Assembly (NCBI GenBank): GCA_020444515.1
Contig: JAHLKX010000009.1
Span: 1-64,000 of the forward strand
Origin: Bacteroidota bacterium
GTDB taxonomy: Bacteria > Bacteroidota > Bacteroidia > Bacteroidales > JAADJA01
Direction: 5' to 3'
Length of the DNA stretch: 64,000 bases
In this document: positions 1 to 64,000 of the stretch, in pieces
Layout of the letters: each line of letters opens with the position of its first letter
Numbering within the stretch: the first letter of the stretch is position 1
Position numbers and translations under genes: made by a program
Notes under the pieces: model-generated
Databases searched by the model: none
Seen by the model: only the letters and a program-made list of their open reading frames with translations
What the model was told of the DNA's origin: nothing

Positions 1-22
1 CCATTTGCGGTTTCCTTTAATT

Positions 23-444
<422 letters not shown>

Positions 445-624
445 TTTATCCATGTGAACACGTGTCAAAATGGGAGTGCAAATATACATCAATTCTTTTT
501 TTAAGCAAGAAAATTTTATTTTTTTCAAAATCTTCCAAAAAAATAGAATTCCCGACACAATATTTATTAACACCCTATTGTAAAGATTACCTGAAACTAA
601 ACAGTTATGTAAACACAATCATAC

Positions 625-632
625 TATTTTTG
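625..632 (+). promoter_or_regulatory. -7 element upstream of tamL
   Basis: TATTTTTG matches the Bacteroidota TAnnTTTG element. It would place the transcript start near 639, about 20 nt before the TTG start codon at 659, and so supports that start. No clear -33 TTTG is seen. Confidence 0.5.
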
Positions 633-658
633 TATCTTATCAGATAAACACTACCGGA

Positions 659-2998
659 TTGAAACGACGGGCATATTTATATTTACTCTTAAACATCATG
701 ATCCTCTTTGTCATGGCATCTTGTAGCAGTACAAGGCGATTGCAGGAGGGTCAGTCGTTGCTCGTCAAAAACAAAGTCGAGATCAAGAATCCATCCAGAG
801 CCATTTCTTCCAATGATCTCCAAAGTTTGGTTCAACAAAGACCCAATGATCGTTTTCTCGGCATTGTCCCTTTTAAATTATGGTTTAACAGCATTTTCAA
901 AAAGGCTGGAGAAAGACCAGTTGTACTGGATCAATCGCTCATATCAGAGTCAAAAGATCAAATGAACCGCTACCTGAACAATGTTGGATTTTACGATTCG
1001 GAAATAGATCATAAGATCACACAGAATAAAAGTGGTAAAAAAAAGAAAGTGATTTATAAGGTCAATCTTTCTGAACCCTATCGATTAAAAAATATTAATT
1101 TATCCATCGAAGATGACTCCATCTCCAGTATTATAGTCGCTGACCAAAAAAACAGTATGCTGGAAGAAGGAGGATTATTTAATTCCTTTAAATTGGATAA
1201 TGAACGTTCACGCATATCAAATACTTTAAGAGACAAGGGCTATTTTGGGTTCTCAAAAGACTATGTATATTATGAAGCCGATAGCACCATCGGCGATCGG
1301 AAAGTAGATCTTACGCTACGGATTAAAAATGTAAAGCAATCAGATTCTCCTCAAAATGCCGAACCGGTGTATACCCATCATAAGGTTTATTATATCAATA
1401 ACGTCGTCATTCATCCCGACCATAACCTACTGATGTCCGATACCTTATACAATGACACCCTGGTTGAGACCTACACCAATACGGAAAGTAGCCATATCAA
1501 TAAATATAAATTCATTTACCTGCCTCCCCTCAAAATCAGGCCCAAAGTGATCTCCAGGTCCATGTTTATTGATACAGATCGGAAGTACAATGCTACTGAT
1601 GCAAGCCAGACATACAGAAAACTCAATGAACTGCGCATTTACAAATATGTAGATATCAGTTTTAAGGAGAGCAATCAGCAATCATCTAGCGATTCAAGAA
1701 AGGGATACCTTGACTGTACCATAAATTTGCGTCGAAATCCTGTGAATTCCTATTCTGTGGAGCTACAGGGAACAAACTCGGGAGGAGATCTCGGAATTGC
1801 CTCTTATTTTGTATATCAAAACAAAAATCTGTTTCGAGGCGCAGAAGTATTGAATGTAAGACTAAAAGGGGCACTCGAAGCACAAGAATCAGGGTACAAT
1901 GCGGAAACTACACAACAACAGAAGTGGTGGTTATTCAATACCTTTGAAGCAGGGATTGATGCCAGTCTATATATCCCCAAGTTCCTGGCTCCTATCAGTG
2001 ATGACATTTTTTCGAGGTACTTTCGTCCTAAAACCACTTTTGGCGTTGGTTATAATATCCAGAACCGGCTTGAATATGACCGGATCATCACCAATGCAAC
2101 ATTTGGCTATGAATGGTCACAAAACAATTTTGTAAAACACATTTTGTATCCGGCCGATATAAACCTCATTAAAGTTAACACAACACCTGAATTTGATTCG
2201 ACACTCGCCAATGAATCTGAACGGTTTAGAAATCAATACACCGACCACCTTATTTTGGGCCTTCGTTACAGTTATATTTTAAGCACCCAGGAAATCAATA
2301 AGATAAAAAACTTTTTTTATTTCCGAGGCGACTTTGAAGCAGCCGGAAATCTGCTGGATCTTGCCATAAACGCCTCGAATCAGGAAAAAAACCAGGAGGG
2401 ATATTACACAGCTTTCGGGATTCGTTATGCACAATTCCTGAAACTGAGTGCAGATTTCAGATATTATATTATGCTTGATAAAAAACACAGTGTGGCATTC
2501 AGAGGTTTTGCAGGGATTGCGGTACCCTATGGTAATTCCATTGATATTCCATACGAAAAAGGATTCTTTGGGGGAGGTGCCAATGGAATGCGTGCCTGGA
2601 GGCTGCGGTATCTTGGACCAGGCAGTTATGTGAAGCCACCTGAAAGAAGCGATATTGAACGCATAGGGGATATTATGCTGGAAACCAACCTGGAATATCG
2701 AATTCCAATTTATAGAGTTTTTACCGGAGCATTTTTCTTTGATATGGGCAATATCTGGCTTTTGCGCGATAATGAAACATTTCCCGGGGGTAAATTCTAT
2801 GCTGACAAGTTCCTGAGTCAACTGGCTATGGATGCAGGCATTGGTATTCGACTGGATTTCAATTACTTTATTTTCCGTATTGATGTAGCCCAAAGGATCA
2901 AGGATCCGGCACTACCGGAGAAAGAACGTCTCGTTTTCCAATCTGGAGATAGCTGGTTTAAACCGGTTGTTAACCTTGGAATTGGTTATCCGTTCTGA
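659..2998 (+). CDS. tamL: TamL-type BamA-family outer-membrane lipoprotein
   Basis: A 779-residue BamA/TamA-superfamily barrel protein. The N-terminus is a lipoprotein signal with lipobox VMASC (Cys 22), the hallmark of the Bacteroidota TamL branch, which replaces TamA. Residues about 30-420 are POTRA-like, including a repeated 'LRDKGYF' type helix-strand pattern. The C-terminal ~350 residues form the 16-strand barrel, with the surface-antigen signature around GGANGMRAWR and a terminal aromatic (GYPF). The start is TTG; the next ATG would leave only 9 residues before the lipobox Cys, so TTG is preferred. The role, inferred from the family, is outer-membrane insertion or lipid transport with TamB, which is not in this window. 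A helicase gene follows 20 bp downstream. Confidence 0.85.
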   Translation: MKRRAYLYLLLNIMILFVMASCSSTRRLQEGQSLLVKNKVEIKNPSRAISSNDLQSLVQQRPNDRFLGIVPFKLWFNSIFKKAGERPVVLDQSLISESKDQMNRYLNNVGFYDSEIDHKITQNKSGKKKKVIYKVNLSEPYRLKNINLSIEDDSISSIIVADQKNSMLEEGGLFNSFKLDNERSRISNTLRDKGYFGFSKDYVYYEADSTIGDRKVDLTLRIKNVKQSDSPQNAEPVYTHHKVYYINNVVIHPDHNLLMSDTLYNDTLVETYTNTESSHINKYKFIYLPPLKIRPKVISRSMFIDTDRKYNATDASQTYRKLNELRIYKYVDISFKESNQQSSSDSRKGYLDCTINLRRNPVNSYSVELQGTNSGGDLGIASYFVYQNKNLFRGAEVLNVRLKGALEAQESGYNAETTQQQKWWLFNTFEAGIDASLYIPKFLAPISDDIFSRYFRPKTTFGVGYNIQNRLEYDRIITNATFGYEWSQNNFVKHILYPADINLIKVNTTPEFDSTLANESERFRNQYTDHLILGLRYSYILSTQEINKIKNFFYFRGDFEAAGNLLDLAINASNQEKNQEGYYTAFGIRYAQFLKLSADFRYYIMLDKKHSVAFRGFAGIAVPYGNSIDIPYEKGFFGGGANGMRAWRLRYLGPGSYVKPPERSDIERIGDIMLETNLEYRIPIYRVFTGAFFFDMGNIWLLRDNETFPGGKFYADKFLSQLAMDAGIGIRLDFNYFIFRIDVAQRIKDPALPEKERLVFQSGDSWFKPVVNLGIGYPF

Positions 2999-3018
2999 TC
3001 CAAATCAATCAAACCAAC

Positions 3019-4440
3019 ATGACAGATAGCGAGTTTTTTAGCATCCTTCTCAAGCATATACCTTATTCTCCAACTGCTGGTCAAAAACAATTATTGGGTA
3101 AATTGGCTCAATTTATTTTAGGGAATTCCCCAAATGAAATATTTTTATTAAAAGGCTACGCGGGTACCGGAAAGACAACCGTCATAAGCACGGTCGTAAA
3201 CCAGCTCTATCAGGTCAATAGAAAGTCGGTATTGCTCGCCCCAACAGGAAGGGCCGCCAAAGTCCTGAAATCCTATTCGGGTAAAAATGCTTATACCATT
3301 CACAAAAAAATATATATCGTTGGCACCCGTCCTGATGGCAGCGTCCAAATGGTATTAAACCGAAACAAACACGCACAAACAATTTTTTTTGTAGATGAAG
3401 CATCGATGATCCAAACTGGGGATGTTATAGGGGACAGTTTGTTTGTAAACCGAAATATTTTGGAAGACCTTGTCAGCTATGTTCAATCCGGTAAAAATTG
3501 CAAACTGGTTCTGATCGGCGATACCGCGCAACTCCCACCTGTTGGAATGAATATTAGTCCTGCCCTGGACATGGCGTACCTGAAGGCATCATTCAATATA
3601 TCCATATTTTCTTTTGAGCTCACCGAGGTAGTGCGACAAGCCATGGCATCAGGGATCCTTTTCAATGCAACCGAGATCAGAACAAGGATTGAAGAAAAAG
3701 GCCTGGAACAATTTATCCATACCCAGGCATTTAAAGATATTTTATCCATCACCGGCGAAACACTTGAAGATCACCTAAACACAGCTTTTTCAGGTGGAGA
3801 CGTTTTTAACAGCACCCTCATCACCCGATCCAACAAAAGGGCCAATATTTATAACCAGGAAATTCGCAAAAGGATATTGTTCAGGGAAAATGAAATTGCC
3901 ACTGGCGATCTTTTGATGGTGGTTCGAAACAATTATTTCTGGCTTCCTGAAAATTCCGAAGCAGGATTTATTGCCAATGGAGATATTGCAGAAATTCGCC
4001 GGATTGGCAAATACGAAGAGCTATATGGTTTCCGCTTTGCAGATGTCACTTTGCGATTGGCCGACTATCCCGATGAACCGGACTTGGAAGTCAAAATAAT
4101 CCTCAATTCGCTCATGATTGATGGACCCTCCCTGAACCGCCAGCAGATGACACAATTGTTTGAAGAAGTGATGAAAGATTACGAAGAAATTCCCCAGCGC
4201 AGAAAAAGACTTGAACAAGTGAAAAAAAATCCCTGGTTTAATGCCTTGCAGGTTAAATTTGCCTATGCCCTGACCTGTCATAAGACACAGGGAGGACAAT
4301 GGGAAAATGTATTTATTGACCTCGGATACTTAAAAGAAGAACATATGAACAGTTCCTTCAACCGATGGCTCTATACCGCTTTTACACGTGCAACCAGAAA
4401 ACTCTTTCTGGTTAACTTTCCTGAAAGATTCTTTACTTAA
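3019..4440 (+). CDS. RecD-like ATP-dependent DNA helicase (SF1)
   Basis: A 473-residue superfamily 1B helicase resembling the core of RecD/Dda-type enzymes. Walker A is GYAGTGKTT (residues 46-54), the Walker B region is FFVDEASMI (about 122), and motif III-like GDTAQLPPVG follows. The C-terminal UvrD_C_2 part has YALTCHKTQGGQW and LYTAFTRA. It lacks the long N-terminal domain of RecD2, and no RecB/RecC partners are present, so it is probably a free-standing 5'-3' helicase in DNA repair. It lies 20 bp after tamL on the same strand and is probably cotranscribed. An inverted repeat follows the stop. Confidence 0.85.
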   Translation: MTDSEFFSILLKHIPYSPTAGQKQLLGKLAQFILGNSPNEIFLLKGYAGTGKTTVISTVVNQLYQVNRKSVLLAPTGRAAKVLKSYSGKNAYTIHKKIYIVGTRPDGSVQMVLNRNKHAQTIFFVDEASMIQTGDVIGDSLFVNRNILEDLVSYVQSGKNCKLVLIGDTAQLPPVGMNISPALDMAYLKASFNISIFSFELTEVVRQAMASGILFNATEIRTRIEEKGLEQFIHTQAFKDILSITGETLEDHLNTAFSGGDVFNSTLITRSNKRANIYNQEIRKRILFRENEIATGDLLMVVRNNYFWLPENSEAGFIANGDIAEIRRIGKYEELYGFRFADVTLRLADYPDEPDLEVKIILNSLMIDGPSLNRQQMTQLFEEVMKDYEEIPQRRKRLEQVKKNPWFNALQVKFAYALTCHKTQGGQWENVFIDLGYLKEEHMNSSFNRWLYTAFTRATRKLFLVNFPERFFT

Positions 4441-4446
4441 AAATTA

Positions 4447-4479
4447 GAAGCCTGAAAGCAAAAAATGCAATCAGGCTTC
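4447..4479. terminator. inverted repeat after helicase gene, terminator-like
   Basis: GAAGCCTGA (4447-4455) pairs perfectly with TCAGGCTTC (4471-4479) around a 15-nt A-rich loop. There is no T run on the plus side, so it may be a weak or factor-assisted terminator. The remaining ~215 bp up to 4695 show nothing else recognisable. Confidence 0.45.
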
Positions 4480-4694
4480 ACCCTCTACGCTAATGAAAAA
4501 TAATTATCATCGATTGTTTTCCAACTACTGTGCCAACATGAGCTTAGCTTAATTTACATACTGTTTTTCAGCATGTTATAAAAACACTTTTTATACTGCC
4601 TGTTGAAATATTTTTCCATATCTGAAATTTTGTTTCAACATGGGAATATCATAATTTAAATATTTATGTAGATTTGATGTAATATATATGCTGT

Positions 4695-5990
4695 ATGAAA
4701 AAGTCTACACCCTTCTTTGTTCTTCGGATCGCAAGTATTATGCTGTTTACCATCACCTTTATACCTGCGTTTGCAACTTACGATGACTACTTTACTCGGG
4801 AGACATTGAGAATGGATTACATCCATGCCGGAAACCACCAAACGGAATTTTTTTACCTGGATGATTTGAGAAAAGAACCCTATTGGGGTGGATCAATGAT
4901 CAATTTGATTGATACTTTTTACTACGGAAACCACTTCCTTAAAGTATTTGATATAAATAGTGATTCCTTGCTGTATTCCAGGGGTTACAGCTCATTGTTC
5001 AATGAGTGGCAAACCACAGAAGAAGCAAAAATTACCTCCAGGGCTTTTACGGAAACTGTTGTTTGTCCTTTTCCAAAAAAACCTGTCAGGTTGGTATTGA
5101 TGAGCAGGGATGATCATGGTACCCTCAGCCAGGTTTTTGAATACACGGTTGATCCAGCCAATCCATTTATCAAACCGGAGTTAAAGCGACCTTCTGCAAC
5201 ATTTGACACGTACATTTCAGGTGATCCAACCCAATGTGTTGATATCGTTATCCTGCCTGAAGGTTATCAGGACTTAGATATGGGTAAATTCATTCACGAT
5301 TGCCAGGTATTTGCTGATATCCTCTTTTCTTTTGATCCTTATAAAGCCTATAAAAATAAGTTTAACATCCGGGGTGTGTTGGCATCATCCCGTGAATCAG
5401 GGAGCGATATCCCACGCGATTCGGTATGGGTGAATACCATCATGAATTCATCCTTCTACACCTTTGACAGTGAACGGTACTGTATGACCTATGATAACAA
5501 AAGTGTCAGGGATTTGGCTGCCAATGCTCCATATGATCAAATCTACATCCTTGTTAATTCGGGAAAATACGGGGGAGGAGCAATCTATAACTATTACTCC
5601 ATGAGTGTGAATAGCAACCTGAATGCTGCTAAAATTTTCATTCATGAATTCGGGCATGGATTTGCAGGACTGGGTGATGAGTATTACAATTCAGAGGTGG
5701 CATATAGCGAATTTTATCCAACAGACATTGAACCCTGGGAACCCAATTTAACAACCCTGGTGGATTTTAAGAGGAAATGGTCGGCAAAGCTACTGCCTGA
5801 TACACCCATTCCAACACCTGAAAGTGATTTCTTTATGAACCGAACTGGAGTATTTGAAGGTGGTGGCTATGCAGCGAAAGGAGTTTATCGTCCTGCTGTT
5901 GATTGTCTGATGAATTCATTCAAGGGTGATCATTTTTGCGAAGTTTGTGAAGAAGCCATAGAAAAAATGATCCTTTTTTACAGCGAATAA
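4695..5990 (+). CDS. secreted M64 (IgA peptidase-type) metallopeptidase
   Basis: A 431-residue secreted zinc peptidase. A Sec signal (hydrophobic residues about 8-26, cleavage near AFA) precedes an N-terminal beta domain of the M64_N type, then the peptidase domain. The zinc motif HEFGH lies near residue 316 and continues to GLGDEYY, the M64 signature in which the aspartate supplies the third ligand. A cysteine-containing C-terminus (DCLMNS, FCEVCEEA) is typical of the family. No T9SS sorting domain follows, so it is probably periplasmic or Sec-released. M64 is named for IgA cleavage in Clostridium; Bacteroidota members have unknown substrates. Monocistronic by position. Confidence 0.85.
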   Translation: MKKSTPFFVLRIASIMLFTITFIPAFATYDDYFTRETLRMDYIHAGNHQTEFFYLDDLRKEPYWGGSMINLIDTFYYGNHFLKVFDINSDSLLYSRGYSSLFNEWQTTEEAKITSRAFTETVVCPFPKKPVRLVLMSRDDHGTLSQVFEYTVDPANPFIKPELKRPSATFDTYISGDPTQCVDIVILPEGYQDLDMGKFIHDCQVFADILFSFDPYKAYKNKFNIRGVLASSRESGSDIPRDSVWVNTIMNSSFYTFDSERYCMTYDNKSVRDLAANAPYDQIYILVNSGKYGGGAIYNYYSMSVNSNLNAAKIFIHEFGHGFAGLGDEYYNSEVAYSEFYPTDIEPWEPNLTTLVDFKRKWSAKLLPDTPIPTPESDFFMNRTGVFEGGGYAAKGVYRPAVDCLMNSFKGDHFCEVCEEAIEKMILFYSE

Positions 5991-6056
5991 TCATCCGACC
6001 TGTTAATTGACCATTTCAACAAACCAAGTGGCTTTTTGAATTGTTTTTCTCTTCTC

Positions 6057-6086
6057 TTGTTAATCTGTTAACAATTCCTATTTTTG
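6057..6086 (+). promoter_or_regulatory. promoter of ptb
   Basis: TTG at 6057-6059, a 19-bp spacer, then TATTTTTG at 6079-6086 followed by C. This is one of the best matches in the window to the Bacteroidota -33/-7 consensus. The start point would be near 6093, about 34 nt before ptb. Confidence 0.65.
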
Positions 6087-6126
6087 CACCTTATTCAGTA
6101 AAAATATTGAACAATTAAAATACTTA

Positions 6127-7026
6127 ATGATGATCAGAAAACTTTCAGAACTGGTTGAAATTGCCAAGTCGAAAAGAAAACGCCGAATCGCCGTTGCAGC
6201 AGCAGGTGATTATGATGTACTGGAGGCATTGAAAAATGCTGATGAAAATGGGATTGTTGAGCCTGTATTGGTGGGTGAAAAAGCAAAGATTGAAAAAATC
6301 TGCCGTGATATTAAATTCGATATCAGCAAATATGATATCATTGATATAGAAGATAAATTTGAAGCCTCGCTACAGGCCAGCCAGCTGATCCGTGACGGAC
6401 ATGCAGAGATTCTCATGAAAGGCCTGGTGAGTACTGGATACCTTATGAAAGCGGTTCTCGATAAAGAGCATGGTTTACGCAAAGGTGCCATAATCAGCCA
6501 TGTTGCATTATTCGAATCACCATACTACCATAAGCTGTTGGGCATTACCGATGCAGCCATGAATGTTGCGCCAAGTTTTGAAGATAAGATCGGTTTGATC
6601 AATAACGCAGTAGAAGTTTTTCATAAGCTGGGTGAGCCCAATCCCAAGGTAGCTGTCGTAGGAGCCGTTGAAACAGTAAACCAAAGAATGGAGTCGACCA
6701 TGCATGCAGCCACCCTTTCGATGATGAACAAACGTCAGCAAATAAAGGGTTGCACCATTGATGGGCCCCTGGCACTTGACAATGCCGTTTCGAAAAAAGC
6801 AGCTGAAGTTAAAAACATTGATAGTGAAGTTGCCGGGAATGTTGATATTGTGGTGGCCCCCGACATTAACGGTGCCAACTTTTTATACAAATCACTGAAC
6901 TTCCTGGGAGGAGCAACTACAGCAGCTGTGATCATGGGTGCTAAAGTGCCCATTGTGCTTACCTCACGTGCTGATTCGGAAAAAAGTAAGTTTCTTTCAA
7001 TTTCGCTGGCAGCAGCCATAGGATAA
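6127..7026 (+). CDS. ptb: phosphate butyryltransferase
   Basis: A 299-residue phosphate acetyl/butyryltransferase-family enzyme. It converts butyryl-CoA plus phosphate to butyryl-phosphate and CoA. The length matches Ptb rather than the ~330-residue Pta. Family features seen include AAAGDYDVLEAL at the N-terminus, the ILMKGLVSTGYLMKAVL segment, and the C-terminal GGATTAAVIMGAKVPIVLTS phosphate/CoA region. The buk gene follows 124 bp downstream, which together gives the classic Ptb-Buk route. The pair may also act on branched-chain acyl-CoAs. Overlapping ATGs at 6127 and 6130 make the exact start uncertain by one codon. Confidence 0.92.
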   Translation: MMIRKLSELVEIAKSKRKRRIAVAAAGDYDVLEALKNADENGIVEPVLVGEKAKIEKICRDIKFDISKYDIIDIEDKFEASLQASQLIRDGHAEILMKGLVSTGYLMKAVLDKEHGLRKGAIISHVALFESPYYHKLLGITDAAMNVAPSFEDKIGLINNAVEVFHKLGEPNPKVAVVGAVETVNQRMESTMHAATLSMMNKRQQIKGCTIDGPLALDNAVSKKAAEVKNIDSEVAGNVDIVVAPDINGANFLYKSLNFLGGATTAAVIMGAKVPIVLTSRADSEKSKFLSISLAAAIG

Positions 7027-7075
7027 TTGTAAAAACATCAATCCCTTTTCCCTGTCGTGATTCACTCACTCTATG

Positions 7076-7083
7076 TATATTTG
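7076..7083 (+). promoter_or_regulatory. -7 element upstream of buk
   Basis: TATATTTG matches TAnnTTTG in the 124-bp gap between ptb and buk. It suggests that buk can be transcribed separately. No convincing -33 TTTG is seen. Confidence 0.45.
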
Positions 7084-7150
7084 TGCATGATTACCCAAAT
7101 TGGGATGATTTATGAATGAAAAAAATTAAGGGAAGAATATTCGTTAATTA

Positions 7151-8230
7151 ATGAGTAATAAAGCGTGGATCCTTGCAATCAACCCTGGCTCAACATCAAC
7201 TAAAATAGCGGTTTATGATGGTGAATCCCCTTTGTTCCTGAAAAATCTGAAGCACAGCCAGGATTTATTGGCTGAATTTGAGAAAATCACCGACCAATTC
7301 CAGTACCGGAAAAACCTAATCATTAAACAACTCGAAGAAGCAGAAATCGATCTCGCCAACATCCGCCTTGTTATGGGCCGTGGAGGATTACTAAAACCGA
7401 TGGAATCAGGTATATTTGAAGTAAATGCGGCAATGATCCGCGACCTTAAAAACAGTCCGCTTGGCGAACATGCATCTAACCTGGGAGGACTCATTGCCGA
7501 GGATATTGCCAGATCCCTTCCTGAAGCCAGGGCCTATATTGCCAATCCAGTTGTCGTGGATGAAATGACCGACCTGGCACGATACACCGGCCATCCCTAT
7601 TTTAAAAGAAAATCTATTTTTCATGCACTGAATCAAAAAGCTGTTGCGCGTGAGCATGCTAAATCAGTAATGAAAAATTATGAAGCCCTCAACCTCATTG
7701 TCGTCCACCTGGGTGGAGGCATTACCATCGGAGCCCATCGCCGTGGACGGGTTATTGATGTCAATCAGGGTTTGGATGGTGAAGGTCCTTTTTCACCTGA
7801 AAGAAGCGGCACCCTTCCGATAGGAGATCTGGTGCGACTTTGTTTCAGTGGCAAATTGACACAGAAAGAGATCATGAGCATGATCAAAGGGCAGGGTGGC
7901 CTGGTTGCATACATGGGGACCAACAGTGCCTATGAAGTAGAGAAGCGGGCATATGAAGGTGATGAGCGTGCCAGTCAGGTTATGCAGGCCATGGCATATC
8001 AGATCGCCAAAGATATAGGAGCCATGGCAACTGTTCTGGAGGGTGAATTAGATGGTATTTTGATTACCGGAGGTGTGGCCAATAGTAAATGGTTTGTAAA
8101 TTTATTGATTGAACGGGTAAAATTCATCGCACCTGTTCATGTTTATCCAGGAGAAGACGAAATGCGGGCGCTTGCTTTCAATGGTTTAAGAATATTAAAA
8201 GGAGAAGCTGAAACCAAAATTTATCAGTAA
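7151..8230 (+). CDS. buk: butyrate kinase
   Basis: A 359-residue acetokinase-family (ASKHA fold) kinase that converts butyryl-phosphate plus ADP to butyrate plus ATP, or the reverse. Visible motifs are the N-terminal phosphate loop NPGSTSTKIAVYD, the central VVHLGGGITIGAHRRGRVID, and the adenosine-binding ILITGGVANS near residue 300. The length fits Buk rather than AckA (~400). With ptb it forms the substrate-level phosphorylation end of butyrate metabolism. It may equally serve branched-chain fatty acids; the neighbourhood does not decide. It is convergent with the acyltransferase gene on the other strand. Confidence 0.93.
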   Translation: MSNKAWILAINPGSTSTKIAVYDGESPLFLKNLKHSQDLLAEFEKITDQFQYRKNLIIKQLEEAEIDLANIRLVMGRGGLLKPMESGIFEVNAAMIRDLKNSPLGEHASNLGGLIAEDIARSLPEARAYIANPVVVDEMTDLARYTGHPYFKRKSIFHALNQKAVAREHAKSVMKNYEALNLIVVHLGGGITIGAHRRGRVIDVNQGLDGEGPFSPERSGTLPIGDLVRLCFSGKLTQKEIMSMIKGQGGLVAYMGTNSAYEVEKRAYEGDERASQVMQAMAYQIAKDIGAMATVLEGELDGILITGGVANSKWFVNLLIERVKFIAPVHVYPGEDEMRALAFNGLRILKGEAETKIYQ

Positions 8231-8277
8231 GGGCTTACCGGTAGACTTTAATCTTAAACGAATAATCTTTTTTCATA

Positions 8278-8823
8278 TCAGGAAAGATTAAACTGCTCGG
8301 GATGTTTGGCTCCCCTACCCCTGTAAAAATCCTCCACCAATTTAAAGTCCTTTTCAAAATCTCCAGAAGGTGTAAAAATCTTATCCACACCCCCCTGTTT
8401 GGTATTATAATCCAAAAAACCAAGTGCAACAGGGACATTGGCTTTGAGGGCAATATAATAAAATCCTCTTTTCCATTTGGGGTTTAATCGCCGCGTCCCT
8501 TCAGGCGTAATGGTAATATACAAAGACTCATACTGATCAAAAAGGTCGGCTACATAATCCACCAGTTTGGTGCTTCTTCCCCGATCAACCGGAATCCCTC
8601 CCATCCATTTTAAAAAGGGCCCCAATGGAAAAGCAAACATTTCCTTTTTGATCAAAAACTTCACCTTCAATCCCAATGCATACCATGCAAGCCTTCCGAT
8701 TACAAAATCATACATACTTGTATGCGGGGCTACCACAACCACACATTTTTTCAGATCGGCAGGAATCCCTCCTATGACCTTCCATCCCCATAACCTTAAT
8801 ATGAATTTTGCAAGGAATCTCAT
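8278..8823 (-). CDS. 1-acylglycerol-3-phosphate acyltransferase-like protein (PlsC family)
   Basis: A 181-residue PlsC-family acyltransferase. Seen are the catalytic block APHTSMYD (the HX4D motif, residues about 32-39), the glycerol-phosphate-binding GGIPVDRGRS, and PEGTRR near residue 108. It is shorter than housekeeping PlsC and lacks a strong N-terminal membrane helix beyond residues 1-20. A lipid or ornithine-lipid acyl-transfer role at the inner membrane is inferred. Its ATG overlaps the dnaX stop by one base (TAATG at 8821-8825), so translation is coupled to dnaX, although the functions appear unrelated. Confidence 0.85.
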   Translation of the reverse strand: MRFLAKFILRLWGWKVIGGIPADLKKCVVVVAPHTSMYDFVIGRLAWYALGLKVKFLIKKEMFAFPLGPFLKWMGGIPVDRGRSTKLVDYVADLFDQYESLYITITPEGTRRLNPKWKRGFYYIALKANVPVALGFLDYNTKQGGVDKIFTPSGDFEKDFKLVEDFYRGRGAKHPEQFNLS

Positions 8824-10538
8824 TAAAAATCTATTTCCAGGTCCAATTGATCCTTAAGGGTTTTGAGGGCCGGATTTTTAGCTGCCATTTTATTGAATTT
8901 TTCTTGCGGGGTATAAGGCTTTTTAATATCGGTTTGTTCAGTAACTACAATATCCAGTAAGACCTGATAATTGTTAAGTTTCTCCCGCAATGCAGGAAGA
9001 ATTTCCAGCTTTCGGTCCTCCATTTCACTCTTCTGGATCTTGTTATCTACCGTGAACTCTATCTTATAATCTTCCTTAAGAACAGGTTTTCGTTTGAACA
9101 GGGTTGTGTGAAAGTTCTTGTCGGAACGATAACTCTCCGACATCGATTTCCAGGCCTTATTGAGTTTGGGTTGATCAAAAACATCTGCAGGTTTTCCAGT
9201 GTTATCCTCCAAATCAGGTTCATCTGGGTTTTTTTCTTCTTTTTGATTACCCTTTATTGAAATGGTTCCGGGCATGGCCGGTCGCGATGATACAGGTCTT
9301 TTTGTGGGCACCTCTTCCTTTTCAACAGGTTGAGAAGATTGTTTTTCAGTGGCCTTGTCAGATTCAGTCACAGTTGGACTTTTGTATACCGGATTTGCCT
9401 TCTTTTCAGCCACAACCGTTGGCCTGGATTCACTGATATAACCCGGCTTCACCAAACTACACATTTGCATCAGGGCCAGCTCCAGGTGCAGTTTTTTATT
9501 ATTGCTACTTTTATATTCAATATCACATTTATTCCCAATTTCCAATGCTTTTAATAAAAACTCTGCTGAACAAATATGGGATTGCTCCTGGTATTTTTGA
9601 CGAATACTCCCTCCCACTTCTAACAAACTCAATGTTTGAGGATCCTTGCCGACTAGAAGGTTTCTCAAATGTTCTCCAAAACCAATCAAAAAATGCTGCC
9701 CATCGAACCCATTATCAATTATATCATTGATGATCAACAGGGTGCTGACAATGTCACCTGAAATAATGGCATCGATCAGTTTAAAATAATAATCATAATC
9801 CAGCACATTCAGGTTCTCAATCACATTTTTATAGGTGATGTTTTTACCACTGAAGCTGATGATCTGGTCAAAAATTGAAAGGGCATCCCGCAAGGCTCCA
9901 TCTGATTTTTGAGCAATGACATGCAACGCATCCGTTTCTGCATCAACGCCTTCTTTATTAGCCACAAAAGCAAGATGAGCCGAAATATCCTCTACCGTAA
10001 TCCTTTTAAAATCATAAATCTGGCAACGGGATAATATCGTTGGAATGATCTTATGTTTTTCAGTCGTTGCCAGTATAAATTTTGCATAAGCTGGCGGTTC
10101 TTCCAGGGTTTTCAGAAATGCATTGAAAGCTGACGGAGATAACATGTGTACCTCATCAATAATGTAAACTTTGTATTTTCCAACCTGGGGGGGAATGCGC
10201 ACCTGGTCGACTAAATTACGGATATCATCAACGGAATTATTGGATGCAGCATCCAGCTCATGAATATTGAAGGAGGCATTGTTATTAAAGGAAGTACAGG
10301 ATTCACATTCATTACAGGCCTCAAGATTGTCGGAAAGGTTAAAACAATTGATGGTTTTTGCCAGGATTCGGGCACATGTAGTTTTGCCGACTCCCCGGGG
10401 ACCACAAAAAAGAAATGCCTGGGCCAGGTGATTACTTTTGATGGCATTCTTCAACGTTCGTGTAATGCTATCCTGTCCGACAACCGTGTCGAATGTTTGG
10501 GGTCTGTACTTACGTGCCGATACAACAAAATTTTCCAT
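8823..10538 (-). CDS. dnaX: DNA polymerase III subunit gamma/tau
   Basis: A 571-residue clamp-loader ATPase. The N-terminal AAA+ domain has Walker A GPRGVGKTT, a zinc cluster of four cysteines in the CFN...CNECESC segment, Walker B YIIDEVHML and the sensor ATTEKHKIIPTILSRC. Domain III follows, then a Lys/Pro/Glu-rich linker (about 370-450) and a short tau-like C-terminal domain. No obvious slippery A run for gamma/tau frameshifting was noticed. It loads the beta clamp at the replisome. It is first in an operon with the acyltransferase, and a -7 element lies upstream at 10569-10576. Confidence 0.95.
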   Translation of the reverse strand: MENFVVSARKYRPQTFDTVVGQDSITRTLKNAIKSNHLAQAFLFCGPRGVGKTTCARILAKTINCFNLSDNLEACNECESCTSFNNNASFNIHELDAASNNSVDDIRNLVDQVRIPPQVGKYKVYIIDEVHMLSPSAFNAFLKTLEEPPAYAKFILATTEKHKIIPTILSRCQIYDFKRITVEDISAHLAFVANKEGVDAETDALHVIAQKSDGALRDALSIFDQIISFSGKNITYKNVIENLNVLDYDYYFKLIDAIISGDIVSTLLIINDIIDNGFDGQHFLIGFGEHLRNLLVGKDPQTLSLLEVGGSIRQKYQEQSHICSAEFLLKALEIGNKCDIEYKSSNNKKLHLELALMQMCSLVKPGYISESRPTVVAEKKANPVYKSPTVTESDKATEKQSSQPVEKEEVPTKRPVSSRPAMPGTISIKGNQKEEKNPDEPDLEDNTGKPADVFDQPKLNKAWKSMSESYRSDKNFHTTLFKRKPVLKEDYKIEFTVDNKIQKSEMEDRKLEILPALREKLNNYQVLLDIVVTEQTDIKKPYTPQEKFNKMAAKNPALKTLKDQLDLEIDF

Positions 10539-10568
10539 CTAAATCCCGGTTTCCCTTTTAAATCTGGG

Positions 10569-10576
10569 CAAAAATA
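10569..10576 (-). promoter_or_regulatory. -7 element of dnaX
   Basis: On the minus strand this reads TATTTTTG followed by CC. It lies about 30 bp upstream of the dnaX ATG and gives a short leader. No good -33 element is visible. Confidence 0.45.
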
Positions 10577-10674
10577 CAAACTTTTTACCTCTGTATCAGG
10601 GAATCAAAAAGGATGTTGAAAAGTTTTATAAATTGTATTCATTTTCTTCCGAAATTTGAAAAAAACAGTGCATT

Positions 10675-13600
10675 ATGATTCAGTTATATTTATTCAAAGC
10701 GTTCAGACTGGGATTAAGTCTTTTATTGATCCTTTCAATCAATGGTATTTTTAGCCTTGTTAAGGCATCTGAAAAATCACAAACAGACCAGCCAAAAGAC
10801 TGGTCCATAATAGCATCTTATGACATTCCGGGCAAAGCTTCCGGACTGGCCTGGGATGGGACCTATATTTATTTTGGGATATATGGATCCAACGGTGACC
10901 AGGTGCATCGATTCGATCCATCAACAGGAACAGAAGAGTTGCTTTTCACAAACCCTTCTATTAACGATGCTTATGGAATGACTTATGATGGCACCAACCT
11001 ATGGATCACCGATCATGGCTTGAGTTCGTCGGAACCAGCTTATGCCCTTGAACTTGATTTCAGTGGCTCCAGTATATCACAATTTGACCTGCCTGATCAT
11101 TACATGTCAGGAATTGCTTTTGATGAAGGTAATTTTTGGGTTGCTACCTATTATCCTAATCCGGGAACCATTTATAAAGTAGATGGAACTGGGGCCATCA
11201 TTACCCAATTTCAATCACCGGATGAACAACCCTGGGATGTTTGTGTAGAAGGAGATTACCTCTGGATTGCTGATTATGATGGGAACATGCTATATAAAAC
11301 AGATCAAAGCGGAAATATTCTGGAAAACCATCCCTGTGAAAACATTAAGCCATCAGGAGTGGTATTTGACGGACAATACCTTTGGTATGTGGATGGTCAA
11401 TTATCTTCCAACAGTACCCTCTACAAGGTGGATCTGGCAGGAGGTGGCACGGCACAGATCAACGTACCGGTCACCAGTTATAATTATGGTACGGTATCCA
11501 TTGGTGATTCAGCCGTTTGGAATTGCTCTATTGAAAACACCGGGACCGCCAATCTGGAAATTACAGGTCTCATCATTCAAAATGCGGTTCCAATATTTAA
11601 TTATACCGTATTCCCCATCGTAATTGAACCCGGGAACACCGATGCGATTGAATTCGTTTTCAAGCCTACCGAAACAGGATCGCTCAACACCATTGTAACA
11701 ATTGAATCTTCGGATCCAGTCAATCCTGAAACAGAGCTTGAATTGGAAGGAGAGGCGGTTTATTCAGGACCTCATATCAATGTAGCCGCAACAACTCATG
11801 ACTATGGAAGCATTCGATTGAATGCCAATAAAAGATGGTTTTGCACTGTTTCCAATGATGGAAGTCAGCCACTCGAAATTACCGGTATTACCTTTGATGA
11901 TCCTGCTTTTTATATAGATGAAATGTTGCCCTTCCCAACGACCATTCCTGTTTTGAGCAGTATAGATTTTGGGTTCTGGTTTCACCCCCAAGAAGTTACT
12001 TCTTATGCGGCAACAGCTATTATATCACACAATGACCCAACACAAGATCCCATCGAAATTACACTCTCAGGTGAAGCAGTTGATATAGAATTCCCTATGG
12101 GTGATAATTTCTGGCATTACCAGATCACCACAAGCTGGGACAATAGCATTAAAGCGATTGCTCCAATTGAAGATATGAATGATGACGGTGTTGGAGAGGT
12201 CATTGTTTGCTCCGAAGATGATTTTGTCAGATGCTTCAATGGCAATTCCCACTCTACAGCTGATATTTTTTGGCAAAATGAAGCAGGAACAGTCTATGGT
12301 CAAAACGGATTAACCACCATCGAAGATATCAATGGTGATGGCTACAGGGATGTGGTGGTAGGAATGGCCTGGGGCGTCCGTTCAATAAAGGTACTTTCAG
12401 GCAAGACCGGTCTTTTGTTATGGATCTATGATACCCATGTTTATGGCGATGGTGGATGGGTTTACCAGGTGTGGACAGGATATGATTACAATGGCGATGG
12501 GATTTCTGATGTTTTGGCATCTACTGGTAACGATGGTAACAACACAGGGCCGAAGAGGATTTTTTGTTTGGATGGAACCGATGGAAGCGCAATCTGGGAC
12601 GCATATTCAGATGGACCAAATTTCTCAGTGATTGGAGTGGCTGACTTCACAGGCGACGGTATTCCGGATGTCATAGGTGGGGCCTCTAACAATGGGGAAA
12701 CTGAAGGGAAAGTATTTGGGATCAATGGCGAAAACGGCGCCATCCTCTGGACACATACCACCGGTGGTACGTCGGTTTGGGCTCTTGAACAACTGGATGA
12801 TGCAACCGGAGACGGGATTAAAGATGTAGTGGCCGGGGATTTTGGAGGAAACTATTATTTTCTGAATGCAACCAATGGAGCTGTATTTCAAAGCGGATCG
12901 ATGGGCTCTTCATTATTGTTGCGTGCAGAACGACTGGATGATGTAAATGGTAACGGTTATGCTGATATTTCATTTGCCAGTAGCAGCAGCAATGCTGTGG
13001 TCATCGACGGTTTGACCGGCACAAATATATGGCTGTCATCGCTGGCAGATAAATGCTGGAACATTGATCGCATTGAGGATGTGAGTGGTGATGGCATCAA
13101 CGATCTGATAGCCGGCACCCTATTCAGCAACAATAATGTATATTTCCTGGACGGTGTCAATGGTGATCAACTTTTTTCACAAAGTTATGGAGAAGCCATT
13201 GATGGTTTAAGCGCAATCCCTGACATCAACGGGGATGGATCCTGGGAAATGGTTGCCGGTGGAAGAGAAGGAACCCTGATCTGCTTCTCTGGTGGAATTA
13301 ACAGTTTAACAGTTTTGGCTGATTTTATGGCAGATACAACCTTTGGCCTTGTACCATTTGATGTTCATTTCACAGATCTCTCCATGGGATCCGTGAACAC
13401 CTGGGAATGGGATTTTGACAATGACGGAACCATTGATTCTTTCGAAGAAAATCCTACCTATACTTATTCCTTGTCGGGAATTTATTCGGTTAGTCTCAGC
13501 GTGAGTGATGGTATTAATTCAAATACACTCATTAAGGAAGATTACATTACTGCCGATACAGCGGTCGGAATTTCAATAAACAATGAAGCCAAATCCATCC

Positions 13601-13857
13601 TGGTCGCACCCAATCCATTTGGGAATCAAACAACGATTGTTATTCGTCAGGATCTTGAGTTTCCGGCAATACTGACCATCTTTAATTCCTCTGGTCAATT
13701 GATTGAAGAGCTCACATCGGAGTCAATCTCCGATGGCATCCATGCACTGGAATGGAACCGCAGGGATCAAAATGGAACCAGGGTTCATCCGGGAATTTAT
13801 TATGGAATTTTAACCATAAATCATACGAAAACAACCATAAAATTGATCGCCAAATAG
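10675..13857 (+). CDS. large multi-domain T9SS-secreted protein (propeller, HYDIN-type, FG-GAP, PKD)
   Basis: A 1060-residue surface or secreted protein. The order is: signal peptide (1-31); an NHL/SMP-30-like beta-propeller (about 40-265) with repeated YDGTNLWI-type strands; two 'choice-of-anchor D' (ASPM/HYDIN-like) Ig domains (about 270-475) with YGTVSIGDSAVW and NTGTANLEI motifs; FG-GAP/VCBS-like integrin repeats rich in DxNGDG calcium loops (about 490-870); a PKD domain (about 885-965, WEWDFDNDGTID); and a type A T9SS sorting domain (about 980-1060, VAPNPFGNQTTI to YYGILTI). It is probably exported by PorU and anchored or released. Ligand unknown. It stands alone, with A/T-rich tandem repeats after the stop. 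Confidence 0.85.
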   Translation: MIQLYLFKAFRLGLSLLLILSINGIFSLVKASEKSQTDQPKDWSIIASYDIPGKASGLAWDGTYIYFGIYGSNGDQVHRFDPSTGTEELLFTNPSINDAYGMTYDGTNLWITDHGLSSSEPAYALELDFSGSSISQFDLPDHYMSGIAFDEGNFWVATYYPNPGTIYKVDGTGAIITQFQSPDEQPWDVCVEGDYLWIADYDGNMLYKTDQSGNILENHPCENIKPSGVVFDGQYLWYVDGQLSSNSTLYKVDLAGGGTAQINVPVTSYNYGTVSIGDSAVWNCSIENTGTANLEITGLIIQNAVPIFNYTVFPIVIEPGNTDAIEFVFKPTETGSLNTIVTIESSDPVNPETELELEGEAVYSGPHINVAATTHDYGSIRLNANKRWFCTVSNDGSQPLEITGITFDDPAFYIDEMLPFPTTIPVLSSIDFGFWFHPQEVTSYAATAIISHNDPTQDPIEITLSGEAVDIEFPMGDNFWHYQITTSWDNSIKAIAPIEDMNDDGVGEVIVCSEDDFVRCFNGNSHSTADIFWQNEAGTVYGQNGLTTIEDINGDGYRDVVVGMAWGVRSIKVLSGKTGLLLWIYDTHVYGDGGWVYQVWTGYDYNGDGISDVLASTGNDGNNTGPKRIFCLDGTDGSAIWDAYSDGPNFSVIGVADFTGDGIPDVIGGASNNGETEGKVFGINGENGAILWTHTTGGTSVWALEQLDDATGDGIKDVVAGDFGGNYYFLNATNGAVFQSGSMGSSLLLRAERLDDVNGNGYADISFASSSSNAVVIDGLTGTNIWLSSLADKCWNIDRIEDVSGDGINDLIAGTLFSNNNVYFLDGVNGDQLFSQSYGEAIDGLSAIPDINGDGSWEMVAGGREGTLICFSGGINSLTVLADFMADTTFGLVPFDVHFTDLSMGSVNTWEWDFDNDGTIDSFEENPTYTYSLSGIYSVSLSVSDGINSNTLIKEDYITADTAVGISINNEAKSILVAPNPFGNQTTIVIRQDLEFPAILTIFNSSGQLIEELTSESISDGIHALEWNRRDQNGTRVHPGIYYGILTINHTKTTIKLIAK

Positions 13858-13870
13858 TCTTCGATTTTTC

Positions 13871-13906
13871 GATTTTTCCTAAAATTGGATTTTTTCCTAA
13901 AATTAG
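13871..13906 (+). repeat. short tandem repeat (2 copies, ~18 bp)
   Basis: GATTTTTCCTAAAATTG (13871-13887) is followed directly by a near-identical copy with one extra T (13888-13906). Similar TCGATTTTT units lie just before. It sits between two genes, has no stem structure, and is probably slippage-derived. Confidence 0.6.
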
Positions 13907-13967
13907 ATTCAATTTGGTAACTTATTAATATGGATGAACGTAGTAGAGGGGTGTATTTTTACCAAAT

Positions 13968-16313
13968 ATGGCTTTAATGTTGAGAATTTTGTTGATCGCA
14001 CTGGCTTTATCCGCCACAACTGTCTTTGCACAAGATTTGGAATGGAGTGTTATTAATTCTGATAATTCAGATTTACCCAATCAAACCATCAAATCAATCG
14101 TAGTCGATGAGGAGGGTGCTTTGTGGATCGGAACTTACATGGGTGGAATTGGCGTCTTAAAGGATGACAATTGGACAATATACAATACCTCCAATTCAGA
14201 ACTCCCCCACAATTATATTAATGCCATTGCCATTGATAAAAACAATGTTAAATGGGTAGGCACCGATGGTGGTGGTCTGGCAAGATTTGATGGCACCACC
14301 TGGGAAGTCTATAAAACATCAAATTCAGGCATTCCTTCCAATGTTGTCATGTCAATATTTTGTGATGATGATGGGACCATTTGGGTAGGCACCTATTTTG
14401 GTGGTCTGGCAGAATTTAACAGTGGAATCTGGACCATATATAACGATGAAAACTCACCCTTACTATCCAATAAAGTGGTGACCATAACAAAAGATCACAA
14501 TGGATTACTTTGGTTAGGTACCCAGGGAGGTGGGGTGGCTTCATTTGACCGTTCAAATTGGAATGTCTATACCGAAAGAAATTCAAAACTTACCAACGAT
14601 TATATTTATTCCATTGCCGTTGACAAGGAAAACAAAAAATGGATCGGTACCGGTGGCGGTGGATTAAATGTATTTAATGATGTATACTGGGTAAAATATA
14701 ATGCCTCAACATCCAATTTGACCGATGATAATATTCGGCCTATTGCAATTGATGCAAAGGACAACAAATGGATCGGTACTTACATCGGAGGGATTAATGT
14801 TTTTGACGGAAAAGTTTGGAAGGTTTATGATTTTCAGAATAGCCAAATGCCTGACGATGAAATCACCACAATGACTTATCATAAAAATATGGTGTATGTT
14901 GGTACCGAGCGTTCGGGATTGGTCGCTGTTAAAGACATTAAACCAGTAGCCATACCAGTTCCTGTTGTGGCTGCAAAAGTGGAGCAAAAGCCTGAGGAAC
15001 CTAAAGTTAAAGAGGAAATTGTTGAGCAACCCATCGAGGTTGTTAAAGAAGTTCCAGTGCCCGTTGTAATAGAAGAAGAGATTCAGCCTAAAGAACCTGA
15101 AAAAGAACCCATTGTTGAGGTTCAACCGGAAGTCATTCCGCTGTCTGCGCCATCACCTCAAAATCAAATTGTCATCGTTATGGATGCTGCAGATGTCTAT
15201 TTTGATCCTCAAAAAAGGAAAGATGTGATACGTGCATTTGCTTATCTTTTGAAACACAGAGAAAGAATCAATGCATCTTATGAGGTCAGGGTCTTGATTT
15301 ATAGCACCAATTATGACGTAAGCCCCAGAAAGATCACTTTGACAGAGGCAGAACTTGAAAAACTATCAGCTAAGGATGTCATCTTTTTGGAGGGTGAAAG
15401 TACCTTTACCGAAGGAATAAAAAAAGCTTTTAACCTGATCAAGGTTGATTACAATCCCAATGGAAATAATCATGTGATCGCTGCCACTTATAAATTTATC
15501 AGAGATGACGAAACCGCCAAGGTAGTCGTTAAAGATAATCTTGACAACAATTATATCGTGTTCTCCCTGCTGGCATTTGATACCGATGAAATGAAACTGA
15601 GGCGTAAAATGCGCGAAATAGTGCCAAGAGGCAATGGTCATTATTATGCCATCAATAAACCAGGCTTAAAAGACAATTGGTCTGTCACCGGGCAGTTTGG
15701 GCTTTCTGTTTTCAGAGGTGATATCGACAAAAGTAATTTCATTGGATTTCCAGGGGTATTTGGAATTGCCGCGAACAAACAATTATTGTCAACAGGCATG
15801 ATCAATGGAGGAGTAAAAGCCCAGTTCAATGTTGGTAAACTCACAGGTGAAAAAAACAATGAATCTTTCAAAAACAACTATATTGAAGGTTGTATCAACT
15901 TTCAGGTGATCCTGAATCGTTGGATCAATAGAAATTTCAGATTCGACAAATACCGACCCTATGCTTTTGCTGGCATCGGTTTTATCAACTACAGGGCCTT
16001 ATTATGGAACAATAATGGAGATGTAATAAATGGGATAGGATATGATGTTATCGAAGATGACATTGAAACCAACGGCAGCAATCCCAATAAAACAAGCAGT
16101 GTGACTGAAATTATTTTTCCTGTCGGTGCAGGTGTCAATTATAAACTCAATGAAAATTTCAATGTTGAAGTTGAAGCTTCTTCAAGGTTTATCAACAGCG
16201 ATCAACTGGATGCCAGAATTGGATTCAAGAATGATAAGTACTGGTTTTTTTCAGTCGGTGTAACCTATAAATTTCAGTCGAAAGAATTCATGGCCGACAT
16301 TTTAAACAAGTAA
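13968..16313 (+). CDS. two-component-type propeller / VWA-like / outer-membrane barrel fusion protein
   Basis: A 781-residue envelope protein with an unusual order. A signal peptide (1-21, ending FAQ) precedes about seven Reg_prop propeller blades (25-325), each with a WIGT.GGG-type motif. A Pro/Glu/Lys/Val-rich linker (about 330-395) follows, then a VWA-like Rossmann domain (about 400-555; begins QIVIVMDAADVYF) that lacks a complete DxSxS MIDAS. A C-terminal beta-barrel (about 565-781) ends YKFQSKEF. The barrel resembles the protein at 46392-47165 (same FxGDxD start and F/Y-K-F finish). The propeller and linker may span the periplasm in an OmpA-like way; this is inference. I know no assigned function for this architecture. 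Confidence 0.75.
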   Translation: MALMLRILLIALALSATTVFAQDLEWSVINSDNSDLPNQTIKSIVVDEEGALWIGTYMGGIGVLKDDNWTIYNTSNSELPHNYINAIAIDKNNVKWVGTDGGGLARFDGTTWEVYKTSNSGIPSNVVMSIFCDDDGTIWVGTYFGGLAEFNSGIWTIYNDENSPLLSNKVVTITKDHNGLLWLGTQGGGVASFDRSNWNVYTERNSKLTNDYIYSIAVDKENKKWIGTGGGGLNVFNDVYWVKYNASTSNLTDDNIRPIAIDAKDNKWIGTYIGGINVFDGKVWKVYDFQNSQMPDDEITTMTYHKNMVYVGTERSGLVAVKDIKPVAIPVPVVAAKVEQKPEEPKVKEEIVEQPIEVVKEVPVPVVIEEEIQPKEPEKEPIVEVQPEVIPLSAPSPQNQIVIVMDAADVYFDPQKRKDVIRAFAYLLKHRERINASYEVRVLIYSTNYDVSPRKITLTEAELEKLSAKDVIFLEGESTFTEGIKKAFNLIKVDYNPNGNNHVIAATYKFIRDDETAKVVVKDNLDNNYIVFSLLAFDTDEMKLRRKMREIVPRGNGHYYAINKPGLKDNWSVTGQFGLSVFRGDIDKSNFIGFPGVFGIAANKQLLSTGMINGGVKAQFNVGKLTGEKNNESFKNNYIEGCINFQVILNRWINRNFRFDKYRPYAFAGIGFINYRALLWNNNGDVINGIGYDVIEDDIETNGSNPNKTSSVTEIIFPVGAGVNYKLNENFNVEVEASSRFINSDQLDARIGFKNDKYWFFSVGVTYKFQSKEFMADILNK

Positions 16314-16364
16314 CCAATTTTTGCGCTATAAAATATCCCCTTCTCCACTTCCGTTTATGACGTT

Positions 16365-17522
16365 GTGATTGAACAACAAAAATTCACTAAGACAATATTC
16401 CCCTTGATTCTATGGATCATTTTTCCCATATTACTTTTGGCTGATCCCAGGGTTGAAAAAAATCCACATGTTGTTTATCATGTTTCCCTGAATGATGATC
16501 AATACCTGATCGAATATACATTTATGGATCCCTTTGGCAATTTGCAAACCTATTCCTTAACCATACCCCATGAAGGCGCGGTTAAAATGATTGACAAATT
16601 CGGGATTCCGATGTGGATGTTTGAACCATATGTCGATACAGAAGATAACCTTGCATATCGAAAGGAAATTCTCAAAAAAGGGCTTTTTAGGCTGCATGAG
16701 AACACCATTGAAGTAGACAAAAGTGCAGTTGTACAATACTACAGTGAGGCAATATGCAAACCCATTGCGAAGATGATCATAAGGTCGCTGGCAGACTACA
16801 ACATGGATACTCCACGCAATAGGATTGAATTTGCCATGCGATTTGTTCAGGATATTCCATATGGTATACCCTTATATGAAGATGATGACAGACATTACGG
16901 GGGCGTTAGTCCACCCCCAAAATTGTTGATCGATGGTTATGGTGATTGCGATTCAAAAGTTTTACTTTTTGCAGGTATTTTAGTGTATCTGATTCCCGTG
17001 GATGATTTTATTTTTCTGAATCAGCTGGAACATGTTCTTTCAGCCATCAGGGCCGAACCTGATAAAGGGCTTACTTTTGTCAGATTTGAAGGCGATAGGT
17101 TCCTCATTGCTGAAACCGCAGGTCCGGGAAAACGACTCCTCGGGCAGGAAGGAACTTATTTCAGGAATAAATTTGTTCCTGAAAAACTGCAAATAGATCC
17201 GCCGGAAATATTGCCACCGGAAAAGGCAGGCCTTTCAACATCTTATCGGAATACCTCCAAAACAAATAACACAAACACCATCACTATCCGAAACACATCC
17301 AATCGCCGTTTCTCTTTTCAGATCAGCAATGATCAGGTTCAATGGAAAAAATTACAATTGACCGGAAAACAATCCGGACAATTTGAAATGGAGGCCGGAT
17401 CAGCATTATTTATCCGTTTCAGAGAAAGAAATTCCAGGTATGTCATTCACAAAATAAGCCCGGGAAATACCTATTCATTGATTTGGGATCCTAAAAAAAA
17501 CAAATGGGAAATTGCCCAGTAA
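16365..17522 (+). CDS. secreted transglutaminase-like protein
   Basis: A 385-residue protein with an N-terminal signal/anchor (hydrophobic residues about 10-26) and a transglutaminase-like core. The putative catalytic Cys lies in YGDCDSK (about residue 193), with a His in LEHVLSAI (about 222) and a later acidic residue. These groups are usually proteases or peptide-modifying enzymes; the activity here is unproven. The start is GTG at 16365. A three-codon ORF (ATG ACG TTG TGA, 16357-16368) overlaps this start codon, which could limit initiation. The C-terminal ~80 residues form a beta-rich domain. It follows the barrel fusion gene by 51 bp and may share its transcript. Confidence 0.7.
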   Translation: MIEQQKFTKTIFPLILWIIFPILLLADPRVEKNPHVVYHVSLNDDQYLIEYTFMDPFGNLQTYSLTIPHEGAVKMIDKFGIPMWMFEPYVDTEDNLAYRKEILKKGLFRLHENTIEVDKSAVVQYYSEAICKPIAKMIIRSLADYNMDTPRNRIEFAMRFVQDIPYGIPLYEDDDRHYGGVSPPPKLLIDGYGDCDSKVLLFAGILVYLIPVDDFIFLNQLEHVLSAIRAEPDKGLTFVRFEGDRFLIAETAGPGKRLLGQEGTYFRNKFVPEKLQIDPPEILPPEKAGLSTSYRNTSKTNNTNTITIRNTSNRRFSFQISNDQVQWKKLQLTGKQSGQFEMEAGSALFIRFRERNSRYVIHKISPGNTYSLIWDPKKNKWEIAQ

Positions 17523-17556
17523 TTTCCATGAAATATCTGGTTCCCAATCAACATAA

Positions 17557-18630
17557 TTACTGCAGAATAACCTTGGTTAATGAAATGCGATCTTCAAAAT
17601 GCAAAACCAGATAATACATACCTTCTGGCAATTCAGCATTTGACAAATCCAGATTTAGTTTTCTTTGATTGTGATTTTGAAGGTTGGCATCCTTTTTAAT
17701 AACCATCATCCCCAACTCATTGTAAACCGAAATATTCAACAGGTTCGAATGCATTTCAGGAATTTCAATTGTCAAAAAACCTTTTGTAGGATTGGGAAAA
17801 ACAAGGGGTTCTTCATGACCAATTCGATCATCAATCACATTGGTCAATGTGGTCCGTAAGGAATCAATATAGACAAAATTAGGCAATAAGCCATCATCGG
17901 TGACTTTCATAAGAGGTAATCCCTGCCCCTCTCCCATCCATTTATATTCTACCAGCTCCCGGTATATGGGAAATCCAAATCCCAACGAATCGATATAAAG
18001 GCTGTCAAACTGCTGAATTTCAGATCGGATCCGGATGGCCTCAAAAGTACCAAAAGGTGTATGCAATGTGCCCCAGCCATCTACATGGTTTACCCTTTTT
18101 TTCCATCCACCTGAATAACCAATGCCGGGAATATCAATGCCATACTCGGCTTGCGAGGAATCAACATTTCCGTAATTCAAAGGAAACTTATAAATAATAT
18201 CAGGGTCATCATATTTATTGGGAAGCGGAATTCCATTTAAAGTTATCCCAAAGCCTACACTTCTAAAATCGGTATTTGAACTTTTATAATATTCATACAC
18301 ATCGGTTACCTCAAATCCGGGGATCTGATCGAATTCAAATTGCTTTTTCGCCAAATTGGCAGAAAGAAAAAATATCAATTGATAAACCCATGGTGTTTCC
18401 TGAACAGAAACAAAAGTATCTACTCTTTGTAATACAGGCTCCAGATCAGTAAAATCCCAGGTGTAATTTTCTCCCGTTTCTTCAAAGTCGATTCCTGAAA
18501 TATCAAAAGCCGTGCTGAGCCTAATGGTATCACCCTGCTCCGGCATATCCGACTGATCAATAACAATCTGTGAAAACAAAATTCCGGGCAAAAGTATTAG
18601 ATTGAAAATAATAAATCGGACCTGGTGCAT
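17557..18630 (-). CDS. T9SS-sorted secreted protein, unknown function
   Basis: A 357-residue secreted protein. The signal peptide (1-20) ends near FSQ. The central region (about 25-270) is beta-rich with no enzymatic motif I recognise. The C-terminal ~80 residues are a T9SS type A sorting domain (VFPNPTKGFLTIEI through LPEGMYYLVL to a terminal KVILQ). It is convergent with the transglutaminase-like gene across 34 bp. A -7 element (18646-18653) sits just upstream of the ATG. Function not assigned. Confidence 0.8.
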   Translation of the reverse strand: MHQVRFIIFNLILLPGILFSQIVIDQSDMPEQGDTIRLSTAFDISGIDFEETGENYTWDFTDLEPVLQRVDTFVSVQETPWVYQLIFFLSANLAKKQFEFDQIPGFEVTDVYEYYKSSNTDFRSVGFGITLNGIPLPNKYDDPDIIYKFPLNYGNVDSSQAEYGIDIPGIGYSGGWKKRVNHVDGWGTLHTPFGTFEAIRIRSEIQQFDSLYIDSLGFGFPIYRELVEYKWMGEGQGLPLMKVTDDGLLPNFVYIDSLRTTLTNVIDDRIGHEEPLVFPNPTKGFLTIEIPEMHSNLLNISVYNELGMMVIKKDANLQNHNQRKLNLDLSNAELPEGMYYLVLHFEDRISLTKVILQ

Positions 18631-18645
18631 TGCAAGTATTTTCTA

Positions 18646-18653
18646 CAAATTTA
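18646..18653 (-). promoter_or_regulatory. -7 element of the 17557-18630 gene
   Basis: Minus-strand TAAATTTG, a full match to TAnnTTTG, lies 15 bp upstream of the start codon. No -33 element at the usual spacing is clear. Confidence 0.4.
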
Positions 18654-18737
18654 AGGTAATTCTGATAACAATATAAACCTGTGAAGATGAATCCTCAAAA
18701 TATTTGACAGGTTTTGTATGCATACCTACTGCCAAAT

Positions 18738-18768
18738 TTTGACTAATTTAGCAAGGGTACAACCTTTG
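18738..18768 (+). promoter_or_regulatory. promoter of rhomboid-aat operon
   Basis: TTTG at 18738-18741, a 19-bp spacer, then AACCTTTG at 18761-18768 (one mismatch to TAnnTTTG). The start point would lie only a few bases before the ATG at 18783. Confidence 0.5.
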
Positions 18769-18782
18769 TTTGTAAAGAATCT

Positions 18783-19469
18783 ATGGATAGCGAAAAACAC
18801 ATCATGATCAGGAGTCTCATTCCGCCTGTTCTTTTCATTACCCTGTTGTGGCTGATCAAACTGGGAGAAATAATAACACATACCGACCTTCACTTTCTGG
18901 GCATCTATCCTTTAGAGATCAAAGGTTTGGTAGGTATTGTTACAGCGCCCATGATCCATGGTGACATCAAACATTTATCAGCGAATTCTGTCCCGCTTTT
19001 TATACTCGGGGCATGCATGTTTTATTTTTATAAAGAAATTGCCATTCGCACTACCTTGATCATCTATTTCATATCAGGTTTGTGTGTTTGGGTTGGTGGA
19101 AGAGAATCATGGCACATCGGAGCATCGGGTGTTGTTTATGGATTGGCCGGATTTCTTTTCTTTAGTGGAATCTTTCGCCGCGACAATCGGCTTCTGGCTA
19201 TCACCATGCTGGTGTCATTTCTTTACGGAGGACTTGTCTGGGGTGTCTTCCCCGATTTTTTCCCGGAAGAAAATATCTCTTATGAATCTCATTTCTGGGG
19301 ATTGGTAACCGGATCGATTTTAGCATTTTATTATAGAAAAGATGGCCCTCAACGGAAAAAGTACACCTGGGAAATTGAAGAAGAAATAGAATCTATAGAA
19401 AATGAGCAGAATGAAAAGGAAACCATTACCATTCAATATGTACCACCGGATAAAGCAGATAAGGACTGA
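18783..19469 (+). CDS. rhomboid-family intramembrane serine protease
   Basis: A 228-residue membrane protease with about six helices. The catalytic Ser is in HIGASGVVYG (about residue 112), the catalytic His is in ESHFWGLVTG (about 170), and HLSANSVPLF carries the conserved HxxxN oxyanion region of helix 2. After the last helix there is a ~45-residue acidic, Glu-rich cytoplasmic tail (EEEIESIENEQNEKE) that is not part of the fold. Substrate unknown. The stop overlaps the aat start by one base (TGATG), so the two are translationally coupled. Confidence 0.9.
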   Translation: MDSEKHIMIRSLIPPVLFITLLWLIKLGEIITHTDLHFLGIYPLEIKGLVGIVTAPMIHGDIKHLSANSVPLFILGACMFYFYKEIAIRTTLIIYFISGLCVWVGGRESWHIGASGVVYGLAGFLFFSGIFRRDNRLLAITMLVSFLYGGLVWGVFPDFFPEENISYESHFWGLVTGSILAFYYRKDGPQRKKYTWEIEEEIESIENEQNEKETITIQYVPPDKADKD

Positions 19470-20143
19470 TGCCTGTATTTCAACTGACCCATGAACTGGC
19501 CTTTCCCGATCCGGAAAATGCCGATCATTCAGGATTGCTGGCCATTGGGGGTGATCTTTCGGCAGAAAGGCTTATCCTGGCTTATGCCAATGGAATATTC
19601 CCCTGGTATTCACAGGATGATCCTGTGTTATGGTGGTCACCCGATCCAAGGATGATCCTTTATCCGCATCAACTTAAAATTTCGAAAAGCATGAGACAAT
19701 CACTTCGAAATAAAAACTATGAAGTGAGATTCGACACCTCCTTTTCTGATGTAATCAGGGCATGTAAACAAGCGCCCCGGCAAGGACAGGAAGGAACCTG
19801 GATAACAAAAGAAATGCAGGAAGCCTATATCCATTTGCATGATTTGGGATGGGCTCATTCGGTTGAAACCTTTCTGGACAATAAACTTGTCGGAGGACTG
19901 TATGGAGTATCCATTGGTAAAGCTTTTTTTGGAGAATCCATGTTTTTTGAGCAAAGAGATGCTTCCAAAATTGCCCTGGTCTACCTGGTCGATAAGCTAA
20001 TTGAATGGAACTTTACATTTATTGATGCACAGGTTGAAACCGAACACTTAAGGCGAATGGGAGCAATTAATATTTCAAGAAAACAATATTTGGAATTACT
20101 GAGAAAAGCAATAAATTATCCAACCATTAAGGGAAAATGGTAA
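19469..20143 (+). CDS. aat: leucyl/phenylalanyl-tRNA--protein transferase
   Basis: A 224-residue enzyme that transfers Leu or Phe from aminoacyl-tRNA to N-terminal Arg or Lys of proteins, creating N-degrons for ClpS/ClpAP. Family signatures are GIFPWY, WWSPDPRMI near the N-terminus, and GGLYGVSIGKAFFGESMF in the GNAT-like core. Full length. It is coupled to the upstream rhomboid gene by a TGATG overlap. Two proteolysis-related functions are therefore coexpressed, though a direct link is not known. Confidence 0.95.
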   Translation: MPVFQLTHELAFPDPENADHSGLLAIGGDLSAERLILAYANGIFPWYSQDDPVLWWSPDPRMILYPHQLKISKSMRQSLRNKNYEVRFDTSFSDVIRACKQAPRQGQEGTWITKEMQEAYIHLHDLGWAHSVETFLDNKLVGGLYGVSIGKAFFGESMFFEQRDASKIALVYLVDKLIEWNFTFIDAQVETEHLRRMGAINISRKQYLELLRKAINYPTIKGKW

Positions 20144-20148
20144 ATTTG
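20141..20148 (+). promoter_or_regulatory. possible internal -7 element before deaminase gene
   Basis: TAAATTTG followed by C matches TAnnTTTG and overlaps the aat stop codon. It may give the next gene extra transcription. The -33 element is weak. Confidence 0.35.
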
Positions 20149-20170
20149 CTATCCGTAAAAATTCGATAAA

Positions 20171-20644
20171 ATGACTCATCACAACACGTACATGGCAGAA
20201 GCGATCCAACTGGCTGCTGAAAACCTGAATCACAAACGGGGCGGTCCCTTTGGTGCAGTCGTTGTAAAAAACGGCAAGATCATTGGCAGGGGTGTGAATA
20301 CAGTGGTTTCTGGTAATGATCCCACCGCACATGCAGAAATCAATGCCATTAGGGAAGCTTGCCATTTTTTAGGCAATTTCCAACTTGACGGATGTGAAAT
20401 TTATACCAGCTGTGAACCCTGCCCCATGTGCATGGGTGCGATTTACTGGGCAAGACCCAGTAAAATTTTCTATGCAGCCAGCCGGTATGATGCGGAAAAC
20501 GCCGGATTTGATGATTCACACATTTACCATGAACTACAAACCCCCATCAGCCATCGCCAGATACCCACTGAGCAATTAATGAAACCAGAGGCTCAGGCAG
20601 TATTTAAAAAATGGATTGAACTGGAACATAAAGTGAGATACTAA
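20171..20644 (+). CDS. nucleoside/guanine deaminase (CDA superfamily)
   Basis: A 157-residue zinc deaminase. Zinc ligands are seen in HAEINAI (about residue 57) and PCPMC (about 82-86), in the usual HAE...PCxxC arrangement. The C-terminal half (DAENAGFDDSHIYHEL) resembles GuaD-like guanine deaminases more than the tRNA deaminase TadA, which would have a shorter, different tail. It probably converts guanine to xanthine in purine salvage, but other nucleobases cannot be excluded. The stop overlaps the next start (TAATG). Confidence 0.88.
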   Translation: MTHHNTYMAEAIQLAAENLNHKRGGPFGAVVVKNGKIIGRGVNTVVSGNDPTAHAEINAIREACHFLGNFQLDGCEIYTSCEPCPMCMGAIYWARPSKIFYAASRYDAENAGFDDSHIYHELQTPISHRQIPTEQLMKPEAQAVFKKWIELEHKVRY

Positions 20645-21132
20645 TGAGCATAGATGTCCTTTGGATCTCAATTGGTATGGTATTATTGATAGTGGGAATT
20701 GTGGGTTGTGTTCTACCTGTCATCCCGGGTCAGATATTGAGTTGGGGATCACTATTGATGCTACAGTTGACTTCCCCCCCGCACTTTACAGCCAAATTTA
20801 TTGTAGTTTGGGCTTTGATTACAGCAGCCGTCACTTTGCTTGATTATTATGTCCCAGTTTGGGGTACAAAAAAACTGGGGGGGTCGAAGAATGGCATCTG
20901 GGGCGCTACTTTCGGACTGGTGATCGGCATCTTTTTTTTCCCGCCCCTGGGTTTGATAATCGGGCCATTTGTGGGTGCCTTTGTTGGAGAATTGACGGCA
21001 GGAAAAGACACCCATACAGCCTTTAAATCAGGCTTGGGTTCTTTTGTAGGGTTTGTCGCAGGCACCATGATGAAGCTGGCCATCTCCTTTGTAATGGGTT
21101 ATTATTTTATTGTGAATGCTTTTAATTTATAA
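20644..21132 (+). CDS. DUF456 membrane protein
   Basis: A 162-residue integral membrane protein of the DUF456 family, with glycine-rich hydrophobic segments at about 5-30, 45-65, 80-105 and 130-160. The motif GCVLPVIPGQILSW near the N-terminus and GGSKNGIWGA in the middle are typical. Function unknown. It is last in the rhomboid-aat-deaminase run, overlapping the deaminase stop by one base. Confidence 0.85.
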   Translation: MSIDVLWISIGMVLLIVGIVGCVLPVIPGQILSWGSLLMLQLTSPPHFTAKFIVVWALITAAVTLLDYYVPVWGTKKLGGSKNGIWGATFGLVIGIFFFPPLGLIIGPFVGAFVGELTAGKDTHTAFKSGLGSFVGFVAGTMMKLAISFVMGYYFIVNAFNL

Positions 21133-21171
21133 GTTTGATGAATTTAAGGCAGGGAAATCTTCGTTTCGGAT

Positions 21172-21179
21172 TATATTTG
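21172..21179 (+). promoter_or_regulatory. -7 element of UXS-rmlD pair
   Basis: TATATTTG matches TAnnTTTG 48 bp upstream of the UXS start. No clear -33 TTTG at 19-20 bp. Confidence 0.45.
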
Positions 21180-21227
21180 TCGTGCAAAACCAAAATATGA
21201 AAATGAAATTACCCCTAATCTGAATAT

Positions 21228-22163
21228 ATGAAAAAAAGAATACTTGTTACCGGGGGTGCCGGTTTCCTGGGTTCTCATTTATGCGAGCGATTGCTAAAAG
21301 AAGAGAATGAAGTGATTTGTCTCGATAATTTCTTTACAGGTAGAAAACAAAATATCATACACTTGATCAACAATCCATTCTTCGAAATGATCAGGCACGA
21401 TGTGACCATGCCTTTTTTCATTGAAGTGGATGAAATTTATAACCTGGCCTGTCCGGCTTCTCCCATCCATTACCAGTACAATGCCATAAAAACCATTAAA
21501 ACATCGGTGATGGGGGCTATCAATATGCTGGGATTAGCCAAAAGGGTGCGGGCAAAAATATTACAGGCATCTACAAGCGAGGTATATGGTGATCCGGAAA
21601 TTCATCCACAAACTGAAGATTATTGGGGGCATGTCAATCCTATCGGGTACCGGTCATGTTATGATGAGGGCAAGCGATGCGCTGAATCACTTTTTTTTAA
21701 TTATCACCGGCAAAACAATGTCCGAATTAAAGTGGTTCGTATTTTTAATACTTACGGACCACGCATGGATCCTCATGACGGACGGGTGATCAGTAATTTT
21801 ATCGTGCAAGCATTGAACAACAAAGACATCACCATTTATGGAGAAGGAACCCAAACCCGCAGTTTTTGTTATGTAGATGACCTGCTGGATGGCATGATAC
21901 GGCTTATGCACACTCCTGATGATTTCACAGGACCCGTAAATATGGGAAACCCGGGGGAATTCACCATCCTGGAATTGGCTCAAAAAATCATTGACCTAAC
22001 CAAATCAAAGTCCCGGATCGTGCATGAACCTCTGCCCGCAGATGATCCAATGCAAAGACAACCAGACATCTCTCTCGCCCGCAAAACATTGAATTGGGAG
22101 CCCCAAATTCCGCTTGAGGAAGGCCTTGTAAAAACCATACAATACTTTAAGTCAATCAATTAA
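21228..22163 (+). CDS. UDP-glucuronate decarboxylase (UDP-xylose synthase), SDR family
   Basis: A 311-residue extended SDR enzyme. The NAD motif is [11 protein letters not shown] (residues 8-18) and the catalytic YxxxK is in [21 protein letters not shown] and [17 protein letters not shown] are characteristic of bacterial UXS. It converts UDP-glucuronate to UDP-xylose in the cytoplasm for surface polysaccharide. No UDP-glucose dehydrogenase is nearby. The RmlD-like reductase starts 9 bp downstream, so the two form a nucleotide-sugar operon. Confidence 0.9.
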
Positions 22164-22172
22164 CAGAATCAA

Positions 22173-23039
22173 ATGAAAGTATTGATAACAGGAGCTAACG
22201 GACAGCTGGGATTAAGCCTGAAAAAGGTCGCCCCGGAATATCCTCAAGTAATATTTGAATTTACGGATATTGAAGAACTGGATATAACCGACCACTCTGC
22301 TGTTGAGCACTATATATCAGGGAAACATTTTACCCATATTATAAACTGTGCAGCCTACACCGCTGTCGATAAAGCCGAGGATGAGCCCCAAAAAGCGAGG
22401 TTGATCAATGTAAATGCGGTGCATAATCTATCAAAGATCTCTGCCAAAAACGATCTCTATTTTATTCAGATTTCTACTGATTATGTTTTCGATGGACACA
22501 ATTACCGGCCTTACCTTGAAGAAGAAAAGCCCAATCCAGCAGGGGTTTATTCTGCAACAAAAGCAGAAGGAGAAAAAATTGCATTGCAAACCAATAACCG
22601 GACAATTGTTATACGCACTTCCTGGCTCTTCAGTGAATTTGGCCAAAACTTCCTTAAAACCATACATCGCCTTGCGAATGAAAGGGATGAACTAAAGATC
22701 GTCTGCGATCAGATTGGTTCGCCAACTTATGCAACCCATCTTGCCAGAGGTATTCTTGAATTTGTTTTGCATCCCGATTTGATCAACGATCGTGAAATTT
22801 TTCACTTCTCCAACGAAGGGGTCGCCAGCTGGTATGATTTTGCCATTGAAATCGTTAAACTATCCGAAATACAATGCAACATTATTCCCATACCAACCGA
22901 AGGTTATCCCGTTCCGGCACCCCGGCCATTTTATAGTGTATTGAGTAAACAAAAATTCACTGAACGGTTTGCATACAAAATACCGCATTGGAAAGAGGGA
23001 GTAAAAGAATGCCTTTCCCTCTTCAAGGATGAAAATTAA
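22173..23039 (+). CDS. rfbD: dTDP-4-dehydrorhamnose reductase
   Basis: A 288-residue RmlD-type SDR, catalysing the last step of dTDP-L-rhamnose synthesis. Seen are the NAD(P) motif GANGQLG at residues 7-13, STDYVFDG, the catalytic YSATKAEGE, and the VRTSWLFSEFGQNF-type segment. RmlA, RmlB and RmlC are absent from the window, so they must lie elsewhere if the pathway is complete. It directly follows UXS (9-bp gap). Confidence 0.9.
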   Translation: MKVLITGANGQLGLSLKKVAPEYPQVIFEFTDIEELDITDHSAVEHYISGKHFTHIINCAAYTAVDKAEDEPQKARLINVNAVHNLSKISAKNDLYFIQISTDYVFDGHNYRPYLEEEKPNPAGVYSATKAEGEKIALQTNNRTIVIRTSWLFSEFGQNFLKTIHRLANERDELKIVCDQIGSPTYATHLARGILEFVLHPDLINDREIFHFSNEGVASWYDFAIEIVKLSEIQCNIIPIPTEGYPVPAPRPFYSVLSKQKFTERFAYKIPHWKEGVKECLSLFKDEN

Positions 23040-23071
23040 TGTTTCTATAACCTCCCTATTCTGAAAAACAA

Positions 23072-23079
23072 TAATTTTG
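23072..23079 (+). promoter_or_regulatory. -7 element of phosphohexomutase gene
   Basis: TAATTTTG followed by C, a full match to TAnnTTTG. It implies a leader of about 120 nt before the ATG at 23209. The leader contains a possible 27-codon ORF (23109-23192) of no recognised identity. Confidence 0.4.
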
Positions 23080-23208
23080 CACACATATTCCAAACCGAAA
23101 ATTAAAACATGATTGGTCCTTTAGCAATGCATCCAAAAAAATTTATTCTATGTTGGCTAAAGGACATTGAAGTTTACGTTATTACTCATTGAGACAAAAT
23201 TTTAAGCA

Positions 23209-24948
23209 ATGAAACAAACAGAACAATACATCATTGAACGCGCTGAAAAATGGCTAAAAGGTAGTTATGATGAAGATACCAAAAAGAAAGTCAAAGAACT
23301 GATTGAATCAGATTCCGCAGAATTGACAGACGCTTTTTACCGAGACCTTGAGTTTGGCACCGGAGGTTTAAGGGGCATCATGGGTGTTGGAACCAACCGG
23401 ATGAATAAATATACAGTTGGTATGGCATCGCAGGGTCTGGCCAATTATCTGAAAAAGATGTTTGCTGATAAAGATACAATATCCATGTCCATTGCCTATG
23501 ATTCGCGTCATAACAATACTTTTTTTGCAGGCATAACTGCCGATGTCATGTCAGCCAATGGAATAAAAGTTTATTTGTTTGAGAGCCTTCGCCCCACACC
23601 TGAACTCTCCTTTGCAATACGTCATCTAAAATGCCAGGCAGGAGTGGTAATTACAGCCTCTCACAATCCACCCGAATACAACGGATACAAAGCCTATTGG
23701 GAAGATGGTGGCCAGTTGATCAGTCCGCATGATAGAAACGTAATTGCTGAAGTCGGTAAAATATCTAAGGTTGAAGAAGTACGATTTGAACGCAATCCTG
23801 AACTGGTTGTAATGATTGGCGAAAACATTGATCGCGAATACCTCCGAAATATCAAGTCACTGTCCCTTTCTCCGGAGGTTATCCAAAGACAGGAATCCCT
23901 TAAAATTGTTTATACGCCCATCCATGGCACAGGAGTTAAATTGGTGCCAGAGGGTTTAAAGGCCTTTGGATTTACAAATGTTTACAATGTGCCGGAGCAA
24001 GATATCTCAGATGGTAGCTTCCCGACCGTCAAATCACCCAACCCGGAAGAACCTGCTGCACTGAATATGGCTATCGAAAAGGCAAAAAAAGTGGGCGCCA
24101 ATCTGGTGATGGCAACCGATCCGGATGCGGATCGGGTTGGCATTGCGGTTCGCAAATCTGACAATGAATTTGTATTGCTCAATGGTAATCAGACCGCGTC
24201 CCTCCTTATTTATTATCTTTTGACAAAATGGAAAGAAACGGGAAAAATTAAGGGCCAGGAATACATCGTTAAAACCATTGTTACCTCTGAAATACTGAAA
24301 GACATGGCCATTAAAAACGGTGTAGAATGTTATGATACCCTCACTGGCTTTAAGTACATTGCCGAAAAGCTCAGGTTGCTTGAAGGTAAAAAGCAATTCA
24401 TAGGCGGAGGTGAAGAGAGTTACGGTTACCTGGTAGGAGATTTTGTGCGTGACAAAGATGCCATCATTTCCTGCTGCATGATTGCCGAAACAGCAGCCTG
24501 GGCAGCCGACCAGGGAAAAACCCTTTATGAACTTTTACCTGTCATCTACCGGGAGTTTGGCCTTTATCGGGAAAAGCTTATCTCCGTTACCAAAAAAGGA
24601 AAAGCGGGGGCAGAAGAGATCCAAAAAATGATGGATGGTTACAGAAACGATCCCCCGGCTAAAATTCACGGATCAAAAATGATAGAAATCAGGGATTACC
24701 TTTCGCAACAGGTCATTGATTTAAAAACAGGTACTAAGAAAGCCATCGATCTTCCCAAATCCAATGTATTGCAATTTTTCCTTGAAGATGGCAGTAAAAT
24801 ATCAGTGAGGCCTTCAGGAACTGAGCCCAAGATTAAATTCTATTTTAGTGTGAAAGGCCAACTGAACGAGGTGGATGATTTCAAAAAAACAGAAACTGAA
24901 CTCGATGAAAAGATCAGCAAGATCATTGAAGATATGAACCTCAAGTAA
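23209..24948 (+). CDS. phospho-sugar mutase (phosphoglucomutase/phosphomannomutase)
   Basis: A 579-residue alpha-D-phosphohexomutase that interconverts hexose 1- and 6-phosphates through a phosphoserine. All four loops are present: the active Ser in TASHNPPEYNGYKAY, the metal loop DPDADRVGI, the sugar loop GGEESYGYL and the phosphate loop RPSGTEPKIKFYF. The ~580-residue length fits the PgcA-type PGM/PMM group. Substrate preference cannot be read from sequence alone. It supplies precursors for the nucleotide-sugar genes upstream. A strong bidirectional terminator follows. Confidence 0.92.
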   Translation: MKQTEQYIIERAEKWLKGSYDEDTKKKVKELIESDSAELTDAFYRDLEFGTGGLRGIMGVGTNRMNKYTVGMASQGLANYLKKMFADKDTISMSIAYDSRHNNTFFAGITADVMSANGIKVYLFESLRPTPELSFAIRHLKCQAGVVITASHNPPEYNGYKAYWEDGGQLISPHDRNVIAEVGKISKVEEVRFERNPELVVMIGENIDREYLRNIKSLSLSPEVIQRQESLKIVYTPIHGTGVKLVPEGLKAFGFTNVYNVPEQDISDGSFPTVKSPNPEEPAALNMAIEKAKKVGANLVMATDPDADRVGIAVRKSDNEFVLLNGNQTASLLIYYLLTKWKETGKIKGQEYIVKTIVTSEILKDMAIKNGVECYDTLTGFKYIAEKLRLLEGKKQFIGGGEESYGYLVGDFVRDKDAIISCCMIAETAAWAADQGKTLYELLPVIYREFGLYREKLISVTKKGKAGAEEIQKMMDGYRNDPPAKIHGSKMIEIRDYLSQQVIDLKTGTKKAIDLPKSNVLQFFLEDGSKISVRPSGTEPKIKFYFSVKGQLNEVDDFKKTETELDEKISKIIEDMNLK

Positions 24949-24950
24949 GA

Positions 24951-24978
24951 AAAAAGCCCTGAAAAATCAGGGCTTTTT
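24951..24978. terminator. bidirectional intrinsic terminator
   Basis: AGCCCTGA (24955-24962) pairs with TCAGGGCT (24967-24974) around a 4-nt loop, with an A run before and a T run after. It serves the convergent phosphohexomutase (+) and LamG protein (-) genes. Confidence 0.9.
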
Positions 24979-25001
24979 CTATTGTATTAGTGTAAGGACT
25001 A

Positions 25002-27335
25002 TTACTTAATAAATATCTTTTCTGTAGATAATCGTTCCGGGGTCACGATCTTCACAAGCAAATAACCGGGATTTGTATTTACCTTAATGGCATTGGCTCC
25101 TTTTTCCAAGTGTCCCTGTGCAACCAGTTTGCCCGAAAGGTCATAAATCATTGCATCCCCATGAAGGCTTTCCAGCAAATGGATCATCACCTGGTCGTTT
25201 TTAGCATAAACAAGAGCATCAGCGGAAGCACCGGTAGGATCTAATTTCAGGTCATCTGTTGAGAAACGAAGAATAAACCTTTCCGGGTCATCGTCAGCTG
25301 CTCCGGTGAATTTATAACTGCCAGAGTCCTTCAGGTTGTATACTATACCTTCCCTGGTATCTTCAAGATATATCGGTAAGCCCAGAAGGCCATCTTTCAT
25401 TTTAAAAGACAATTCAAAAATACCATCACCGCCGGCTTCAAAAGAAACGGGGATAACCGTTTGGGGTCCGATATGATCAATGGTATTGATAGAATAGATC
25501 GTTTGATCATCAAAGCGGGTGTACAATTGCGGAATCTCCTCCCCTCCTTTTAATTTCAGGGCATCCATATTTCCGTCAAAACCGGTGGTAGCATTTTCTT
25601 TTGCACGGATCACGGTTTCATCATATAAGCCCTCAGCATTTATAACTTTCAGTTTTATCAATTGATCCTGGTTGAGCGTATTTTTAAAGAAAGCCTGTCC
25701 CGTGTGTATCCGGGTATCATTGGTCACCTGAATATTTCCTCCGGATGTGCTGTTGCATTTAACGAAAAAGCCCTGGTGCGGTGCAATTTCATTGGTTGCT
25801 CCGTGTGTACTAACACCATCAATATAAGAAGCATACTGGCGGTTTCCATTGATGTAGGTGATGATATAAATGGCATCGTCCACATCGCTTTTGGTCCAGT
25901 TTGCATTGTCCCAGTCAATTCCCGATGGGTAAGGGTTCCCGATGAAATTATATCCTGAAGGATCTTCATTGGGGGGTGCACTGGTACCAGCCGTATTGGT
26001 GAGGCTCATGGAAAAGTTTCCGCTGTTGAGCGCGCCCGTGAACGTCACAGTTGCGTCACCGGTGTAAGCACTGGAAGCCCAGGCAGCATAACCCTCCATT
26101 TCATTCAAGCCGGCATTGACATTGGTAATATAACTCCAGGTTTCGGTCGGTTCATCCCATGACCGGAGATAGATGCTGGTAAATACTCCGGCTGTGGCAT
26201 TTTCGACCGGAGAAGAAACATAATGCCAGCGGTTCTCCGACAAGTACCTTTCTACGGTAGCACTGGAATATGACAGTGTTCCGTTATCGATAAAGGAGCC
26301 GGTACCCGTTGCATCGGATTCTATCAACATCTCCCCGCTGACCGTGAGGGTATATCCATTATCGATGGTAAGTGCACCACTGTTTGAAATGGTAAGGTTT
26401 TTGACCGTTTCATCTGCAGCAAGGTTAACATCGTGTTTAATATTGATCTGCGCCCAATCATTTAAAGGAGCATCCTGTCCGGTTGCCCAAACCCAGCTGC
26501 TATCATAATTACCGTCCATGGCCGTGTAATAAGGGATGGGAGCAGTGGTGGTCACCCTGTCTGGTTCACGTATATCATAACCGACAGCAGAACCCAAAAA
26601 TCCATCAAAACCATTCGGACCCTGATCATAAACAGTTTCTCCGGAAGTTTCATTAAAATTCCAATAAGCATGAAGTCCGGTCTCACTACCAGTCAATTCC
26701 TGGTACATTGTGCTTCGTAATTGTACCTCTGAGCGTGAATAGTTCCATATACGCACTTCATCCAATTGCCCATCAAAATAACCATATTGTCCCTCATCCT
26801 TATAACCCATGTATAGTCCATAATCAGGACTATAAAACGGTTCATTACCAATCGAATCAACAACGTTGAAAGAATTCACTAATACTCCATCAATATAAAC
26901 ATACATCGAAGTTCCATCCCAAGTTCCAGCTATATGGTGCCATTCATTGAGTCGAATGGTATCTCCAGAATGTAACCCAATATGATAATAACCATCAGAT
27001 CGAAAATTTAACCCAAATGCTAATTGTTTGTCGTGACCCTCTTCATGATTTAAACAAAGTACCATTAAAATAATACCATAATCATTATAAGCAGTAATAG
27101 CAGGATCTGTCTTTTGCATCACTGCTGGACTTCCTGTATAACTACCTAAACTTTGATATTTGTTAAGTTTGATCCACGCTTCAACAGTAAGACCTGTGAA
27201 ACCAACCATCTCATAATTTGGTATATCAACTCGATCTCTCTCATTAAAATCAAGTGCCGTATTTGGTTGTGCAGATAAATGTACCGAGAGAAACAGGACA
27301 CAAATCAGTATGGTGAATTTCGATAAATTTTTCAT
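25002..27335 (-). CDS. LamG-domain T9SS-secreted protein
   Basis: A 777-residue secreted protein from the ATG at 27335, where a clean signal peptide (MKNLSKFTILICVLF to LSAQ) begins. An in-frame extension to 27437 adds 34 residues with no signal character and is rejected. Order: LamG/concanavalin-like domain (about 22-210; WIKLNKYQSL, WHHIAGTWDG, DEVRIWNYSRS); a beta-helix-like stretch with 'LTISNSGALTIDNGYTLTV'; a long beta region; and a C-terminal T9SS sorting domain (about 705-777) ending EKIFIK. It is likely surface-exposed and glycan-binding. No catalytic motif is seen. Confidence 0.82.
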   Translation of the reverse strand: MKNLSKFTILICVLFLSVHLSAQPNTALDFNERDRVDIPNYEMVGFTGLTVEAWIKLNKYQSLGSYTGSPAVMQKTDPAITAYNDYGIILMVLCLNHEEGHDKQLAFGLNFRSDGYYHIGLHSGDTIRLNEWHHIAGTWDGTSMYVYIDGVLVNSFNVVDSIGNEPFYSPDYGLYMGYKDEGQYGYFDGQLDEVRIWNYSRSEVQLRSTMYQELTGSETGLHAYWNFNETSGETVYDQGPNGFDGFLGSAVGYDIREPDRVTTTAPIPYYTAMDGNYDSSWVWATGQDAPLNDWAQINIKHDVNLAADETVKNLTISNSGALTIDNGYTLTVSGEMLIESDATGTGSFIDNGTLSYSSATVERYLSENRWHYVSSPVENATAGVFTSIYLRSWDEPTETWSYITNVNAGLNEMEGYAAWASSAYTGDATVTFTGALNSGNFSMSLTNTAGTSAPPNEDPSGYNFIGNPYPSGIDWDNANWTKSDVDDAIYIITYINGNRQYASYIDGVSTHGATNEIAPHQGFFVKCNSTSGGNIQVTNDTRIHTGQAFFKNTLNQDQLIKLKVINAEGLYDETVIRAKENATTGFDGNMDALKLKGGEEIPQLYTRFDDQTIYSINTIDHIGPQTVIPVSFEAGGDGIFELSFKMKDGLLGLPIYLEDTREGIVYNLKDSGSYKFTGAADDDPERFILRFSTDDLKLDPTGASADALVYAKNDQVMIHLLESLHGDAMIYDLSGKLVAQGHLEKGANAIKVNTNPGYLLVKIVTPERLSTEKIFIK

Positions 27336-27561
27336 TTTACAGTTAGTTTGTTGCGGCAGTAGATAGCGTAAAATTACAATAAATTTTTGTATGACTGAGT
27401 AACAGCAATGCAATGGGATTTGTTTATTTATTTGCATTAAGTTTAATTTAATTTAACATAATTAAGCCAAAATAGGCTGTTGAAATATTGATGATAAAAT
27501 TCTGATTCAAATATTAAACCAACCTATTTACTGGTTATAATTGCAGGATAAAAAACAAGGT

Positions 27562-28713
27562 ATGAGATCGGCAATTCAATCCATATTAGTTGGGATATCA
27601 GTGTTTATTTTATTAACTTCCAGCTCGTTAATAAAAATAAATGCAAGTCTGGATGGGTACAAACATTTTACCGGAACCCTGGATACCAACATGCGGATTA
27701 CCTTTGATATTTTTTCCCAAAATGGTACGGTTCAGGGTTATTATTATTATGGATTTCCCGTACCGGGAGAAAGCAGTTATTTCCAGTTTGGAAAAACCAT
27801 GGCTATTGAAGGAATCATAGAAGGAAATCGTTTTGAAATTTTTGAAAAAATCAACCCGGAAAGTCGATTTACCGGAACCATCGGCAATAATGGAAGCATG
27901 ACTGGTAAATGGGCCAGGCGGACCTACCAAAAAGAAGTGTTGTTCAATCTGCAAGAAAATTATAACAACGGCAGCATTCCCCTCACCCCCTTTGATTATA
28001 ATGAAACACAATATGTTGTGCAGGAGGGTATAACCAGTAAGGACATGCCCAAAGCCAATATCGACATTTTACTTCTTTACCCAAATTCCTCAGCTCACAG
28101 GATGTTAAAAGATACCATTCACCACTATCTTTCAGTATATGCCCTGGATACAAACCTCATATCTTCATCGCCGGAACAGCTGATGAAATCCATGGCCCAT
28201 AGTTTCTTCAAATCCTATCAAATGACCACTGAAGGGATCCCAAACATTGAAGGACTGGCTGCTTTCGATTGGCAAAAAAAAATTTCCACAGAAGTTTTAT
28301 ACAATGACAATTATATTTTGTCGCTACGGTTAACTAAATATGCCTATGCAGGTGGTGCCCACGGAGTTAGCATTCAAAACAATCTTGTTTTTAATCTTAA
28401 AAATAACTCAAAAGTACACCTTAGAGATTTATTGTATGAAGGATTTGAACCGCGACTGAACGCCTTGATCGATAAAAAACTAAGGAAACTGAATGGTTTA
28501 AATAAATCGGAAAAACTTAAGGAAGCCGGATTTTTAATTGATGAAATTGAATACAACGACAACTTCTTTATCAACAATGATGGCATTATTTTCTACTACA
28601 ATGTATATGAGATTGCCCCTTATGCATCTGGCCCTCTGGAAATTTTTATCCCATTTTATGAGATTAGAGGATTATTAAAAGATGCTGGCCCCATTCAATG
28701 GGTTGATCTTTAA
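27562..28713 (+). CDS. DUF3298/RsiV-like secreted protein
   Basis: About 383 residues from the ATG at 27562; a TTG seven codons earlier (27541) is the alternative. An N-terminal signal/anchor segment (about 5-27) precedes a lipocalin-like beta region (about 30-125), a DUF4163-like middle, and a C-terminal DUF3298 domain (about 260-383) with the typical FYYNVYEIAPYASGPLEI. The DUF3298 fold is shared with the anti-sigma factor RsiV, which binds lysozyme, but no sigma factor is next door. Role unknown. Confidence 0.75.
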   Translation: MRSAIQSILVGISVFILLTSSSLIKINASLDGYKHFTGTLDTNMRITFDIFSQNGTVQGYYYYGFPVPGESSYFQFGKTMAIEGIIEGNRFEIFEKINPESRFTGTIGNNGSMTGKWARRTYQKEVLFNLQENYNNGSIPLTPFDYNETQYVVQEGITSKDMPKANIDILLLYPNSSAHRMLKDTIHHYLSVYALDTNLISSSPEQLMKSMAHSFFKSYQMTTEGIPNIEGLAAFDWQKKISTEVLYNDNYILSLRLTKYAYAGGAHGVSIQNNLVFNLKNNSKVHLRDLLYEGFEPRLNALIDKKLRKLNGLNKSEKLKEAGFLIDEIEYNDNFFINNDGIIFYYNVYEIAPYASGPLEIFIPFYEIRGLLKDAGPIQWVDL

Positions 28714-28855
28714 ATTTTAAGTTTTTATTCTAAACAGATATTTCTGTAAGTATTTTCGGTAAAAAGCTTGTTAGCTGTGGTTTATATATTTTGGGTTCAC
28801 ACATTGGGTTTCATATTAAAAAAAAAATTCATTATTCGTTAAACTAAAGTGTGTT

Positions 28856-28863
28856 TAATTTTG
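28856..28863 (+). promoter_or_regulatory. -7 element of sulfotransferase gene
   Basis: TAATTTTG, a full match to TAnnTTTG, lies about 96 bp upstream of the ATG. The rest of the 246-bp gap (28714-28959) is A/T-rich with nothing else recognisable. Confidence 0.4.
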
Positions 28864-28959
28864 TATTAGAATAGCTATGTTTATCGGATAAAGCTATAAA
28901 TTCTAAGGATTTAAAAGTAACATTTCAAGTCAGGTTCAGTTAAAAAGCAAAAGCGGTCT

Positions 28960-29850
28960 ATGGCCAAACGTAAACTAATTTTCGTAACAGGAGCGCACCG
29001 CTCAGGAACTACCTGGGTTGGACGCATGATGTCAATACCCAAATACGTTCGTTATATTCATGAGCCGTTCAATATTGATGAACCCCGCATCCACCCGCTC
29101 AAATTCTGGTTCGAATATGTCAGCCTGGATGATCCGAAAGAAAAACAACAGGAAGTTTATAAATACCTGAATGATCTGATTGAATTTAATGCCAAAGGTC
29201 TAAAAAAGGAATTTTTAATGATCCGCGGTCCCAGAGACGTACTTCGATTTTTTAAGAGTGCTTATGAACGGATCAATAAAAGACCATTGATTAAAGATCC
29301 ATTAGCCATCATGTCGACGGAATGGATTGCCAAAAAATTTCGTGCCGATGTCGTTATCATGGTTAGACATCCTGCTGCTTTTGTAGCCAGTATCAAAGTT
29401 AAAAAATGGCGTCATACATTTAGCCATTTTTTGGAGCAGGATAAGCTCATGAAAGAACTGAAGCCTTTCGAAAAACAAATCAAAGCCTATAGCGATTCAC
29501 CTCCTAATTTAGTCGATCAGGGTATCCTGCTTTGGAATTTGATTTATTACCAGGTATCGCAACTTCAGAGTAAATACCCCAGGTGGATTTATGTAAGGCA
29601 TGAGGATCTCTCATTGAATCCGGTGGACGAATATCGAAAGTTATATAAAAAAGTTCACCTTCGATTTGATAGTCATACGCGTAAAAAGATTCTGGATTCC
29701 ACCACCGCCAAAAAAGCCGGCAGGCTTAAGCGCGATTCCAGAAAAAATATCACCACCTGGAAAAAGAGGTTGACCGAAGAGGAAATTGAGCGAATTAAAA
29801 ATGGCACCCGTGATATCTGGCAAAAATATTATTCTGAAAAAGATTGGTAA
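28960..29850 (+). CDS. PAPS-dependent sulfotransferase family protein
   Basis: A 296-residue Sulfotransfer-type enzyme expected to transfer sulfate from PAPS to a hydroxyl. The 5'-phosphosulfate loop is GAHRSGTTWVGRMM (residues 11-24) and the 3'-phosphate-binding strand is MVRHPAAFVASIKV (about 131-144). The C-terminal region is rich in Lys/Arg. The acceptor is unknown: no PAPS-synthesis genes or glycosyltransferases are adjacent. It is flanked by promoters on both sides and is monocistronic. Confidence 0.85.
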   Translation: MAKRKLIFVTGAHRSGTTWVGRMMSIPKYVRYIHEPFNIDEPRIHPLKFWFEYVSLDDPKEKQQEVYKYLNDLIEFNAKGLKKEFLMIRGPRDVLRFFKSAYERINKRPLIKDPLAIMSTEWIAKKFRADVVIMVRHPAAFVASIKVKKWRHTFSHFLEQDKLMKELKPFEKQIKAYSDSPPNLVDQGILLWNLIYYQVSQLQSKYPRWIYVRHEDLSLNPVDEYRKLYKKVHLRFDSHTRKKILDSTTAKKAGRLKRDSRKNITTWKKRLTEEEIERIKNGTRDIWQKYYSEKDW

Positions 29851-29889
29851 ACCATCCTTTTCAATCTAGTTTTAACATTTTCAACACTT

Positions 29890-29909
29890 ATTGTTATTTT
29901 AATAACAAT
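29890..29909. repeat. 20-bp near-perfect palindrome upstream of gcvP
   Basis: ATTGTTATT and AATAACAAT form 9-bp arms around a 2-bp centre. It lies 40 bp after the sulfotransferase stop and 35 bp before the gcvP -7 element. It could be an operator for gcvP or part of a weak terminator; the tiny centre favours a DNA site over an RNA hairpin. Confidence 0.45.
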
Positions 29910-29943
29910 TTGAAAATTTCCTTTTTATTCTTAACAAGATTTA

Positions 29944-29951
29944 TAATTTTG
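29944..29951 (+). promoter_or_regulatory. -7 element of gcvP
   Basis: TAATTTTG, a full match to TAnnTTTG, lies 40 bp upstream of the gcvP ATG. The -33 region is unclear, which would suit an activated promoter. Confidence 0.45.
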
Positions 29952-29991
29952 TCATCAAAATAATTGCGTGTAATTCAATTAATAATAGCAC

Positions 29992-32877
29992 ATGATTTCG
30001 AATAATTTCATAGATAAACACAACGGTCCAAGGGAATCTGAAGTAGTGGAGATGCTCGATCAGATTGGTGCCACTTCAATGGAAGAATTGATGCAACAAA
30101 CAGTTCCTGCTTCGATCAGGATGAAAAAAGCGTTATCAATTGAGGATGGCATGAATGAGTATGAATATCTGAAACACCTGAAAGAACTGGCCGCCAAAAA
30201 TAAAATTTTTAAATCTTATATTGGTCTCGGGTATTACAATACCATATTACCAGGTGTCATCCAACGAAACGTTTTGGAAAATCCAGGGTGGTATACTTCT
30301 TACACTCCTTATCAGGCCGAAATTAGTCAGGGCAGACTGGAAGCTCTGCTCAATTTCCAGACGATGGTCAGTGACTTAACAGGTCTCCCAATAGCTAACT
30401 CATCCCTGCTGGATGAAGGGACTGCTGCTTCGGAGGCGATGATCATGCTGCATAATGGAAGGACACGCGCTCAGGTAAAAGCAGGTGCCCAAACCTTTCT
30501 TGTTTCTGAAAAACTATTCCCCCATACCATTGAATTGCTCAAAACCAGGGCAAATCCATTGGGCATTCGCCTGGAGATCGGAGACATCAGCAGCCTGGAA
30601 ATGAACGAATCTGTTTTTGGGATCATTTTGCAATATCCCGATCAATTTGGTGAAGTTACTGATTATTCAGAATTGGTGCAAAAAGCCCATGAATTATCAA
30701 TTGATGTTGTTTCCATTGCTGATCTTCTCAGCCTTACCATTTTAACTCCACCAGGTGAGTGGGGATCCGATGTAGTGGTTGGAACCACCCAACGTTTTGG
30801 AATCCCGATGGGTTTCGGAGGACCGCACGCTGGTTATTTCTGTACCACTGAAAAATACAAACGTAACATACCGGGCAGGATCATTGGCGTATCCGTTGAT
30901 GCGCAGGGAAACCGTGCACTCAGAATGGCATTGCAAACCCGGGAACAGCACATCAAACGTGAGCGGGCAACTTCCAATATTTGCACTGCCCAGGCTTTGC
31001 TGGCTTCCATGGCTGGTTTCTATGCTGCTTATCATGGCCCGATGGGTTTGAGAGCCATTGCCGATGATGCTCATAAGATGGCTTGTATCCTGGCCGGAGA
31101 AGTATCGCATTATGGATATAAGGTTATAAATCAAACCTTTTTTGATACGATCACCATACAACTTCCTGATGGCTGTGAAATGAACAAGCTAAAAAGAATT
31201 GCCCGAACCAACGAGGTAAATTTCAGGTATATTTCCTCCGAAATGGTGAGCATATCAACGGATGAAACGACTTCCATCAAGGATATCAATACCATTCTTC
31301 GCATTCTGGCTGCCGGAAATAACAAACCGTTCGAAAACCCTGTCAAAGAAGTTGATACCTGCCATACCATACCGGAATCATTGCGAAGGAGTTCTCCTTA
31401 TTTAACCCATGCTGTATTCAATTCATACCACTCTGAAACAGAGATGATGCGGTACCTGAAAACCCTGGAGAATAAAGACCTGGCGCTTAATCGCACCATG
31501 ATCCCATTGGGGTCATGCACCATGAAACTGAATGCAGCCGCCGAACTCTTTTCATTAAGTTGGCCAGAGTTTGGAGAGATCCATCCTTTTGCACCCAAAG
31601 AACAAGTGGAGGGGTATTTAGAATTGATCCGGAATCTGGAAAAAGATCTATGCGAGATCACAGGTTTTGACGCCGTATCATTTCAACCCAATTCAGGAGC
31701 TTCAGGAGAATATACGGGCCTGTTGGTGATCAGGGAGTATCTTCAATACATCGGTCAGGGGCATCGCCATATTTGTTTGATTCCGGCCTCAGCGCACGGT
31801 ACCAATCCGGCTTCTTCGGTAATGGCAGGCATGAAGGTAGTGGTCGTTCAATGTGATGATAAAGGAAACATTGATCTTCCGGATCTGAAAGCCAAAGCAG
31901 AACAACACGCCGAGAATCTTGCTGCCATCATGGTCACTTATCCCAGCACCCATGGTGTTTTTGAAGAAAGTATACTCGAGGTGGTTAACATCATTCACAA
32001 GTATGGCGGCCAGGTTTACATGGATGGAGCCAATATGAATGCACAGGTTGGTCTTACCAATCCAGGAATCATTGGTGCCGATGTGTGCCATCTCAACTTA
32101 CATAAAACCTTTGCCATACCGCATGGTGGCGGTGGCCCAGGAGTTGGACCCATTGGAGTGGCCAAACACCTTACGCCCTTTCTTCCTACGCATCCCTTTT
32201 TCGAAACAGGGGGTGAAAAGGGTATATCACCGGTCAGTTCTGCCCCATTTGGCAGTGCAATGATACTTCCGATTTCATATGGTTATATTAAATTACTGGG
32301 GGGCAATGGTTTGAAAAGAGCAACTGAAATGGCCATATTGAATGCCAACTATCTTAAAGTAAAGCTGGAAAATCACTATAAGATACTTTATACCGGGAAG
32401 AATTCGCGGGTTGCCCACGAAATGATTCTCGACTGTAATGGATTCAGCAAAACCGCAGATCTATCTGTAATAGATATCGCCAAGCGTTTGATGGATTATG
32501 GTTTTCATGCACCAACTGTTGCCTTCCCTGTGCATGGCACATTGATGGTCGAGCCAACGGAAAGTGAGCCTTTGAAAGAACTTGATCGCTTTGTTAGCGC
32601 AATGCTTCACATCAGGGAAGAAATTCATCAAATTGAAACCGAAGCCGCTGACAGGAAAAATAACATAATAAAAAATGCACCCCATACGATGGAAATGGTG
32701 ATGCAGGAAGAATGGCAACAACCCTATAGTCGTAAAAGCGCAGCATTTCCGGTATCATTCACTGATCCAGCGAAATATTGGCCTCCGGTGACCAGAATTG
32801 ATGACGCTTATGGCGACAGGAATCTGGTTTGCACCTGTCAATCTATTGAATCATATTTGGAGGAAGCTCCGGTTTAA
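29992..32877 (+). CDS. gcvP: glycine dehydrogenase (decarboxylating), P-protein
   Basis: A 961-residue PLP enzyme of the glycine cleavage system that decarboxylates glycine and passes aminomethyl to lipoyl-GcvH. It is the fused homodimeric form, in which the alpha and beta halves (P1 and P2) are in one chain. The PLP lysine is in LNLHKTFAIPHGGGGPG (about residue 704), followed by the glycine-rich loop. The N-terminal half has the KSYIGLGYYNT and YTPYQAEISQGRLEAL signatures. Full length. GcvT and GcvH are not in the window. A palindrome and promoter lie upstream. Confidence 0.96.
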   Translation: MISNNFIDKHNGPRESEVVEMLDQIGATSMEELMQQTVPASIRMKKALSIEDGMNEYEYLKHLKELAAKNKIFKSYIGLGYYNTILPGVIQRNVLENPGWYTSYTPYQAEISQGRLEALLNFQTMVSDLTGLPIANSSLLDEGTAASEAMIMLHNGRTRAQVKAGAQTFLVSEKLFPHTIELLKTRANPLGIRLEIGDISSLEMNESVFGIILQYPDQFGEVTDYSELVQKAHELSIDVVSIADLLSLTILTPPGEWGSDVVVGTTQRFGIPMGFGGPHAGYFCTTEKYKRNIPGRIIGVSVDAQGNRALRMALQTREQHIKRERATSNICTAQALLASMAGFYAAYHGPMGLRAIADDAHKMACILAGEVSHYGYKVINQTFFDTITIQLPDGCEMNKLKRIARTNEVNFRYISSEMVSISTDETTSIKDINTILRILAAGNNKPFENPVKEVDTCHTIPESLRRSSPYLTHAVFNSYHSETEMMRYLKTLENKDLALNRTMIPLGSCTMKLNAAAELFSLSWPEFGEIHPFAPKEQVEGYLELIRNLEKDLCEITGFDAVSFQPNSGASGEYTGLLVIREYLQYIGQGHRHICLIPASAHGTNPASSVMAGMKVVVVQCDDKGNIDLPDLKAKAEQHAENLAAIMVTYPSTHGVFEESILEVVNIIHKYGGQVYMDGANMNAQVGLTNPGIIGADVCHLNLHKTFAIPHGGGGPGVGPIGVAKHLTPFLPTHPFFETGGEKGISPVSSAPFGSAMILPISYGYIKLLGGNGLKRATEMAILNANYLKVKLENHYKILYTGKNSRVAHEMILDCNGFSKTADLSVIDIAKRLMDYGFHAPTVAFPVHGTLMVEPTESEPLKELDRFVSAMLHIREEIHQIETEAADRKNNIIKNAPHTMEMVMQEEWQQPYSRKSAAFPVSFTDPAKYWPPVTRIDDAYGDRNLVCTCQSIESYLEEAPV

Positions 32878-32940
32878 TCCGGTATTTGCAAGTGTTAGCG
32901 ACTGAATTGGGCAACCCTGCAATTATTTATATGTAAAAAC

Positions 32941-32971
32941 TTGCATTAATCTGCGCATATGAATAAATTTG
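32941..32971 (+). promoter_or_regulatory. promoter of coiled-coil/zapA pair
   Basis: TTG at 32941-32943, a 20-bp spacer, then TAAATTTG at 32964-32971 followed by C. This is a close match to the full Bacteroidota consensus and gives a short leader before 33002. Confidence 0.65.
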
Positions 32972-33001
32972 CATGCTGATCGTTAGGTTAATTGAATAGT
33001 T

Positions 33002-33289
33002 ATGAGCGAGACCTTGCACAAAATCCGGACAATAAAAAATGAAGTTGTCCAGCTGATTAAGAAACAGGAGAAGCTCATCAATGAAATTTCAGAGTTAAAG
33101 CAACAACATACTTCCCTGAAAGGGGAAATTGAAGGACAGCTTAATATCATTAACGAGTTAAAAGATAAAAACAAGACTTTAGAACTTGCTAAATCCTTAA
33201 AACAAGGTGAAGGGAACAAGGATGTAAAGAAGCGGATTGACCAGATGGTGCGGGAGATTGACAAATGCATTGAACTTTTAAACAAATAG
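33002..33289 (+). CDS. small coiled-coil protein upstream of zapA
   Basis: A 95-residue, highly charged protein predicted to be almost all helix. Heptad-like spacing of Leu/Ile runs from about residue 5 to 65, then a glycine/asparagine break and a second helix (KKRIDQMVREIDKCIELLN). No signal or membrane segment. It starts a two-gene unit with zapA 24 bp downstream. The position and shape suggest a division-associated partner of ZapA, comparable to ZapB in role, but I see no sequence identity to ZapB. It is a real gene with function inferred. Confidence 0.8.
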   Translation: MSETLHKIRTIKNEVVQLIKKQEKLINEISELKQQHTSLKGEIEGQLNIINELKDKNKTLELAKSLKQGEGNKDVKKRIDQMVREIDKCIELLNK

Positions 33290-33313
33290 AAAAGCGTTCT
33301 TGATACGATTCAG

Positions 33314-33610
33314 ATGGATGAATTTACAATATCAGTAATTATTGCCGACAGACCATACAGGCTGACGATCAAAAGAGAGGAAGAGGAGGTGATCAGAAAG
33401 GCAGCGAATGAAATAAATAAAAAGTTGAAACAATATTCCGAAAACTATGCGTTTAATGATAAACAGGATTTACTGGCAATGGTAGCTCTTGAAACAACAA
33501 CAAGCGCAATGCAATTGGATAAGAAATTGGCGGCCAGTGAAAAGGAATTATTGAATGAAATTACTGATATTGAAAACGAGTTCAGATTGTTAAAAGAACA
33601 AGGTTTATAA
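33314..33610 (+). CDS. zapA: cell division protein ZapA
   Basis: A 98-residue FtsZ-ring-associated protein. The N-terminal beta strands (FTISVIIADRPYRLTI) carry the conserved core, and a C-terminal helix (about 60-98) forms the tetramerising coiled coil. It cross-links FtsZ filaments in the cytoplasm. The typical length is ~95-110. A structured RNA and rny follow, the same order in which 6S RNA accompanies zapA in other phyla. Confidence 0.9.
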   Translation: MDEFTISVIIADRPYRLTIKREEEEVIRKAANEINKKLKQYSENYAFNDKQDLLAMVALETTTSAMQLDKKLAASEKELLNEITDIENEFRLLKEQGL

Positions 33611-33656
33611 GTTCACGTTCTTTGAAAAAAATACACACCCCATATTATTAGGGTGT

Positions 33657-33868
33657 AATCGATTACCCGCATTGATTCAAAATTGTTTGTAAACTCAACA
33701 TTACAATCATCAGGGAACGCTCAAAGATTTGTAGGACAGGCCTCAGCCCCGGCGGCAACGTCAGGGCCCTCTGTTAGTTCAGGGGCAGTGGACGTTCGAA
33801 AAATCTGGCAACCCTAAACGTGTCTTACAGGGGTTTACTAAACTCCTTGAATAATGCGGGTTTTTTTA
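33657..33868 (+). ncRNA. ssrS: 6S-like RNA (ssrS), long rod-shaped fold
   Basis: The 290-bp gap between zapA and rny holds a structured RNA. Its ends pair: CCCGCATT (33666-33673) with AATGCGGG (33853-33860), extended by ATTCAA (33675-33680) with TTGAAT (33847-33852), 14 bp with one bulge. T7 follows at 33861, so the closing stem is also the terminator. Next come TAAACTC (33690-33696) with GGGTTTA, AGGG with CCCT, AGATTT with AAATCT around unpaired bulges, and GCCCC with GGGGC near the tip. This rod with an internal bubble is the 6S pattern, and zapA adjacency supports it. 6S RNA sequesters housekeeping RNA polymerase. The 5' end is inferred (TTTG at 33621, TATTATTAG at 33643). Confidence 0.65.
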
Positions 33869-33900
33869 TATCTATTCCCTTCCCACTAAATATTAAATAT

Positions 33901-35442
33901 ATGGATCTATTAATTATGATTATTGTTGGGATCGCCGGACTGGTAATGGGTTTTCTCATTACCTCGACCGTGCTCCGGAAAAAGGTTGAGAAAAAAAGTG
34001 AAGGAATTCTCAAAGAAGCAGAAGAAAAAGGTGAAGTCATTAAAAAAGAGAAGATTCTTCAGGCAAAAGAAAAATTTCTCCAGTTAAAGTCGGAGCATGA
34101 AAAGATCATCCAGGAAAAAAATGCTACGATACAAACCAATGAAAACCGTTTAAAACAGCGGGAAAGTGTTTTTGGACAAAAGCAGGAAGAGTTTAAACGG
34201 AAACAAAAAGAAGTTGAAACCATCCGCGAAAATTTAAATGCCCAGTTGGATTTGGTTAATAAAAAACAACAGGAACTTGAAAAATCGCATAAAAAGCAGG
34301 TAGAGGCCCTCGAAACGATCAGTGGTTTATCAGCACAGGAAGCCAAGGCCCAATTGATCGAAACCTTAAAAGATGAAGCCCGGTCAGAAGCCATCATGCA
34401 TGTGAGTGAAATTGTGGAAGAGGCCAAATTAACGGCCAATCGGGAAGCCAAAAAAGTTGTTATTGAAACCATCCAAAGAACCGCCACCGAGCATGCCATT
34501 GAAAACTCGGTATCAGTATTCAATATTGATAATGATGAAATCAAAGGACGCATTATTGGAAGGGAAGGCAGAAACATCAGGACCCTGGAAGCATTGACGG
34601 GTGTTGAGATCATTATTGATGATTCTCCGGATGCCATCATCCTCAGTTCTTTTGATCCGGTTCGCCGTGAGATCGCTCGTCAGGCTTTGCATAAACTGGT
34701 CACCGATGGACGTATTCATCCCGCACGAATTGAAGAAGTGGTTACCAAAACAAAAAAACAAATTGACCAGGATATTATCGAGGCTGGTAAAAGAGCGACC
34801 ATTGACCTGGGTATCCATGGAATGCATCATGAGTTGGTACGCATTGTCGGGAAAATGAAATACCGGTCTTCTTATGGCCAGAACCTCTTGCAGCATTCAA
34901 AGGAAGTCGCCAATCTGTGTGCCACCATGGCCTCCGAACTCGGACTCAATCCCAAATTGGCCAAACGCGCAGGATTGCTGCATGATATTGGGAAAGTACC
35001 TGACAATGAACCGGAACTTCCTCACGCGTTGTTAGGGATGAAACTGGCTGAAAAATTCAAGGAAAAACAAGACGTTTGTAATGCCATTGGAGCGCACCAC
35101 GATGAAGTAGAAATGGAAAACCTTATTGCTCCGATTGTTCAGGTTTGTGATGCCATTTCCGGAGCTCGTCCAGGTGCCAGACGTGAGGTTGTTGAAGCTT
35201 ACATCCGACGGCTCAATAAACTTGAAGAATTGGCCCTCACCTATCCCGGTGTTATTAAAACATACGCCATTCAGGCAGGCAGGGAATTAAGGGTAATAGT
35301 CGGTGCTGATAAAATTACGGATCAGGAAGCAACACAGATTTCCTATGATCTTTCCAAGAAGATTCAGGATGAGATGACTTATCCCGGACAAATTAAAATT
35401 ACCGTTATCAGAGAAACGCGAGCAATCAGTTTTGCGAAATAA
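33901..35442 (+). CDS. rny: ribonuclease Y
   Basis: A 513-residue membrane-anchored endoribonuclease that initiates mRNA decay. The ATG at 33901 gives the canonical N-terminal helix [18 protein letters not shown]. An upstream in-frame GTG (33820) would read through the 6S-like RNA and is rejected. A coiled coil (about 30-190) precedes the KH domain ([19 protein letters not shown]) and the HD domain with metal ligands in GLLHDIGK and GAHHDE. Full length. The strong hairpin after the stop ends the transcript. Confidence 0.95.
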
Positions 35443-35446
35443 AAAA

Positions 35447-35482
35447 AGCGCGGATTTACCAGTGTAAATCCGCGCTTTTTTT
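35447..35482. terminator. strong bidirectional terminator after rny
   Basis: GCGCGGATTTAC (35448-35459) and GTAAATCCGCGC (35464-35475) pair perfectly over 12 bp around a 4-nt loop, with seven A before and seven T after. It separates rny (+) from the Rrf2 gene (-), whose stop codon lies 9 bp away. Confidence 0.95.
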
Positions 35483-35490
35483 ACCTGGAC

Positions 35491-35889
35491 CTAAATAAAT
35501 TTGTCCAGGGTCTCTCCTCCCATGTAGTTAACAAATTCCTCCGTCATTTTACGGGTCACATTATTAAATATACACCGATTAAAAGGGCAAACCGGATTAT
35601 CAAGGGGACAATCACCAATTTCAATTTTCCCTTCAATGGATTCATACAAATTGAGCAGTGATATATCCTTTGGTTCTTTTTTTAATGTAAATCCTCCGGT
35701 TGGGCCACGATGTGAGTAGAGATAACCATCTTTTACAAGCCGCTGCATAACTTTGGCCACATGATGTTTTGAACTTTTCAATTGCTCTGAAATCTGGACC
35801 ACATTCACCAGTTCCTTGGATTTTGCAACGATTACCATTCCATGAAGGGCAATGAAAGCCGCTTCTGAAAATTGTATTACATGAGCCAT
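35491..35889 (-). CDS. Rrf2-family transcriptional regulator
   Basis: A 132-residue winged-helix regulator of the Rrf2 type (IscR/NsrR/RsrR group). The HTH region is about 25-65 (VVQISEQLKSSKHHVAKVMQ), followed by the wing GPTGGFTL. Three cysteines spaced CX6CX4C (GDCPLDNPVCPFNRC) near residues 99-111 can hold an Fe-S cluster, so it may sense oxygen, NO or redox state. Target genes are not evident; the small winged-helix gene directly upstream (12 bp) is probably in the same operon. Confidence 0.88.
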   Translation of the reverse strand: MAHVIQFSEAAFIALHGMVIVAKSKELVNVVQISEQLKSSKHHVAKVMQRLVKDGYLYSHRGPTGGFTLKKEPKDISLLNLYESIEGKIEIGDCPLDNPVCPFNRCIFNNVTRKMTEEFVNYMGGETLDKFI

Positions 35890-35901
35890 TCGTGTTTTCT
35901 T

Positions 35902-36075
35902 TTAAATTTTTATTGAATCATAACATCTTTTAGGACTGTCAATTTTTTCCTCGGATTTCATTTTTTTTATCCATTTATCCACTTCTTTTTTATCCAGTCC
36001 TGACGCTTTAGCAATTTCTACCGATTTCATGGGAACCTTTGATTTTTGTAAAACTCTTATGTTTGGTCCTTCCAA
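35902..36075 (-). CDS. small winged-helix DNA-binding-like protein
   Basis: About 57 residues. The pattern PMKSVEIAKASGLDKKEVDK followed by WIKKMKSEEKIDSPKRCY is that of compact winged-helix/MarR-like proteins. A TTG at 36105 gives 67 residues but falls inside the -7 element (36103-36110), so it cannot be translated from that transcript. The TTG at 36075 leaves a ~20-nt leader and is preferred. It is cotranscribed with the Rrf2 gene 12 bp downstream, and the pair may cooperate at one operator. The start codon remains uncertain. Confidence 0.6.
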   Translation of the reverse strand: MEGPNIRVLQKSKVPMKSVEIAKASGLDKKEVDKWIKKMKSEEKIDSPKRCYDSIKI

Positions 36076-36102
36076 ATTATTAGGTATTAAATTACTGATT
36101 AG

Positions 36103-36132
36103 CAAAAATATATAAATTTCATTCTGTTCAAA
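36103..36132 (-). promoter_or_regulatory. promoter of winged-helix/Rrf2 operon
   Basis: On the minus strand TTTG (36132-36129), an 18-bp spacer, then TATTTTTG (36110-36103) followed by C. A close match to the Bacteroidota consensus. Divergent from the glycosyltransferase promoter 180 bp away. Confidence 0.6.
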
Positions 36133-36291
36133 ATCCGATCGTGAGAATACGCCAAAAATCTTCTTTCTTTCTTCACATATTCAATTGATTTTATGAAGTT
36201 TATTATCTGTCAGGGTTAACTTAAAAATATTCATTCCAAATAAGAAGCATTTCATTTTCATACTTTCAATGCTCCTTTCCATTTTAAGTAT

Positions 36292-36299
36292 TAAATTTG
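36292..36299 (+). promoter_or_regulatory. -7 element of the GT2 fusion gene
   Basis: TAAATTTG, a full match. It overlaps a TTG (36297) that could otherwise be read as a start codon, which supports the ATG at 36321 as the real one. Confidence 0.5.
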
Positions 36300-36320
36300 G
36301 GGCTTCGTATTCGGGCAACT

Positions 36321-38288
36321 ATGAAACTTTCCATCGTTATTGTAAATTACAATGTAAAATACTTCCTGGAGCAATGCTTGCACTCTGTCAGGAAAGCCAT
36401 TGAAGGGCTCGAAGCAGAGGTTTTGATAGTCGATAATAATTCGGTGGACGGAAGCGTAGAAATGCTCCATGAAAAGTTTCCGGAATTTAACACCCTTGCC
36501 AATGATGAAAACCTTGGCTTTTCAAAGGCCAACAATCTTGCCATTAAGCAATCCAAAGGTGAATTTATATTGCTGTTAAACCCTGATACGGTGGTAGAGG
36601 ACGACACATTCCGAAAAATTATTGATTTCATGGACTCGCATCCAGATGCCGGGGGTTTAGGAGTTAAAATGGTGGATGGAAAGGGGGTATTTCTACCCGA
36701 ATCAAAACGGGGTTTACCGACCCCCTGGGTGGCATTTTATAAAATATTCGGTCTTTCACGACTTTTCCCGAAATCAAAGGTTTTCGGAAAATACCACCTG
36801 GGGTATCTTGATAAGAATCAAACAAGCGAAGTTGAAATTCTTTCAGGCGCTTTTATGCTTTTGCGGAAAACGGTACTGGATACAATCGGCTATCTGGATG
36901 AGACTTTCTTCATGTATGGTGAAGACATTGATCTTTCTTATCGCATTATAAAAGCCGGATATAAGAATTATTATTTCCCGGAAACCAGGATCATTCATTA
37001 CAAAGGTGAAAGTACAAAAAAGAGTAGCATCAACTACGTTCTTGTTTTTTACAATGCGATGATCATATTTGCCCGTAAACATTTTTCAACCCAAAATGCC
37101 CGCAGTCTTTCTTTCCTGATTAATCTGGCCATATATTTCAGGGCTTTCCTGGCAATTTTAAACCGGTTCTTTTCACGGACCCTTGTTCCCATTCTGGATA
37201 CCATTCTTTTGGCCGCGGGTATCATTGCGATCAAAAACTACTGGGAGACCAATATTATTTTCCCTGAAGGGGGAGCTTACCCCATAGAGCTGGTTTCGAT
37301 TGCTTTACCCCTATATGTTTTTACCTGGCTTTTCAGTGTGTATATGAGCGGTGGATACGACCGCCCCATACAGTTATATAAAATTTTGCAGGGACTTGTT
37401 ATTGGCACCATCATCATTCTCATCGGCTATGCCTTGCTGCCCGAAAATTTTCGATTTTCAAGAGCAATTATCGTTTTTGGAGCGGTATGGGGACTCATAG
37501 CAATGGTCGGACTGCGCATCGTATTGCATTTAATGCGTTTCAAAAAATACCAATTGGGTGTAAAAATCAACAAACGGTACCTCATCGCTGGAAACCATGA
37601 TGAAGCCTCAAGGGTTGCCGACCTATTGAGAAAAGCTGATTTAAATCCTGGATTAATCGGACTGGTTTCGGTTAAAGATCCGGAAACTAAAATAGATGGT
37701 TTTATTGGAAGCCTTGATCAAATTAAAGACATCATTAATATTTATAATATTGACGAAGTCATTTTTTGTGCCAGGGATATCCCTGCCCAAAAGATCATTG
37801 ACATCATGTCGGAAATGAATGTTAGTCAGCTCGATTTTAAAATTGCACCTCCTGAAAGTTTATCCATCATTGGCAGCCAGTCAATCAACACCTCGGGTGA
37901 TGCCTATATCATAGAACTTGATTCCATCAGCAAGGTAAATAATCGCAGAAGCAAAAGGTTTTTGGATATCCTGGTATCACTGTTTTTATTGGCCACTTTT
38001 CCCATCGGATTATTCTTTGTAAAAAACCCATTAGGATTCCTCAGGAATATCATTCAGGTTATATTCGCATCTAAAACTTGGGTGGGCTACAGGAAGACCA
38101 AAACGGCCACTGATCACAAACTACCCAAACTTAAAAAAGGGGTCCTTAATCCTTCAGATGTATTAAAAAATAAATCCATCGGTACCGAAACAATGGATCG
38201 CCTGAATCTTCTTTATGCCCGCGACTATAAGATTGTGAATGACCTGAACGTGTTATTGGTGGGTTTTCGAAACCTTGGCAGGTCTTAA
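36321..38288 (+). CDS. GT2 glycosyltransferase fused to membrane and nucleotide-binding polysaccharide domains
   Basis: About 655 residues from the ATG at 36321. Residues 1-240 are a family 2 glycosyltransferase (rhamnosyltransferase-like) with IVIVNYNVK, LLNPDTVVE (DxD-like) and GEDIDLSYR (catalytic ED). Residues about 260-415 hold five or so membrane helices. Residues about 420-530 form a CoA-binding/Rossmann-like domain (RYLIAGNHDEASRVADLLR) as in WbaP/WcaJ-type sugar-phosphate transferases. The tail has one more helix and KRFLDILVSLF, the start of a bacterial sugar-transferase domain whose catalytic part is missing. It appears to be a fusion of a GT2 with a WbaP-like protein that has lost its transferase core. 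Probably acts in surface glycan assembly at the inner membrane. Confidence 0.82.
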   Translation: MKLSIVIVNYNVKYFLEQCLHSVRKAIEGLEAEVLIVDNNSVDGSVEMLHEKFPEFNTLANDENLGFSKANNLAIKQSKGEFILLLNPDTVVEDDTFRKIIDFMDSHPDAGGLGVKMVDGKGVFLPESKRGLPTPWVAFYKIFGLSRLFPKSKVFGKYHLGYLDKNQTSEVEILSGAFMLLRKTVLDTIGYLDETFFMYGEDIDLSYRIIKAGYKNYYFPETRIIHYKGESTKKSSINYVLVFYNAMIIFARKHFSTQNARSLSFLINLAIYFRAFLAILNRFFSRTLVPILDTILLAAGIIAIKNYWETNIIFPEGGAYPIELVSIALPLYVFTWLFSVYMSGGYDRPIQLYKILQGLVIGTIIILIGYALLPENFRFSRAIIVFGAVWGLIAMVGLRIVLHLMRFKKYQLGVKINKRYLIAGNHDEASRVADLLRKADLNPGLIGLVSVKDPETKIDGFIGSLDQIKDIINIYNIDEVIFCARDIPAQKIIDIMSEMNVSQLDFKIAPPESLSIIGSQSINTSGDAYIIELDSISKVNNRRSKRFLDILVSLFLLATFPIGLFFVKNPLGFLRNIIQVIFASKTWVGYRKTKTATDHKLPKLKKGVLNPSDVLKNKSIGTETMDRLNLLYARDYKIVNDLNVLLVGFRNLGRS

Positions 38289-38326
38289 TTGCATTGTTCC
38301 TATTTAATCTACATTAAAATAATTCC

Positions 38327-38334
38327 TAATTTTG
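38327..38334 (+). promoter_or_regulatory. -7 element of E2 gene
   Basis: TAATTTTG followed by C, a full match to TAnnTTTG, 70 bp upstream of the ATG. -33 not clear. Confidence 0.45.
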
Positions 38335-38403
38335 CAGAACTTTTAAAGTATCAATTTGTTCTACGATTAAGCGAAAAACAAAATAATAAAGGTATTCTAA
38401 GCT

Positions 38404-39723
38404 ATGGCAGCATTTGAAATTATAATGCCCAAGTTGGGTGAAAGTATTATCGAAGCAACCATAACCAAATGGTTGGTGAAGGAAGGCGACACCATTGAAG
38501 AGGAGGATCCGCTTGTAGAAATAGCAACGGACAAAGTTGATTCTGAAATCCCCTCCCCTGTTGAAGGAAAAGTGACTAAAATTCATTTTAGTGAAGGAGA
38601 CGTTGTACCTGTCGGTGCAGTGATCGCTATTGTTGATATGGACGGAGGCGATGACACAGGTGACTCCGGTGCGGGTGGTAAATCCGATTCAGAAAAGGAA
38701 GAACCGAAACAGGAATCAAAACCACCAAAAGCAAAAGTTTCAGAAGAAGAAGAAAAACCGGACACAAATCAGGCTACAGACTTTGCCGATTCCAATAAAT
38801 TTTATTCACCCCTGGTGAAAAGCATTGCCAAAAAAGAGAACATCGGTGTGGATGAATTGGATAAACTGAATGGTAGTGGAAAAGATGGACGTGTGACGAA
38901 AAAAGATGTGCTGGAATACCTTGAAAACCGGTCTTCGGGCAAAGAAACCACCACGTCATCGGCGGGTCAATCCCAGACAAGGACGATCGAGACTCCGCCG
39001 GTTTCGGCTGGTGCAGGCGATGAAATTGTTGAAATGGACCGCATGCGTAAACTCATAGCGGATCATATGGTGATGTCGAAGCAAACTTCACCACATGTTA
39101 CCATGTTCCATGAAGTGGATATGACCAATATAACGCTATGGAGAAATAAAATTAAAGACGGTTTTCTGGAGAGAGAAGGAGAGAAATTAACCTTTACACC
39201 CATTTTTATTGAGGCTGCTGCCCGCGCATTGCGGGATTTTCCATTGGTTAATGCATCAGTGGATGGATACAAAATAATCAAACGTCGTCAGGTGAACATT
39301 GGAATGGCCACAGCCCTTCCAAGTGGCAACCTGATCGTACCGGTTATAAAAAATGCTGACCAGAAAAACCTGGTGGGACTGGCCAAAGATGTTAATGATC
39401 TCGCGTCAAGGGCTCGTGCCAATAAACTCAATCCTGATGAAATACAGGGAGGGACTTTTACCATTACCAATTTTGGTCAATTTGGAAATCTCACCGGGGC
39501 ACCCATTATCAACCAGCCGCAAGTTGGAATATTGGGAATAGGGACCATTACCAAGAAGCCCGTGGTTAAAGAGACTCCTCAGGGAGATGTCATTGCCATA
39601 AGACATATCATGATCCTATCACTCGCTTTCGATCATCGCATTGTTGATGGAGCACTGGGAGGTATGTTTTTGCAAAAGGTTGCCGAGTATCTCGAAAATT
39701 TTGATGTAAACCGAACCGTTTAA
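38404..39723 (+). CDS. lipoyl-dependent 2-oxo acid dehydrogenase E2 acyltransferase
   Basis: A 439-residue dihydrolipoamide acyltransferase. The lipoyl domain (1-80) carries the modified Lys in ATDKVDS. An acidic/Lys-Pro linker (about 80-125) precedes a peripheral subunit-binding domain (about 135-170, SPLVKSIAKKENIG) and a catalytic domain (about 200-439) with the HXXXD motif as FDHRIVDGALGG. E1 and E3 are not adjacent. In Bacteroidota such stand-alone E2 genes usually serve branched-chain 2-oxo acid dehydrogenase; the substrate here is uncertain. A structured intergenic region follows. Confidence 0.9.
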   Translation: MAAFEIIMPKLGESIIEATITKWLVKEGDTIEEEDPLVEIATDKVDSEIPSPVEGKVTKIHFSEGDVVPVGAVIAIVDMDGGDDTGDSGAGGKSDSEKEEPKQESKPPKAKVSEEEEKPDTNQATDFADSNKFYSPLVKSIAKKENIGVDELDKLNGSGKDGRVTKKDVLEYLENRSSGKETTTSSAGQSQTRTIETPPVSAGAGDEIVEMDRMRKLIADHMVMSKQTSPHVTMFHEVDMTNITLWRNKIKDGFLEREGEKLTFTPIFIEAAARALRDFPLVNASVDGYKIIKRRQVNIGMATALPSGNLIVPVIKNADQKNLVGLAKDVNDLASRARANKLNPDEIQGGTFTITNFGQFGNLTGAPIINQPQVGILGIGTITKKPVVKETPQGDVIAIRHIMILSLAFDHRIVDGALGGMFLQKVAEYLENFDVNRTV

Positions 39724-39753
39724 ATATCAAAACGGAAAATTTATTATTTTGAA

Positions 39754-39831
39754 AATGATCAAAAGATCATTCCGGCGAAAGAAAACTTTCTCACTACTTG
39801 CAAATTAACAAAGCCGGAATGATCTTTTTTT
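39754..39831 (+). terminator. terminator with competing upstream hairpin, possible attenuator
   Basis: A 15-bp perfect stem, AAAGATCATTCCGGC (39762-39776) with GCCGGAATGATCTTT (39813-39827), ends in a T run to 39831. It encloses a small GAAAG/CTTTC hairpin. The 5' arm segment GATCATT (39765-39771) can also pair with AATGATC just upstream (39754-39760) around an AAAA loop. Pairing with one copy excludes the other. The T run ends 12 nt before the exonuclease ATG, with no promoter in between, so that gene may depend on readthrough. It may also simply be the terminator of the E2 gene. Confidence 0.65.
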
Positions 39832-39843
39832 AAGCATAAACTT

Positions 39844-40668
39844 ATGGAATTAAACCTCACGCGACCAATTGTCTTTATTGATTTAGAAACCACAGGCATC
39901 AATGTTGCCGTCGACCGGATCATTGAGATCAGCATGATCAAAATTCAACCGGAGGGCGAAAAAGAAATTCTCACCGAACGCATCAATCCAACAATTCCCG
40001 TATCCGAACAGGCCTATCAGATCCATGGTATTTCCAATGAAGACCTGAAAGACGAACCTACCTTTGCTGAGAGAGCGGCAGCTTATGCAAATTTCATCGG
40101 TAATGCGGATCTTTCAGGGTACAATGCGATCAAATTTGATATTCCACTTCTGGTTGAAGAGTTTCTTCGTGCTGATGTAGATTTCGAGATCAAAGGACGT
40201 AAGCTGGTCGATGTTCAGAATATCTTCCATAAAATGGAGCCCCGGAATTTGTCTGCCGCTTATAAATTTTATTGCAATAAAGAACTTGAGAATGCACACA
40301 GTGCAGAGGCAGATTCGATGGCCACTTATGAAATATTAAAAGCTCAGCTTGACAGGTATGAAAACATTCCTCATGAAGATAAGGATGGTAAAAAAACATT
40401 TCCAGTGGTAAATGACATTGCGACCCTCTCCGATTTTTCATATCATACACGAAATGCCGATCTCATAGGTCACATCATTTTTAATGAGAAGAACCAGGAA
40501 GTTTTTAATTTCGGTAAGTACAAAGGCAAGTCTGTCGAAAAAACCTTTTCCAACGAACCTCAATACTATGACTGGATGATGAAAAGCCAGTTTCCCCTTT
40601 ATACCAAAAAGGTAATCACCGGTATTTACCTCAGGGGATTCAATAAATCATCGGTCAATTTGAAGTAG
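39844..40668 (+). CDS. 3'-5' exonuclease, DnaQ-like (DEDDh) family
   Basis: A 274-residue protein with an N-terminal exonuclease domain (1-175): motif I FIDLETTG, motif II near YNAIKFDIPLL, and motif III with H and D in NAHSAEADSMATYE, a DEDDh arrangement. The C-terminal ~70 residues (FNFGKYKGKSV...YYDWMMKSQFP) form a small domain seen in Bacteroidota members of the family. A role in DNA repair or proofreading-like trimming is inferred. It begins 12 nt after a terminator, and a bidirectional terminator follows. Confidence 0.88.
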   Translation: MELNLTRPIVFIDLETTGINVAVDRIIEISMIKIQPEGEKEILTERINPTIPVSEQAYQIHGISNEDLKDEPTFAERAAAYANFIGNADLSGYNAIKFDIPLLVEEFLRADVDFEIKGRKLVDVQNIFHKMEPRNLSAAYKFYCNKELENAHSAEADSMATYEILKAQLDRYENIPHEDKDGKKTFPVVNDIATLSDFSYHTRNADLIGHIIFNEKNQEVFNFGKYKGKSVEKTFSNEPQYYDWMMKSQFPLYTKKVITGIYLRGFNKSSVNLK

Positions 40669-40710
40669 AAAATAAACCGATTTCAAGCAGGAATCAACTT
40701 AAGGGCATAA

Positions 40711-40737
40711 AAAAACCTCCATTTTAAGGAGGTTTTA
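40711..40737. terminator. bidirectional intrinsic terminator
   Basis: AAAACCTCC (40712-40720) pairs with GGAGGTTTT (40728-40736) around a 7-nt loop. It lies between the convergent exonuclease (+) and subtilisin (-) genes. Confidence 0.85.
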
Positions 40738-40754
40738 TGATTCATTATTACATC

Positions 40755-42437
40755 TTAATTTTTCATAATTTTCTGTATGGATTGCTGTCCTCCTGATATG
40801 ATCCGCATAACATAAACACCGGGTGATACTTGATCCAAACCTGAAACAGAAATGTTATCTATATTATTCGGAGAAACCTCAAGACGGTAGATCAATTTAC
40901 CTGTAAGGTCAGAAATCTCAATCCTGTCAACCTCCAATTCACGATCTTTTATCATAATGGTAAAATTGCTGGAAAAGGGATTAGGGTAGACAGATAAAGC
41001 ATTATCAAATACGATATCATATCCTGAATTTGTGATCATGTCATGGGCCAGCATGTAATCGGGAATACCATAACCCAGTTGATTGTTAGGATTTTCAGCA
41101 AGCGTTCCGCTTTCCTGTATGGCATTCATAATTTCTGTATTACGTTTATTAGGGTGTGCCTGCCACAAGCAGGAAACCATCCCTGCTGTTATGGGGGATG
41201 AAAAAGAGGTTCCGTTACCACTTGACACCTCACCACTCCATGCACTGATGATGGTAGATCCCTGTCCTTGGGCTACAACATTGGGCTTTAACCGTCCATC
41301 ATAGGTAGGACCTGTTGAACTAAATGAAGCATAATTCCCACCGGCGTCAACAGCACCAATTGAAAAAACACTGTCACCATCAGCCGGAGCCCCGATATAC
41401 TGCCAGGAACCGCCACCGGAATTACCTGCACTGTTCACAACAATCATCCCTTTGCTAACAGCCTTGTCAGCTCCAATGGTAATGGGTGCTGTATTCCCGT
41501 CCATATCTTCATAACTATGATTTTGAGAAGGATCGTCAAATGTTGTATAACCCAATGATGAATTAATGACGTCAGCACCAACACTGTCGGCATATTCCGC
41601 TGCTGACACCCAATTTAATTCCTCTATCAAGTATTCCGAATCACCATCTTCTGAACGCAGGAGCCAGAAAGAGGCTTCAGGCGCAGTACCGACCATTTGC
41701 CCCGGCAGATTGGCACCAATCGTCGATAAAACCATGGTTCCATGGTAATGAGATTCAAATATATTAGGATTTTGGGGATCCACAAAATCTTTGTATCCCA
41801 GGATCTTTTCGTTGTCCCATAAATAATCAAATGCCGCTATCGTATTCGCATTGAGGAATCCGGCATCCAGGATGGCGATGACCATTCCTGTTCCGTTATA
41901 ACCCATATCATGCAATGGGATCCCATTTAACATATTAATTTGATTATAAGCCTGACCGTAGTCATAACTTTGGCCCGAAGTGGTCCCTTTCAAGAATCCT
42001 GTTTCAGGGATCTGGTTATAGGACTCCCTCTCAAAAAATGGCTTACCGAACTTATCTCCCGGTTGATTATTTGTCCCTGTACTTTTTTGAATCGATAAAA
42101 CAAAAGGGAGTGCGTTGATGGCATCCAATACAGCAGAGTTAGCCGCAAATATCGTAACCGAATTGAACCATTTTGAAACATTTAACAAGGTAGCACCTTC
42201 ATTCACCACAGCCTCAATATAAGCCGGGTTAACAGGTAAATCACTTTCATCAATGGGAATATTGTATGCTGCTCGGCGATCAATGGCCCGCTGACTCAGA
42301 AATTGTTCCGGGTTATCAATGGAATAGGGTGAATTATCTTTGTCCGTAAACCTTACCCAATATTTATTGGGTGCAACCTGCCCCAATGCGATATATCCAA
42401 CAATTAAAGTTAAAATAAGTGTAAATACTTTTTTCAT
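40755..42437 (-). CDS. subtilisin-like serine peptidase (S8) with T9SS sorting domain
   Basis: A 560-residue secreted protease. A signal peptide (1-19) is followed by an inhibitor-like prodomain (about 20-130), then an S8 domain with Asp in VIAILDAGFLN (about 191), His in SHYHGTMVLSTIG (about 231) and Ser in GNGTSFSSPITAGM (about 410). The C-terminal ~80 residues are a T9SS type A sorting domain (VYPNPFSSNFTI to QKIMKN). It is cell-surface or released. A -7 element lies just upstream. Monocistronic. Confidence 0.93.
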   Translation of the reverse strand: MKKVFTLILTLIVGYIALGQVAPNKYWVRFTDKDNSPYSIDNPEQFLSQRAIDRRAAYNIPIDESDLPVNPAYIEAVVNEGATLLNVSKWFNSVTIFAANSAVLDAINALPFVLSIQKSTGTNNQPGDKFGKPFFERESYNQIPETGFLKGTTSGQSYDYGQAYNQINMLNGIPLHDMGYNGTGMVIAILDAGFLNANTIAAFDYLWDNEKILGYKDFVDPQNPNIFESHYHGTMVLSTIGANLPGQMVGTAPEASFWLLRSEDGDSEYLIEELNWVSAAEYADSVGADVINSSLGYTTFDDPSQNHSYEDMDGNTAPITIGADKAVSKGMIVVNSAGNSGGGSWQYIGAPADGDSVFSIGAVDAGGNYASFSSTGPTYDGRLKPNVVAQGQGSTIISAWSGEVSSGNGTSFSSPITAGMVSCLWQAHPNKRNTEIMNAIQESGTLAENPNNQLGYGIPDYMLAHDMITNSGYDIVFDNALSVYPNPFSSNFTIMIKDRELEVDRIEISDLTGKLIYRLEVSPNNIDNISVSGLDQVSPGVYVMRIISGGQQSIQKIMKN

Positions 42438-42460
42438 GATATCTTGTCTATTTTGTTTTT

Positions 42461-42468
42461 CAAAATTA
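42461..42468 (-). promoter_or_regulatory. -7 element of subtilisin gene
   Basis: Minus-strand TAATTTTG, a full match, 23 bp upstream of the ATG. The remaining ~210 bp up to the trmD promoter show nothing else recognisable. Confidence 0.45.
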
Positions 42469-42658
42469 ATCTATATTTCTGTTAAAAATCATGACCACAT
42501 GATCCTTTAAAACTATTTAGATTATTAACAGTCCTTTACATTTTATGTTCAGATGCTGTCTTGCCTAAATAGGAACGCTTTTATGCAGTAGGTTTTAAAC
42601 GAATCAATCCTATTACAAATTACATGGAGCATCCATTATTCAGACCACTGGCTGATCA

Positions 42659-42691
42659 TTTGGTTGCATTGAAATGAATTAATTAATTTTG
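42659..42691 (+). promoter_or_regulatory. promoter of trmD
   Basis: TTTG at 42659-42662, a 21-bp spacer, then TAATTTTG at 42684-42691 followed by C. Gives a very short leader before the ATG at 42709. Confidence 0.55.
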
Positions 42692-42708
42692 CAGTTAAAC
42701 TGAACACG

Positions 42709-43389
42709 ATGCATATCGACATTTTAACCATATTTCCTGAGATGTTTGAAGGCCCGTTTAAACATTCCATTTTAAAAAGGGCCCAGGAAAAAGGTCTGGC
42801 ATCCATTGACCTTATTAATATAAGGGATTATGCCATAGATAAACACAAGCGGGTTGATGATTATCAATATGGTGGAGGATCGGGAATGGTAATGATGATA
42901 GAACCCATTGCTCGCTGCATCGATCATCTCAAAGAAAAACGGGCGTATGATGAAATCATTTATATGAGTCCTGATGGTATTTTGTTTAATCAGAAAATTG
43001 CAAATCAACTTTCGGCCTTTAAAAATATTTTGATATTGTGCGGTCATTACAAAGGAATTGATGAACGCATACGCGCGACCTATATAACCCGAGAAATATC
43101 CATCGGGGATTATGTTTTATCCGGTGGTGAATTGGGAGCAGCCGTGGTTGCTGATGCCGTGATCAGATTGATCCCGGGTGTATTGAATGATGAAACATCT
43201 GCCCTTTCCGATTCTTTTCAGGATAATTTGATCTCCTCACCGGTGTATACCCGTCCGGCGGAATTCAGAGGAATGAAAGTTCCTGATGTGTTGCTCTCTG
43301 GAAATGACAAAGCCATCGCTCAATGGCGATTTGACCAGTCAGTGGAAAGGACCCGTGAACGACGACCGGGATTGTTGGATGAGCAATAA
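42709..43389 (+). CDS. trmD: tRNA (guanine-N1-)-methyltransferase TrmD
   Basis: A 226-residue SPOUT methyltransferase that makes m1G37 in tRNAs, preventing +1 frameshifting. The trefoil-knot SAM site is seen in [14 protein letters not shown] and [16 protein letters not shown], and the N-terminus [13 protein letters not shown] is diagnostic. Full length. rplS follows 87 bp downstream with its own promoter, a common trmD-rplS arrangement. Confidence 0.97.
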
Positions 43390-43409
43390 TAAAAAAATAC
43401 AATTTTCAC

Positions 43410-43441
43410 TTGTTTGATTCAGAAATAAAGCCGTATATTTG
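43410..43441 (+). promoter_or_regulatory. promoter of rplS
   Basis: TTG at 43410-43412, a 21-bp spacer, then TATATTTG at 43434-43441 followed by C. A TTTG at 43413-43416 (17-bp spacer) is the alternative -33. Confidence 0.6.
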
Positions 43442-43476
43442 CACCCATTTTAGAAAACTCCATAAAACAAAGTGTG

Positions 43477-43830
43477 ATGAGCAAGAATGAGTTACTTCAG
43501 TTTGTTGAAGATCAATCCGCAGGTAAGGAATACCCTGATTTTAAAGCCGGGGATACCATTACTGTAAAATATAAAATTAAAGAGGGAAATAAAGAAAGGA
43601 TCCAAAATTTCCAGGGAGTTGTTTTGCAACGTTCAGGACAGGGTGCAACCGAAACCTTCACGGTTCGGAAGATATCAGGGAACGTAGGTGTCGAAAGAAT
43701 TTTCCCTATCACATCTCCATTTATTGAAGAAATTGTAATCAACAAACGAGGCGTTGTCCGCCGTGCACGGATTTTCTACCTTCGAGGATTAAGAGGCAAG
43801 AAAGCCCGTATCAAAGAAAAAAGATATTAA
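43477..43830 (+). CDS. rplS: 50S ribosomal protein L19
   Basis: About 117 residues from the ATG at 43477; a GTG one codon earlier is possible but less likely. L19 lies at the 30S-50S interface. Family blocks seen are FKAGDTITVKYKI, IQNFQGVVLQRSG, and the C-terminal RRARIFYLRGLRGKKARI, rich in Arg/Lys. It has its own promoter and ends at a strong terminator. Confidence 0.96.
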   Translation: MSKNELLQFVEDQSAGKEYPDFKAGDTITVKYKIKEGNKERIQNFQGVVLQRSGQGATETFTVRKISGNVGVERIFPITSPFIEEIVINKRGVVRRARIFYLRGLRGKKARIKEKRY

Positions 43831-43840
43831 TAGAATGGAT

Positions 43841-43872
43841 AAAAAAAGCTGCTTTCGGGCAGCTTTTTTTTT
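43841..43872 (+). terminator. intrinsic terminator of rplS
   Basis: GCTGC (43848-43852) pairs with GCAGC (43859-43863), extended by A/T pairs, with a 6-nt loop and nine T. An A run before it makes it symmetrical. Confidence 0.9.
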
Positions 43873-43965
43873 AAACAAAATCTTTACGCTATAAGTTATC
43901 TTACTTTATTCCTGCAATCAAAAGTTTACCTAATTTTATAACGTCAAAAGATAAATAAATAAAAT

Positions 43966-45939
43966 ATGGAATTTGAACTGTTAAAAGATGTTATCATCAT
44001 TTTTGCCCTGTCGATCCTGGTGATTTATGTATTCAACCGGTTCAAGCTCCATTCCATCATCGGATTTCTGATCACCGGCATCATCACAGGACCTCATGGA
44101 CTCGGCCTCATTAAAAATCTTCACGACGTTGAAGTATTAGCTGAAATAGGCATCGTATTGCTGCTTTTCACCATCGGTATTGAATTTTCGGTTCGCAACC
44201 TGATCAAAGCTAAAAAAGCCGTATTGATTGGAGGGATCTTGCAGGTTGGTATCGTTATCATTCTAACGGCCATCATTGCCAAATTCGCAGGGGCTAGCCT
44301 GAATGAATCGGTATTTATCGGATTTCTCATCGCACTCAGTTCTACAGCCATTGTGTTGCGCATCATCCAAAATCGCGGTGAATTGGGCACTTTTCACGGT
44401 CAGACGACCATGTCAATCCTGATCTTTCAGGATATCATCATTGTTCCTATGATTCTTTTTACACCTTTGCTGGCCGGTGAATCAGATTCAACAGGACAAT
44501 CCATTCTGGTTATTGCCGTTAAAGGGATCGGGTTTATCATCTTCACCATAATTGCTGCAAAATTTATAGTTCCAAAGATACTGCATCAGATAGCCCGCAC
44601 CCAAAACAGGGAGTTATTCCTGCTAACCGTTTTGGTAATCGGATTTGCCACAGCCTGGCTTACATATAATATCGGCATGTCACTTGCACTGGGAGCATTT
44701 ATTGCCGGACTCATCATTTCCGAATCAGAATACAGTGAGCAGGCTTTTGGAAACATTATCCCCTTTCGTGACCTATTCATTAGTTTTTTCTTTGTTTCGG
44801 TAGGGATGCTGCTGGATCTTAACTTTGTAATTGACCATGTTTTACTGGTCATCATTGCAGCCCTTGGACTTATGCTGTTAAAAGCTATCGTGACTGGGTT
44901 TGTTGCTTTTATTCTTGGTTATCCTTTCAAATCTACCCTCATTGTCGGCTTGGCATTAAGCCAAGTCGGTGAATTTTCCTTTGTTTTGTCAGAAGTGGGT
45001 GTTAAATATGGCTTGTTGAGTGAATTCAACAATCAGCTATTCCTGGCATCAGCTGTTATAACCTTATCGCTGACTCCTTTTGTTATAAACTTTGCACCAA
45101 AGCTTGCCGAATATATCCTGAAATTTCCGTTACCGGAAAAGGTGCGATGTGGTTTGAGCAACTTACCAGAGGTCAAAGATGTATCAATGCGTGATCATTT
45201 GATCATTATCGGATATGGGATCAATGGCCGCAATGTAGCACGAGCAGCCAAATATGCCAACATTCCACACGTCATCATCGAAATGAACCCTGATACGGTC
45301 AAAGAAGAAAATGCCAAAGGTGAGATCATTTATTACGGGGATGCAACACAAGAGACCATCCTCCAGCATTCCGGCATCAAAAAGGCTAACATCCTCGTGG
45401 TTACCATTCCCAATCCTGCTGATGCAAGACTTATCACACAGCGGGCCAGGGAATTGAATCCCCATCTGTATATCATTATTCGCACCCGATTTTTACTCGA
45501 TATGCCCCTGTTGCATGAATTGGGTGCCAATGAAGTTATTCCGGAAGAATTTGAAACTTCAGTGGAGATTTTCTCCAGGGTATTGCATAAATACCTGATT
45601 CCGCATGAGGAAATTGAGAAACTGGTCAAAGAAATCCGCACGGATGAATATAAAATGTTCCGTTCCCTCTCCATCAGTGAGGACAAGGAAATTAAAATTG
45701 CCACCCCTCCTGCCATTCCTGATGTCCATTCCATCGCCCTGTCAAAAAACAGTCATCTCACCGGAAAATTGATACGAGATTGCCCCTTTGAAAAACATAA
45801 CCTGGCCCTGGTAGCCATTAGTCGCGATAGCAATCTGATGGCGCATCCGGAAAATACCCTGAGTTTTCAAGAAAACGATATTTTATTTTTTCTCGGGACG
45901 TCTGAAAATTTTGATAAGTTCTATGAAGAACTTGACTGA
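43966..45939 (+). CDS. monovalent cation:proton antiporter with TrkA domains (Kef type)
   Basis: A 657-residue CPA2 transporter. The N-terminal ~385 residues contain about 12-13 helices of the Na+/H+ exchanger fold (HSIIGFLITGIITGPHGLGL, LSSTAIVLRIIQ, ALSQVGEFSFVLSE). A TrkA-N Rossmann domain follows (about 405-530, LIIIGYGINGRNVARAA), then a TrkA-C domain (about 575-655). It probably exchanges K+ or Na+ for H+ at the inner membrane under nucleotide control. No KefF/G-type ancillary subunit is adjacent. Confidence 0.92.
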   Translation: MEFELLKDVIIIFALSILVIYVFNRFKLHSIIGFLITGIITGPHGLGLIKNLHDVEVLAEIGIVLLLFTIGIEFSVRNLIKAKKAVLIGGILQVGIVIILTAIIAKFAGASLNESVFIGFLIALSSTAIVLRIIQNRGELGTFHGQTTMSILIFQDIIIVPMILFTPLLAGESDSTGQSILVIAVKGIGFIIFTIIAAKFIVPKILHQIARTQNRELFLLTVLVIGFATAWLTYNIGMSLALGAFIAGLIISESEYSEQAFGNIIPFRDLFISFFFVSVGMLLDLNFVIDHVLLVIIAALGLMLLKAIVTGFVAFILGYPFKSTLIVGLALSQVGEFSFVLSEVGVKYGLLSEFNNQLFLASAVITLSLTPFVINFAPKLAEYILKFPLPEKVRCGLSNLPEVKDVSMRDHLIIIGYGINGRNVARAAKYANIPHVIIEMNPDTVKEENAKGEIIYYGDATQETILQHSGIKKANILVVTIPNPADARLITQRARELNPHLYIIIRTRFLLDMPLLHELGANEVIPEEFETSVEIFSRVLHKYLIPHEEIEKLVKEIRTDEYKMFRSLSISEDKEIKIATPPAIPDVHSIALSKNSHLTGKLIRDCPFEKHNLALVAISRDSNLMAHPENTLSFQENDILFFLGTSENFDKFYEELD

Positions 45940-45964
45940 TTTTCCTGCTTCCTGCCAAATAGAT

Positions 45965-45972
45965 TATCTTTG
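45965..45972 (+). promoter_or_regulatory. -7 element of diacylglycerol-kinase-family gene
   Basis: TATCTTTG, a full match to TAnnTTTG, 25 bp upstream of the ATG. -33 weak. Confidence 0.45.
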
Positions 45973-45997
45973 TAGAAGGATCTGAATTCATTGATAC

Positions 45998-46390
45998 ATG
46001 TCTGACCAATTTGAGCATATGCCTGATCAATCTCCATTCAGGAAAAGACTTGATAGTTTTGGCCATGCTTTCCATGGGATCTTATTTGCAGTGAAAACCC
46101 AAATAAATTTAAAAATACACTTGCTCATCGCAATAGTAGTGATTGCAGTAGGTTTCTTTTTCGGGATATCAAAATTAGAATGGTTAATAATCATTTTGGT
46201 CATTGGAATGGTCATTTCGGCTGAAATTTTCAATACCTCCATTGAAATCCTAACGGATCTTGTATCTCCTGAAGAAAATAAAAAAGCAGGACGGGTTAAG
46301 GATCTTGCTGCCGGTGCGGTTTTGGTTTCAGCAATTGCAGCGGTTGTATTGGGCCTCCTTATTTTTCTTCCAAAGATATTATCACTCTAA
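45998..46390 (+). CDS. diacylglycerol/undecaprenol kinase family (DgkA)
   Basis: A 130-residue inner-membrane lipid kinase with three predicted helices (about 43-62, 65-85 and 103-125). The metal/ATP motif is AEIFNTSIEILTDLVSPE, followed by AGRVKDLAAGAVL. In organisms of this kind the substrate may be undecaprenol rather than diacylglycerol. The stop lies one base from the convergent barrel gene's stop. Confidence 0.9.
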   Translation: MSDQFEHMPDQSPFRKRLDSFGHAFHGILFAVKTQINLKIHLLIAIVVIAVGFFFGISKLEWLIIILVIGMVISAEIFNTSIEILTDLVSPEENKKAGRVKDLAAGAVLVSAIAAVVLGLLIFLPKILSL

Positions 46391-46391
46391 A

Positions 46392-47165
46392 TCACCTGCG
46401 CCGCGAAGGATTAGCCCTGCCGGGCTTTCGTTTGATTGACTCAGAAGGATGCTGTCCAAAAAGCCGCCTAAGGCTTTGATCATGAGCAAACTTATATGTG
46501 AATCCAATGGAGATAAAGTTGTAATAATCGCTGTTATAATTGCCGGACACCGCATCTAGTTTATCCGTACTAACCCGGCTCGAAGTGGTTTGAAAACTGA
46601 GGGCTGAAGACTTGCTCAGATGATAGATCACTTTTAAGCCAAAGGGAATGACCATTTCGGTGGTGGCTTCGCCATCATAACCCAGGCTCTGAATGAGGCT
46701 ATCATTAACGCCACTGTATAATTTTGTTTTAAAATCGATCAACCCGATTCCAATTTTGCCATACAATCCGATTCTTTTCCGTTTGGTCAATGTAAAAAAT
46801 CCCAAAAGGTTGACGGAGGCATCAATTGTGTATTCGATAAATTTTGTTTTGAAATAACGGTTAGAAAGGACAATTTGTGATTCTTTGTTTTTATGACCAC
46901 TGATATTCCCGAAAGAGATTCTCCCATTTAATTCAAAAAGGGCATTAAAATTTCTTAAGATTTGAAGCTGGTAGGCCTTATTATTCTGCCACCATTGGCC
47001 ATTTGCCGAATTTTCATCCAGGTCACCATAAAATGTAGTCAACCCAAAATCACCGGATACTCCCAAATAATTGGCGTATGGAGAGGGTCGTTGTTCCGCT
47101 GTCTGAGCCAATAGTATGAAAGGAAATCCAATTATTAAAAACATGCACGAAATCTTCCCCAGCAT
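46392..47165 (-). CDS. outer-membrane beta-barrel protein, unknown function
   Basis: A 257-residue protein with a signal peptide (1-20, ending LLAQ) and alternating-strand barrel sequence. The opening (FGLTTFYGDLDE) and closing (ISIGFTYKF) strands resemble the C-terminal barrel of the 13968-16313 fusion. After the closing strand there is a 28-residue, Arg/Lys-rich tail (ending PGRANPSRRR) that is not part of a barrel; its codons also encode the kinase gene's hairpin on the other strand. It does not overlap the kinase gene but ends one base from it. Upstream promoter weak. Confidence 0.8.
   Translation of the reverse strand: MLGKISCMFLIIGFPFILLAQTAEQRPSPYANYLGVSGDFGLTTFYGDLDENSANGQWWQNNKAYQLQILRNFNALFELNGRISFGNISGHKNKESQIVLSNRYFKTKFIEYTIDASVNLLGFFTLTKRKRIGLYGKIGIGLIDFKTKLYSGVNDSLIQSLGYDGEATTEMVIPFGLKVIYHLSKSSALSFQTTSSRVSTDKLDAVSGNYNSDYYNFISIGFTYKFAHDQSLRRLFGQHPSESIKRKPGRANPSRRR
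46413..46433 (+). terminator. possible terminator of the kinase gene inside the convergent gene
   Basis: AGCCC (46413-46417) pairs with GGGCT (46422-46426) around TGCC, followed by TTCGTTT. Short and imperfect. It lies within the last codons of the minus-strand barrel gene. Confidence 0.3.
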
Positions 47166-47248
47166 TGATAATTATTTCCCAGATCAATAAAATACGAAAT
47201 TACAATTGCTTTATTTCAACGTACATGAAGAAAAATAAACTGCTCCAT

Positions 47249-48625
47249 TTAATTCAATTCAAATTTTTTCATGCGGCGATCGAGTGATTGCCACGATATA
47301 TTGAGCAGTTCAGCAGCTTTAGATTTGTTGTTATTGGATTTTTCCAATGCTTTTTCGATCAATCTTTTTTCTGCAATCTCAAGATCCCAAATATCCTGGG
47401 CAGTTGAAGCGGATGCCACCTCAGAGGTAGATACTGTTCTTCCTGGCTGAAAATCGCTCCATTTCAAAATATTGTTTTCACTGATGATAATGGCTCGTTC
47501 TATCATATTCCTCAATTCCCTGATATTTCCGGGAAAAGCATATCTCGCTAATTCCTTTTCAATTTGGGGATCAACTTTTGTAATATTTTTACCAAGAGAA
47601 TTTGAATAGAAATTGATAAAGTGCTTCAGCAGCAGAGGAAGATCCTCCCTCCTGTCCCGGAGTGGTGGTAAATCAATTACAAAGGAACTGATCCTGTGGT
47701 AGAGGTCCAGCCTGAATTTTTTTTCATCACTCATCTTCATTAATTCCTGGTTGGATGCAGCGATAACCCTAACATCCACATTTATTTTATCATGACTACC
47801 CACCCGTGATACTTTTCTTTCCTCCAGCACACGCAGGAGCTTGGCTTGCTGGCTAAGCGGCATGTCACCGATCTCATCCAGGAACAAAGTCCCTTTGTTT
47901 GCGATCTCAAACCAACCCGCTTTATTTTCCACAGCGCCGGTAAAGGATCCTTTTTTATGACCAAAAAATTCACTTTCAAACAATGTTTCGGGGATGGCTG
48001 AACAGTTAACCGAGTGAAAATATTGCTTATTCCGATTACTTAAAAAATGAATCCCCCGCGCCACCAATTCTTTTCCTGTTCCGCTTTCACCGGTAATCAA
48101 AACCGTTGTATTTTCCACGCCAGCTACTTTCGACATCATACTGATCACCTTTTTCATGGCCGCACTTTTCCCGATCAATTGGTGACCTATGCTTTTTTGG
48201 ATTTCACTCGATATGAGCGAATAATTTTTTTCGAGTTCCTTGTATTTATTATGCAAGTTGAGGAAGCGGGTCGTTCGTTTGATGGCAAGGTTGATATCCA
48301 TTAGCCGAAAAGGCTTGGGGAAAAAATCAGCTGCTTCCTTACGCATGGCCTCAATAACGCTGTTCATATCACCATGTCCAGAGATCATGATCACCTCAAT
48401 ATCAGGATAATTTTCTTTAATGATATCCAATGCTGACAAACCGTCCATTTCAGGAAGTTTAATATCAAGGATCACGATGTCAATCTCCTGCTTTTTCAAA
48501 ATCTCAAAAGCTTCCGAGGGTGCAGCCGCTTTGTGCACAGTATAGTTATTCTGGCCTAAAAATTCTGCGATCTCTTCGCGCACTCTAACTTCGTCATCTA
48601 CTACAAGTATTCTTACTTTATCCAT
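47249..48625 (-). CDS. sigma-54-dependent response regulator (NtrC family)
   Basis: A 458-residue regulator. The receiver (1-120) has phospho-acceptor Asp54 in VILDIKLP. A linker helix precedes an AAA+ domain (about 145-375) with Walker A GESGTGKE, the sigma-54-contact loop as GSFTGA (family GAFTGA, Ala to Ser) and Walker [14 protein letters not shown]-terminal Fis-type HTH (about 415-458, [21 protein letters not shown]) binds enhancers. It is downstream of its likely kinase with a 9-bp gap. Targets are not in view; no -24/-12 promoter was recognised here. Confidence 0.93.
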
Positions 48626-48634
48626 AATTTTCTG

Positions 48635-49999
48635 TTAATCTTTTACCTTTGATTCCGGCAAATAAACACTCACTTTCGTAAACTTATTTTCCTTGCTTTC
48701 AACACTTATATTTCCCTTCATCTCTTTGATGATACCATAGGAAATCGATAGTCCCAAACCGGTTCCATTTTCTACATCTTTGGTTGTGAAAAAGGGATCA
48801 AAAATATTATCAATGTGTTTTTCTGGAATACCGATACCATTATCAATGATATCCGTCACAATAAAATTATTTTCACGATAGCTTTTGATCTCAATCTTTT
48901 TAGCATAACCGGTTAACAATATTTTCAATTTTTCTTCTACTGCATACTTTGCATTCGAGAGCAGATTCAGGAATACCTGTTCAATCCTGTACTTGTTCCC
49001 GATGGCAAGGCATTCATTTTTGCAAAGGTTTAACGAAATTTCTATGTTATGGTTTTGATATTGTCTGCTTATTAATGATATAGCGTCGTGGATCACTGCA
49101 TTGATATCAACCCGCTCGTCCACCAGGTTTTTCTGATCCCTTGAAAACACACGCACATGATTGATGATCTGGCGGATTCGATCGATATCCTGGAACAAAG
49201 CATCGATCTTTTTACGCAAATAATCTTCCGAAACCTTCCCAATGGATAATTTAAAGAGGATATTATCGAGACCCATTGAAATCCCACCAAGGGGCTGATT
49301 AATTTCATGTGCAATACCTGCCGCCAGTTCACCCATCGATTCGAGTTTCGACTTCTGGATCAGAAGTTGTTGTTGCCGCTCTCTTTTTTTTAGTTCTTCC
49401 TTTACCCTCCGCTCAAGTGTGAGATTTAAATCCTTCAGTTCATTTTCAGCTTGTATCCGCTCTTTGATTTCATGCTGCAGATCCTGTGTACGGTCCTCCA
49501 CCCGCTTTTCCAGTTCCTGGTTTAACTTTCTCAGGTTCTCTTCGGCCTTTTTACGCTGTTGCTCCTGCTCCTTAACTTTTCTTTCCAGCAGAATACCATT
49601 GGCCAGTTCATGGACCAGTGCGGTCAACTTCTTGGTTTCTACCGGTTTCAGTAAAAAACTGTTGACCCCGATTTTAATGGCATCCATAAAATACTCAGCT
49701 TCACCATAGGCTGAGAGAATCACGAGACGTACATCCGTATCCTTTTGCCGGATATTCTGAACCATCTCGAGCCCGTCCATCACCGGCATCATGATATCTG
49801 TAATAATGAGATCGGGTTGATGGGTATTGTATGCCTCCAATCCTTCCTTACCATTGGAAGCTATGTAAAGCTTCGATACCAGCTTGTCGAGGATACGTTC
49901 ATAAATGGCCCTCAGTAATTCTTCATCCTCCACAAACAAGACGGATATATCAAGCCTGGTGTCGACCTGTTTATCTTTCAATGTTTGTTGCTCTTCCAT
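48635..49999 (-). CDS. receiver-histidine kinase hybrid sensor
   Basis: A 454-residue soluble kinase with an N-terminal receiver (about 17-135, Asp68 in LIITDIMMP). A long coiled coil (about 140-225) precedes HisKA (about 225-290; phospho-His in AAGIAHEINQPLGG) and HATPase_c (about 335-450; N box NLLSNAKYAVEE, G1 DNGIGIPEKH, GTGLGLSIS). No membrane segment or sensor domain is present, so input probably arrives as phosphate on the receiver or through the coiled coil. It is first gene of a two-gene operon with the sigma-54 regulator. Confidence 0.92.
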   Translation of the reverse strand: MEEQQTLKDKQVDTRLDISVLFVEDEELLRAIYERILDKLVSKLYIASNGKEGLEAYNTHQPDLIITDIMMPVMDGLEMVQNIRQKDTDVRLVILSAYGEAEYFMDAIKIGVNSFLLKPVETKKLTALVHELANGILLERKVKEQEQQRKKAEENLRKLNQELEKRVEDRTQDLQHEIKERIQAENELKDLNLTLERRVKEELKKRERQQQLLIQKSKLESMGELAAGIAHEINQPLGGISMGLDNILFKLSIGKVSEDYLRKKIDALFQDIDRIRQIINHVRVFSRDQKNLVDERVDINAVIHDAISLISRQYQNHNIEISLNLCKNECLAIGNKYRIEQVFLNLLSNAKYAVEEKLKILLTGYAKKIEIKSYRENNFIVTDIIDNGIGIPEKHIDNIFDPFFTTKDVENGTGLGLSISYGIIKEMKGNISVESKENKFTKVSVYLPESKVKD

Positions 50000-50150
50000 G
50001 GTACCTTTTTTTAAACATCTTCAATATTAGACAAATATCAGAATTATAAAGTTTTCAATCTCATTCGTTTTACACGAAATGGTGTTAATAAATACAATCC
50101 CGATTAGCCTGTTAAATTACTAATATTGCAATTCAATATCAACCGGAAAT

Positions 50151-51866
50151 ATGTCAGGATTAATGATAAAACTCGTTTTCTTCATTTTGGTTACAGTCAA
50201 TCTTGTCGCCCAGGAAAACTACCCGAAAGATGCCTTTATTCCCCCTCTGGATATTCCCCTCAAACTGTCCGGAACTTTTGGTGAGCTTCGTTCCAACCAT
50301 TTTCATTCAGGCATGGATATTAAAACAGGGGAACAAACAGGACTGAACATCTATGCCATTGCTGATGGCTATGTTTCCCGCATCAAGGTCCAATCAGGAG
50401 GGTATGGCAAAGCACTATACATTACACATCCCAATGGTTTTGTGTCGGTTTACGGGCATTTAAACAAGTATAACGAAGAGATCAATCAATGGGTAATTCA
50501 GAAACAGTATCAACAACGATCCTATGAAGTAGATCTGTACCCCATGAAAGGCGAACTGGAATACAAACAGGGTGATATTGTAGCATATTCAGGCAACACA
50601 GGTAGATCGGGAGGGCCTCATCTTCATTTCGAAATCCGTACCGAAGCCGACCAAAAACCAGTAAACCCTTTGCTTTTTGGTTATCAGGTGGCAGACCACA
50701 CGAACCCCAGCATCAATATGCTAAAAATTTATCCATTGGGAGAAGGTTCATCGGTTGATGGGAAAAATGATGCTGCTGACTTTTTTCCTGTATCCAATAG
50801 CAATCATTCCCATCTTAAAAATGATAAGGTGATCGATGCTTCAGGTTCCGTTTACTTTGGTATTAATACAGTTGACCTGTTCAATGGAGGGCTGAATAAA
50901 AACGGTGTATATAAAATAGACGTTTTGATTGATGGGAAACTCCATTACAGGCACCAGTTGGAAACTTTTGCATTTGATGAGACCCGGTATATCAATAGTT
51001 TAATCGACTACCGTGAATACAAAACCAAAAGCCGACGTGTTCAGAAAACCTATATTCAACCCAACAATAAATTGAGCATTTACAGCCATGTCATCAACCG
51101 TGGCATTCTAAACCTGAAACCCGGAAAAACATACCAGGTCGAAATGAAAGTTTACGATGTAGCAGGAAATGTGTCGAATCTTGATTTTCAAATTCTGGGT
51201 GGCAAACCTGCCACCGAAGTTGAAAGCAAAAAAGCGACGAAAAAACACCTTTTTAATTATAAGGGAAATAATGTATTCAAAAATGAATCCGTCATATTTG
51301 AAGTACCGGGTAAAGCACTGTATGACACCCTTCATTTTTATTACGCTGAACTACCAAAGTTAGAGGGTAGCTTTTCAGCACTTCATAGATTGCACGATGC
51401 AGAAGTGCCGTTGCACTCCTGGTGCACCTTATCGATAAGAGCCGATTCATTACCAAAAGGTTTGCAACCCAAAACACTTATAGCCAGAGTTGAAGATGAT
51501 GAATTCGAATCGGAGGGGGGTGAATGGAACCGGGGTTTTGTTACTACCAGAGTCAGGTCGTTTGGTGATTACTGTATCATTGTTGATACAATTGCACCGC
51601 AAATCATTCCTTTGAATATTAAAGATCAGAAATCATTGCTTGCCCAACAAACCATCAAAGTAAAGATCAAAGATGAGTTGTCGGGTATTCGCACTTATTC
51701 TCCCACCCTCAATGGTGAATGGATCCTGATGGAATATGACGCCAAGAATGATTTATTGACATACTATTTTGACAACCTGCTACGCGAAGGGGATAATGCT
51801 TTCAAGCTTGAAGTATGGGATGAAAAAAATAATTATAGTGTGTATGAGGCCATCTTAAAATACTAG
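50151..51866 (+). CDS. secreted M23 metallopeptidase (LytM/peptidoglycan endopeptidase)
   Basis: A 571-residue secreted protein. A signal peptide (about 1-21, ending LVAQ) is followed directly by the M23 domain (about 35-180): zinc ligands in FHSGMDIK (HxxxD) and HLHFE, with the connecting YGHL. The remaining ~390 residues are beta-rich (Ig-like) and end YEAILKY, possibly positioning the enzyme at the envelope. It probably cleaves peptidoglycan cross-bridges. A -7-like TAATATTG lies at 50121-50128, one mismatch from consensus. Confidence 0.9.
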   Translation: MSGLMIKLVFFILVTVNLVAQENYPKDAFIPPLDIPLKLSGTFGELRSNHFHSGMDIKTGEQTGLNIYAIADGYVSRIKVQSGGYGKALYITHPNGFVSVYGHLNKYNEEINQWVIQKQYQQRSYEVDLYPMKGELEYKQGDIVAYSGNTGRSGGPHLHFEIRTEADQKPVNPLLFGYQVADHTNPSINMLKIYPLGEGSSVDGKNDAADFFPVSNSNHSHLKNDKVIDASGSVYFGINTVDLFNGGLNKNGVYKIDVLIDGKLHYRHQLETFAFDETRYINSLIDYREYKTKSRRVQKTYIQPNNKLSIYSHVINRGILNLKPGKTYQVEMKVYDVAGNVSNLDFQILGGKPATEVESKKATKKHLFNYKGNNVFKNESVIFEVPGKALYDTLHFYYAELPKLEGSFSALHRLHDAEVPLHSWCTLSIRADSLPKGLQPKTLIARVEDDEFESEGGEWNRGFVTTRVRSFGDYCIIVDTIAPQIIPLNIKDQKSLLAQQTIKVKIKDELSGIRTYSPTLNGEWILMEYDAKNDLLTYYFDNLLREGDNAFKLEVWDEKNNYSVYEAILKY

Positions 51867-51919
51867 TTCCCCGTATTCTATAGCAAAGACCTCATAATGC
51901 ATTTCTAATTTGCAAAACC

Positions 51920-52728
51920 ATGAAAATACCGATCTATCAGGTTGATGCTTTTACCGATCAACTGTTTGGTGGTAATCCGGCAGCAGTTTGCCCCCTGCCC
52001 TTTTGGCCCGCATCGTATACCATCCTGCAAAAAATAGCCCTTGAGAACAACCTTTCCGAGACAGCTTTCCTGGTAAAGGATGAGGATAATTTTCAGATTA
52101 GGTGGTTCACCCCAAAGGTAGAGATTGATCTGTGTGGACATGCCACCCTGGCTTCGGCTCATGTGATCTTTCATCACCTTGAATCGGGGCGTTCTGCGGT
52201 GGAATTCGAAAGCCGAAAATATGGCCGACTTAAAGTTGAATTAAATGGGAACCTCCTTACCCTTGATTTCCCGGCATTGATTGCCCATCCCATTGAACCT
52301 CCGATGAACCTGGTTAAAACTTTTGGAATTCATCCATCTGCTGTATTGGAGGCCAGAGACTTGCTGGTTGTTTTAACAAAGAAGATGACATCAGGGCACT
52401 TAATCCCGATATGGCACTGCTTAAAAAATTGAATCCTTATGCAGTCATTGTCACAGCACCCGGTCAAACCGTCGATTTTGTTTCCCGTTTTTTTGCACCC
52501 AATGTTGGCATTGAGGAGGACCCAGTGACAGGTTCAGCCCATACGACACTGGTTCCTTACTGGTCGGAAAGACTAAACAAAAACAAACTTCATGCGCTTC
52601 AGCTCTCATCAAGAAAGGGAGAAATATTTTGTGAATACAAAGAAAAAAGGGTTTTTCTTTCGGGAAAGGCAATGACTTTTATGCAGGGCGAAATTGATCT
52701 GCCTGATCGATCCTTTAACGCTAGTTAA
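51920..52728 (+). pseudogene. PhzF-family isomerase, frameshifted
   Basis: Two ORFs, 51920-52432 and 52411-52728, are halves of one PhzF-like (DAP-epimerase fold) protein. The first has YQVDAFTDQLFGGNPAAVC and LSETAFL (catalytic Glu 47); the second has EEDPVTGSAHTTL. After ...EARDLLVV the frame goes wrong; adding one T in the T run at 52371-52374 restores FNKEDDIRALNPD and joins both halves. So one base is missing, through mutation or homopolymer sequencing error. A programmed -1 shift at TTTTAAC is possible but has no precedent that I know in this family. Despite the name, PhzF homologues have diverse or unknown isomerase roles; no phenazine genes are here. Confidence 0.85.
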
Positions 52729-53061
52729 TAACATATTTAAAAGAATTCATCGCATATTTCAACAACTTTAAGACGCACACCAATTATTAAAAGGGTGACG
52801 TTGAATTAACCCATATAATCATCAACCGACAGGGACGTTTCACATTCCAGGGTTTTTATCCACAAACACATTGGAAGTACTATAAAAGGCTTCTCTGAGG
52901 CTTTTATAATGTTGTTGATTACCGGTCTTACTGTTCTAATTTTTGTAAATTAATACCCTGTATTTTATCCGAAACTAATTTCAAAAAGGACCTTTTATCG
53001 GGAAATTACAAAGCGAGACAAATCGAGGCAAGCAATCTGAAAAAATTGTAATATTGTATGG
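52729..53061. other. 333-bp intergenic region with one hairpin
   Basis: TATAAAAG (52881-52888) pairs with CTTTTATA (52901-52908), extended by CTTC/GAGG with a bulged G. It lacks a T run. TAATATTG (53049-53056), one mismatch from the -7 consensus, lies just before recQ; if used, the leader is almost absent. No ORF or other structure is recognised. Confidence 0.5.
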
Positions 53062-54969
53062 ATGAGCGAGCTGTCGAAAATATTACTCAAATACTGGGGT
53101 TTTAATTCTTTCCGACCTGCCCAGGAAGAGATCATCCGTTCGGTTCTCGACCAGCGAGACACCCTGGCCCTATTGCCAACTGGTGGTGGCAAAAGCATTT
53201 GCTTTCAGGTACCTGTCATGGCCCGGGAAGGGATGGGTCTGGTTATCACACCACTCATCGCATTGATGAAGGACCAGGTTGAGAACCTCAAAGAAAAAGG
53301 GATCAAAGCTGCAGCCATATACTCCGGAATGCATCCTACCCAAATTGAAGTAGCACTTAACAATGCTGTTCACAAACAACTTAAATTTTTATACATCTCA
53401 CCCGAACGGCTCGAGAGTGAACAGATGCAAATGAGCCTGCGCAAAATGCCGGTCAATACTCTGGTTGTGGATGAAGCACATTGCATTTCACAATGGGGTT
53501 ATGATTTTCGGCCTTCCTATTTGAAAATTGCCGATATCCGATCCATTGTTCCCGGAATCCCGGTCATTGCGCTTACTGCCACTGCTACCCCCTCGGTAGT
53601 CGACGATATCCAGGAGAAACTCCTGTTTGATCATAAAAATCTTTTTCAACAAAGTTTCGAGCGGAAAAATCTGACCTATGTGGTGCTTCATGAGGAAGAC
53701 AAGCTAAATCGCTTGCTCAGGGTCACCCGCAACATACCAGGAACGGGAATAGTTTATATGCGCAATCGCAGAAAAACAGTAGAGATTGCTGACTATTTGA
53801 AAGCCAACCAGGTGAGTGCAGACTTTTATCATGCAGGACTCAATCCTGCTGAGCGATCTAAAAAACAGGATGCCTGGAAACAGGGTAAAATAAGGGTCAT
53901 GGTTTCCACCAATGCTTTTGGAATGGGTATTGATAAACCTGATGTCAGGTTTGTGGTCCACCTGGATATTCCTGACAGCATTGAGGCCTATTTTCAGGAA
54001 GCAGGTCGAGGTGGTCGCGATGGTAAACGTTCTTATGCTGTGCTGATGTACCATGAATCGGACATCCCTGAGGTGAAACAATTTCTGGAATTGCAGTACC
54101 CCCCCATCGACACCATTCGCCAGGTATATCATGCCCTTGGCAATTATCTTAAACTGGCCATTGGCAGTGGGCGGGATACAAGCTTTGGATTTTCAATCAA
54201 TGAGTTTGCCCATACTTATAATTTTCCACCAGCATTGGCTACTGGGGCCCTCAAACTTTTAGAAAAGGACGGCTATGTGAAGATGCAGGATATCGCCGAC
54301 AATGATAGCCTGCTTTTTATGCGCACCTCCAAAGAAGATTTGTATAAATTTCAGGTACAGAATGCCCGTTACGATAAATTCATTAAAACCATCCTTCGGT
54401 CTTATAGCGGGCTGTTTACTGAGTTTGTCAAGATCAATGAACAGGAATTGGCCAGACGCCTTGAAACCACTCCTGAGAAAGTAGAAATGACCCTCAGTTA
54501 CCTCGAAAAAATGGAATTGGTCATCTATAAAAAGCAAACAGGAAAACCACTCCTTACCTTTCTCACTGAGCGGATGGATGGTAAACAGATACACATCTCC
54601 GACGAAACCTATAAACATCGAAAAATCAGGGCACAGGAAAGACTTGAGGCCGTATTTAATTATATCACCACCTCTACACGTTGTCGAAGCATACAATTAC
54701 TGGCGTATTTCGGGGAAAAACAATCCCATCGATGCGGTAAGTGTGATGTCTGCATTGAAAGGAACAAAATCGAATTGAGTGAACTTGAATTTGATACGGT
54801 ACTGGAGCAAGTGAAACCCCTCTTATCAGAACAAGCGCTTACCATCAAAGAATTGGCTGAAAAAGTAAAAGGAGCCAATGAAAACCAGATCATCAAGGTG
54901 ATCCAATGGTTACTTGATAACAATAAAGTCAGGTACGATGCTGCAAGGAGATTGACCTGGAAAAAATAA
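53062..54969 (+). CDS. recQ: ATP-dependent DNA helicase RecQ
   Basis: A 635-residue superfamily 2 helicase. Walker A region LALLPTGGGKSICFQVP, motif II DEAHCISQWGYDFR, motif V/VI FGMGIDKPDVRFVVH and QEAGRGGRDGK. An RQC winged-helix/zinc region follows, with zinc cysteines in CRSIQLLAYFG (first Cys) and CGKCDVC. It ends without an HRDC domain, matching the shorter RecQ form common in Bacteroidota. Acts in recombinational repair. It is convergent with the small membrane protein gene, 6 bp apart. Confidence 0.94.
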   Translation: MSELSKILLKYWGFNSFRPAQEEIIRSVLDQRDTLALLPTGGGKSICFQVPVMAREGMGLVITPLIALMKDQVENLKEKGIKAAAIYSGMHPTQIEVALNNAVHKQLKFLYISPERLESEQMQMSLRKMPVNTLVVDEAHCISQWGYDFRPSYLKIADIRSIVPGIPVIALTATATPSVVDDIQEKLLFDHKNLFQQSFERKNLTYVVLHEEDKLNRLLRVTRNIPGTGIVYMRNRRKTVEIADYLKANQVSADFYHAGLNPAERSKKQDAWKQGKIRVMVSTNAFGMGIDKPDVRFVVHLDIPDSIEAYFQEAGRGGRDGKRSYAVLMYHESDIPEVKQFLELQYPPIDTIRQVYHALGNYLKLAIGSGRDTSFGFSINEFAHTYNFPPALATGALKLLEKDGYVKMQDIADNDSLLFMRTSKEDLYKFQVQNARYDKFIKTILRSYSGLFTEFVKINEQELARRLETTPEKVEMTLSYLEKMELVIYKKQTGKPLLTFLTERMDGKQIHISDETYKHRKIRAQERLEAVFNYITTSTRCRSIQLLAYFGEKQSHRCGKCDVCIERNKIELSELEFDTVLEQVKPLLSEQALTIKELAEKVKGANENQIIKVIQWLLDNNKVRYDAARRLTWKK

Positions 54970-54975
54970 CACGGA

Positions 54976-55356
54976 TCATCTCTGTTTTTTAGCAGGCACA
55001 CTTGTTTTCACCTTTTCCTTTCTTTTCATATAAGCGACAAACCCTGCAGCCGGAATGATCAAAAGTGTGGGGATGGTTGAGGCAAGGGGTCGGGGCGTCC
55101 CTCTTAGATTATGAATGCCATAGGTTAAGCTCAGGGCAATGATAGCTGGTATGAGTATAGCAATTCCAACTGCAGGAATTGGGTGTTTTATGCTAATGGC
55201 AAGATATTCACAAAGTTTCATTATGAATCCGCCAAATAAGAAAGTATAACTGCCTTGTTTAAGAGCGGCCGTCAGCGAGGGTAGCCATGCCAGGGTTGTC
55301 CAGTAATTGATCGCAAAAACAATGATCCCTAAAAAAAGTGCGCCATAAATTCCCAT
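54976..55356 (-). CDS. small integral membrane protein, unknown
   Basis: A 126-residue hydrophobic protein with probable helices at about 3-20, 34-52, 60-78 and 90-108 and a positively charged C-terminal tail (KRKEKVKTSVPAKKQR), which by the positive-inside rule is cytoplasmic. No family recognised. Its ATG faces a 552-bp region with no clear promoter. Hydrophobic pattern and length support a real gene. Confidence 0.65.
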   Translation of the reverse strand: MGIYGALFLGIIVFAINYWTTLAWLPSLTAALKQGSYTFLFGGFIMKLCEYLAISIKHPIPAVGIAILIPAIIALSLTYGIHNLRGTPRPLASTIPTLLIIPAAGFVAYMKRKEKVKTSVPAKKQR

Positions 55357-55908
55357 TTTATAATTGATGTACCGACCACCAAACCTATGTAATCTTTTTA
55401 TAAAAGATGGATCATTCGAGTCCGATTTGGTCTTTACTTACTGGATCATAAGGGACAATGATAACCATTTTTTATCACTTGCCAATGGTTTGATAATTTC
55501 AAATTAAATCAACACTTTAACTTATTATTAATCAGCTGGTGCAATGAAATTTGACAGATCAGGTGGATATCTGGAACCGCAGCTTATGGTATCAAATAAC
55601 CCATCACTACCCAGCTATCAGATCGGCCTTTATATCATCACCTCATCAGACAAGTACGATGCATTGTGTGATTATGAACTATGTATGAGCATTGCCAAGT
55701 GGATGCCGCTTCATCAGAATTACCATGAAGCATTTCCCTTAATCTTAAGTTCCCGTTTGGAATTTGGTTGAACAAAAAAAGATTTTAAAAGGGGCTTTAC
55801 AGCTGCTCTGTTGAAAAGGTTAAATTCATAAAATTCAGATGAAATTTTATGGATTTGAATGGATACACTCTCTGATAAACTCCTAAAAACATTAAAGATT
55901 ACCCAGGG
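55357..55908. other. 552-bp region with no clear gene; one weak ORF at 55544-55771
   Basis: The only sizeable ORF (75 codons, +, 55544-55771) has no recognisable domain, no ribosome site and no match to a family I know; it may be chance. No tRNA, repeat or terminator is evident. The deacetylase operon ends at its right edge without an obvious hairpin. It may hold decayed sequence. Confidence 0.35.
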
Positions 55909-57249
55909 TTAGCGTGAAAGATGAATGATTGTCGATTTATAAATCTCAAACCACTGTTCATTCCATTCCCAGGTATTAAAACTGCTATTGTGCCAGATCA
56001 GGACAAATTCACCCTGATATTTTTTAACGAGGTTGATGTAATGCACCATGTTTTCCATAAAATCATCGGGATGATTGTATTTTTTGCGCAACGCAACCTC
56101 CATAACGGTAACCGGTTTTTCAATCAATTGAAGTTGTTCCCTTTTAACCAGATCAAAAACAGGAAACGAAAAACATGTACCGGCCCGAAAACCGGCATCA
56201 AAGGCAAATCCCAAAGTACTATCGTATCTTAATCCATGTTCTTCCCAGAGCCTGTAAGTATCAGGATTCTTATGACGCAGAAAATGTTGCCGTCCTCCTG
56301 TGATTTCGGGCTGAATTTGTTTTAACCGGTCCAACTCCAAAGTAAATCGCTGAGGATCATTAAAGGCCGCATAGGATGCATGCAATCCCACTTCATGTCC
56401 CCTATTTACAATTTCTTGAATCACGGCCCGGACTTTTGGTTCATGAATACTGTATCGTACATCAGGTTCTCCTGGCTCACCGGGGATAAAATAAAATCGG
56501 GATTTCAAGTTTTCAGCCTCCGAAAGGTCCATCAGCATTCTAAAAGTATCATAGTTATCAGGCTTATTTCCTGATTTTATATCAACAAAATCATGGATCG
56601 TATTCATCAGGGAGTGAAAACTTTTCCTTTGAAGGACATCGCCGGTCATGGCCCTAAGAAACCGGCTGAATTTCCTGTAACGCCATAATTCATCAATATC
56701 GTGGGTAACCATCGCTTCAAATTGATGTTCCTTTCGTTTACCCTCAAATCCAAGATAAATCAAAACATTCCAAATAAATTCCACATATTCATTGACGATG
56801 GGTCGTTGGTAAAAACCATGTTTAAATGCCAATGACTCCTCATCGGGTAAACGGTCATGAACGTCCCTTTTTAATGCGATCATCTCCTCCCAACGGGTCA
56901 ACATAAAAAAGGCGGATGAGATCAAATCAAATCCGCAATGGACATTATCACCCTTTTGAAACTTATCGTTACCATATAGTACCACCACATCAGGTTCAGT
57001 TGCAAATTGATTTTCAACAAACAGCACATTTTGAGGAAGGCGAACTTTTTGAAAAAGAGATGTTGCATCTTCAGCCTTGCTAAAAAAATGATCTTCAAAA
57101 ATTAACTTTCGTCCATTGTCTAAAATAATTGCAAAGTGTGGAGTATCAGACAATTTAATGGTATATTCTAACCTGAGATAATGCTTGAACAGAACACGTA
57201 AAATGTATTCCTTTTCAGGTAAAAAGCTATTTTGGATTTCAATCATCAT
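55909..57249 (-). CDS. polysaccharide deacetylase-family protein
   Basis: A 446-residue protein with an uncharacterised N-terminal ~180 residues and a C-terminal NodB-like deacetylase domain (about 180-440). Catalytic features are VTHDIDE (metal Asp pair) and RGHEVGLHASYAA (metal His). No signal peptide, so it is cytoplasmic or acts before export. It is last in the five-gene run and overlaps the AAC(3)-like gene by 4 nt (ATGA). It probably removes an acyl group from an amino sugar. Confidence 0.85.
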   Translation of the reverse strand: MMIEIQNSFLPEKEYILRVLFKHYLRLEYTIKLSDTPHFAIILDNGRKLIFEDHFFSKAEDATSLFQKVRLPQNVLFVENQFATEPDVVVLYGNDKFQKGDNVHCGFDLISSAFFMLTRWEEMIALKRDVHDRLPDEESLAFKHGFYQRPIVNEYVEFIWNVLIYLGFEGKRKEHQFEAMVTHDIDELWRYRKFSRFLRAMTGDVLQRKSFHSLMNTIHDFVDIKSGNKPDNYDTFRMLMDLSEAENLKSRFYFIPGEPGEPDVRYSIHEPKVRAVIQEIVNRGHEVGLHASYAAFNDPQRFTLELDRLKQIQPEITGGRQHFLRHKNPDTYRLWEEHGLRYDSTLGFAFDAGFRAGTCFSFPVFDLVKREQLQLIEKPVTVMEVALRKKYNHPDDFMENMVHYINLVKKYQGEFVLIWHNSSFNTWEWNEQWFEIYKSTIIHLSR

Positions 57250-58148
57250 GCTCGTTTCATCAATACCCGGTACAGGTTTTTAAAGCGGCTTAGTGAAAGG
57301 TTTTTTGAATTTTTTCGTAACCAGGCCCATCCAAAAGAAAGGTAATTTTTAGGGGAATGCTCCCAACTGATCTGGCACGAATAACAGGCAGGATCATCGC
57401 AAAAGAAAAACCGGGGTTCCTGCTGTAGCTTTGCGATTTCAATGGCCAGGGTTTTTTTCATAGAAGTGAGCACTGAATCAGCATTCCCTATCTTCCCCTC
57501 AGCAAGCATACCGCCTTTTTCACGATAGAGGGGATAAAACTTTGGGAAACCACGCCCGCACCCACCGTTCCAGTTCGTTTTGGCCAGCTTCACTTCGCCA
57601 TCCTGATCCCGGTAAAGCGCACCGGTGTTCATCTCCTTACGTTTGAAGTTAAGATGATCAATGGCTACATGGGTAGTACCGACTCCCACCACATCACCGC
57701 CAATGGTGAGATTTTTGGCATCCATTTGAGCCATTGCGTCTAACAAGTCATAACCACCTGATTCTGGAGTATGATTTTCACATAGATTTAAAGCCTGTTT
57801 CCCAATGGCTGCAAATTTTTGAATGGGATGCTTGCTTCTTTCCATTTTGGGATGCTTGATCATGGCATTGGCAAATGCACCGGCGTATGAAAGGGTTTTA
57901 TCATCAGCAATAATTTGTTGGTGTTCTTCGGAAAGGGGCAAAGGAAATACATTTATAAAAGCATCAGAAACAATGGTTCCTTCCTCCCCAACAGTTTCGA
58001 GGATGGCGTCGAGAAGTTCATCGGCTCCCCCTTCCAGTTTGCCTACCGAACGCATGGACACTTTGAGATGAAGCAAATCGCCCTGTTGCAGACCAATTGC
58101 TTTTAAATCCCTGACAAGTGAATCCTTATTTACTGTACCCGAACTCAT
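57246..58148 (-). CDS. AAC(3)-fold acyltransferase
   Basis: A 300-residue member of the aminoglycoside 3-N-acetyltransferase/YokD fold family, which transfers acyl groups from CoA to amines. Seen are LHLKVSMRSVGKLEGG near the N-terminus, HPIQKFAAIG, and VGTTHVAIDHLN in the CoA/acceptor region. A C-terminal Cys/His cluster (FFCDDPACYSCQISW) is additional to the family core. Despite the family name, its place between a CoA-ester lyase and a deacetylase in a glycan operon suggests acylation of a surface amino sugar rather than drug resistance (inference). It overlaps both neighbours by 4 nt. Confidence 0.85.
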   Translation of the reverse strand: MSSGTVNKDSLVRDLKAIGLQQGDLLHLKVSMRSVGKLEGGADELLDAILETVGEEGTIVSDAFINVFPLPLSEEHQQIIADDKTLSYAGAFANAMIKHPKMERSKHPIQKFAAIGKQALNLCENHTPESGGYDLLDAMAQMDAKNLTIGGDVVGVGTTHVAIDHLNFKRKEMNTGALYRDQDGEVKLAKTNWNGGCGRGFPKFYPLYREKGGMLAEGKIGNADSVLTSMKKTLAIEIAKLQQEPRFFFCDDPACYSCQISWEHSPKNYLSFGWAWLRKNSKNLSLSRFKNLYRVLMKRA

Positions 58149-59059
58149 TTATGCTTTATAAAATCAAGATAGTTTTTAATGTTGCTGCTTCGTTCAAATA
58201 ATTTTCTTGCTGCTTTCAGAGTAGGCGGCGAAACAAAAATCCCTTCATGGATGATAATTCCCCGGTCGTTTTTAGCGGCTTCCTCAGCAAGTCTGATAAT
58301 TTCAGCCGCTCTATTTACTTCATTTTCATCGGGCGTGTAACGCTCGTGGATGATGTCAATTTCGCGGGGCGACATCACCAACATCCCCTCATAACCCATA
58401 TCCCGGGCTTGCTCAATGTGTTCCTTCAATCCTTCAAAATCACCCACCTGAACATAAGGAGAATCAATGGCCATGATTTTGTTAGCCTTGGCTGTTAAAG
58501 CCACCATATGCCTTGGCGTTTGCATTCCTCGAGCTTCTTTGCCATGTCGGCCCTCCTGTTCTGCAAGGAAATCTTCACTTCCGAATAGCAAGCCTACGAG
58601 GCGCTTTGATGCAGCAGCAATCTCCCGAAGATTAAGAACGCCTTCAGGTGTTTCTATCAGAGCGATCACATCGAAATAATGGGGTGGTAAGCCAAGTTGT
58701 TTTTCTTTGAGGAAAAGCTGGGCATCGAAAGCAATGAGATCTTCGCGAGTGTTGGTCATAGGATAAACAAAGCCATTCAGGTTTTGACATGCTGTTGCGT
58801 CGATATCCATCATGGTAAGGCCCGTTTCCAATGGATTGATGCGAACATAAACCGGACGATTATCAGGAAGTGGTTGGGCCAAAAATTCGCGTAAAATTTC
58901 ACGGGCCTCTTTTTTTCTGCTCTCCGGAACAGCATCCTCCAGATCATAAACGATCGCATCGGCAGCCGTTTGAAATGACTTATCAAGGTATTTCCGATTG
59001 TGCCCGGCCGTAAACAACAGACTTCTATGGATCAGTTTGCCATTATATTTTTTCTTCAT
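58145..59059 (-). CDS. CoA-ester lyase (HpcH/HpaI/CitE family)
   Basis: A 304-residue TIM-barrel CitE-like enzyme (malyl-, methylmalyl- or citramalyl-CoA lyase group). Seen are YDLEDAVPESRK (metal Glu/Asp), YVRINPLETG, IALIETPEGVLN and GSEDFLAE. It cleaves or forms a 3-hydroxy-acyl-CoA ester with Mg2+. The gene follows a MaoC hydratase by 12 bp and overlaps the AAC(3)-like gene by 4 nt. The lyase plus hydratase pair resembles the mesaconyl-/methylmalyl-CoA pathway, but the glycan context points to making an acyl donor. Confidence 0.88.
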   Translation of the reverse strand: MKKKYNGKLIHRSLLFTAGHNRKYLDKSFQTAADAIVYDLEDAVPESRKKEAREILREFLAQPLPDNRPVYVRINPLETGLTMMDIDATACQNLNGFVYPMTNTREDLIAFDAQLFLKEKQLGLPPHYFDVIALIETPEGVLNLREIAAASKRLVGLLFGSEDFLAEQEGRHGKEARGMQTPRHMVALTAKANKIMAIDSPYVQVGDFEGLKEHIEQARDMGYEGMLVMSPREIDIIHERYTPDENEVNRAAEIIRLAEEAAKNDRGIIIHEGIFVSPPTLKAARKLFERSSNIKNYLDFIKHK

Positions 59060-59071
59060 TTGAATGTTTAT

Positions 59072-59542
59072 TTAAGGTTTTAAAACAGGAACCAGCACAT
59101 CCCTTGAAAACTCCAAAACTTCCTCTTCCCGTTGATTATAGGCAATCGTCTTTACCGATACTACGCCTCTGTCAGGTTTTGATTTTGATTTACGAACATT
59201 CAGCACTTCAGTTTTAGCATGGAGTGTATCGCCAATAAAAACCGGACCCGAATGTCTAATTTCATGATAACCCAAATTGGCAATGGCCCTGCCACTAACA
59301 TCGGCTACCGTAAGGCCGACTACCAGCGAAAAAACAAGTGTTCCAACCACAAGCACCCTTCCATGTTGTTGATCTTTCACATATTCCTGGTCGAGATGTA
59401 ACGGATGATGATTCATCGTTATCAGAGAAAACAAATTATTATCCGATTCTGTTATGGTTTTTCGAAGTGCGTGTTCATATACATCACCAACCTCGAATTC
59501 GTCAAAATATCGACCATATTGAACTGCTTTATGATTTGTCAT
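59072..59542 (-). CDS. MaoC-family acyl-CoA dehydratase/hydratase
   Basis: A 156-residue hot-dog fold protein. The catalytic motif is ITMNHHPLHLD (the Asp/His hydratase site), followed by a VGTLVFSLVVGL helix. MaoC-like enzymes hydrate 2-enoyl-CoA or, in the mesaconyl-CoA subgroup, act next to a CitE-type lyase. It overlaps the flippase gene by 4 nt, so it is translated in step with a membrane exporter. Specific substrate unknown. Confidence 0.87.
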   Translation of the reverse strand: MTNHKAVQYGRYFDEFEVGDVYEHALRKTITESDNNLFSLITMNHHPLHLDQEYVKDQQHGRVLVVGTLVFSLVVGLTVADVSGRAIANLGYHEIRHSGPVFIGDTLHAKTEVLNVRKSKSKPDRGVVSVKTIAYNQREEEVLEFSRDVLVPVLKP

Positions 59543-60825
59543 GATGTTTTACCTTTGACTGTATTGAACAAAATTAATAGAAAAAACAAATAATAAACCG
59601 AGAGTACGATCACATAGATCAGCAAAAAGGTTTCAAATGCCACTTTATATTGCCATGCATATCCAAAAACAAGGAGCGTTACAATCAACATCCCCACTTG
59701 CAGAAACAGGGAACGGTGTTGTTTTTCAAAAATACTGAGACTCACCGAAACTGGACTTACTACAAAACGGATAAAAAGCAGCGGAATGAGGTAACGCGCA
59801 TAAGTTCCCGCAACCCGCCATTCTTCACCAAAGACAAATGCAAAAATGGGTTCAGCAAACAAAAAAATAATTGTAAAGACCGGGAGTCCGACCAAAATTA
59901 GTTTTTTCAAGACGGAGTTAAAGGTAATTGTGGCTTTACCCGACCGTTCTTTCTCGTTTGATGCTTCCTGCATATAAAGCTGGCCGATACTGGTACCAAT
60001 AAGTGAGCTCGGAAATCCCAGCATGCGCATACCAAGGGAATAAAATCCCAGGGTTGTTACATTAAAAATCAATGATATCAGAATATTCGTTAGATCAGTG
60101 GCCATTTTATTGGCCAACGTGGCTGGAAAGGTAAATATGGGGAATCGTTTATAACGACGGGCCATCCGTCTCATTCCTGACTTACTGATTTCAGTTCTCA
60201 GATTTTCATCCTGCACAAAATTCTTGAATAATTTAAAGTTACCAAACAGATGAGAGATGGCGTAGCCCAGGATCAAACCACCAAAAGCCATTTTACCAAA
60301 GCCTGCAACCAGCTGCACACTCACCATAGCCACTGATTTCACCACCCTCGAAAAGGCAATGGCCTTATACTTTTTTACCCGGGTATTGTAATAATTAAGC
60401 ATTCCGTACATACCAACCAGGAATACCACCGGTGGCACCAAATAAATCCACCCAGCAAGTCGCTCATCGCCAATTATCACCACAACCGAATCATGGAACA
60501 GGAATAATATGATCAACAGGAACGCACTTAAGAAAAAAGAAATCACCAAACCCAAAGAAACAATATTTACTGCATCCGAATCTTTTTCAGGTAACAAAAC
60601 CGCTAATTCATATTTTAGGTTGGCTACAATACCAAGAATGACCGATACCGACATAAATAAAGCAAGTATTCCAAAATCATCTGGTGAGTATATTCGCGTA
60701 AGGATCGGAGAGACCAAAACCGGCAGGGCTTGGGCAAGTGAGGTTCCGGTGACCAGGGTTACCAAATTTTTTGTAAAAGTCGAGTGTTGCTTAAAATTAA
60801 ACGGATTCTTCAACGGTGGACTCAA
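59539..60825 (-). CDS. oligosaccharide flippase (Wzx-like, MOP superfamily)
   Basis: A 428-residue membrane protein with 12-14 predicted helices and the Wzx/PST N-terminus (FTKNLVTLVTGTSLAQALPV followed by ILTRIYSPDDFGILAL). It moves undecaprenyl-linked oligosaccharide across the inner membrane. Start ambiguous: TTG at 60825 or TTG at 60813; the -7 element at 60835-60842 favours 60813, because it leaves a usable leader. It is first in the operon; all four downstream genes are coupled or closely spaced. Confidence 0.88.
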   Translation of the reverse strand: MSPPLKNPFNFKQHSTFTKNLVTLVTGTSLAQALPVLVSPILTRIYSPDDFGILALFMSVSVILGIVANLKYELAVLLPEKDSDAVNIVSLGLVISFFLSAFLLIILFLFHDSVVVIIGDERLAGWIYLVPPVVFLVGMYGMLNYYNTRVKKYKAIAFSRVVKSVAMVSVQLVAGFGKMAFGGLILGYAISHLFGNFKLFKNFVQDENLRTEISKSGMRRMARRYKRFPIFTFPATLANKMATDLTNILISLIFNVTTLGFYSLGMRMLGFPSSLIGTSIGQLYMQEASNEKERSGKATITFNSVLKKLILVGLPVFTIIFLFAEPIFAFVFGEEWRVAGTYARYLIPLLFIRFVVSPVSVSLSIFEKQHRSLFLQVGMLIVTLLVFGYAWQYKVAFETFLLIYVIVLSVYYLFFLLILFNTVKGKTS

Positions 60826-60834
60826 TTAGCTTTA

Positions 60835-60842
60835 CAAAAGTA
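60835..60842 (-). promoter_or_regulatory. -7 element of flippase operon
   Basis: Minus-strand TACTTTTG, a full match to TAnnTTTG, directly upstream of the flippase start. No clear -33. Transcript start near 60828. Confidence 0.45.
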
Positions 60843-61194
60843 ATGATTACCGTTATATAGTCAGTGAAACTTGAATAATGATTAAAAATGTCATGATGAT
60901 ATGCACGAATTAACGGGTATACCGGTTTGACCTGTAGGCACATTGATCAAAACTTCATCTATTTGAAAACCTGTTATCCATTACAAAAACATGAGCAATG
61001 ATTAGTAAGTTATACCTCTTCATTTCCATTATTTGTAACTTCATTTTGTTTTCATCAGCATCTGTGTCACACGTTTCATTCGACTGACTTGCAATGAATG
61101 TTAAACAAAGATAAAGGTCATTTTACAATATGATCAGTTTTTAATAGCGGCTTTTGTACGGCATTTTCTCAGGGTTGGAAAATGTATAAGTTGT
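60843..61194. other. 352-bp region without a clear gene
   Basis: A/T-rich. A 29-codon plus-strand ORF (60998-61087) begins like a signal peptide (MISKLYLFISIICNFILF) but stops soon after the hydrophobic core. It may be a remnant of a secreted-protein gene or chance. No repeat, RNA or terminator is recognised; the synthetase gene ends at its right edge. Confidence 0.4.
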
Positions 61195-62841
61195 TTAGCT
61201 ATATAAATACCGCTTGATGCTTTTCTTTGGTGTTTTCGCAAATTCTTCCGGGTGTTCTTCAATGGATGAGATATTCATATATCCTGGTAATTTGTGGTTA
61301 AGAACTTTCTGATGATGGCGAAGAATTTTTTCGAGATCCTCTTTTCCTATCTTATCCTTTTTCACAATTTCTGCATCGGGAAAGACCATGGCAACCAGTT
61401 TATCATTTCTGTGAACCACCATTGATTCTGCTACTAAATATTGGTTATTTAGCATGGATTCAATTTCTTCAGGGTAGATATTTTTACCATTTGCACCAAG
61501 GATCATACTTTTACTGCGCCCTTTGATATACATGAATCCATCCCGGTCCCTGAAACCCAGGTCGCCTGTTTTAAGCCAACCTTCATCATCAAGCACTTTT
61601 CGGGTATCTTCTGCATTTTTATAATACCCCATCATAACATTATCACCACGCACATAAATTTCACCGATTGTGTCATCCAGCGATTCCTTTTCAATTTTCA
61701 CTTCCAGGGTATCCACCATCTTACCCGAAGAGCCTGCAGGCAAACCCCTCCAGCCGTGATAGCTGATCAAAGGTCCGCACTCAGTCATTCCATAGCCCAG
61801 GGTATACTTGAATTTCGTACGTCTGAAAAACATTTCGACCTCATGGTTCAATGGTGCTCCGCCCATGACAATCTCATGAAAATTTCCCCCAAACGTTTCT
61901 GTCAATTTTTCCCGAAATTTTGATAATATAACTTGGTTCACTACAGGGATTGCCAGCAATAATTTCATATACCATTTGGAGATCACCGGGAGCAATCTAT
62001 TTTTATAAATTTTCTCTATTACAATTGGCACCGATAGGATCAGTGAGGGCTTTATTTCCTGAAAGGCTTTCATGATAATTTGCGGGGAAGGGGTTTTGGT
62101 GAGAATGGTAATATCACATCCCAGGGTAAATGGGAACAAAAACTCAAAAGCACATCCAAAGGTATGGGCAAGGGGTAAAAATGATACGATCTTATCACCG
62201 GGCCGCAGTGGCATATTGTTTTGGGCAAATCGCATATTGGCTGCAAGACTGTTATGCTGCAACATGACACCCTTTGTAAAACCAGTTGTCCCGGAGGTAT
62301 AACTTAATACTGCTAAATGATCATTGGGAATTCCATCCATTTTAAAATCGCCTGGTTTCCATTCCTTCTCATCCCTTTTATCTGACAGACCAGATGTTTT
62401 AAAGGCTTCAATAAGTCTATCGGTTTTACATTTCTGAACCGTAAAATCATTGATTTGAATGACCCCATGCAACTTTTCCACTTCCGGACATTTCAAAGAA
62501 CCGATCATCTGATCACCGGCAAACAGCAACACTGAATCAGAATGACCAATGATCTTGTGCAGATCGTCGATTTTAAAATCAGGAAGGATAGGCACAACCA
62601 CTGCACCATAGGTTACCACAGCGATATACAAAATACCCCACCTTGCAGAGTTTTTGCCAAGAATGGCAATTTTATCCCCCCGGGTTATATTCAGCGAATG
62701 AAACAATTTATGAAATCGCAACACTTAGGTCCCTATCTGACCATATGTAAAAGATTCACCATTATAATCCGACAGGGCTCTTTTTTCCCAGTTTTTTTTG
62801 ATACTCTCCGAAAGGAAGGAAACAAAAGTTTTATCTACCAT
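61195..62841 (-). pseudogene. long-chain acyl-CoA synthetase (AMP-binding) with in-frame stop at codon 39
   Basis: The intact family frame starts at the ATG 62841 (SIKKNWEKRALSDYNGESF, then TYGQIGT), meets TAA at 62725-62727, and continues in the same frame as VLRFHKLFHSLNITRGDK. Only one codon is wrong; by family alignment an acidic or Lys codon became a stop. A GTG (62724) directly after the stop could restart translation and give 509 residues that hold all core motifs: SYTSGTTGFTKG, GYGMTECGP, TGDLGFRDRDGFMYIKGR and the KNIYPEEIE hinge. The loss is 39 residues. It activates fatty acids as acyl-AMP then acyl-CoA. It may be functional by restart, decaying, or a sequencing error. Confidence 0.8.
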
Positions 62842-62895
62842 AAGTCCTGAAAATTGTTATGCGTAAATATACAAAAGATTGTATCGTGGTTGATT

Positions 62896-64000
62896 TCAAA
62901 AATGATATGCCATGGATATGCCACCATAATAATTCCGTGGCAGCCCGGGATAATAATAGCGCGGCGGACTTTCACCGAAAGAAGGGGCATTGATGAGGAA
63001 CATCGATGCATATTTTTTATTCAACAGATTATTCACTCCTGCAAAGAGATGAAGGGTCAAGTGTTCAAAGAAGACCTTTTGGAACCCGGCTTTAACGTTG
63101 AAAAGACCATAACTTTCTGAGTAAATGGAATTGTCATCCCGCAATGGCATGGCATCGATATACTGGTAATTGAGGGTGCCATATAATCCAATCGCTGTTT
63201 TAAAATCCAACCCTGAATTAAAGGTATTCTTCGGAGCACCGGCAATTCGATTACCAGAATAGTCTTGCTGATCATCCACAAATTCTGTGAATATGTAATG
63301 GGTGACTGTACCATTTGAAAATAGCTGAAGCATCAGTGCTTCGCTGTTCACCAATAGCATACTCAGATCAAGCTCAACACCCTTATGATCACTCTTACCG
63401 GCATTGATCCCCACAAATTGATCTTCTGCTGTGCGTCGTGCAACCAGCAAGTTCCTGATCTGCATAGAATATGCACTGGCGCTGTAATAAAACCTTCTCT
63501 GAAATAGCTCTCCACGGATCCCGAGTTCATAATTCCAACCCGTTTCAGGCTGAATATCAGGATTGATATTCCCTTGCGGGGTCAGGGTTTCTTCAAGGGT
63601 AGGTGGTGAAAATCCATGGCTGGCTCCGACATAAACAAAAACATGATCAGAGAAACGGTAACTGGCGGCAATTCTCGGTGACGGCATCAAATCAAAGCTA
63701 TACGTTCCTGATTCATCTCCGTTTTCCTTATACAGGTCGGAATAGTCATAGACAGTTCTATTTAAATTAATACCTGCATGCAAGCTTAAATGAGAAGTAA
63801 ATTTAAAAGTCGACTGAAGAAAAAAGTTCACATACATTCTTTGTTCTTCGTTATCGCTCAATGGACTCCCCTTATCACGATTTATGTTTTCATAAGTGCG
63901 CCATGTGTAAAATTCATCATAATATTCTCCCCCGAGCAAAAAGATCATTCTGACTTTTTCGGTTTGAGGCTGGTACCGGAGATAGGAACGCAGACCTGCA
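62896..64000 (-). CDS. TonB-dependent receptor, C-terminal part (runs off window)
   Basis: The frame stays open to the window end, so this is the 3' part (about 367 residues visible) of an outer-membrane TonB-dependent receptor. Barrel strands alternate throughout. Diagnostic pieces are SASYRF-type strands, GASHGFSPPTLEETLTPQGN with PETGWNYELGIRG, LFAGVNNLLNKKYAS and a final GGISMAYHF with terminal Phe. The plug, TonB box and signal are outside the window. An internal ATG at 63948 is not the true start. The substrate is unknown (siderophore, cobalamin or metal types all share this form). The acyl-CoA synthetase lies 54 bp downstream. Confidence 0.9.
   Translation of the reverse strand, partial: AGLRSYLRYQPQTEKVRMIFLLGGEYYDEFYTWRTYENINRDKGSPLSDNEEQRMYVNFFLQSTFKFTSHLSLHAGINLNRTVYDYSDLYKENGDESGTYSFDLMPSPRIAASYRFSDHVFVYVGASHGFSPPTLEETLTPQGNINPDIQPETGWNYELGIRGELFQRRFYYSASAYSMQIRNLLVARRTAEDQFVGINAGKSDHKGVELDLSMLLVNSEALMLQLFSNGTVTHYIFTEFVDDQQDYSGNRIAGAPKNTFNSGLDFKTAIGLYGTLNYQYIDAMPLRDDNSIYSESYGLFNVKAGFQKVFFEHLTLHLFAGVNNLLNKKYASMFLINAPSFGESPPRYYYPGLPRNYYGGISMAYHF

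Follow-up and report, generated by a model that had tools for sequence, protein, structure and literature searches.

An operon joining MaoC-like and CitE-like proteins to a flippase in Bacteroidota is a candidate glycan N-acylation cassette

MaoC-fold hydratases work with CitE-like lyases in itaconate degradation (RipB/RipC) and, as Mch/Mcl, in the ethylmalonyl-CoA and 3-hydroxypropionate pathways. The anthrose operon of Bacillus combines a hydratase for an acyl-CoA with an acyltransferase in a sugar operon; to our knowledge, it includes no CitE-like protein, AAC(3), or deacetylase, and it serves a different sugar. PMC7468200 describes a Wbp/Vim linking-sugar pathway in Porphyromonas gingivalis and Tannerella forsythia, for which deacetylation of an N-acetyl site by VimE, followed by re-acylation by a second enzyme, is proposed. 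In the O-polysaccharide of Flavobacterium psychrophilum, an N-acyl group is predicted to be set by a PglD homolog whose gene lies near acyl-making genes; there, ACP, ketoacyl-synthase, and reductase genes are credited with the acyl chain of the R-group (PMC6519341).

The window, the whole stretch of 64,000 nucleotides of Bacteroidota DNA that was analyzed, carries five minus-strand ORFs in the order flippase, MaoC-like hydratase, CitE-like lyase, AAC(3)-like acyltransferase, and VimE-like deacetylase:

59539..60825, minus strand: Wzx-type flippase (Polysacc_synt_3, 3.7e-27; TTG start)
59072..59542, minus strand: MaoC-like hydratase/dehydratase (MaoC PF01575, 2.2e-20; MC_hydratase, 1.3e-16)
58145..59059, minus strand: CitE-like lyase (HpcH_HpaI, 2.5e-39; lid Asp replaced by Ser277)
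58223..58237, minus strand: lid motif FVSPP of the CitE-like protein, residues 275-279 (Ser277 at 58229-58231; Asp in relatives)
57246..58148, minus strand: AAC(3)-fold N-acyltransferase (Antibiotic_NAT PF02522, 3.8e-26, 92.5 bits against a cut-off of 25)
55909..57249, minus strand: VimE-like deacetylase with a DUF7033 domain (DUF7033, 4.6e-28; VimE NF053580, 7.4e-50)

The ORF coordinates confirmed the gene order, the three 4-bp ATGA overlaps (59539-59542, 58145-58148, and 57246-57249), and the 12-bp gap between the MaoC-like and CitE-like genes (59060-59071), all reported in the first-pass annotation. The flippase ORF opens with a TTG codon, and where exactly the gene begins is uncertain. A promoter pattern matched the window six times (4.2 expected), with no match near the operon.

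With its VimE-related deacetylase, the operon resembles the Wbp/Vim pathway, but its acyltransferase is of the AAC(3) fold rather than VimA, and CoA-ester enzymes are encoded in the operon itself. It shares with RipB/RipC and Mch/Mcl the pairing of a MaoC-fold hydratase with a CitE-like lyase; unlike those systems, its lyase is without the lid Asp, the run includes no CoA-transferase, the clade lies in a glycan neighborhood, and scores fall under the equivalog cut-offs. The best NCBIfam model for the MaoC-like protein was RipB (137 bits against a cut-off of 340), and the best for the lyase were CitE TIGR01588 (175 bits) and RipC (134 bits against a cut-off of 375), all three scores being far below cut-off. 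As in the anthrose operon, an acyl-CoA hydratase and an acyltransferase occur together, to which the window adds the CitE-like protein, the AAC(3), and the deacetylase.

The genomic association of these genes is strong. The order seen in the window recurs in two congeners, G687 (69 to 89% identity) and G691 (loci L008 and L036; 46 to 76% identity), so the gene run is beyond chance, and the view that the genes form a conserved unit was borne out. The CitE-like protein was present in three of 17 family genomes, a count that, like the others given here, was taken over related and thus not independent genomes. All four CitE-like proteins found at an identity of at least 55% were accompanied by MaoC, AAC(3), and VimE-like proteins, and flippase homologs (76%, 62%, and 51%) shared a gene run with AAC(3) in L035, L008, and L014, respectively. 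Diverged MaoC, CitE-like, AAC(3), and deacetylase genes were also found in a glycan cluster of G065, which belongs to another family, where they adjoin GT4, GT2, Wzy_C, DegT, and Bac_transf genes. This arrangement, together with glycosyltransferase homologs elsewhere in the window's genome, fits the earlier remark that a run without glycosyltransferases may act on a glycan made elsewhere. The two halves of the cassette can be separated, since G070 carries the flippase, AAC(3), and deacetylase genes but lacks MaoC/CitE; the AAC(3) genes of G029 and G274 had no VimE-like neighbor. When flanking ORFs were scanned, 54976-55356 gave no family match, and 61195-62724, upstream, gave an AMP-binding match (an acyl-CoA synthetase gene). 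We rejected this synthetase as a member of the system because close homologs (E<=1e-150) were found in two of the 17 family genomes, neither of them G687 or G691.

The AAC(3)-like protein did not reach the equivalog cut-offs for aminoglycoside resistance (best, 79 of 270 bits), and profile A1 for this protein was matched at E<=1e-55 by 1 of 395 in the phylum sample, the window only. Four Cys residues (197, 250, 255, and 258) are invariant in six sequences. Relatives on plasmids comprised three haloarchaeal matches (32 to 34%). Near some of these lay genes for a PIG-L deacetylase, DegT, or a flippase, and the features listed within 9 kb included no MaoC or CitE. The VimE-like protein scored 170 bits against the NF053580 cut-off of 440, with homologs at 153 bits (L036) and 196 bits (L010). 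AlphaFold models built on three-sequence alignments (mean pLDDT of 42 for the AAC(3)-like and 53 for the VimE-like protein) were too poor for active-site testing.

For the Wbp pathway, the source of UDP-2,3-diNAc-glucuronate, the window's genome encodes WbpB-, WbpE-, and WbpD-like proteins and a UDP-sugar dehydrogenase, and from these genes the Wbp sugar was first favored as an obligatory acceptor. At E<=1e-60, WbpB was present in G065 and G070 and was not found in G687, G691, or G143. As G687 and G691 are full-cassette draft genomes (90 and 95% complete), their lack of a match weakened this candidate, and the cassette probably does not depend on the Wbp/Vim sugar as acceptor.

The CitE-like protein departs from its superfamily at one catalytic position. 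The lid Asp (Asp318/Asp299 of malyl-CoA lyases) is described as conserved across the CitE-like superfamily, except in one clade with Glu (PMC3832036), and it is present in E. coli CitE and in all five PDB alignments listed. The window protein has Ser277 in its place and belongs to a clade of 24 proteins in which the lid residue is Ser (n = 5) or Gly (n = 19). The lid residue was read for 34 of 54 match rows (30 plus 4 more), and members of the L020-L032 set were chosen for their resemblance to the window CitE rather than for a MaoC neighbor. The other active-site features are retained: the Mg ligands Glu/Asp, the Arg, and the Glu-Asp pair (E41, D42, R73, E136, and D163) are invariant in 17 of 17 sequences, from which the barrel site looks active, and the C-terminal lid region is also kept. 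The MaoC-like partner has Asn44 and His49, as in domain 2 of PDB chains 4e3e and 8hgn, both invariant in 17 of 17 sequences; we take them to sit at the hydratase Asp/His positions. The first-pass annotation had assigned the pair to mesaconyl-/methylmalyl-type CoA esters. With a lyase lacking the superfamily-conserved Asp, that reaction, and canonical malyl/methylmalyl chemistry in general, is doubtful for the window protein as judged from its residues. Even acyl-CoA C-C chemistry is not assured, as all 24 proteins lack the residue proposed for (de)protonation of the enolate.

A MaoC gene lies beside the CitE-like gene in all 24 loci of the Asp-less clade, with one intervening ORF in L073. In the phylum sample, MaoC was found within ~1.5 kb of eight of eight Asp-less genes (window included) versus two of 22 Asp-type genes. 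Among 120 neighbors of 20 Asp-less loci (25 of 83 families listed), Hexapep (16), GT2 (11), DegT (8), FdtA (8), Polysacc_synt (8), and PglD_N (7) were frequent. The 58 neighbors of 10 Asp/Glu control loci, hand-picked from the CitE match list and including one with a lid Glu (L124), featured CitF (7) and aconitase (5), and those glycan families were absent from the 25 of 87 families listed. Neighbor genes were called by a simple longest-ORF script, which may miss or mis-call genes; a NeuD-type gene of L075 missed in this way was recovered by tblastn. Non-glycan neighbors also occur, for example to the left of L077 and to the right of L108. A NeuD/PglD-type sugar acyltransferase gene was found at 17 of the 20 Asp-less loci versus none of the 10 controls; nine of the proteins, when scanned, matched TIGR03570 at 1e-35 to 1e-48, one of them above cut-off. 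These clusters resemble the F. psychrophilum R-group genes, which are predicted to act on an O-antigen sugar, in placing putative acyl-making genes with a PglD-type N-acyltransferase and differ in having the MaoC/CitE-like pair. In the window clade, NeuD/PglD was nearby in none of three loci, so its acyltransferase link rests on AAC(3).

Given the constant MaoC partner and the glycan-rich neighbors of the pair, the best reading is that their CoA chemistry serves to acylate a glycan, and we judge with moderate confidence that the five genes form an N-acylation cassette for glycans, in which an unusual acyl group would be made and put on an amino sugar within a surface glycan. The MaoC/CitE-like pair would produce or modify an uncommon short acyl-CoA, whose acid would be hydroxylated or unsaturated and possibly carboxylated. 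The VimE-like protein would strip the N-acetyl group from an amino sugar, either a nucleotide sugar or lipid-linked, the AAC(3)-fold enzyme would load the special acyl group onto the freed amine, and the flippase would export the lipid-linked product. In most clusters of the clade, transfer would instead fall to NeuD/PglD enzymes. We infer the acyl-CoA supply, the direction and identity of the reaction, the acceptor sugar, and the flippase substrate. The first-pass proposal is thereby supported in part: the pair belongs to a glycan-locus module, its canonical reaction is doubtful, and AAC(3) with the deacetylase is one kind of acylation partner, most other clusters carrying a NeuD/PglD-type enzyme. 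VimE, the closest match of the deacetylase, is proposed to act on a sugar precursor, so exposure of the amine need not take place in the completed glycan.

Three other explanations were weighed. The CitE-like protein may not be a C-C lyase at all but a thioesterase, a hydratase partner, or a structural subunit; in clusters with a second short lid-Glu CitE paralog, the two would form a lid-exchanging mixed trimer, and in the window MaoC alone would make the acyl-CoA. The invariable lid Gly/Ser and a lid Glu in eight of eight second paralogs speak for it, as do the reports that the lid of malyl-CoA lyases covers the neighbor's active site and that Glu marks a malyl-CoA thioesterase clade (PMC3832036). 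We consider it unlikely, since blastp (1e-4) showed no second paralog within the operon of the window or at 12 of the 20 loci, and the metal and Arg residues are retained. A pyruvate- or glyoxylate-dependent aldolase of the HpcH/HpaI type, acting on a sugar or other aldehyde and yielding, in place of an acyl-CoA, an ulosonic acid or a branched precursor, would agree with the Pfam match and with genes in some clusters whose starts resemble NeuB and PseG; the constant pairing with MaoC, a CoA-thioester fold, and the retained lid region make this improbable. Least credible is a catabolic pair (itaconate-, mesaconate-, or methylmalyl-CoA-type breakdown, as in RipB/RipC) placed beside a flippase by chance: its best models and the two Asp-type lyases with a MaoC gene point that way, but no CoA-transferase (RipA) was found among the five genes or the two flanking ORFs scanned, the clade has lost the lid Asp and has glycan-rich neighborhoods throughout, and Asp-type relatives in the phylum sample, one in the window's genome, lie mostly with CitF, aconitase, and PrpD.

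Returning to glycan acylation, we propose more tentatively, at somewhat under even chances, that MaoC with a lid-Gly/Ser CitE-like protein represents an undescribed pathway in surface-glycan clusters of several Bacteroidota orders, supplying N-acyl groups for amino sugars through a reaction new to the CitE superfamily and feeding NeuD/PglD or AAC(3) enzymes. No MaoC/CitE-like glycan module was described in the titles and abstract starts of the open-access PMC papers listed in literature searches. With a key catalytic residue lost from this glycan-associated family, its chemistry may be new. N-acyl groups on surface sugars partly set serotype, and for many of them we know of no established source of the acyl chain. 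O-polysaccharides are known to carry N-malyl on 2,3-diaminouronic acids, as well as other hydroxyacyl groups (PMC3210612), and antigenic differences have been tied to the R-group genes (PMC6519341). The two-gene marker of MaoC and an Asp-less CitE-like protein would allow Bacteroidota clusters that make an unusual N-acyl group to be predicted from sequence, and it would point to a CitE-superfamily enzyme that must act despite lacking the residue credited with handling the enolate.

Five minus-strand genes make up the run, hereafter the cassette:

59539-60825, minus strand: flippase (ORF and family scan)
59072-59542, minus strand: MaoC-like (ORF and Pfam/NCBIfam)
58145-59059, minus strand: CitE-like (ORF and Pfam/NCBIfam)
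57246-58148, minus strand: AAC(3)-like (ORF and Pfam/NCBIfam)
55909-57249, minus strand: deacetylase (DUF7033 in Pfam, VimE in NCBIfam)

Three junctions are 4-bp overlaps and one is a 12-bp gap, and Pfam and NCBIfam back the family assignments; the ORF coordinates, overlaps, gap, and family matches thus bear out the five-gene run described in the first-pass annotation. For the deacetylase, DUF7033 was the sole Pfam match and VimE the nearest NCBIfam model (7.4e-50, 170 bits against a cut-off of 440), and by these matches it is a VimE relative, not a proven equivalog. Four Cys residues of the AAC(3)-like protein (197, 250, 255, and 258) are invariant across six relatives, which suggests a metal site; such a site is untypical of aminoglycoside AAC(3) enzymes. 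A Bacteroidota-like TAnnTTTG box, the promoter consensus of that phylum, lies on the minus strand at 60835-60842, and because it sits only about 10 bases 5' of the flippase TTG, that start is unsure. Elsewhere in the window, two ORFs overlapping in different frames (51920-52728) resemble one gene with a frameshift, presumably, by its look, of the PhzF type.

Conservation of the cassette was analyzed in 17 family genomes, all of one genus. The CitE-like protein was detected at E<=1e-65 in three: the window's own, G687 (89%), and G691 (76%). Both relatives carry all five genes in the order of the window, and the block is thus a conserved unit. The G691 contig stops just past the deacetylase, and its flippase-side genes had no match among the window ORFs, which fits a block moving as one. 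Beyond the G687 deacetylase lie RecQ and other genes common to the window, with an Acyl_transf_3 gene intervening 3' of the cassette (L035:5710-6792; PF01757, 9.7e-31), a possible O-acyltransferase judging from its family; at this position the window has a small unassigned ORF (54976-55356).

At 55% identity or more, the CitE-like protein was found only in the window and G065 among 295 genomes of the order, and at E<=1e-65 in the window alone among 395 genomes of the class. In G065 (loci L009/L010) the MaoC and CitE-like genes come first, then a YhcG/DUF1016 nuclease gene inserted ahead of AAC(3), and then an ORF lacking any Pfam match, membrane-like by eye, and the deacetylase; beyond these lie an opposite-strand ORF without match and then GT4, GT2, Wzy_C, DegT aminotransferase, and sugar transferase genes. 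The window's genome has homologues of the G065 GT4 (51%), GT2 (43%), and Wzy_C (33%) clustered at one other site and a homologue of the aminotransferase (62%) at a separate further one. Partial versions include flippase, AAC(3) (split into two ORFs), and deacetylase without MaoC/CitE (G070); AAC(3) with deacetylase (G143); AAC(3) adjoining a flippase-like gene, apparently within a glycan cluster (G274); and AAC(3) without neighbours of these kinds (G029).

In a profile alignment, the lid motif of the window's CitE-like family has Ser where five solved relatives have Asp: malyl-CoA lyases 5ugr and 4l9y, CLYBL 5vxc, 1sgj, and 3qll, the last named RipC in PMC3832036. That paper describes the lid Asp as conserved throughout the CitE-like superfamily, apart from one clade that has Glu. 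Each of the 17 CitE-like sequences compared retains its Mg ligands as well as the Arg and the Glu-Asp pair. By this alignment the window lyase has lost a key lid residue, which speaks against ordinary malyl-CoA synthesis, and we do not claim malyl as the acyl group.

Proteins with Ser or Gly at this position, termed Asp-less, make up a wider family. Thirteen more distant matches in the order (32-38%) have lid Gly (12) or Ser (one), and a MaoC gene adjoins all of them, with one ORF intervening in L073. A second sample of 395 phylum genomes, searched with profile A7, gave seven further strong matches (E<1e-90), each with lid Gly and an adjoining MaoC. Among weaker matches (E>1e-66), one checked set had Asp in 22 of 22 loci and a second had Asp in nine of 10 and Glu in one, with seven loci common to both sets. 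In the phylum-sample loci, MaoC was close by for 8/8 Asp-less proteins (window included) versus 2/22 of the Asp type. A maximum-likelihood tree split 24 Asp-less rows from 10 Asp rows and one Glu row by a 100/99 branch, with several rows long-branched and unsurely placed. Eight of 20 Asp-less loci (L065, L069, L076, L109, L110, L112, L113, and L114) have a second, shorter CitE-like paralogue adjoining MaoC, always with lid Glu, as in the malyl-CoA thioesterase clade; the two proteins may form mixed trimers. Further ORFs adjoin the Asp-less gene at L065:8266-9911, and their starts, which we take to resemble PanB and beta-keto acid cleavage enzyme, hint that clusters of this kind encode additional acyl chemistry.

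We compared three neighbours per side, excluding CitE/MaoC matches, which gave 120 proteins from 20 Asp-less loci and 58 from 10 controls with lid Asp or Glu, one control locus contributing only four. Among the 25 of 83 families listed, Asp-less neighbours included Hexapep (16), Glycos_transf_2 (11), DegT, FdtA, and Polysacc_synt (8 each), PglD_N (7), and WbmS-like deacetylase (2). None of these appeared among the 25 of 87 families listed for controls, which included CitF (7), aconitase (5), and MmgE/PrpD (4). Nine scanned NeuD-like neighbours all matched TIGR03570 (1e-35 to 1e-48), one above the curated cut-off. Searches with the nine sequences detected a NeuD-type gene in 17 of the 20 Asp-less loci (not in L067, L072, or L109), in 0/10 controls, and in 0/3 window-clade loci. 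The glycan-rich neighbours and NeuD-type counts indicate that the MaoC/CitE-like pair accompanies amino-sugar pathways and sugar acyltransferases.

The window's genome also encodes proteins like WbpB (2.7e-113 against a WbpB structure) and WbpE (4.1e-118), an acetyltransferase like 3mqg (6.4e-62), which we take to be WbpD-type, and a TviB-like UDP-sugar dehydrogenase (474 vs 592 bits). A second VimE-like gene (L056:8545-10794 on G000:C14, 156 bits) adjoins an ORF without family match that, guessing from its place and start, may be VimA/FemAB-like. WbpB was detected at E<=1e-60 in only three of 17 family genomes and in 12 of 25 other genomes tested; it was not found at this threshold in G687 or G691, drafts that are 90 and 95% complete. 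Given this patchiness, a Wbp sugar is a possible acceptor in the window's genome, not a general one.

Most likely, we infer, the MaoC/CitE-like pair would supply an acyl-CoA, the VimE-like enzyme would free an amine, AAC(3) would load the acyl group onto it, and the flippase would export the product. Precedents are 2,3-diaminoglucuronic acid of O-polysaccharides carrying N-malyl and 3-hydroxybutyryl groups (PMC3210612), the Wbp/Vim pathway, in which an amino acid replaces an acetyl (PMC7468200), and F. psychrophilum R-group genes that include a PglD homologue (PMC6519341). In searches of open-access papers, no description of a MaoC/Asp-less CitE-like module was seen. The mesaconyl-/methylmalyl-CoA chemistry named in the first-pass annotation is weakened by loss of the lid Asp, but its general idea of an acyl-modification operon joining CoA-ester enzymes to a flippase is strengthened by a much wider genomic pattern, and beside the MaoC/CitE-like pair it is the type of acyltransferase that varies.
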